The position numbers and the translations under genes are program-made. 32,220 bases of DNA from Chloroflexota bacterium (GTDB lineage Bacteria; Chloroflexota; Dehalococcoidia; GIF9; UBA5629). Where the stretch lies: the NCBI GenBank assembly GCA_026389715.1, contig JAPLHK010000034.1, positions 5,373-37,592 on the forward strand, given 5' to 3'. The notes below the pieces were generated by a model that did not search any database, was not told where the DNA came from, and worked only from the letters and a program-made list of their open reading frames with translations. Shown in pieces: positions 1 through 32,220 of this stretch; position 1 is the first letter of the stretch; the number at the start of each line of letters is the position of its first letter.

Positions 1-491
1 ATAAAGTGGGTTTGGGCAGCTACGAGAAATACCTCGCGTTCCGCAAACTCATGCCTTGCGAAATCGGAATACGCGGCGAGGAAACGATATTTACATCATT
101 TTCCATCATTTCGCGCGAGAACCGGGAGATCTACGGCATGGTTGGAACCAAGTGCAAGAAGTGCGGTACGCCGAGCTGGCCGGTACAGAGGATATGCCCG
201 AACCCGGACTGCGGAGCCGTTGACCAGATGGAGCCTTACAAGTTCTCTGATAAGCTGGGTGATATCTTTACCTATACCAGCGACTTCCTGGCTCCAAGCA
301 TCGACCCGCCCGCATCGTACGGCTTTATCGATTTTAAGGGCGGCGGACGCGCCGGGTTGGATTTCACAGACTGTGATCCGAATACTATAAAGGTTGGTAT
401 GCCGGTCGAATTAGCTTTCAGGATTAAGGCCGCAGATGAGAAACGCGCTGCTATTAACTACGGCTGGAAAGCCATGCCCATAGTTGCCTGA
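1..491 (+). CDS. C-terminal part of a DUF35 Zn-ribbon/OB-fold protein, possibly the tail of an HMG-CoA synthase-like/DUF35 fusion; truncated at the window start
   Basis: Open frame reaches the window edge; CxxC...CPNPDC zinc ribbon (KCKKCGTPSWPVQRICPNPDCG) followed by an OB-like segment; directly upstream of a thiolase. Confidence 0.75.
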   Translation, partial: KVGLGSYEKYLAFRKLMPCEIGIRGEETIFTSFSIISRENREIYGMVGTKCKKCGTPSWPVQRICPNPDCGAVDQMEPYKFSDKLGDIFTYTSDFLAPSIDPPASYGFIDFKGGGRAGLDFTDCDPNTIKVGMPVELAFRIKAADEKRAAINYGWKAMPIVA

Positions 492-525
492 TCGTAATTA
501 AGGATAACGCAAGGAGGAAATTAAA

Positions 526-1719
526 ATGGCAGAAGGTATTAAAGATAAAGTAGCTATAATCGGGATGGGTTGCACCAAGTTCGGTGAACGGTTTGATGCG
601 AGTCCGCAAGACCTCATGGTGGAAGCTTTCGTCGAGTGCCTGGCGGATTCCGGGTTAGAGAAAAAGGATATCCAGGCAGCATGGTGGGGCGTCCACATGC
701 CTGATATCAGTGTCGGCCGTGGCGCTACAATCCTCGGGACCACATTAAAGTTGCCTTTTATTCCCATCACCAGGGTGGAGAATTTCTGTGCTACCGGTTC
801 TGAAGCCCTGCGTGGCGCAGTGTACGGGGTTGCTTCAGGAGCATATGATATCTGCCTGGCATTGGGCATGGAGAAATTGAAGGATACCGGTTATGGCGGG
901 TTGCCCCTGGCGGGTGGCATGGGATATAAAATGCCGTTAAATTCTTTCAATTTAACCGCTCCTGGCGGATTCGCCATGATGGCCACCAAGTATTTCTCAA
1001 AATACAACCTCAATCCGCAGGATGGAAAAATGATGCTGGCTAAGGTTTCAGCCAAGAGTCACAGGAATGGCGCACTGAATCCTAAAGCCCACCTTCGCAA
1101 AGAGGTTACCGTTGAACAGGTAATGAATGCTCCGGTTATAGCCTGGCCGCTCGGGCTTTTTGACTGTTGTGGGGTCAGTGACGGGTCAGCCGCAGCCATA
1201 GTCTGCAGGGCGGACATGGTCAAAAAATTCAGGCCGGACCCCGTGTTTGTCAAGTCTATTCAGATTTCAGTATCCTCGGGTGAAGAGATGCTTTATGCCA
1301 AGTGGGATGGCGCTCATGTAGAGCCCTCATACCGCGCCGGTATTATGGCTTATAAAGAAGCCGGTATCAAGAACCCTCGTGAGGAAGTCAGCATGGCTGA
1401 AGTACATGACTGCTTCTCGATTACTGAAGCTGTTACCATGGAAGACCTGCAGTTCAGCGCCCGAGGCAAGGTAAAGGACGATATAGATGCAGGGCGTTTC
1501 AATTATGACGGTGCTCAGCCTATACAAATCGACGGCGGCCTTAAATGCTTTGGACATCCGATCGGCGCCAGCGGCCTGCGCATGATGTATGAAATGTATA
1601 AACAGCTGCAGGGCAAAGCGGATAAAAGGCAACTCAAGGACCCGAAGGTTGGACTTACGCATAATATGGGTGGCTTCCCCTCCATGTGCGTTGTAAGCGT
1701 ATGCATCGTGGGCAAGTAA
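526..1719 (+). CDS. Thiolase / acetyl-CoA acetyltransferase-like (SCPx type)
   Basis: 397 aa; nucleophile Cys context ENFCATGSEALRGA, C-terminal GHPIGASG motif; SD aaggagg upstream. Confidence 0.9.
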   Translation: MAEGIKDKVAIIGMGCTKFGERFDASPQDLMVEAFVECLADSGLEKKDIQAAWWGVHMPDISVGRGATILGTTLKLPFIPITRVENFCATGSEALRGAVYGVASGAYDICLALGMEKLKDTGYGGLPLAGGMGYKMPLNSFNLTAPGGFAMMATKYFSKYNLNPQDGKMMLAKVSAKSHRNGALNPKAHLRKEVTVEQVMNAPVIAWPLGLFDCCGVSDGSAAAIVCRADMVKKFRPDPVFVKSIQISVSSGEEMLYAKWDGAHVEPSYRAGIMAYKEAGIKNPREEVSMAEVHDCFSITEAVTMEDLQFSARGKVKDDIDAGRFNYDGAQPIQIDGGLKCFGHPIGASGLRMMYEMYKQLQGKADKRQLKDPKVGLTHNMGGFPSMCVVSVCIVGK

Positions 1720-1738
1720 GATATCAGGACGGAAATAT

Positions 1739-2209
1739 ATGGCTGCGTTTGTTGTGACAGATAGCTTAAAGCAATTGATCGGTCAAAAAGAAAAACCCGT
1801 TGTTTTAAAAATTGAGGAAGGGGCAATTCAGCGTTACGCCCGCGCAGTGGGGGATTCCAACCCGCTTTTCAGTGACGTTGAATATGCCGCACAGAGTAAA
1901 TGGGGCCGCGTAATGGCCCCACCGGGCTTTACCGGTTGGCCAATAGCAAGCGGATTCGATATGTTCAAGCTCTTCGAGAGGCTTGCTAAAGCCGGAGCCC
2001 CAATGGGACTGCTCGACGGTGGAGTTGAGTATGATTTCCTTGCGCCCATAGGCGATGGAGATATACTGGTAATGGAGATAAAGATTGCGGGAATTGAAGG
2101 ACGTGAAACCAAGATGGGTCCTACCATGGTCACGACCATTGAGAGCACGTTCACAAATCAGAGGGGAGCAGTTGCGCTGATTACGCGTAATACCTTCCTT
2201 AATTTCTAA
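1739..2209 (+). CDS. MaoC N-terminal-type (FAS1-like) dehydratase, paralog 1
   Basis: 156 aa hotdog-like; RYARAVGDSNPLF motif; close paralog of 2824..3294. Confidence 0.8.
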   Translation: MAAFVVTDSLKQLIGQKEKPVVLKIEEGAIQRYARAVGDSNPLFSDVEYAAQSKWGRVMAPPGFTGWPIASGFDMFKLFERLAKAGAPMGLLDGGVEYDFLAPIGDGDILVMEIKIAGIEGRETKMGPTMVTTIESTFTNQRGAVALITRNTFLNF

Positions 2210-2240
2210 CCGGGCTACTTATTATTTTGCGGGAGGAACA

Positions 2241-2708
2241 ATGGCTAAACAGCTTTATTACGAAGATGTCGAAGTCGGCAGTGAGATCACGCCACTAAAA
2301 AAAATAGCCACTACCAGGATGCTGGTGCAATATGCAGGCGCGTCAGGTGATTTCAACCCGTTGCACTACGAAGAGGATTTCGCTAAAAGCCTGGGAGTTG
2401 GCAAACCGATCGTCCACGGTCTCTTGAAAAGAGCCTGGTTAGTTAACCTGATGACGGACTGGATAGGTGAAAAAGGCGGATTAAAGAAATTGTCGTGCCG
2501 CTATCGCGGTATGGATTATCCACGCAAGATGAAAACTTTCGACGAACCCCATGATGGGGATACCTGGTGGTGCAAGGGCAAGGTCACCAAGAAATTTGTG
2601 CAGGGCGATGAGAATCTTGTGGAGTGTGAGATCTGGGTGGAGAACGATAAAGGAGAGAAGAATACAACCGGCAGTGCGCTCACGGCTTTACCATCGAAAG
2701 CCAAATAA
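2241..2708 (+). CDS. MaoC-like (R)-hydratase / hotdog dehydratase
   Basis: 155 aa; GASGDFNPLHYEEDFAKSLGVGKPIVHGLL hydratase motif; SD gggagga. Confidence 0.85.
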   Translation: MAKQLYYEDVEVGSEITPLKKIATTRMLVQYAGASGDFNPLHYEEDFAKSLGVGKPIVHGLLKRAWLVNLMTDWIGEKGGLKKLSCRYRGMDYPRKMKTFDEPHDGDTWWCKGKVTKKFVQGDENLVECEIWVENDKGEKNTTGSALTALPSKAK

Positions 2709-2735
2709 TCATAAAAAAATAGTCCTTTAACCCGG

Positions 2736-2777
2736 TATCGCTGGTTGAGTATGAGACGCACATGCCAACCAGCGATA
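2736..2777 (+). repeat. Intergenic inverted repeat: 12-bp perfect arms TATCGCTGGTTG / CAACCAGCGATA with an 18-nt loop
   Basis: Read directly; lies between the two MaoC-related genes and is followed by tttTGTTG. Confidence 0.85.
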
Positions 2778-2823
2778 TTTTGTTGACGGCTTACCTGACA
2801 ACCTGAAATGGAGGAAACCTGAA

Positions 2824-3294
2824 ATGGCAGTGTTCGTATTGACAGACGGATTAAAAAAACTTATTGGAACCGCTGAGCCGCCTTTGCTTTATAAGATTGA
2901 AGAAGGCTCTATCCAGCGATTTGCCAGGGCTGTCGGTGACTCCAACCCCATGCATAACGATGTGGAATTCGCCGCACAGAGCGAATTTGGCAGGCTTAAA
3001 GCGCCGCCCTCATTTACCGGTTGGCCTGTTACCAGCGGTTTTGATATGTTCCAATTTGTGGAGAAGCTCATCGCCGCCGGTGCACCGCGGGGGAACCTGG
3101 ATGGGAGCGTTGAATATGAATTCAAGGCGCCCATTGGCGCCGGTGATATGCTGGTTGCCGTTATCAAAATTGCCAATATCGAGGGCAAGGAAACCAGGAT
3201 GGGGCCCACCATGGTTACCACCTTGGAAACGACCTATACTAATCAGCGCGGAGAGGTGGCGCTGATCGCCAGGAACCAGTTTCTGAGTTTTTGA
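2824..3294 (+). CDS. MaoC N-terminal-type (FAS1-like) dehydratase, paralog 2
   Basis: 156 aa, same length as 1739..2209 and about 69% identical by hand count; gaggaaacctgaaATG. Confidence 0.8.
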   Translation: MAVFVLTDGLKKLIGTAEPPLLYKIEEGSIQRFARAVGDSNPMHNDVEFAAQSEFGRLKAPPSFTGWPVTSGFDMFQFVEKLIAAGAPRGNLDGSVEYEFKAPIGAGDMLVAVIKIANIEGKETRMGPTMVTTLETTYTNQRGEVALIARNQFLSF

Positions 3295-3366
3295 GAAATA
3301 CGTAGTTTTGCGTACACACATTTAATGCATTTTGGGTTTATAATATAGCTATGGTGGTTAATTAAT

Positions 3367-4071
3367 ATGATAAATACAGTATTAGCATTCATAGCATCAA
3401 TCATCGTTAGTTACTTTTTAGGTTCCATCCCCTCGGCCTACCTGGTTGGGCGTGCCTTCAAGGGGATTGATATTCGGCAAGTGGGCAGTCACAACATGGG
3501 GGCAATGAATACCTTTTATATCATAGGTTTCTGGCCGGGCATGCTGGTATTAGCGTCAGACGTATGTAAAGGTATCCTGGCCGTACTGCTTGCATATCTG
3601 ATATCAACGTATTTATTTGTGGTGGCGGGTAATATGGTTGTTCCTGTTGAAATGGCTGCTGGGATAGCAGTTATCGCCGGCCATAATTTTCCTGTATTTC
3701 TCAAGTTCAAAGGCGGAAAAGGTGGAGCTACCGCGATCGGCATTCTGGCATTCCTGCTCGCCTGGGTAATCGGGGTGGATGTAGGTTCCCTTAAGCTGCC
3801 TATTCCATTGGGCGATTTAATCTACCTTGCAGCATTCCTTATTTTGGCGTTGATTACCCGCTGGCCGACTGCGTCATATGCCATATCTCTTATCGCATTT
3901 TGGCTTATCGCCTGGTTTGTATATAAAGATACGGGTTTGTTTATTTATGCCATTTTTGTGACTGCCGTGCCCGTCTTGATGTATATACCCAGGATAAAGG
4001 AGATATGGGCCAAATCTGGTCACGATTTTGTGAGAGGAATATTTAGACGTAACCTGAAAGACAGGCTGTAA
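3367..4071 (+). CDS. plsY: Glycerol-3-phosphate acyltransferase PlsY
   Basis: GSIPSAYLVGR, GSHNMGAMNT, GHNFPVFLKFKGGKGGAT motifs; multiple TM segments. Confidence 0.92.
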   Translation: MINTVLAFIASIIVSYFLGSIPSAYLVGRAFKGIDIRQVGSHNMGAMNTFYIIGFWPGMLVLASDVCKGILAVLLAYLISTYLFVVAGNMVVPVEMAAGIAVIAGHNFPVFLKFKGGKGGATAIGILAFLLAWVIGVDVGSLKLPIPLGDLIYLAAFLILALITRWPTASYAISLIAFWLIAWFVYKDTGLFIYAIFVTAVPVLMYIPRIKEIWAKSGHDFVRGIFRRNLKDRL

Positions 4072-4086
4072 CGGCAGGTTGACTTA

Positions 4087-5067
4087 TTACTTTGAGAATG
4101 GGCGCCCTGGATGATTGAAGTCGGGCAAGTAGAATTCGGGTGAATTCATTTCCTGGAACCAGCCGTTCTCCAAGCCCAGTTCATTTACCATTTCTGCAAC
4201 GTGGCTGTATTCCTCCAGGCTGATTTTTCTGGAGATTAAGGGTTCTTGTGAAGCGAGGTGGCAGGGATAATACTGGGCCATAATGCTGACCGTAACGTCC
4301 TTTGAAATATCGTTCGCCAGCCAGCGCAGGGAGTCAGCGCTGCCCGCTACATCGTTCGGCAGGATTAAATGGCGCACAATCAATCCACTTTGTGCAATAC
4401 CCGATTCGTCAATGACAAGGTTGCCGGCCTGACGGTACATTTCCTTTATGGCTTGCCTGCTTGATTCCACATAATTGCTGCAATGAGAAAATTCATCCGC
4501 ATACAGGTTATCAGCGTACTTAAGGTCAGGAAGGTAAATATCTATGACCCCGTCAAGCATTTTCAGGGTGTCCAGAGAATCGTAACCGTTGGTATTATAT
4601 ATTAAAGGTATATGCAGGCCAGCGGGAATGGCGTGGCACAGGGCTTCAACTATTTGCGGCACATAGTGCGAGGGTGATACGAGGTTAATGTTATGGCAGC
4701 GCAGGTCATTCTGCAAGTGGAGCATTATTGCGGCCAGTTCGCTGCTGCTTAGTGTCTGTGACCGGTTGTCAGTACCCTGGCTTATCTGGTGATTCTGGCA
4801 GTATTTGCACCGCAAGTTGCAGTTATGGAAAAATATTGTCCCGGAACCTCTTGTTCCCGATAGGGCAGGTTCTTCTCCGTGATGGTCACAATAGCTTGAG
4901 ACCGAGATAAGTTGTCCTGACCCGCAAAACCCCCGCATATTCTCAAACCTGTTTACGTGGCATGCACGCGGACAGGTATCACAGTTATATAGCTGCTCCT
5001 GGAGGGCGACAGCTCTTGCTGCTAATTCTCCGGATTTATATAACTTGATATATGTGCGCTCTGTCAT
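4087..5067 (-). CDS. Radical SAM protein, PflA-like / AmmeMemoRadiSam-type
   Basis: CNLRCKYCQN (CxxxCxxC) cluster motif preceded by CDTCPRACHVNR; likely ATG at 5067 (MTERTYIKLYK). Confidence 0.88.
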   Translation of the reverse strand: MTERTYIKLYKSGELAARAVALQEQLYNCDTCPRACHVNRFENMRGFCGSGQLISVSSYCDHHGEEPALSGTRGSGTIFFHNCNLRCKYCQNHQISQGTDNRSQTLSSSELAAIMLHLQNDLRCHNINLVSPSHYVPQIVEALCHAIPAGLHIPLIYNTNGYDSLDTLKMLDGVIDIYLPDLKYADNLYADEFSHCSNYVESSRQAIKEMYRQAGNLVIDESGIAQSGLIVRHLILPNDVAGSADSLRWLANDISKDVTVSIMAQYYPCHLASQEPLISRKISLEEYSHVAEMVNELGLENGWFQEMNSPEFYLPDFNHPGRPFSK

Positions 5068-5149
5068 GCCTGACCCCAATTTTACCTGGAAGTATAGGGG
5101 TGAATCGAGGCTATGGTCAAAATACTATATATGCATAGCAGTAGGGGTA

Positions 5150-5178
5150 TTGATTCAATACGGGATGTTATGTATGAT
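5150..5178 (+). promoter_or_regulatory. Sigma-70-like promoter for the FGGY kinase: TTGATT-N17-TATGAT
   Basis: TTGATT 5150-5155, 17-nt spacer, TATGAT 5173-5178; ends 58 nt before the kinase ATG. Confidence 0.6.
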
Positions 5179-5236
5179 GATGCACAATTTACAGCGGTGA
5201 TATCATATATTAAAGCGATTTAAAGGGGGTAGTCAT

Positions 5237-6766
5237 ATGGCGAAATACATAATTGCTCACGATGTCGGTACCACTAACAATAAGGCTGTTCTGGTGGGTG
5301 TGGGGGGGGAAGTCCACGGCAAGGTACTTCATCCATACGATATTAACTATCCCCGGCCAGGTTGGGCGGAGCAAGATCCTGAAGATTGGTGGAGCGCTGT
5401 AACCAGTAGCACCAGGCAACTTCTTTCAGAAACCGGAGTGTCGCCTGCGGATATTTTATGCCTCACATTTTCCACTCAAATGCTTGGCATTGTGCCAATG
5501 GATGAAAATGGGGTGGCTTTAAGGCAGGGGATTATCTGGATGGATAACAGGGCGGCTGAAGAGGCTAAATTTGTGATGAACAAATTTCTGGGCCCTTCGA
5601 TATTTGCTGCCATAGCGGGTGCGGAGATCGGCGGGAAGGATGCAATGCCTAAACTCCTCTGGATCAAAAATAACGAGCCCGAAACCTATAGGAAAATGAA
5701 GTTATTTCTGGATCTAAATGGTTACCTGAAATACCGTTGTACCGGCAGTATGTCCATGGACTGGAACAACGCCTCGGGTTTTGGCCTGGACTTAAAGAAA
5801 AAGGATTGGCTGAGAAGTATTTTTGGGTATGTCGGATTTGATACAGCGAAATTGCCGCCGCTAACACGCTCTATTGACAAAATTGGCAGCTTGACGAAAG
5901 AGGCTGCGGCGCAGTTCGGACTGCTTGAGGGCACGCCTGTGATGGGTGGAGCCGGAGATACGGCCTCTGCGGCCGTTGGTTCAGGCGCAGTGGGAGAGGG
6001 AGATGGCCACATAAGCATTGGGACGTCGGCCTGGGTTGGGGTTGTTACGCGGAAGACCCCGACCGGGAAAAATGGTGTCGCGGCCATCCAGTCGGCCGAT
6101 CCGGATAAAGCACTGCTCCTGGCTCAGATGGAAACGGCCGGCGGCTGCCTTAAATGGTTGGGCGAACAGGTATGCAGGACCGAGAGTGCCGATGCCACTA
6201 TTGCCAATATATATGGCTTTATGGACAGCAGGGTGATGGAAGTGCCTGCAGGTTCGGACTACCTCATATTTATGCCATGGATGTACGGAGAAAGAACGCC
6301 GATCTCCGACACCTACATACGGTCAGGATTCTTGAATCTCACACCCGAGCATACACGCGAACATCTGCTGCGCGGCGTATATGAGGGTGTGGCTTATAAT
6401 ATCCGCTGGATAATCGAAAGGGTGGAAAAGGAATATAAATTTCCATTACCCTCGCTCAGGGTAATTGGAGGCGGAGCTCTGGGCCATCCCTGGATGCAAA
6501 TTATCGCCGATGTTACGGGCAAGATAATAGAACCGGTGCGTAATGCCCAGGAGGCAGGGGCGGTGGGAGTGGCAATGGCAGCAGCGGTGGGGCTTGGTAT
6601 ATACAAGGATTTTGAGTCGTTGAAAAAAGTGGTTGGAGTCGCATATACTTTTAAACCTCAGGCCAAGAACCGTGAGGTTTATGATTTCCTTTACCGTTCC
6701 TATAAGGAGTTGTATCCCGATTTGAAGGGATTTTACGAGAGGATAAATAAAGCGAGGTGTAGTTAA
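5237..6766 (+). CDS. FGGY-family carbohydrate kinase (xylulokinase-like)
   Basis: 509 aa; HDVGTTNNKAVLV N-terminal phosphate-1 motif, WAEQDPEDWW, GGAGDTASAAVGSGA, RVIGGGALGHPWMQIIADVTG. Confidence 0.92.
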   Translation: MAKYIIAHDVGTTNNKAVLVGVGGEVHGKVLHPYDINYPRPGWAEQDPEDWWSAVTSSTRQLLSETGVSPADILCLTFSTQMLGIVPMDENGVALRQGIIWMDNRAAEEAKFVMNKFLGPSIFAAIAGAEIGGKDAMPKLLWIKNNEPETYRKMKLFLDLNGYLKYRCTGSMSMDWNNASGFGLDLKKKDWLRSIFGYVGFDTAKLPPLTRSIDKIGSLTKEAAAQFGLLEGTPVMGGAGDTASAAVGSGAVGEGDGHISIGTSAWVGVVTRKTPTGKNGVAAIQSADPDKALLLAQMETAGGCLKWLGEQVCRTESADATIANIYGFMDSRVMEVPAGSDYLIFMPWMYGERTPISDTYIRSGFLNLTPEHTREHLLRGVYEGVAYNIRWIIERVEKEYKFPLPSLRVIGGGALGHPWMQIIADVTGKIIEPVRNAQEAGAVGVAMAAAVGLGIYKDFESLKKVVGVAYTFKPQAKNREVYDFLYRSYKELYPDLKGFYERINKARCS

Positions 6767-6833
6767 AGATAGTAGTATCCTGATTTAGCCAGGTTGCCAA
6801 CCACTCGTTACATCCCTGATTACGTGATGCGTC

Positions 6834-7508
6834 TTAGGCTGGTGTACTTATGGCAGGGTAAATATATACCCCGGAGGGCTCCATTTCCGAATAGCTTTCA
6901 GGAGTCAGTTCGACGAGGGTAACATGTGCCAGGCAAAAAATCAGCAGTTCACGCACCGTATAACGCTCCAGAATAGAATGATAGATTTGTCCTTCCAGAA
7001 GAAGAGATACAAACCCGTGGACAGTACTCCATACACTTATGGCTTCCACATCTGCCGGCCCGGGGCGTAGCACGCCTGCGGCCTGGCACGTCTCGACTAT
7101 CCGGACGACCATCCCAAAGCCTTTGTGAGACATCTCAACGAACGCGGGATAGTCTTTCTCCCTCTCCAGTACGCTGGATAAGGTCACCTTGAAATGTGCC
7201 GGGTCACTGAGTGCGAACTGGACGTACGCCCAGGCGGCTTCCACCAATTGCCTGAGAGGTTTGCCCTGATAACGCTGAATTACGCCATCCAACAGTTCAT
7301 ATATTGTCCGGAAGCCTTCTATCGAGATGGCGGCTATAAGCGACTGCCTGTCGGCAAAGTGCGAGTAGGGTGCCGTGTGACTGACGCCTGCTTTCTGTGC
7401 CACTTTACGCAGGCTAAGGCCGTGAACGCCCTCTTTGGAGAGGATCTCAATCCCTGCCTTAATCAGTGCATTCTTTAGGTCGCCGTGATGATATTTTTTG
7501 GCGGGCAT
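6834..7508 (-). CDS. TetR/AcrR-family transcriptional regulator
   Basis: HTH KYHHGDLKNALIKAGIEILSKEGVHGLSLRKVAQKAGVSHTAPYSHFADRQSLIAAI; ORF opens earlier but the likely start is ATG at 7508. Confidence 0.9.
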   Translation of the reverse strand: MPAKKYHHGDLKNALIKAGIEILSKEGVHGLSLRKVAQKAGVSHTAPYSHFADRQSLIAAISIEGFRTIYELLDGVIQRYQGKPLRQLVEAAWAYVQFALSDPAHFKVTLSSVLEREKDYPAFVEMSHKGFGMVVRIVETCQAAGVLRPGPADVEAISVWSTVHGFVSLLLEGQIYHSILERYTVRELLIFCLAHVTLVELTPESYSEMEPSGVYIYPAISTPA

Positions 7509-7514
7509 GAGATA

Positions 7515-7543
7515 ATAGTACTGTCTAATCTTGACAGCGTCAA
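7515..7543 (-). promoter_or_regulatory. Promoter of the TetR gene: TTGACG-N17-TACTAT (minus strand)
   Basis: -35 at 7543-7538, -10 at 7520-7515, exact 17-nt spacer; -10 ends 6 nt before the ATG. Confidence 0.6.
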
Positions 7544-7547
7544 GATT
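7527..7547. promoter_or_regulatory. Putative TetR operator: AATCTTGAC-AGC-GTCAAGATT
   Basis: Perfect 9-bp inverted repeat, 3-bp centre, overlapping the -35 element and spacer of the tetR promoter. Confidence 0.7.
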
Positions 7548-7853
7548 GCGATTTATAATCCTGATATTGTAAAGTTGAAACTTGGAAGTGAAGTATGGGG
7601 CAATTTGGCCCTGATAAATGGCCAATCGTTGAGACTGCGCAAAACCTTATTGCCAGAGGTAATCTCATGGTAATAGCGGGAACTTTACGGTACGGATTTC
7701 GAAAAAAGGAAGTCTTTGCCATTTCTATGTCCGGTTGCCAGGGTTACGTCGATCACTTATATGTTGAAGTGTAGGTGGGTCTGTAGCGATGTTGCGAAAG
7801 GCCAAACAAATTAACGTGTGATTAAGCTAAAGTATAAAATAGGAGGAACATAA

Positions 7854-9167
7854 ATGACGAATGATGAGATGTTAAGCCAACCTGTAGCATTGCCGGATGG
7901 GATTGACTACGATGATTACATCATCGGTACCTACATCGTCACATCCCCGGCCATGTTTCCCATGCCCAAGCTGGCGCCGATGCTGGCCATTGAGCAAAGC
8001 ACAGGGACCTGGGTGCCAGTTCCTGGTGAGACCCCGGAAGTGCGCAGGCGCCATGTGGCGAAGGTAATTGGCTGTTATGAGATACCTGATTACGAGTATA
8101 GTATTCCTGCCGACGTTAAGGACAGAAATTGGTTCGTGCAAATAGCCTTTCCTGTGGTGAATGTTGGATCGCAAATACCTATGATGCTAACCACCGTTGT
8201 GGGCAATATATCTATGGCAGGCCCGATAAAACTGGTTGACATAAGATTTCCTAAGAAATACGTCGCCGGGTTCCAGGGTCCCAAGTTCGGAATTGATGGG
8301 ATCAGGAAACTCCTGGGAGTTAAGAAGAGGCCGTTATTGAACAACATGGTTAAACCGTGTACAGGCTATCCACTGGAGGTGGGGGCCGAGTTGTTCAGGC
8401 TTGCCGCGTTGGGTGGTTGCGACATAGTTAAGGATGACGAGCTGATCGCGGATGCTTCCTTTAACTCGATCAAAGGCCGTGTTAAGCGATACATGGAAAT
8501 TGAAAAGCAGGTTTTCGAGGAGACGGGAGAGCGCACACTCTACACGGTCAATGTCACCGATTCGGTGCCGAAAGTATTCGAAAATGCCAGGCGTGCGGTG
8601 GAATTGGGTGCCAACGCTATCATGGTCAACTATATTGCTGTTGGAATTCCGGTCTTACAGGCGCTTGCAGAGGACCCGAAAATAGGCGTCCCCATTCTAG
8701 GGCATATGGATGTAGCAGGAGCGCTGTACATGTCTCCTATGCACGGGATGAGCTCTCACCTGGTACTTGGTAAACTTGCACGGCTGGCAGGCGCCGACAT
8801 AGTCGTCATTCCCGCTCCTTACGGGAAAGCCTCGGTCATTGTCGAGAAGTTCGATTCTGTGGCCAGAAATCTGACGTATCCTTTATATCAGCTTAAACCG
8901 ACGTGGCCAATGGCATCCGGTGGTATTACCCCGACACATGTGCCCAAAGTGATGCAGGAGCTTGGGAATGATATCGTAATTGGATCGGGTGGGGGAATTC
9001 ATGCTCACCCGCTGGGTCCTGTAGCAGGCGGGAAGGCCTTCAGACAGGCGATTGATGCCACGCTCAAGGGTATTTCTCTTGAGGAATACTCCAAGACACA
9101 TAAAGAACTTGCAGCTTCGGTCAAACAATGGGCCGATCCATTCAAGGCGTTCAAGAAAGAAGCATAA
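7854..9167 (+). CDS. RuBisCO-like protein (Form IV-type RLP)
   Basis: 437 aa; EQSTGTW, VVGN, MVKP, GGCDIVKDDEL, ASGGI and SGGGIHAHPLG align to RuBisCO large-subunit motifs; SD aggagga. Confidence 0.9.
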   Translation: MTNDEMLSQPVALPDGIDYDDYIIGTYIVTSPAMFPMPKLAPMLAIEQSTGTWVPVPGETPEVRRRHVAKVIGCYEIPDYEYSIPADVKDRNWFVQIAFPVVNVGSQIPMMLTTVVGNISMAGPIKLVDIRFPKKYVAGFQGPKFGIDGIRKLLGVKKRPLLNNMVKPCTGYPLEVGAELFRLAALGGCDIVKDDELIADASFNSIKGRVKRYMEIEKQVFEETGERTLYTVNVTDSVPKVFENARRAVELGANAIMVNYIAVGIPVLQALAEDPKIGVPILGHMDVAGALYMSPMHGMSSHLVLGKLARLAGADIVVIPAPYGKASVIVEKFDSVARNLTYPLYQLKPTWPMASGGITPTHVPKVMQELGNDIVIGSGGGIHAHPLGPVAGGKAFRQAIDATLKGISLEEYSKTHKELAASVKQWADPFKAFKKEA

Positions 9168-9221
9168 TTTGTTTGGTGAATGAACAATCGGCAGGATGCT
9201 GGTAACCTGGTCCTGATATAA

Positions 9222-9258
9222 ATTGCCGCGCCGGATGAAGATGGTCCGGTGCGGTAAT
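9222..9258 (+). repeat. Strong intercistronic RNA hairpin between the RLP and aminotransferase genes
   Basis: ATTGCCGCGCCGGA / TCCGGTGCGGTAAT: 14-bp stem including two G-U wobbles, 9-nt loop; no U-run follows. Confidence 0.75.
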
Positions 9259-9329
9259 GCGAGATCAGGCGGGGGATATAAACGGAAGGTGAAAGCTGGT
9301 ACAATTGATATGTATTACGGGAGGTTTAT

Positions 9330-10784
9330 ATGAGTGATACGCAGAAATATGCAATTTCTCAGTATCCCGACGTTGACCTCGTTTACCGGCGGCTGGACGC
9401 TCTTGTCAGCCAGCCGATGCGACGGGTACGATCGGAAAAGATGAAGGAATATCTTGCTTATTTCGATACAAAATGTGCGCAGTCCCGGGCATTGACGGAC
9501 GAAGCCAAGAAGTATATCCCGGGAGGCGTCCAGCATAACCTGGCCTTCAACTACCCGTTCCCGATTGCCATCGGGAAAGCCGAAGGAGCTTACCTCTGGG
9601 ACGTGGATAAAAATAGATACATTGATTTTTTACAGGCCGGCGCGCCGATCATGCTGGGCAACAATTATGCCCCGGTACGTGAAAAGGTCGTGGAAATGCT
9701 GAATTCCTGCGGACCTGTCACCGGACTATTCCATGAATACGAACTTAAACTGGCGCAACTGATTAACCGTTTCATGCCGGCTGTTGAGATGTTCCGCATG
9801 CTGGGCTCCGGGACCGAGAGCGTGATGGCGGCCATCCGGGGCGCGCGAGTATTTACCAAAAAGAAGAAGATCATTAAGGTTGGTGGCGCCTACCACGGCT
9901 GGAGCGATTCAATGGTTTATGGGATGCATATCCCCGGCACAGGACGAATGGAAGCCGTCGGCATCCCGAATGGTGCGACTTCCAATACACAGGAGTTCTA
10001 CCCGAATGACCTGGAGGCGCTGAAACGCAGACTGGTTGCCAACCGCCGTACCGGCGGAACGGCAGCCGTCATCGTGGAGCCGGTCGGGCCTGAAAGCGGC
10101 ACTCGCCCGGTACCTTTTGATTTTAATAGTAAGGTCCGCAAACTATGCGATGAGTTCGGCGCACTGCTCATCTTCGATGAAGTCGTTACTGGTTTCAGGC
10201 TCGGAATGGGTGGGGCACAGGGCTATTTCGGCGTCAAACCCGACCTGACGATTTTTGGCAAGTGCATCACCGGAGGCTATCCAATGGCAGGTGGTGTGGG
10301 TGGCCGGGCCGATATAATCCAATGTTTTGCTGCCGGCGTCGAGGGAACGGGCGAACGCGCCTACGTAGGCGGGACGCTTTCGGCCAACCCACTCTCCTGC
10401 GTTGCCGGTTACTACGCATTGCTTGAAATGGAGCGTACCAATGCTCCTGTAATTGCAGGAAAGGCAGGCGACAGACTTACAAAAGGCCTGCAAAATACAA
10501 TTGAACGCCTTAAGCTGCCGTTTGTGGTTTATAACCAGGGCTCAATCGTTCATCTGGAAACTTCCGGAGTAACATTTCTGGATTTCAATAATATCGAGAG
10601 GCTATTGAATGAGGTCAAACCACGTAAGCACATGATGGAAGAAATGGGTGCGGCCTTTATGGCAAATGGTCTGATTACACTGGCAGGTTCGCGCATGTAT
10701 ACCAGCATGGCTGATACGGATGCCGTGATTGATGATGCTCTGAAAAGGTTTGACAACGTGCTTTCCAGCGTGGAAGGAGTATAG
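9330..10784 (+). CDS. PLP class III aminotransferase (glutamate-1-semialdehyde aminomutase-like) with an N-terminal extension
   Basis: LLIFDEVVTGFR, TIFGKCITGGYPMAG (PLP lysine), GGTLSANPLSCVAG; SD gggaggt. Confidence 0.9.
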   Translation: MSDTQKYAISQYPDVDLVYRRLDALVSQPMRRVRSEKMKEYLAYFDTKCAQSRALTDEAKKYIPGGVQHNLAFNYPFPIAIGKAEGAYLWDVDKNRYIDFLQAGAPIMLGNNYAPVREKVVEMLNSCGPVTGLFHEYELKLAQLINRFMPAVEMFRMLGSGTESVMAAIRGARVFTKKKKIIKVGGAYHGWSDSMVYGMHIPGTGRMEAVGIPNGATSNTQEFYPNDLEALKRRLVANRRTGGTAAVIVEPVGPESGTRPVPFDFNSKVRKLCDEFGALLIFDEVVTGFRLGMGGAQGYFGVKPDLTIFGKCITGGYPMAGGVGGRADIIQCFAAGVEGTGERAYVGGTLSANPLSCVAGYYALLEMERTNAPVIAGKAGDRLTKGLQNTIERLKLPFVVYNQGSIVHLETSGVTFLDFNNIERLLNEVKPRKHMMEEMGAAFMANGLITLAGSRMYTSMADTDAVIDDALKRFDNVLSSVEGV

Positions 10785-10898
10785 GTGCCTAAAGGGTTTC
10801 CTAAAAATAAATCGAGGTAATGTGGCTAAACTATATAAATGTTATACTCGATGCATGATGATGCGCTGTAGAAATTTGGAGATATAAAGGAGACCACA

Positions 10899-11237
10899 TT
10901 GGATTTAACCGGGAAGAAATCGGGTGATGTTAATATTCTGGGTTTGACCGGCAGGCTTGATGCGTACAGCGCCGCTGAAGTTGAGAAAAAACTTGATGCT
11001 GTCATTGAGAGCGGCTGCGTAAAAATGGTGTTGAACCTGGAGGGGCTCGAGTATATCAGCAGCTCCGGCCTGCGGGTCTTTCTATCACAATTGAAAAAGG
11101 TGCGCAAGCAGCAAGGCGATATTAAGCTCGCCTGCATGAAGCCCAATATCAGGGAAGTCTTCGATATTGCCGGGTTCACACAGCTATTCAACATCTTCGA
11201 AAACGAGGATGCGGCTAACAATAGCTTCACCGGCTGA
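10899..11237 (+). CDS. STAS-domain anti-sigma factor antagonist-like protein
   Basis: LEGLEYISSSGLRVFLSQLKK STAS signature; TTG start after aaaggag. Confidence 0.88.
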   Translation: MDLTGKKSGDVNILGLTGRLDAYSAAEVEKKLDAVIESGCVKMVLNLEGLEYISSSGLRVFLSQLKKVRKQQGDIKLACMKPNIREVFDIAGFTQLFNIFENEDAANNSFTG

Positions 11238-11239
11238 TT

Positions 11240-12547
11240 ATGCAAACATACCGTGCACAGTACAGGCGCAAGCTTACCTCGCCTGATAAGGCCGTAAGCA
11301 GGATTAAAAACGGCAGCACATTAGTACACGGCCTAGCTGCTGCTGAGCCGCCCGCGCTGCTGAAGGCGATTGCGGACCGTGTCCGGGCTGGCGAACTCAA
11401 GAATCTGAACGTTCATTCTCTGCTGCCCATGGAGAATGTTTCCAAAACATTGCTTTCCCCGGATCTGGCCGATTGCGTGCAGGCTTTTTCATGGTTTGTC
11501 AGCAAGGCATCGCGCTCCGCCGTCAGGGTGGGGCTGAACTATTATGTGCCCAATCATTTTCACCAGGTCCCCAGGCTGATGCGTGAGAACCTGGATATTG
11601 ATGTAACCGTTACTATGGTTTCGCCTATGGACAGGGCGGGTTTTTTCAGCTTCGGCACTTCCAACGATTACACGTCCACTGTAGCCAGGTGCTGTAAACG
11701 GCTTATCGTGGAAGTCAATAAAAACATGCCCCGCGTATTTGGGGATGCACTCCTGCATATCTCTGAGGTACATGCAGTTGTTGAGAGCACAACACCGCTG
11801 ATCGAGTTCAAGTGGCCGGGTGCCAGGGTGGAGGATGATGCCATCGGTAAACTGGTGGCTGATCTCGTGCCCGACGGCGCGACGCTGCAATTAGGCTTTG
11901 GTGGCCTGCCCAACGTTATTGCCATGAAGCTGATGAATCACAGGGATTTGGGTATACATACCGAGGTGTTCGGTCCGGCCATGGTAGAACTGATCAAGAA
12001 AGGTGTCGTGACCGGCCGCAGGAAGAACCTGCATCCCATGAAAAATGTTTTTACCGTGGCCGAGGGCACAGGGGAGATGTACCGCTTCATGCATGATAAC
12101 CCCAGTATGGAGAGCTACCCCGTTTCCTACACCAATAACCCGGATATCATTGCGCGTAATGATAATATGGTTTCCATCAATTCCATCATCCAGGTTGACC
12201 TGTTGGGGCAATGCAATGCCGAGTTTCTGTCAGGGTCTGAATACAGCGGAACCGGCGGTCAACTCGACTATGTACGCGGAGCTTATAATTCCCGTGGCGG
12301 GAAGTCAATATTGGCCTTCTATTCAACGGCCAGGAAAGGGCAGGTATCCAGGGTAGTGCCGAGGCTGGATAGCGGTGCTGTTATAACTACGCCCAGGATG
12401 GATGTGCACTACCTGGTTACCGAGCATGGCGCGATCAATTTAAAGGGCAAATCGACCCGTGAAAGGGCATTAGACATAATATCATTGGCCGATCCCCGTT
12501 TTCGCGATTCCCTGCTCAGGGAAGCGGAAGATATGTACCTGCTCTGA
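11240..12547 (+). CDS. Acetyl-CoA hydrolase/transferase family (4-hydroxybutyrate CoA-transferase-like)
   Basis: 435 aa; LVHGLAAAEPPALLKAI, QLGFGGLPNVIAMKL, GSEYSGTGGQLDYVRGA, VTEHGAINLKGKSTRERA. Confidence 0.92.
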   Translation: MQTYRAQYRRKLTSPDKAVSRIKNGSTLVHGLAAAEPPALLKAIADRVRAGELKNLNVHSLLPMENVSKTLLSPDLADCVQAFSWFVSKASRSAVRVGLNYYVPNHFHQVPRLMRENLDIDVTVTMVSPMDRAGFFSFGTSNDYTSTVARCCKRLIVEVNKNMPRVFGDALLHISEVHAVVESTTPLIEFKWPGARVEDDAIGKLVADLVPDGATLQLGFGGLPNVIAMKLMNHRDLGIHTEVFGPAMVELIKKGVVTGRRKNLHPMKNVFTVAEGTGEMYRFMHDNPSMESYPVSYTNNPDIIARNDNMVSINSIIQVDLLGQCNAEFLSGSEYSGTGGQLDYVRGAYNSRGGKSILAFYSTARKGQVSRVVPRLDSGAVITTPRMDVHYLVTEHGAINLKGKSTRERALDIISLADPRFRDSLLREAEDMYLL

Positions 12548-12597
12548 CCTTAAGCCATTCTCACGGCAATCCCGTAGCAACCAGTAATCAGTTTTGT

Positions 12598-13209
12598 TTA
12601 GATTTTATTGCCTTGAGTTTGCTCTGATTTCATATCTCTGAGCAGGAAAGCGAATACCGCTATCGCGAAGGTATTGGCAAGTATCATCGGAGCTGCTATT
12701 ATGCTGACCAGTTTTAATGCGTTGTCGAATGGTTGGGCAATAAATAATAGCAGCAGCATATCGGCGATTTCCATTAAAAAGGCGAATAAAGTTGGTTTCC
12801 AGACGCCGATTTTCCCCTTCCAGAAAATAAACAACACCCCTGCGATCAACCCGCTCAAAATGCTTCCGATGGCGCAGGGCAGAGCTGTGAAACCGCCCAT
12901 CAGATAGCGGTGAATACCGCCGATCAACCCGGCGCCCAGGCCGACCAGGGGTCCGCCCAGCAGGCCTCCCATAACGGGTCCGACATTGCGGATATTAGCA
13001 ATTGCTCCTGAAGTTTGTATACCGCTATACGTGCCATATAGTGCGAAGCAACCGAACAATACTGCGAGGATCAGTTGGTCGAGGATATTTAATTTTTGCT
13101 CAACCATACGCTTAAAGAACTTCAGATGGAACAGCAGCAGGAATACTACCAGAACAAGGCAAGCGCGTTCGATTAGAGCCCAAAGTATGCCGAAAACTGA
13201 GAGATCCAT
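12598..13209 (-). CDS. Stand-alone 5TM receptor (5TMR-LYT / LytS-YhcK type) membrane protein
   Basis: IRNVGPVMGGLLGGPLVGLGAGLIGGIHRYLMGGFTALPCAIGSILSGLIAG; 203 aa, several TM segments, no kinase/GGDEF domain. Confidence 0.8.
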   Translation of the reverse strand: MDLSVFGILWALIERACLVLVVFLLLFHLKFFKRMVEQKLNILDQLILAVLFGCFALYGTYSGIQTSGAIANIRNVGPVMGGLLGGPLVGLGAGLIGGIHRYLMGGFTALPCAIGSILSGLIAGVLFIFWKGKIGVWKPTLFAFLMEIADMLLLLFIAQPFDNALKLVSIIAAPMILANTFAIAVFAFLLRDMKSEQTQGNKI

Positions 13210-13784
13210 TGCTACCTCCTTTAGCTATACGATTATATCAAATCCATAAAGAGAGGTTAATAATCTGGTCAATAAACAGCGTCATTTGGCCCCGGGAGTT
13301 TTCAATTATGAAATGGCCTGCAGTGCCAGCGTTGCAGGTGGTTAGATTTACAATATGGAATCTCTCAATCAAAATTGAAATAATTCAGCCTCATTCCTGT
13401 AGTCGCATTTTCGATTACCGCGGCAAATGCCAGTACCGTACAACTCTTAATCAAATAACAGAAACCGGATTTATTAAAGTAAATTGTGTAAGCAGGCAAT
13501 TCAACTAAGCATTTCGGGGTACGCCTTTACCTTACTGATTTCTGTAAAAAAATAAACTTACTAATCGATGCGTGTCATTCAGGGATATGATTTACTTTAA
13601 TAAAGATGAATTGAGCCTGTTCTGATGAATGTACTATTTGCACAGTTATCGATGAGTAAAGATACTCGATTCAGTGACCGAACGGTGATACGAGCGGTCT
13701 TCATGGATGAAGGGTTTCCGGAACTTACAATGGACAGGTCTTTAATGGTCGAAACACTGGAATTAAATTAAAGGGAGTAAACCG

Positions 13785-14192
13785 GTGAAAGCATCACATG
13801 CAATGGTATTCTACGCGATCTTTTTCACAATTGTAGCGGTAGTGGTAGCAGGATTTACATATAAACAGACCACGTCAGGTGTCTCGTCGATGTGGCTAAC
13901 TCCCCAGGAAGCCAAAGAATTGCTCGACAAGACTACTGGCGTGGTCATTATAGATCTGTCGCCCCGTCATTACGACGAGGGCCACTTGCCTGGTGCAGTA
14001 AATTTGCCAGCGTCTACTCTACCAGCGGCGGCGTCAGGTTGGGACAAGAATGCGACATATTTAGTCTACAGCCACTGGACGGGTGCCCCGCTATCAGGCG
14101 CCGAGCTGCTTAAGGACGCAGGTTTTAAGAATGTGTACGCCCTCAAGGGCAATTTCGGCGCCTGGGTAGATTCGGGTTACCCGGTAGAATAA
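13785..14192 (+). CDS. Membrane-anchored rhodanese-like domain protein, probably catalytically inactive
   Basis: N-terminal TM, VVIIDLSPRHYDEGHLPGAVNLPAS, KGNFGAWVDSGYPVE; expected YCxxGxRS loop reads YSHWTGAP, with Ser for Cys. Confidence 0.82.
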   Translation: MKASHAMVFYAIFFTIVAVVVAGFTYKQTTSGVSSMWLTPQEAKELLDKTTGVVIIDLSPRHYDEGHLPGAVNLPASTLPAAASGWDKNATYLVYSHWTGAPLSGAELLKDAGFKNVYALKGNFGAWVDSGYPVE

Positions 14193-14201
14193 TAAGATGT
14201 T

Positions 14202-14582
14202 CTATTTACCTCCCTGCACAGAATATGGCGCGACGAAGCCGGCGCGCGGTATCGATGGCTTCGGCAGTGATGCTGCTTCCGCCGCTTCGACATGCCTGCT
14301 GACCAGTCTGTCTGAATATGGTTGGGCTGATTCCTCCGCGGTGGCGGGAGCTTCCCGCTTGTGCCCGGCCTGGATAAGCAGGGCGGTGAAGAAAAAGCCC
14401 ACTGCTGACCCGATGAACGGCATGATGAACTTTAACAAGTGGATATTGAGCGCGGCGTCAGCCTGCACTCCTATCCAGAAGCATACGCCCATGCATACCG
14501 GCATGATAACGAAAAGTACCAGGAGGAACTTGTACACGAATTCCAGGACGCCGATTTTTATGGTGGCCAATCGCTTAAACAT
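14202..14582 (-). CDS. Small membrane protein of unknown function (about two TM helices, charged C-terminal tail)
   Basis: 126 aa; start overlaps the stop of the small upstream ORF (AATGTTTAA), consistent with coupling. Confidence 0.6.
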   Translation of the reverse strand: MFKRLATIKIGVLEFVYKFLLVLFVIMPVCMGVCFWIGVQADAALNIHLLKFIMPFIGSAVGFFFTALLIQAGHKREAPATAEESAQPYSDRLVSRHVEAAEAASLPKPSIPRAGFVAPYSVQGGK

Positions 14583-14688
14583 TGCCCAGCACCCATGTCA
14601 GCATTGAGAAGGCCACTATGACACCGGTAAGGATAGCTACAGCAATGAATGTAGATACCAGTCCAATGGTCCAACCTTCACTTTCCAT
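14575..14688 (-). CDS. 37-aa single-TM peptide (MESEGWTIGLVSTFIAVAILTGVIVAFSMLTWVLGNV), faintly OadG-like
   Basis: Translated by hand; below the ORF-track length cutoff; GGAGG SD upstream; stop overlaps the next ORF start. Confidence 0.6.
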   Translation of the reverse strand: MESEGWTIGLVSTFIAVAILTGVIVAFSMLTWVLGNV

Positions 14689-14882
14689 GAAAAACCTCCG
14701 AACTATTATTTCCACGGTTCCCGGATTGCTCCCGCCCAGGTGTAAGCCGGGGGCCGTTGGATCACACTTTTATATAATTCGCCGGCTGCGCTCCCGTTTA
14801 CTGCATTCATTCACTTTAGTAAATATGCAGCGGGGTAAAATAATATGCCATACCATAAATGATTTACTCAAGTTCATTTTTA

Positions 14883-15104
14883 CTACCCGCCTTGTGGCTG
14901 GGTCGGGGTTCGATCCCGTAAATATTTCAGGCAAATATCGGGATAATGCATGGCCAATCCCTGAAGGAAACGCCGGCCCGGTTTTTTATCGCCAATCAGC
15001 ACCAGGCACAGCATCGAAGGGGAAATGCCTAACTTGGTTGCTAACCTGGCGTTGGTCAGTTTTTCCTGCTGCATTATCCTGTAAAGCTCAGCCTGTAACT
15101 TCAT
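14883..15104 (-). CDS. Small HTH (XRE/Cro-like) regulator
   Basis: MKLQAELYRIMQQEKLTNARLATKLGISPSMLCLVLIGDKKPGRRFLQGLA; divergent from 15221..15802. Confidence 0.65.
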   Translation of the reverse strand: MKLQAELYRIMQQEKLTNARLATKLGISPSMLCLVLIGDKKPGRRFLQGLAMHYPDICLKYLRDRTPTQPQGG

Positions 15105-15192
15105 GTTTACTATATTAAACAAATAATTTACTAAAATCAATAGGTTTTTAGGAATTTTTCAGTGATTGCGGAAAATATTTACTATGGTAAAT
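15105..15192. promoter_or_regulatory. Divergent operator region with three ATTTAC-N4-GTAAAT-like sites
   Basis: 15105 GTTTAC TATA TTAAAC; 15126 ATTTAC TAAA ATCAAT; 15177 ATTTAC TATG GTAAAT (perfect 6-bp arms). Confidence 0.5.
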
Positions 15193-15220
15193 TAACAGCT
15201 TAGCGGAGGATGGTAAAGAT

Positions 15221-15802
15221 ATGTTAGGTGACTATGTAAAAGAGACTCGCTCCAAGAGGGGCTTATCACAAGCTGAATTAGCCAAATTGGCTGATCTCTC
15301 GCCGTCGTTTATTTGCCGCATCGAGAAAGGCGATTATAAATCCGTAACCATAGCATCGCTTAGCAAGTTATCCAGGGCGTTAAAAGTTTCTGTCCATGAA
15401 ATGAGCAATCTTGTTTTGGAAAAAGGGCCGAAAGATGATTTGCTAAAGAAAACGCCTTATGAAATAATTAATGAGTTGTCATTATCGTTGCCGGCAATTG
15501 TGCCGGTATATGCCGATACTGAGAGCAAGCAAATAATTGAATATGCTTTTGTACCAAGGGAGTTGGCTATTGATGGAGGTAGAGAGATGAAGTTAATAGG
15601 TATAAAATCCAGCGATCTGGAGTATGGTAACATTGTGCATAAAGGCGATATCATTATCTGCGGAAAAGATATGCAACCGTCCCCCGGGGATCTTTGCCTG
15701 AAAATGGAAGGCGAACAAATGATCATAGCTCCGTACAATAAAAAAGAGGATGTCTTCGCCCTCATCATCCAGGTAGTCAGGGTTGTTAAGCATCTGAATT
15801 AG
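15221..15802 (+). CDS. XRE-family regulator with C-terminal S24/LexA-like domain
   Basis: LGDYVKETRSKRGLSQAELAKLADLSPSFICRIEKGDYKSVTIASLSKLSRAL HTH; C-terminal HKGDIIICGKDMQPSPGDLCLKMEGEQMII. Confidence 0.85.
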   Translation: MLGDYVKETRSKRGLSQAELAKLADLSPSFICRIEKGDYKSVTIASLSKLSRALKVSVHEMSNLVLEKGPKDDLLKKTPYEIINELSLSLPAIVPVYADTESKQIIEYAFVPRELAIDGGREMKLIGIKSSDLEYGNIVHKGDIIICGKDMQPSPGDLCLKMEGEQMIIAPYNKKEDVFALIIQVVRVVKHLN

Positions 15803-16020
15803 CATTACTACAGGCAGATAATGCCTTAACCGGATACATCTCCCTACCCAAATCCCATTCAATACCACATAAGCATTTTTGCTGACCTGTCACCGGCCAT
15901 CTATGCGTAAATGCGCAAATGCAATTAAGCGTTCAGGCCGATGGCGCACAATTAGCCCGATGTTATATTTAGGGCATAAAAGTAAACGCCGGACTAATTC
16001 AGTACAGGAGGCAAAGACAA

Positions 16021-16358
16021 TGACAGAAACAATAGTAAAAACGAGAACAATTGATGGAGTTGAGGATACTGCGAAAGTCAACTTCTGGTATGGCAAAGAA
16101 TCCTGTTGGGACAAGTGCCATTGCCCGCCGATGATAAAGGCCGAGTGCCCTGCTGCCAGGTACCAGTTCTTGCCATGCTGGGAGATTGAGGGGACCTATT
16201 GCAAACTCGATAACCGCGGAGCTACCGGCAGAGATACCAGTGTCTGCCAGGTCTGCCAGGTATATAGGAAATATGGCAACGGTGAGCCGATTAAACTGAA
16301 GTTGTTCGGACGCGGCCTGGATGCCGGCTTGAAAGAACTCGGGAAGGTGGTTTTATAG
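16021..16358 (+). CDS. Small Cys-rich protein, two-CW-domain-like
   Basis: ESCWDKCHCPPMIKAECPAARYQFLPCWEIEGTYCKL...CQVCQVYRKYG; ATG at 16021 with SD aggagg (ORF track starts upstream). Confidence 0.7.
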
Positions 16359-16380
16359 CATATTTTTTCCTGAAAATGTA

Positions 16381-16414
16381 AAGAGCTGGCTCTGCAGAGT
16401 CAGCTCTTTTTTAT
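16381..16414 (+). terminator. Rho-independent terminator downstream of the two-CW-like gene
   Basis: AAGAGCTGGCTC-TGCA-GAGTCAGCTCTT stem (12 bp, one G-U) followed by a T-run. Confidence 0.9.
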
Positions 16415-16542
16415 TGCCGGTGTAAAATACTTTTTATTGAAGCAATATTGAGGGAACCAAGCGTAGCAATGATGCCTGTAACCAATACGACTTATACTGT
16501 GAAATTCAGTTAGTCAAACAGAAATAGTTAAAGAGGCTAAGT

Positions 16543-16619
16543 TGGTCGGGGTGGTCGGATTTGAACCGACGACCACCTGAACCCCATTCAGGTGCGCTAC
16601 CAGGCTGCGCTACACCCCG
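16543..16619 (-). tRNA. tRNA-Pro (anticodon GGG), CCA encoded
   Basis: Minus strand CGGGGTGTAGCGCAGCCTGGTAGCGCACCTGAATGGGGTTCAGGTGGTCGTCGGTTCAAATCCGACCACCCCGACCA; acceptor CGGGGTG/CACCCCG, anticodon loop ATGGGGT. Confidence 0.95.
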
Positions 16620-16710
16620 TGTTCGTGAAACGAAAATATGTTATCATATTTGGGCATTCGCAGGCAATGAAAATTGCCTCAATTTATTTTAATAACGAGA
16701 GGATTCTGAA

Positions 16711-17976
16711 TTGGCTGGAAAACACCGAAAAGAAAAAACAGTTAGAAAACCGACCAAGCACCAGGTCACAAGGTGGGAGAAGGAGAAAAAGCTTTCACGG
16801 GTTATTACGATTGCCACGGCCTGCATCATAGCCGCTGTTCTGGGAATTATCGGCTACTGGCTATATGCCGAACAGGTAATGCCGTACCAGCAGGTAGCTG
16901 TTAAGGTCAACAATAAATCATTTGATATGGATTACTATATTAAAATGTTGGATGCCTATACCAAGGGGCAGAGCAGCGACATGGTTAAATATTATGTGGA
17001 CATAGTCGCCCAGGCTATACCTCAAACTACGGTAGTGATAGAAGGCGCCCAGTCAGCCAATATAACTTACAGCGATGATGAGGTCAGCAAGGAAATAGAA
17101 CTTCTGAAATTGCCTATTAATAATGTCAGCACGGATATGATGAAGGCGAGAGTAATAACCAGGAAATATAATGAACAGCAATGCCTGCCCCAGCAACCCG
17201 CCGCGGTTGAACAGGCTGAAGTGCAGGCCATGCTGCTTGAAACGAAGTTTATGGCTGATGACCGCAGGCAGAAGCTTATACTTGGCGATAATTTCTCCAC
17301 TATGGCGGCTATGCTTTCCATAGATAGTGTTACTCAGTCAAAGAAAGGCTACCTGGGCTGGATCCCCATGGGCTATGAAGACAAAGCGTTAGATACGCTT
17401 AAAGAGTCCATACTGAAAGACGTGATTTTTAAATTGGATACAAACGCAATCAGTGACCCTATATATGACGAAAATATGGAAAAGCCTTTTGGGTACTGGG
17501 TGATTGAGGTGCTTGATAAGGATGATACCAAGGGCGTACACGCCAGGGGTATATTGTTTTCATCCAAAGATGATGCTGAATCTGTCAGGCTCAGGTTAAT
17601 CAACGGCGAGAGTTGGGATACCCTGGCAAAACAATATTCGCAACATGCCAGCAAGGATAAGGGAGGGGACCTCGATTGGATAGTGCCTGGAGTTGATAAG
17701 AGCCAGTTGGCCAGCATCCTGGCTACTCTTGAAAAAGGCAAAATCAGCACTGTAATCACAGATAACAGCGTGAAAACCAGGGGTGGATACTGGCTGGTGC
17801 AGGTGTTAAATAAACAGGAAAGGCCGCTGGCGGATAACATCAAGCAGGCGTTATCAGAGGAGTGTTTGAGCGCATGGATTAAGGGCCTCATGGATAATGC
17901 CAAGGTGGAAAACAAGCTGGATCAGACACAGAAAGACTTCGCGGTTGCAAAAGTACTTAAAGGCAGGAGCCAGTAG
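16711..17976 (+). CDS. Membrane-anchored parvulin-type peptidyl-prolyl isomerase / PrsA-SurA-like foldase
   Basis: N-terminal TM; HARGILFSSKDDAESVRLRLINGESWDTLAKQYSQHASKDKGGDLDWIVPG; TTG start. Confidence 0.85.
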   Translation: MAGKHRKEKTVRKPTKHQVTRWEKEKKLSRVITIATACIIAAVLGIIGYWLYAEQVMPYQQVAVKVNNKSFDMDYYIKMLDAYTKGQSSDMVKYYVDIVAQAIPQTTVVIEGAQSANITYSDDEVSKEIELLKLPINNVSTDMMKARVITRKYNEQQCLPQQPAAVEQAEVQAMLLETKFMADDRRQKLILGDNFSTMAAMLSIDSVTQSKKGYLGWIPMGYEDKALDTLKESILKDVIFKLDTNAISDPIYDENMEKPFGYWVIEVLDKDDTKGVHARGILFSSKDDAESVRLRLINGESWDTLAKQYSQHASKDKGGDLDWIVPGVDKSQLASILATLEKGKISTVITDNSVKTRGGYWLVQVLNKQERPLADNIKQALSEECLSAWIKGLMDNAKVENKLDQTQKDFAVAKVLKGRSQ

Positions 17977-17980
17977 GACA

Positions 17981-19281
17981 TTGCAGAAAAAACGTCCGGT
18001 AAATATCGGCTTGCTGGGGATGGGGACAATCGGCAGCGGGGTGGCCGGGAACCTGCTTGCCAAGAGTAAGACGCTGGCGCGCCAGGCCGGGAGTCCGCTG
18101 TCGCTCAAAATGGTGGCGGAAACGGACACCTCAAAGCACGCGTTGCCCGGCCTGCAGCAAAGCGTGTTTACCGCTGATTACCGCCAGGTTGTATATAACG
18201 ATGATATCGACATTGTAATTGAATTGATCGGCGGCGAGCACCCGGCTGTTGACTATATCAAAGAGGCATTAAAGAATGGGAAGCATGTTGTGACGGCCAA
18301 TAAGGAAGTGATGGCCAAACATGGGACAGAGTTGCTCTCCCTGGCCCAGCAGAATCATGTTGGGTTGCGATTTGAGGCGAGCGTGGGCGGAGGTATACCG
18401 CTTATATCACCGTTCCAGCGCGACCTTGTAGCCAATGACATCCAGGCTATTTATGCCATAGTGAATGGCACAACAAATTACATTTTGACAGGATGGCTCA
18501 CGATAACCTGGATTTTAACATCGCGTTGAAACAGGCGCAGAAGCTCGGTTACGCGGAAGCGAACCCGGCAAATGATATCAGTGGACTTGATGCTGCCTAC
18601 AAGCTGGCCATCCTGACATCGCTGGGCTTTGATATGGATGTCAACTTCGATGAGGTCTTCTACGAGGGGATATCCAGGTTGAATCCGCGGGATTTCCGCT
18701 ATGCCAGCGAATTTGGATACGCGATTAAGCTGCTGGCTATTGCCAAGCGCTCCGGCAAACTGGTGGAAGCCAGAGTTCACCCGGTGCTTATCCCGGCTGA
18801 ATCGTTGCTGGCTAAAGTTGATGGTGTTTATAATGCTATTTATGTTATAGGCGACCTGGTAGGCAATGTGCTGTTTTACGGGCAGGGCGCGGGCCCGTCT
18901 GCTACTTCCAGCGCAGTGATTGCCGATATAATAAATATTGCGCAGAATATTAATGCCAGGCGTGATAATGCGCCCCGTTTTATACCTGAAAAGACCTCCG
19001 GCATTCAGCCGATTTCGGATATCCAGACCAGGTATTATTTCCGCATGCAGATACTTGATCAGCCCGGCGTACTGGCACAGATATCTGCCGCTATGGGCAA
19101 CCATATGATAAGCATAGCCTCTGTTATCCAGAAAGAATCAGATCCTTCAACCAGGACGGCGGAGATAGTAATTATGACTCATCCAGCCAGTGAAAACGCA
19201 GTGCAAAAAGCGATAAAGGTTATAAATAGACTGGGCGTTGTAAAAGAGATAAGTAACTTCATACGAGTTGAGGCAATTTAA
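17981..19281 (+). CDS. hom: Homoserine dehydrogenase, interrupted by an apparent -1 frameshift near 18487-18493
   Basis: N part (to 18529) VNIGLLGMGTIGSGVA...IVNGTTNYILT; C part (ORF 18493..19281) MAHDNLDFNIALKQAQKLGYAEANPANDISGLDAAYKLAIL plus ACT-like tail, in another frame. Confidence 0.9.
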
Positions 19282-19283
19282 TT

Positions 19284-20339
19284 ATGATTAGAGGCGTACT
19301 GCAAAAGCACAAAGATTATCTACCCATAACCGCTAAGACACCCATGATTTCTCTTGGCGAGGGGGAAACTCCGCTGGTGAAATCGGTTAACCTTGCCAGG
19401 GAACTTGGTGTTGGTGAACTTTATTTCAAGCTGGAAGGATGCAATCCCACCGGGTCCTTCAAGGACAGGGGCATGGTGATGGCTATGGCCAAGGCAATTG
19501 AGGGAGGAAGCAAACAGGCTATCTGTGCTTCAACCGGTAACACCAGCGCATCTGCCGCGGCGTACGGCGCACGCTTCGGCTTAAGAGTCATCATCCTTGT
19601 TCCCAAGGGAAAGATAGCTATTGGTAAAATGGCTCAGGCCATTGCCTATGGCGCTGAAATAATCACTGTCGAAGGAAATTTCGACCAGGCTCTCAAGGTG
19701 ACCAGGATCCTTGCCGAAAAGTACCCTATTACGCTGGTTAATTCCCTGAACCCCTACCGCATTGAGGGGCAGAAGACTTCTTCTTTCGAAATTATCGACG
19801 ACCTTGGATGTGTGCCGGATTTCCTTTTTATCCCCGTCGGCAATGCCGGTAATATCACGGCCTACTGGAAGGGCTTTACTGAATGGAAGAATAACGGCAA
19901 AGTTGACAAAACGCCGGTAATGATGGGATTCCAGGCGGAGGGAGCAGCGCCGATAGTCAAGAATATGATTATCGAAGCTCCGCAGACCATTGCCACCGCA
20001 ATCCGCATCGGCAATCCTGCAAGCTGGAAATCAGCAGTTGCAGCCAGGGACGAGTCGGGAGGCATAATAGACAGTGTCACTGACGATGAGATACTGGCGG
20101 CATACAAATTGATGGCCGGCAAAGAGGGTGTTTTCGGAGAGCCCGCATCGGCCGCTCCCCTGGCCGGTCTGCTGAAAATGCTTGGGCAGGGCAAGAGCTA
20201 TAAAGGTAAAAAAGTCGTTTGCGTTGTGACGGGTAACGGCCTTAAAGACCCGGATATTCCCACCAAGTATGTTAAACCATTTCCGGAGTTGCCGGCTGAT
20301 CTTGAGGTCATCGAGAAACACCTCGGCTTGAAGAAGTAA
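19284..20339 (+). CDS. thrC: Threonine synthase
   Basis: GEGETPLVKS, KLEGCNPTGSFKDRGMVMAMAKA (PLP lysine), CASTGNTSASAAAYGAR; immediately after hom. Confidence 0.93.
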   Translation: MIRGVLQKHKDYLPITAKTPMISLGEGETPLVKSVNLARELGVGELYFKLEGCNPTGSFKDRGMVMAMAKAIEGGSKQAICASTGNTSASAAAYGARFGLRVIILVPKGKIAIGKMAQAIAYGAEIITVEGNFDQALKVTRILAEKYPITLVNSLNPYRIEGQKTSSFEIIDDLGCVPDFLFIPVGNAGNITAYWKGFTEWKNNGKVDKTPVMMGFQAEGAAPIVKNMIIEAPQTIATAIRIGNPASWKSAVAARDESGGIIDSVTDDEILAAYKLMAGKEGVFGEPASAAPLAGLLKMLGQGKSYKGKKVVCVVTGNGLKDPDIPTKYVKPFPELPADLEVIEKHLGLKK

Positions 20340-20366
20340 ATATCCGCTCCCGAAGGAGGGCAAGCT

Positions 20367-20945
20367 ATGCTAAAGGTTGTTGGGGAAGATATTGGGGCCT
20401 TCTATCAGCATTATCCACGGGTGGCTGCTATCGTTACCGTTAGCTCTGCGGGGAGAAAAAATGCCATGGCCGTGGCCTGGCACAGCCCGGTTTCCTTTAA
20501 ACCACCGCTTTACGGCATTGCCATATCTCCTAAACGTTATACCTACCAAATGATAAATGATAGTAAACAGTTTGGCATAAACTTTTTGCCGCAGGGACAG
20601 GCAGCAACTGTTGTGGCTGTGGGGGGAAGCAGCGGAAGCTTTACGGATAAATTTACCGAGTTCAATATCGAGGAAGATTCGGCTATCAAAACAGACGTGT
20701 CAATATTGCAGGATGCCTATGCCGCCTATGAGTGCAAAGTCGTCGATAACAGGCTTTTCGGTGATCACGCATGGATTATCGGGGAAATTGTTGCGGTGCA
20801 TATTGCAGTGGAGCTTTTTCAGGAAAATGGCATAATTGATTTGAATCTATTGCAGCCGGTATTGTACCTGGGCGCTGAAACATATTGCGCGGCGGATAAG
20901 AATTCAATTAAGGTGCTCGATCGGAATGAATATGGAAAACGTTAA
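20367..20945 (+). CDS. Flavin reductase-like / FMN-binding split-barrel protein
   Basis: AIVTVSSAGRKNAMAVAWHSPVSFKPPLYGIAISPKRYTYQMINDSKQFGINFLP. Confidence 0.85.
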   Translation: MLKVVGEDIGAFYQHYPRVAAIVTVSSAGRKNAMAVAWHSPVSFKPPLYGIAISPKRYTYQMINDSKQFGINFLPQGQAATVVAVGGSSGSFTDKFTEFNIEEDSAIKTDVSILQDAYAAYECKVVDNRLFGDHAWIIGEIVAVHIAVELFQENGIIDLNLLQPVLYLGAETYCAADKNSIKVLDRNEYGKR

Positions 20946-20954
20946 CCGGAGGGC

Positions 20955-21536
20955 TTGATATCAGTAATTATGTTAGATGCAGATAAGATAAAGCAAGCTG
21001 CGCGCGAGATCATTGAGGCCATCGGTGATGATCCATCCCGCGAAGGATTGGTAGATACTCCCCAAAGGCTGTCTGAGATGTACGCGGAGCTGTTCTCCGG
21101 GATGGCGGTAGATGCAGGTGAGGTGCTATCCACCGGCTTCTCGGCCGGGCATCACGAAATGGTTATCGTGCGGGATATCCCCTTCCATTCTATGTGCGAA
21201 CATCATTTTTTACCGTTTTACGGTGTTGTGCATATCGGCTATATCCCCAATTCGAATGGCAGGGTAGTTGGGGTCAGCAAGTTAGCCAGGGTGGTGGAGA
21301 TATTCTCAAGAAGGTTGCAGTTGCAAGAGAGGATGACCAAACAGATCGCAGACGTCATCATGGAGTCGTTGAATCCGGATGGTGTGGCGGTGGTGATACA
21401 GGCCGAGCATCTCTGCATGGTGATGCGGGGTATTAAAAAGCCGGGCAGTAATGTAATCACTTCTGCTATGCGGGGAGCATTTGAGAAAAGGCCGGTAACC
21501 CGTTCCGAATTCCTTTCGTTGATCCAGGGCAGGTGA
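20955..21536 (+). CDS. folE: GTP cyclohydrolase I
   Basis: GDDPSREGLVDTPQR, PFHSMCEHHFLPFYGVVHIGYIP, QAEHLCMVMRGI. TTG 20955 or ATG 20970 start. Confidence 0.95.
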   Translation: MISVIMLDADKIKQAAREIIEAIGDDPSREGLVDTPQRLSEMYAELFSGMAVDAGEVLSTGFSAGHHEMVIVRDIPFHSMCEHHFLPFYGVVHIGYIPNSNGRVVGVSKLARVVEIFSRRLQLQERMTKQIADVIMESLNPDGVAVVIQAEHLCMVMRGIKKPGSNVITSAMRGAFEKRPVTRSEFLSLIQGR

Positions 21537-21538
21537 TT

Positions 21539-22777
21539 CTATTCGTGCCGCAACGATTCTATAGGGTCAAGCTTGGCTGCTCTGAATGCAGGGTAGGTGC
21601 CCGAGATGATACCGGTGAGGATTGCCACCAGCAGGGCCATAATGACAATATCAGCGGATATGGGCGCACTGACCGGCATATTATTCATCATCTGTCCTTT
21701 AATTGCCAGGGAACCCAGCCCGGCCAGCATAAGTCCGATGATGCCGCCTGTCAGGCTTAACATAGCAGATTCCACCAGGAATTGAATCAGGATATCCCGG
21801 CGTTTGGCCCCGATAGCTTTGCGTACGCCTATCTCCCTGGTCCGTTCGGTCACTGAAACCAGCATGATATTCATAATGCCGATGCCGCCTACCAGCAATG
21901 AGATACTGGCAACACTGGCCATGAATACCTGGAAGACCGCCATGGACTGGTCCATCCTCTTCAAAATCTCCTGCATATCGATGACGGTGAAATCATTCTC
22001 CTCGCCCTCTCTTACGTGATGCCGTTGCCTGATGATCTCGGTTATCTGGTCCCTGGCGGTATTGACAAGGTTGGTAGCCGCCGCCTCCACTACTATGGTC
22101 TGCACAGGATGTCCCTGCGGCGTGGTTTCAATGCCAAATCTCGATTGCATGGTTGGAAGTGGGATCATGATAAAGTTGTCGGCGCTACCGCCCATAAACC
22201 CCCCGCGCGCTTCACAGACACCGATAACGTCGAATTTTCTGCCGCCGATGCGTAAAGTCTCTCCGACCGGATTAGCGGTACCGAAAAGGTCTTTAGCAGC
22301 CTGATCGCCAAGGATGGCTACGCTGGTGCCCCTGCGGATATCCTCGTCGTTGAAAAAACTGCCCCTGGCGATTATATAGTTCAATATCCTTTGAATAGCC
22401 ATGGTCGAGCCCATAGTATTAATGGTCCTTATCTGGTTGCCGTATACAGTCTTAAGCATCTTGGAGTACAGGGGCGCCACGGATGCTACTGCCGGCGCCT
22501 TGTTGTTATTGGTTAGCGCCTCGGCATCTTCCATTGTAAGTGTGCCCTCCGGCCTGACCCCGCCCATCGTCTGGCGGGTCGAGCCTGAAACATATATGGC
22601 ATTGGCGCCCATATTCTCAAAAATGGTAGTCATTTGCTTTTGCTGACCCCTGCCGAACGAGACCAAAAAGACTACCGCACCCACACCTATTACGATGCCA
22701 AGGATGGTAAGGAATGACCGCAATTTATTGGATGACAGGGCCTGCCAGGCGGAAAGGAGGTATTCGAGGATGCTCAT
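21539..22777 (-). CDS. MacB/FtsX-like ABC transporter permease
   Basis: SNKLRSFLTILGIVIGVGAVV; VGGIGIMNIMLVSVTERTREIGVRKAIGAKRRDIL. Confidence 0.93.
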   Translation of the reverse strand: MSILEYLLSAWQALSSNKLRSFLTILGIVIGVGAVVFLVSFGRGQQKQMTTIFENMGANAIYVSGSTRQTMGGVRPEGTLTMEDAEALTNNNKAPAVASVAPLYSKMLKTVYGNQIRTINTMGSTMAIQRILNYIIARGSFFNDEDIRRGTSVAILGDQAAKDLFGTANPVGETLRIGGRKFDVIGVCEARGGFMGGSADNFIMIPLPTMQSRFGIETTPQGHPVQTIVVEAAATNLVNTARDQITEIIRQRHHVREGEENDFTVIDMQEILKRMDQSMAVFQVFMASVASISLLVGGIGIMNIMLVSVTERTREIGVRKAIGAKRRDILIQFLVESAMLSLTGGIIGLMLAGLGSLAIKGQMMNNMPVSAPISADIVIMALLVAILTGIISGTYPAFRAAKLDPIESLRHE

Positions 22778-23448
22778 CTTGTTTTTTCGTTGACTATGCT
22801 GCCGTCACGCAGGTAGATGGTGCGCTTTGTATAGCCGGCGATGTCTTCCTCATGCGTGACAATGACAATAGTTATGCCTTTCCTGTTCAGTTCCTGCAGG
22901 AATTCCATGATGCTGTGGCTGGTTTTGGTATCAAGGTTGCCGGTGGGCTCATCAGCCAGTATCAGCGCAGGATCATTGACGAGGGCGCGAGCAATCGCCA
23001 CCCGTTGCTGCTCGCCTCCTGACATCTCACTGGGTTTATGATGCGCCCGTTTGGCAATTCCCACGGCTTCCATGGCTTCCACAGCCCTTTTGTGCCGGTT
23101 TCCCATGCCGTTGTAGATGAGCGGAAGTTCGACATTCATCACGGCATTGAGCCTGGGTAAAAGGTTATAGGACTGGAATACAAATCCGATCTTTTTATTG
23201 CGGACTGTGGCCAGTTCGTCATCGCTCATCCGGCTGACATCGATACTGTCAAGCTCATATTTGCCCTCAGTGGGCCGGTCGAGACAACCCAGCAGGTTCA
23301 TCATGGTCGATTTGCCTGAACCGGAGGGGCCCATAATGGATATTATTTCGCCGGCCTCTATGTCGAGGCTGATGTGGTCAAGGGCGTTAACCTTGGTATC
23401 GCCGATGACGTAAATTTTGACGATGTTTTCAAGATGGATCATTGGCAT
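22774..23448 (-). CDS. MacB/LolD-type ABC transporter ATPase
   Basis: [15 protein letters not shown] Walker [16 protein letters not shown] signature; [12 protein letters not shown] Walker B. Confidence 0.95.
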
Positions 23449-23478
23449 GGTGGATCACCTGACCGGGGTAGAACCGGT

Positions 23479-25098
23479 TTATTTAATGGCCTCAATAAGG
23501 ACCTGCTCGCCCTCTTTCAGGCCTGAAATAATCTCCGTGGATTTCTTATTCTGAAGGCCTGTTTTCACCGGCCGTTTCTCGGTGGTGGCCGTCGATGCCT
23601 TGGTTACTACGTCAACCCAAAAATCTCCGGCTAAACCCTTGATGGCGCGGTTCGGCACCATGAGCACGTTATCACGTTTGCCTGTGATAATGTCAGCGGT
23701 AGCCGTGAGACCGCCGCGCAAAAGATCGACATTCTCGTTTTTATCAAGGTAGATCTCAACAGGGAAATTCACCACGCCTGCTTGCAAGGTGCCAAATGGT
23801 GACACGAAACGTACACTGCCATTTAGCTTTTGACCCGGTAGAGCATCCACTGTAAGTATAGCCTCCTGTCCCACCGCAACCCGGGTAATATCTATTTCAT
23901 CTATGATGCCTGTCATTCTAATCGTCTTGGTATCAACAAGATATACAGCGGTCTTTGAAGAATAGTCAAATTGGGAAAGTTGATCGTTTACTTTGACATC
24001 GACGGCGACAATGGTTCCATCAAAAGGCGCAATAATCTCTGTTTTTAGCAGTTCCTGCTTGGCTTTATCCAGGTTAATCATGGCTGTTTCTATATTGATG
24101 TTATAGTTTCGCAGCGTCTGCGGGTTTAAGCCCGCGCGATAGATAGTTTCGCTTTCATTCAATATCATGTTGCTCATGAGCAGGTCATGTTCTGCCATGA
24201 GGAGTTTTTCAGATGCCTTAGCCCTGTCAAAGCTGTCCTCAGTCAGCATTAATTGAAGTTGAGAGAGCGCATCGAGCACCTGCCTTGAGATGGCCAGTGA
24301 AGTCGATGTATCGGGATAAGTATATACCCCGGGCAACCGTGAATTATTCTTGACTATAGTATGGTTTTCAGCGAGGCTAATAATTGTCGAATCCAGCGCT
24401 TGCGAGGTGCCGGGATAATCGCCGGCTTCAAGCAGTTGTTGAACGTTTTTCAATGCGGCAATCTGCGAATCCAGCACGTTGACGATTTGAATCAGTTCCG
24501 GGAAAAGCGGAGTTGGTTGATTCATATCATTGTATTGTGTCTGAAATGTATCGAGTTCAGGATTGGAATAGACTGACCGCGACGCTTCAAGATCATACGT
24601 GGCTAAAGAGATATTAGAAGCGGCATCAGCATACTTAGCGGCATTCACCTGTTCTTTAGCCTGGTTGACCTCAGCCTGCGCCTGTTCAAAACGCATCAGC
24701 GCTGTTGCCAGGGAATAAAACGTCGGAGAGCGAGGGCCGCAACAACCCTGGATAACGCTATTGATGGCCTGTTCAACAGCATACTGGGCGGCCTTAACTG
24801 TAAGCAGTTGGGTTGTATCGTCCAGCGTGGCAAGCAGCGTGCCGGCCTTAACCGGTTTTCCCTTCAACTTGTACTGCTCTGCCGGTATATCTTTGACTGT
24901 ACCCGGCGTACCAAACTTCAGGCGTACCTGGTTAGGCATATCAAGGTTGCCGTCGGAGGAAACGGAAAGGATAAGATCGCCGCGTGTAACGGCGGCCATC
25001 TGGCTGGGCAAGATCTCCTTTTTCGGCTGGGTGCAGGAAGATAATGCGATAACAGATATTGTGACCAGCGTAATGATCGTGATTAATCTCTTGCTCAT
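23479..25098 (-). CDS. HlyD/MacA-like periplasmic adaptor, lipoprotein
   Basis: SVIALSSC lipobox; IIAPFDGTIVAVDVKVNDQL; operonic with the ABC genes. Confidence 0.88.
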   Translation of the reverse strand: MSKRLITIITLVTISVIALSSCTQPKKEILPSQMAAVTRGDLILSVSSDGNLDMPNQVRLKFGTPGTVKDIPAEQYKLKGKPVKAGTLLATLDDTTQLLTVKAAQYAVEQAINSVIQGCCGPRSPTFYSLATALMRFEQAQAEVNQAKEQVNAAKYADAASNISLATYDLEASRSVYSNPELDTFQTQYNDMNQPTPLFPELIQIVNVLDSQIAALKNVQQLLEAGDYPGTSQALDSTIISLAENHTIVKNNSRLPGVYTYPDTSTSLAISRQVLDALSQLQLMLTEDSFDRAKASEKLLMAEHDLLMSNMILNESETIYRAGLNPQTLRNYNINIETAMINLDKAKQELLKTEIIAPFDGTIVAVDVKVNDQLSQFDYSSKTAVYLVDTKTIRMTGIIDEIDITRVAVGQEAILTVDALPGQKLNGSVRFVSPFGTLQAGVVNFPVEIYLDKNENVDLLRGGLTATADIITGKRDNVLMVPNRAIKGLAGDFWVDVVTKASTATTEKRPVKTGLQNKKSTEIISGLKEGEQVLIEAIK

Positions 25099-25211
25099 AT
25101 CAGGATTCTCCCTATATTGCCTAAAGCGGAACCGCGTAACATACTGTATAAAATTGGGGTAATTCTACAACACGGCTGAGTGAGAGGCAACCGAACCGGT
25201 GTATATACTGT

Positions 25212-25595
25212 TTACGCAACTATCTCCAGCATCCAGTTATCGTTAATCCAGGCGCCGATGATATTTTTGACCGGCAGTTTCCATGATTGCAGGATTTTAA
25301 CGCAATCCTTTACCTGGCTGATGTGTTCTTCTTTGGTTACAGGATTGCCCGCGCAGTCATGATGCGCCGCTACCAGGATAGTCTCTGAACCGTGTGCATT
25401 TACCGAGATAAGCACTCTTGATTTGATCGATTCAACCTGAGCAGGGTTGCCCTGCGAAAGCATCTTATCAGGGCCGGGCTCGGTAATCATGTCGATGAAA
25501 TCGAGGGCATATTTGCCTTTCATCCAGTTTATTATCGGAAGCTGTGCGCGGCCGTCCATGCAGTTAATGGCTGTGCCGAATTTTCCATGATGCAT
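25212..25595 (-). CDS. Minimal beta-carbonic-anhydrase-like protein
   Basis: 127 aa with CMDGR (CxDxR) and HHDCAG (HxxC) zinc-site-like motifs. Confidence 0.6.
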   Translation of the reverse strand: MHHGKFGTAINCMDGRAQLPIINWMKGKYALDFIDMITEPGPDKMLSQGNPAQVESIKSRVLISVNAHGSETILVAAHHDCAGNPVTKEEHISQVKDCVKILQSWKLPVKNIIGAWINDNWMLEIVA

Positions 25596-25619
25596 ATCAA
25601 ATTACTTTCTACTGAGCAA

Positions 25620-25820
25620 TTATAATTTTCCGCTTATCCCTAAATAGGCGAAGTAAATGGCGAAAACTACTATGGTGACCAGCGCTACCGCCGCCGCAAA
25701 TATGACGATGCGGAAGACCTCAAATTTCTTCCCCAGGAAGCCGCCCAGTGACAGCACCAGGCACGAGAGGAGGATTATGGCAAAGATATAGGTTACTGTT
25801 TTGGGATCCGGCATAGTCAC
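25620..25820 (-). CDS. Small two-TM membrane protein
   Basis: 66 aa hydrophobic ORF, similar in architecture to 26244..26438. Confidence 0.6.
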   Translation of the reverse strand: MTMPDPKTVTYIFAIILLSCLVLSLGGFLGKKFEVFRIVIFAAAVALVTIVVFAIYFAYLGISGKL

Positions 25821-25827
25821 CTCCTAA

Positions 25828-26211
25828 TTAAGCATGAATTAGCCCGTCGGCGATCAGCAATAAGGCGATTAATACTGCGCAAATGACGATGAGCAGCGTC
25901 CAGAACATGGGACGTGAAGCAAGTCTGGTGCCCTTTTTCTCCCGTTGCCGGCCGGCTCCGGGCATCAGTGGGTTTTCCTGCCGCACAACACCACCTGGAG
26001 CGTCCTGATTGTCAAAAGCAGGTTGCTTTTGTGCGGGAGAAACAGCCCAGTTGAAAACCGTGCGGCAATTCGGGCAGATGGCATAACGGTTATTCAAGGG
26101 ACTGCCGCAAACAGGACAATTATACACAAAGCCCTGGCCGCAATTGGTACACTCCGGTTCACCGATTGCGTTCAGTGTGCCGCATACAGGGCATTGAAAA
26201 CTCTGAATCAT
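25828..26211 (-). CDS. Double zinc-ribbon protein with C-terminal TM helix
   Basis: CPVCGTLNAIGEPECTNCGQGFVYNCPVCGSPLNNRYAICPNC; TM FWTLLIVICAVLIALLLIADGL. Confidence 0.8.
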   Translation of the reverse strand: MIQSFQCPVCGTLNAIGEPECTNCGQGFVYNCPVCGSPLNNRYAICPNCRTVFNWAVSPAQKQPAFDNQDAPGGVVRQENPLMPGAGRQREKKGTRLASRPMFWTLLIVICAVLIALLLIADGLIHA

Positions 26212-26243
26212 AGCTATCTACACATGCCGGTAAAGCTCAATCA

Positions 26244-26438
26244 TTAGTGCGCCATTGTTATAAAATAATATGCTGAGTAAACGGCAAAGCCGACAACCGC
26301 AATCAGTGCAACAACTCCCGCGAATGTAACCAGCTGACCGGGTGAAGTTCTCTTACCAATAAAGGCGCCCAGCGCCAGAAATATGCAGAAACCCAGGATG
26401 CAAAACAACACGGTTCCCAGTGATTGTGCATTAGGCAT
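26244..26438 (-). CDS. Small two-TM membrane protein, likely paralog of 25620..25820
   Basis: 64 aa; shared GxFxGK and TM layout; GGAGG upstream. Confidence 0.6.
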   Translation of the reverse strand: MPNAQSLGTVLFCILGFCIFLALGAFIGKRTSPGQLVTFAGVVALIAVVGFAVYSAYYFITMAH

Positions 26439-26475
26439 GATAACCTCCTGTCATTAGAAAGCTGCGCTTCCTATA

Positions 26476-26895
26476 TTATTCTCCCATAATTTGCAGGATA
26501 ATTTCCCGCGACCTCGCGCGTGCGTCGAAATCGACAATGACGATCTGCTGCCAGGTGCCCAGGGTTAGCCTCTTGTTAATGAAAGGGATAGTAATGGATG
26601 GGCCAAGCAACGAGGCTCGGACATGCGAGTGACCGTTGCCGTCTCCCCAGGCTTTATTATGCTCATACGTTAAGTCAGATGGAATTACCCTCTCCCACAT
26701 ATCATGCATATCCGATACCAGTCCCGGCTCAAATTCTATGGTGGTCACTCCGGCTGTTGAACCCGGGATAAAAACGGTCACGGTTCCACTGTTGACGCCT
26801 GAATTATTTACTTCCCGCGCTATCTCAGAGGTGACATTCAGCATCTCTCCATGGCCGTTGGTGCTAATTTGTATCCTTTTACAGGCAACTGTCAT
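26476..26895 (-). CDS. YjbQ/UPF0047 family protein
   Basis: FIPGSTAGVTTIEFEPGLVSDM; HNKAWGDGNGHSHVRASLLGPSITIPF. Confidence 0.9.
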   Translation of the reverse strand: MTVACKRIQISTNGHGEMLNVTSEIAREVNNSGVNSGTVTVFIPGSTAGVTTIEFEPGLVSDMHDMWERVIPSDLTYEHNKAWGDGNGHSHVRASLLGPSITIPFINKRLTLGTWQQIVIVDFDARARSREIILQIMGE

Positions 26896-27749
26896 ATTCT
26901 AACCTCCTGCCATATTATATCCTTTATATTAAAAACAGGGCCGTCTTTGCAAACCCTTTGCATTCCCTGCCTGGTCTTAATGCTGCACCCGTAACATGTG
27001 CCCAGTCCACAACCCATACGAACCTCTAAGGAAGCCTGTACAGGTTTTGTAACAGCTTTATTACCTACATGGTTGCTAATTGCTTCAAGCATTGCCTGTG
27101 GACCGCAGGCAAAAATCTGTTTGACCCCGGCCAGATGCAACGGGATGACATCCGTAACCTTACCCCGGATGTAACGGGTATTGTTTTCCACGGATTCCAC
27201 GACCCGGATAATATTTATGCCGGGAGGCAACAGGGAATCCGGATATAATCCTTCCTTGCAGCGCGCACCGGCAATTAACGTGACGCCGCTGCCCAGCGAA
27301 ACTGCCCTTTCGGCCAGGAACATTAAGGGGGCTATGCCTATTCCGCCGGCCGCCAGCAAAAGATTATCGGATTTATTATCTATACTAAAACCGTTGCCCA
27401 GGGGCCCTATAATATTCAGTTGTGATCCCGGAGCTACCTTTGAAAGCCACGTTGTGCCTTTTCCGGAGGTGGAAATTAAGCCATTTTCTTTAATGGTTAT
27501 ACGTGATGTGTCGGGAGCATCCGGATTTCTTACCGAGTACAAGAAGAATACGTCGCCCCGCGGATGCACCCTGTGTATACTCAGTGGACGCCTCAAAGGT
27601 ACATCAGGGCCGCAATTCAGCATGCAAAACTGCCCGGGCTTACTAACCGCAGCTATTTCAGGAGCGTGAACGCGCATAAGGAAATACGTAGCTCCCGGAT
27701 AGCTCAACAGTTCGTCGTTGGATAGAACTTTGGCCTTTAGCTGTTTCAA
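26892..27749 (-). CDS. pyrK: Dihydroorotate dehydrogenase electron transfer subunit PyrK-like
   Basis: RPLSIHRV FAD motif; LLAAGGIGIAPLMFLAE; C-terminal CGLGTCYGCSIKTRQGMQRVCKDGPVF 2Fe-2S site. Confidence 0.9.
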   Translation of the reverse strand: MKQLKAKVLSNDELLSYPGATYFLMRVHAPEIAAVSKPGQFCMLNCGPDVPLRRPLSIHRVHPRGDVFFLYSVRNPDAPDTSRITIKENGLISTSGKGTTWLSKVAPGSQLNIIGPLGNGFSIDNKSDNLLLAAGGIGIAPLMFLAERAVSLGSGVTLIAGARCKEGLYPDSLLPPGINIIRVVESVENNTRYIRGKVTDVIPLHLAGVKQIFACGPQAMLEAISNHVGNKAVTKPVQASLEVRMGCGLGTCYGCSIKTRQGMQRVCKDGPVFNIKDIIWQEVRI

Positions 27750-27765
27750 TTTATATTACAACCAT

Positions 27766-30700
27766 TCACTTTATATCGGAGTGGTAGCTCTGTAACGACT
27801 TGACCGACGGCTTGCCCTTCTGAAAAGCTGCTATACCTTTGGCCGCAGCCGATGCCGCTGCCAGCGTGGTGATGTAGGTTACCTTGTACTGGATAGCTGC
27901 CTTGCGTATATAGGAGTCGTCATACAAGCTCAGTTTGCCGCTGGGGGTATTGATGACAAGGTTGATTTCGCCGTTCTTAATGGCGTCGACGATATTGGGC
28001 CGGCCCTCGTGTTGCTTGTTGATAATGTCCGATTTAATCCCGTTCCGGGCCAGGAATTCGTGGGTACCCCGGGTTGCCCGGATACTGAAACCAAGATTCT
28101 GGAATTGTGTGGCTACGTCAAGCGAAATCGGCATCTCTTTACTGAATAAACTCAGCAGGACGGTGCCTCGTTCCGGGAGGCGTTGCCTGGCCGCTTCCTG
28201 TGCCTTGTAAAAAGCCATCCCGAAGGAATCAGCCATACCTAATACTTCACCCGTCGAGCGCATTTCCGGCCCCAGGACAGGGTCAACTTCAGGGAACATA
28301 TTGAAGGGGAACACGGCTTCTTTTACACCGTAATGGGGTATAGGCCGCTGTGTCAGCTTGAGGTTGCGCAATTTCTTGCCCATAATCAACTGAGTGGCTA
28401 TGCGGGCCATTGAGACATTGCACACTTTTGACACGAGGGGTACAGTGCGCGATGCCCGCGGATTGGCTTCGAGCACGTAGACCACGTCTTTGGCGATAGC
28501 ATATTGCATATTCATCAGGCCTACAACGTTCAGTTCCCGGGCTATCCTACTGGTATACTCGTTGATCGTTTTAATGTGCTTATCCTGTATGGTTAAAGGC
28601 GGGATAATGCAGGAAGAGTCCCCTGAATGAATCCCTGCGAGTTCGATATGCTCCATTATGGCCGGCACAAAAGCGTCTGTGCCGTCAGCGATTGCGTCAG
28701 CTTCGGCCTCGATAGCGTTTTCCAGGAATTTGTCGATAAGAATGGGACGGTCAGGGGTGACGCCGGCCGCTGCGTCTACATACTCGCGCAGTGTGTCCTC
28801 GTCGTAGACCACCTGCATACCCCTGCCTCCCAGGACGTATGATGGCCTAACCATCAGGGGATAGCCTATCTTCCCGGCTACCTGCAGGGCCTCTTCGATA
28901 TTTATGGCCATTCCGGACGCCGGCATAGGTATATTCATCTTAATCATCATATCGCGGAACCTGCCCCTGTCTTCGGCCAGGTCGATTGTTTCAGGGGAAG
29001 TGCCCAGTATTTTTACGCCGGATTTGTACAACTCAGCGGCGATGTTAAGGGGGGTCTGTCCGCCGAACTGCACAATGACACCCTCCGGTTTTTCTTTATC
29101 ATAGATGCTTAACACATCCTCAACGGTGAGGGGTTCAAAATACAGTTTATCAGACGTGTCGTAATCGGTAGATACGGTTTCAGGATTGCAGTTCACCACA
29201 ATCGTTTCGTATCCTTCGTCACGCAGGGTGAAGGCGGCGTGGACGCAGCAATAATCGAATTCTATGCCCTGGCCGATACGGTTGGGGCCCCCGCCCAATA
29301 CCATGACTTTTTTTCGACTGCTGCTGATGGTTTTATCCGGCGCGTTATAAGTTGAAAAGTAGTACGCCGCGTTTTCCACGCCGCTGACCGGTACAGGCTC
29401 CCAGGACTCTTTCATGCCCAGGGATAACCGCTTTTGCCGGATATCGCTCTCCGTTACACCCACTAATTGCGAGAGATATTTATCAGAGAAACCGTCCCGC
29501 TTGGCCTTTTTCAGCAGCTCATCCGGCAATGATTTATTCTTGAAAACAAGTATCTCTTCCTCGAGTTCAACGAGCTCCTTCATCTGCTGGATGAACCATG
29601 GTTTGATAAACGTGATTTCATAGAGTGTTTGCACTTCGGCGCCTTTGCGCAGAGCCTCGTACATTACGAATTGGCGCTCGCTTGAGGGTTCCCTCAGCAT
29701 TGCCATAAGTTCGTCAAGTGGCTTTGTATTAAAATCTCTGGCGAAACCGAGTCCGAAGCGGCCGGTTTCAAGTGAACGGATCGATTTTTGCAGCGCTTCT
29801 TTATAGTTCTTACCTATGCTCATAACTTCGCCGACCGCGCGCATCTGTGTGCCGAGTTTGTCTTCGGCATCCTTGAATTTCTCAAATGCCCAGCGGGCGA
29901 ATTTTACCACCACGTATTCTCCCGACGGCGTATATTTTTCCAGGGTGCCGTCGCGCCAATAAGGGATTTCATCCATGGTTAAACCGGCCGCGAGTTTAGA
30001 GGAGATCAGCGCAATGGGGAAACCCGTTGCCTTGGATGCCAGGGCCGATGAACGGGATGTCCTCGGGTTGATCTCAATCACCACCACGCGGCCTGTCTTA
30101 GGTTCGTGTGCAAATTGTATGTTGGTACCGCCGATCACGCGTATGGCCTCGACTATTTTGTATGAGTAATCCTGCAGCCGTTTCTGAAGCCTGGCATCTA
30201 TCGTCAGCATGGGAGCCACGCAAAAGGAATCACCGGTATGTACACCCATAGCGTCAATATTTTCGATGAAACAGACCGTGATCATCTGGTTCTTTGCATC
30301 ACGTACAACTTCAAGCTCGAGTTCCTCCCAGCCGAGCACCGACTCTTCAATGAGCACCTGACCGATAAGGCTGGCTGCAATGCCTCTTCCAGCGATCGTC
30401 CGCAGTTCCTCTACGTTATAAACCAGTCCTCCACCAGTCCCTCCCATCGTATAGGCGGGCCTGACAACGACGGGGTAGCCAAGCTCGGAGGCAACGTGTT
30501 CGGCCTCCTCGACTGAGTAGACAGCTTCGCTTTTGGGCATTTCAATGCCCAGGCGGTTCATGGTCTCCTTAAAGGCGATCCTGTCTTCCCCGCTGCGGAT
30601 AGCGTCCACGTCGACGCCTATTACCTCCACGCCGTATTTATCAAGGATGCCTTCCTTGGCCAGTTCAGAGCTTAAATTAAGCCCGGATTGCCCGCCCAGG

Positions 30701-30966
30701 TTGGGCAGCAGGGCATCCGGCCGTTCCTTTTCGATTATCTTGGCCATCATTTCTACAGTCAGCGGTTCCAGGTAGGTGATATGTGCCATGCCGGGATCGG
30801 TCATGATTGTGGCTGGGTTAGAGTTGACCAGGACGATCTCATAGCCAAGGCCTTTGAGGGCTTTGCATGCCTGCGTGCCGGAATAATCAAATTCGCAGGC
30901 CTGCCCGATGATAATCGGGCCTGACCCAATTATCATGATTTTCTTGATGTCGTTTCTTTTCGACAA
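27766..30966 (-). CDS. carB: Carbamoyl-phosphate synthase large subunit, complete copy
   Basis: 1066 aa with both ATP-grasp halves, GSGPIIIGQACEFDYSGTQACKAL, GGGPNRIGQGIEFDYCCVHA, C-terminal MGS domain. Confidence 0.97.
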   Translation of the reverse strand: MSKRNDIKKIMIIGSGPIIIGQACEFDYSGTQACKALKGLGYEIVLVNSNPATIMTDPGMAHITYLEPLTVEMMAKIIEKERPDALLPNLGGQSGLNLSSELAKEGILDKYGVEVIGVDVDAIRSGEDRIAFKETMNRLGIEMPKSEAVYSVEEAEHVASELGYPVVVRPAYTMGGTGGGLVYNVEELRTIAGRGIAASLIGQVLIEESVLGWEELELEVVRDAKNQMITVCFIENIDAMGVHTGDSFCVAPMLTIDARLQKRLQDYSYKIVEAIRVIGGTNIQFAHEPKTGRVVVIEINPRTSRSSALASKATGFPIALISSKLAAGLTMDEIPYWRDGTLEKYTPSGEYVVVKFARWAFEKFKDAEDKLGTQMRAVGEVMSIGKNYKEALQKSIRSLETGRFGLGFARDFNTKPLDELMAMLREPSSERQFVMYEALRKGAEVQTLYEITFIKPWFIQQMKELVELEEEILVFKNKSLPDELLKKAKRDGFSDKYLSQLVGVTESDIRQKRLSLGMKESWEPVPVSGVENAAYYFSTYNAPDKTISSSRKKVMVLGGGPNRIGQGIEFDYCCVHAAFTLRDEGYETIVVNCNPETVSTDYDTSDKLYFEPLTVEDVLSIYDKEKPEGVIVQFGGQTPLNIAAELYKSGVKILGTSPETIDLAEDRGRFRDMMIKMNIPMPASGMAINIEEALQVAGKIGYPLMVRPSYVLGGRGMQVVYDEDTLREYVDAAAGVTPDRPILIDKFLENAIEAEADAIADGTDAFVPAIMEHIELAGIHSGDSSCIIPPLTIQDKHIKTINEYTSRIARELNVVGLMNMQYAIAKDVVYVLEANPRASRTVPLVSKVCNVSMARIATQLIMGKKLRNLKLTQRPIPHYGVKEAVFPFNMFPEVDPVLGPEMRSTGEVLGMADSFGMAFYKAQEAARQRLPERGTVLLSLFSKEMPISLDVATQFQNLGFSIRATRGTHEFLARNGIKSDIINKQHEGRPNIVDAIKNGEINLVINTPSGKLSLYDDSYIRKAAIQYKVTYITTLAAASAAAKGIAAFQKGKPSVKSLQSYHSDIK

Positions 30967-30989
30967 AGCATTCCTCCCTGTATCTTATA

Positions 30990-32220
30990 TCAGCTCAGGT
31001 ATTCATTAACCGGTTTTACGTTGTATAATCCCTTTCCCTTGGTCAACGCCTTGAGAGCTGCCCTGGCGGTATCCAACGATGTAAAGCACGGGACGCGCCT
31101 TTCCACCGCGGCGCGGCGGATGTGGAATCCATCCTGTAGCGCGATCCTCCCGCCGGTTATCGTATTCACAATTCCCACCAGGGAACCCGCGTTGATTATA
31201 TCTATTATGTTTGGGCTGCCCTGGCTCAGTTTCTTCTCTATAGTAGTGACTTCCATCCCATTGTTTTGGATAAATGCCCCGGTGCCTTCCGTGGCATATA
31301 ATTGGTATCCTAATGACGAGAAGCCTTTTATTATAGGTAGCGCTTCTTTTTTATTTTTGTCGGCGATGCTAAAAAGCAACCCGCCTCCCGGCGGAAGTAT
31401 AAGACCCGCTGCTATCAGTGCTTTAACCATGGCCCCTTCGAAATTATGGTCGATGCCCATAACCTCCCCGGTCGATTTCATCTCCGGGCCAAGATATGTA
31501 TCCACACCGACCAGCTTTGACATTGAGAACACCGGTGCTTTGATGCCCACCAGCCTTTGTTTTCTAAAGAGGCCGGTTCTGTATCCCTGCTCTTGTAAAC
31601 TAATTCCCAGCATAACCTTGGTAGCTATACGCACCATGGGGATGCCCGTAACCTTGGAGATAAAAGGGATAGTCCTGCTGGCGCGCGGATTAACTTCAAT
31701 CACGTAGACAGATGATTCAGAGTTATTTTCGCCCGGCATGATAACGAACTGTACGTTCATTAATCCTCTGACCCGCAGGCCTAAAGCCATCCTGATAGTA
31801 TAATCTACCAGGGTATCCACTTCCCTCGCCGATAAATTCAGGCCGGGGTAAACAGCTATTGAATCACCGCTGTGCACCCCTGCCCTTTCGATATGCTCCA
31901 TAACCCCGGGTATCAGCACGTCAACTCCATCGCAGATGGCATCAACCTCCACTTCTTTGCCCTCGAAGTATTTGTCGATCAATATCGGGCGACCACTGCC
32001 GAGATCCAGGGCCCGTTCCATATACTTGGATAATTCCTCATCGTTGTTGACAATTTCCATGGCCTGGCCGCCCAGCACATAGCTCGGCCTGACCAACACC
32101 GGGTATTTCAATGTAGCGGCGGTGCTCACCGCTTCTTTCAGGGAGGTAACCCCGGCGCCGGGCGGTTGCGGTATGCCCAGCCCGTTTAAAAAACTTTCAA
32201 ATCTCCGGCGGTCTTCTGCG
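30990..32220 (-). CDS. carB: Second carbamoyl-phosphate synthase large subunit gene, C-terminal half; continues past the window edge
   Basis: Frame stays open to 32220 (AEDRRRFESFLNGLGIPQPPGAGVTSLKEAVSTAATLKYPVLVRPSYVLGG); 23-nt gap to the complete carB. Confidence 0.93.
   Translation of the reverse strand, partial: AEDRRRFESFLNGLGIPQPPGAGVTSLKEAVSTAATLKYPVLVRPSYVLGGQAMEIVNNDEELSKYMERALDLGSGRPILIDKYFEGKEVEVDAICDGVDVLIPGVMEHIERAGVHSGDSIAVYPGLNLSAREVDTLVDYTIRMALGLRVRGLMNVQFVIMPGENNSESSVYVIEVNPRASRTIPFISKVTGIPMVRIATKVMLGISLQEQGYRTGLFRKQRLVGIKAPVFSMSKLVGVDTYLGPEMKSTGEVMGIDHNFEGAMVKALIAAGLILPPGGGLLFSIADKNKKEALPIIKGFSSLGYQLYATEGTGAFIQNNGMEVTTIEKKLSQGSPNIIDIINAGSLVGIVNTITGGRIALQDGFHIRRAAVERRVPCFTSLDTARAALKALTKGKGLYNVKPVNEYLS

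Follow-up and report, generated by a model that had tools for sequence, protein, structure and literature searches.

The window, that is, the whole stretch of DNA analysed (32,220 nucleotides of a contig from a Dehalococcoidia genome, phylum Chloroflexota), carries a gene for a RuBisCO-like protein (RLP) accompanied by genes for a carbohydrate kinase, a repressor and an aminotransferase. The features of this locus are the following:

5237–6766, forward strand: FGGY carbohydrate kinase, the conserved operon partner of the RLP (Pfam FGGY_N/C)
6834–7508, reverse strand: TetR-family repressor, divergent from the RLP gene (Pfam TetR_N, TetR_C_33)
7527–7547, no strand assigned: perfect palindrome of 21 nt, AATCTTGAC-agc-GTCAAGATT, a putative operator for TetR over the -35 box (sequence)
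7531–7559, forward strand: consensus sigma-70 promoter TTGACA-17-TATAAT (12/12), directed toward the RLP gene (sequence)
7854–9167, forward strand: RLP gene of the FGGY-linked RLP clade, intact open reading frame of 437 amino acids
9330–10784, forward strand: class-III PLP aminotransferase (AT3) resembling GSA aminomutase, separated from the RLP gene by 162 bp (Pfam Aminotran_3)

The product of 7854–9167 matched both RuBisCO large-chain Pfam domains, RuBisCO_large (PF00016, 163 bits) and RuBisCO_large_N (PF02788, 37 bits). The comparison with MtnW structures proposed in a preliminary description of this DNA was carried out at the level of the whole fold, and by sequence as well. With an AF2 model of mean pLDDT 86.5 and pTM 0.88, the top PDB folds detected by Foldseek were those of MtnW (2oej, 2oek and 2oem; TM 0.85–0.87/0.91–0.93, the highest being the target-normalised value to 2oem), with the Chlorobium RLP and form III RuBisCO next in rank. 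The large-chain fold, the presence of both domains (Pfam, Foldseek) and the substitution of 4 of the 19 classical active-site residues place the protein in form IV. Its dN/dS with respect to the orthologue in locus L003 was about 0.07 (dS 0.148, dN 0.0105), which at the sequence level means that the gene is under strong purifying selection.

The active site was described by alignment with spinach RbcL (a reference checked at the 19 expected positions), about 45 form III RuBisCOs from archaea and four chains of MtnW type whose structures are solved. At the 19 classical positions the RLP reads E T W N K C K D E H M V K A S G G G G; 15 residues are retained and four are lost (K177C, R295M, H327V and L335A). 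In spinach numbering, the positions correspond as follows:

7992–8012, forward strand: E47 and T52-W53, equivalent to E60 and T65/W66, kept; P1 phosphate side, E60 pairing with K334 (alignments)
8205–8207, forward strand: N118, equivalent to N123, kept; K in MtnW (alignments)
8352–8360, forward strand: K167-P-C169, equivalent to K175 (kept) and K177 (lost, Cys) (alignments)
8430–8441, forward strand: K193-D-D195-E196, the carbamate/Mg site K201/D203/E204, kept (alignments)
8703–8708, forward strand: H284, equivalent to H294, kept, and M285, equivalent to R295, a lost P2 ligand (alignments, model strand)
8805–8807, forward strand: V318, equivalent to H327, a lost P2 ligand (alignments)
8826–8831, forward strand: K325-A326, equivalent to loop-6 K334 (kept) and L335 (lost) (alignments)
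8916–8993, forward strand: S355-G356-G357 and G379-G380, equivalent to S379/G380/G381 and G403/G404, kept (alignments)

Every residue named beforehand as retained was recovered in the alignment (E60/T65/W66, N123, K175, K201/D203/E204, K334, S379/G380/G381 and G403/G404), and so were the replacements of K177 by C169 and of H327 by V318; that of L335 by A326 had been overlooked. The segment holding H294 and R295 had been described as lost, which proved right for R295 (M285) and wrong for H294: the stretch ILGHMDVAG pairs gap-free with LHIHRAMHA, H284 does not vary in any of the 28 rows of alignment A1, which include form III, and the barrel strand E281–284 of the AF2 model ends at H284. Considering that H294, K175, K334, E60 and N123 are all present, the statement that key catalytic residues are lost was too strong, while the retention of the carbamylation/Mg site is borne out by an intact KDDE. 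Judging from secondary structure, K167, K193/D195/E196, H284, V318/K325, S355 and G379/G380 would lie in or just after barrel strands, which fits an active site. As read from the alignments, the P2 phosphate grip is absent, and the P1 site, the carbamate/Mg site, E60, N123, K175, H294 and K334 are present; hydrophobic residues (M285, V318 and A326) line the far end of the pocket. The change in phosphate-binding mode that had been suggested agrees with this, the P2 ligands R295 and H327 being gone and the P1-site residues staying, and metal-dependent enolisation, also suggested, is the most natural reading of an intact Mg site with P1 kept and both P2 ligands gone. As for the proposed absence of CO2 fixation, it is plausible for RuBP, as the missing P2 site speaks against carboxylation of that substrate; the residues themselves do not show it, as the E60/K334 pair, lost in MtnW, is intact.

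The 19-residue signature, ETWNKCKDEHMVKASGGGG, was identical in 37 aligned members of the clade, window included (L027 without the first three positions), from Chloroflexota, Actinomycetota, Desulfobacterota (Desulfatitalea and a close relative) and Asgard archaea, and it was also present in 26 of 30 additional Asgard loci. Chance is thus ruled out as the source of the residue pattern, given its identity across these aligned sequences. In the window the signature is combined with an upstream FGGY kinase gene, the two marks of the proposed FGGY-linked clade. In a 63-row tree, which leaves out the R. rubrum (Deep-Ykr) RLP, Rru_A1998, the clade formed a single branch (support 100/99, grouped in 100% of the bootstrap trees), and neither MtnW nor the acid-sugar RLPs nor RuBisCO fell within it. 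The bacterial members clustered together (99/96) among Asgard lineages, a topology consistent with inter-domain transfer in either direction. Matches were found in 21 of 294 Dehalococcoidia genomes, 16 of which carry this RLP with an identity of at least 74% (a count that includes the window genome and one broken copy), and in 102 of the 196 genomes of the Asgard phylum-level group (E ≤ 1e-90), mostly at 51–61% identity. This RLP is a member of a distinct, uncharacterised form IV subfamily; that membership, the residues and the genomic partners are what the data show directly. Other large-chain types were seen in the same class: L099 (genome G042) has another RLP type, with E at 123, R295 kept and 15/19, and L101 (G004) has a form I-like RuBisCO with 19/19.

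In almost every bacterial RLP locus the gene immediately upstream, in the same orientation, is an FGGY gene, at distances from -22 to a few hundred bp, typically with an overlap of 4 bp; L002 and L006 are too short to show whether it precedes the RLP gene. One exception is L005, whose metagenome-assembled genome, STA_11, has a second, FGGY-linked RLP copy on another contig (L018). A second RLP fragment, linked to a TetR gene, was also found in G012 (L103). In the window and its nearest relatives the TetR gene stands between FGGY and RLP, the FGGY gene ending 1.1 kb upstream, and in the Desulfatitalea-type loci this place is taken by AT3. Among the Asgard loci, FGGY overlaps the RLP start in L220 and L221, an SDH-FGGY pair (SDH, saccharopine-dehydrogenase-like) lies within a few kb of the RLP in four others, and AT3 adjoins it in two genomes; in most of the sampled Asgard loci none of FGGY, SDH and AT3 was close to the RLP. 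In L238, L249 and L250, also Asgard, genes read from sequence as formate-THF ligase, FolD and formiminotransferase-like adjoin the RLP. Genomes often have two or more FGGY genes, and the partner of the RLP is then not always evident. The window kinase scored 335 bits against the XylB model, under the cut-off of 380. The only hint at the substrate from the FGGY sequence is that H78 of XylB gives way to other residues, most often L, I, Q or S (the E. coli XylB reference agrees with the 2itm alignment). A search of the available literature for an RLP paired with FGGY or xylulokinase found none. Related clusters occur elsewhere. A second FGGY-SDH pair is present on contig C70 of the window genome, G000 (L183:1-8813), followed by open reading frames for an SCP2-domain protein, an iron alcohol dehydrogenase and an aldehyde:ferredoxin oxidoreductase-like (AOR) protein, and in the Hodarchaeota/Heimdall-type L172 and L173 AOR and an acyl-CoA synthetase adjoin a similar SCP2-Fe-ADH-AT3-like-FGGY cluster.

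On the 3′ side of the bacterial RLP genes there was either SDH (PF03435/PF16653) or AT3. By genome content, 13 of 18 RLP genomes have SDH (at least 48% identity) and 6 have AT3 (at least 44%), the window genome alone having both. This near exclusivity, which is phylogenetically non-independent, suggests that SDH and AT3 are two routes for one carbonyl/amine step, the relatedness of the genomes weakening the statistics.

With respect to regulation, the promoter and the palindrome overlap each other between the TetR gene and the RLP gene, and the palindrome is largely conserved in L003, L004 and L005. The true start of the TetR gene is probably the internal ATG at 7508 and not the TTG at 7625: a start at 7625 would overlap promoter and palindrome, and the orthologue in L003 has 224 amino acids. 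In the lineage of the window the TetR repressor probably makes the RLP-aminotransferase unit inducible, and the layout of promoter and palindrome points to an inducible unit, probably catabolic.

In several phyla AT3 is found linked to FGGY, to RLP or to both. The arrangement FGGY-AT3-RLP occurs in Desulfatitalea and its close relative, one locus of this type having an MFS transporter and a TetR gene at the head of the operon. Modules of FGGY, class II aldolase and AT3 were found on one plasmid each of Burkholderia ambifaria and Butyrivibrio (AT3 67% and 60% identical, respectively), and two Clostridia have an AT3-aldolase-FGGY operon plus a separate set of MFS, RLP and HAD phosphatase genes. 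Class II aldolases of this kind cleave ketose-1-phosphates, which would place the phosphate beside the keto carbon, the position that the retained P1 site requires. By analogy with these modules, the product of the kinase is suggested to be a ketose-1-phosphate, as in the L-fuculose and L-rhamnulose pathways, where an FGGY kinase makes one for a class II aldolase; the same AT3 partner appears with FGGY and class II aldolase in Burkholderia and Butyrivibrio. Unlike in those pathways, the kinase is accompanied here by an RLP, with no adjacent aldolase gene. The position of phosphorylation is deduced solely from the P1 residues and from the modules that contain an aldolase. Taken together, the aldolase modules, the hydrophobic end of the pocket and the replacement of H78 favour a ketose-1-phosphate with an uncharged tail. 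The class II aldolase was also considered as a simple replacement of the RLP, and rejected because it is present in all 14 RLP genomes tested.

Taking these data into account, we consider it fairly probable that the RLP is a Mg-carbamate enolase or isomerase acting on a monophosphorylated ketose made by the FGGY kinase, in a pathway completed by AT3 or SDH. In this scheme the kinase would phosphorylate a ketose at the carbon beside the keto group, and the phosphate would be held in the retained P1 site (T52, W53, K325, G356, G357, G379 and G380), with the uncharged end of the substrate filling the space left by R295 and H327 (M285, V318, A326 and C169). Carbamylated K193, together with D195 and E196, would hold the Mg2+ on which the substrate is enolised, and K167, H284 and K325 may have acid/base roles or orient the enediolate. 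The product would be a shifted keto-sugar phosphate, formed by enolase or 1,3-isomerase chemistry; the carbonyl/amine step would correspond to the class-III aminotransferase or, alternatively, to the saccharopine-dehydrogenase-like enzyme, and the RLP product may be cleaved by a class II aldolase whose gene lies elsewhere in the genome. The RLP would probably rearrange a sugar phosphate rather than fix CO2.

Uncultured-microbe type IV RuBisCO is often assigned to methionine salvage by default (e.g. PMC7495880), and here too the enzyme could handle a SAM by-product, as a DK-MTP-1-P enolase (MtnW) or as a 5-methylthioribulose-1-phosphate isomerase of the R. rubrum type. MtnW of Bacillus and Geobacillus (PDB 2oek, 2zvi, 3fk4 and 4nas) is the best match in sequence and fold (about 37% identity), with a carbamate/Mg site, a P1-type phosphate site and uncharged residues at 295 and 327 as in the RLP, and a methylthio tail would suit the hydrophobic residues at the P2 end. 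The closest NCBIfam model is indeed DK-MTP-1-P enolase, but the scores stay below the MtnW equivalog cut-offs (377 versus 409 and 341 versus 514 bits), and MtnW has K123, S/T334, A380 and G at 60 where the RLP has N123 (N118), K334 (K325), G380 and E60. In place of MtnX and MtnB, whose operon is absent from the window, the neighbour of the clade is the FGGY kinase. MtnW-type genes beside MtnX-like and MtnB-like open reading frames (by sequence motif) do exist elsewhere in Dehalococcoidia (L117:6260-8804 and L119:6456-9172), and serve as an internal control for the comparison. The R. rubrum RLP (Deep-Ykr class), a precedent that acts on MTRu-1-P, resembles the chemistry proposed here, a keto shift in a ketose-1-phosphate (PMC4958253). 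In contrast, the genes known from its pathway, on which this comparison is based, are those of a nucleoside phosphorylase, an isomerase and a methylsulfurylase cupin, with no FGGY kinase. MTRu-1-P may be made in the window genome, where contig C36 has adjoining IF-2B/MtnA-family and PNP-family genes; a metK, ahcY and nucleoside kinase cluster lies beside the FGGY-RLP locus in L032 (163-3654, reverse strand), and ahcY is near that of another relative. Two other RLP genomes, one of them just 70% complete, gave no PNP-family match, and for this reason the salvage of MTA or 5′-deoxyadenosine was rejected as a general explanation. An FGGY kinase is not known to belong to either salvage pathway. A role in salvage is on balance rather unlikely.

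The enzyme could also handle CO2 as a (de)carboxylase of a monophosphorylated sugar or sugar acid, like OiaX on 3-oxo-isoapionate-4-phosphate: E60, N123, K175, the carbamate site, H294 and loop-6 K334 are all retained, and the OiaX-type acid-sugar RLPs likewise keep 15/19 and adjoin a kinase gene, a precedent, by analogy, for kinase-RLP pairs. However, their kinase is of the four-carbon acid sugar family, and they keep R295 and H327 and lose W66 and G380 (F66, S380), the opposite of the pattern found here, in a separate clade. Alphaproteobacterial searches returned OiaX-like RLPs, other RLPs and RuBisCOs; against the OiaX cut-off of 700 bits the RLP scored 195, the OiaX-like genes found there also being all under 700. 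We regard this function as unlikely, and decidedly doubtful the proposal that the clade, in about half of the Asgard genomes, is CO2-dependent and (de)carboxylates the enediolate of an FGGY-made ketose phosphate without a second phosphate site. A genuine RuBisCO with altered RuBP binding might be thought of from the fold, the 15/19 residues and the roughly 36% identity shared with archaeal form III RuBisCO, but form III keeps K177, R295 and H327, hence both phosphate sites, whereas the second-phosphate ligands R295 and H327 are lost invariantly across the clade. The residues of forms I–III are replaced in R295M, H327V, K177C and L335A, the clade branches outside the form I/III group (100/99) and the TIGR03326 score is 254 against a cut-off of 497, which makes this extremely improbable. 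A loss of CO2 chemistry is likely. A non-catalytic regulatory or stress protein could be imagined, as some RLPs have no known reaction and many Asgard loci have no conserved partner; it is very unlikely in view of the catalytic lysines and Mg ligands retained across two domains of life, the dN/dS of about 0.07 and the operon shared with metabolic enzymes.

Returning to the ketose phosphate enolase or isomerase, about half of the sampled Asgard genomes carry an RLP subfamily that fails the MtnW tests and has conserved partners of its own, and the pathway it offers is concrete and testable: kinase, RLP, and aminotransferase or dehydrogenase. A RuBisCO catalytic core in which mainly the P2 phosphate grip is replaced also bears on the origin of bisphosphate specificity and of carboxylation.

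Two other groups of genes in the window are worth recording. A full-length carbamoyl-phosphate synthase large chain gene lies beside a CarB-C-terminal-like open reading frame of 379 amino acids (27766–32129, reverse strand; sequence reading), and two similar MaoC/FAS1-like dehydratase genes (1739–2209 and 2824–3294) stand around a third one in a thiolase/OB-fold cluster.
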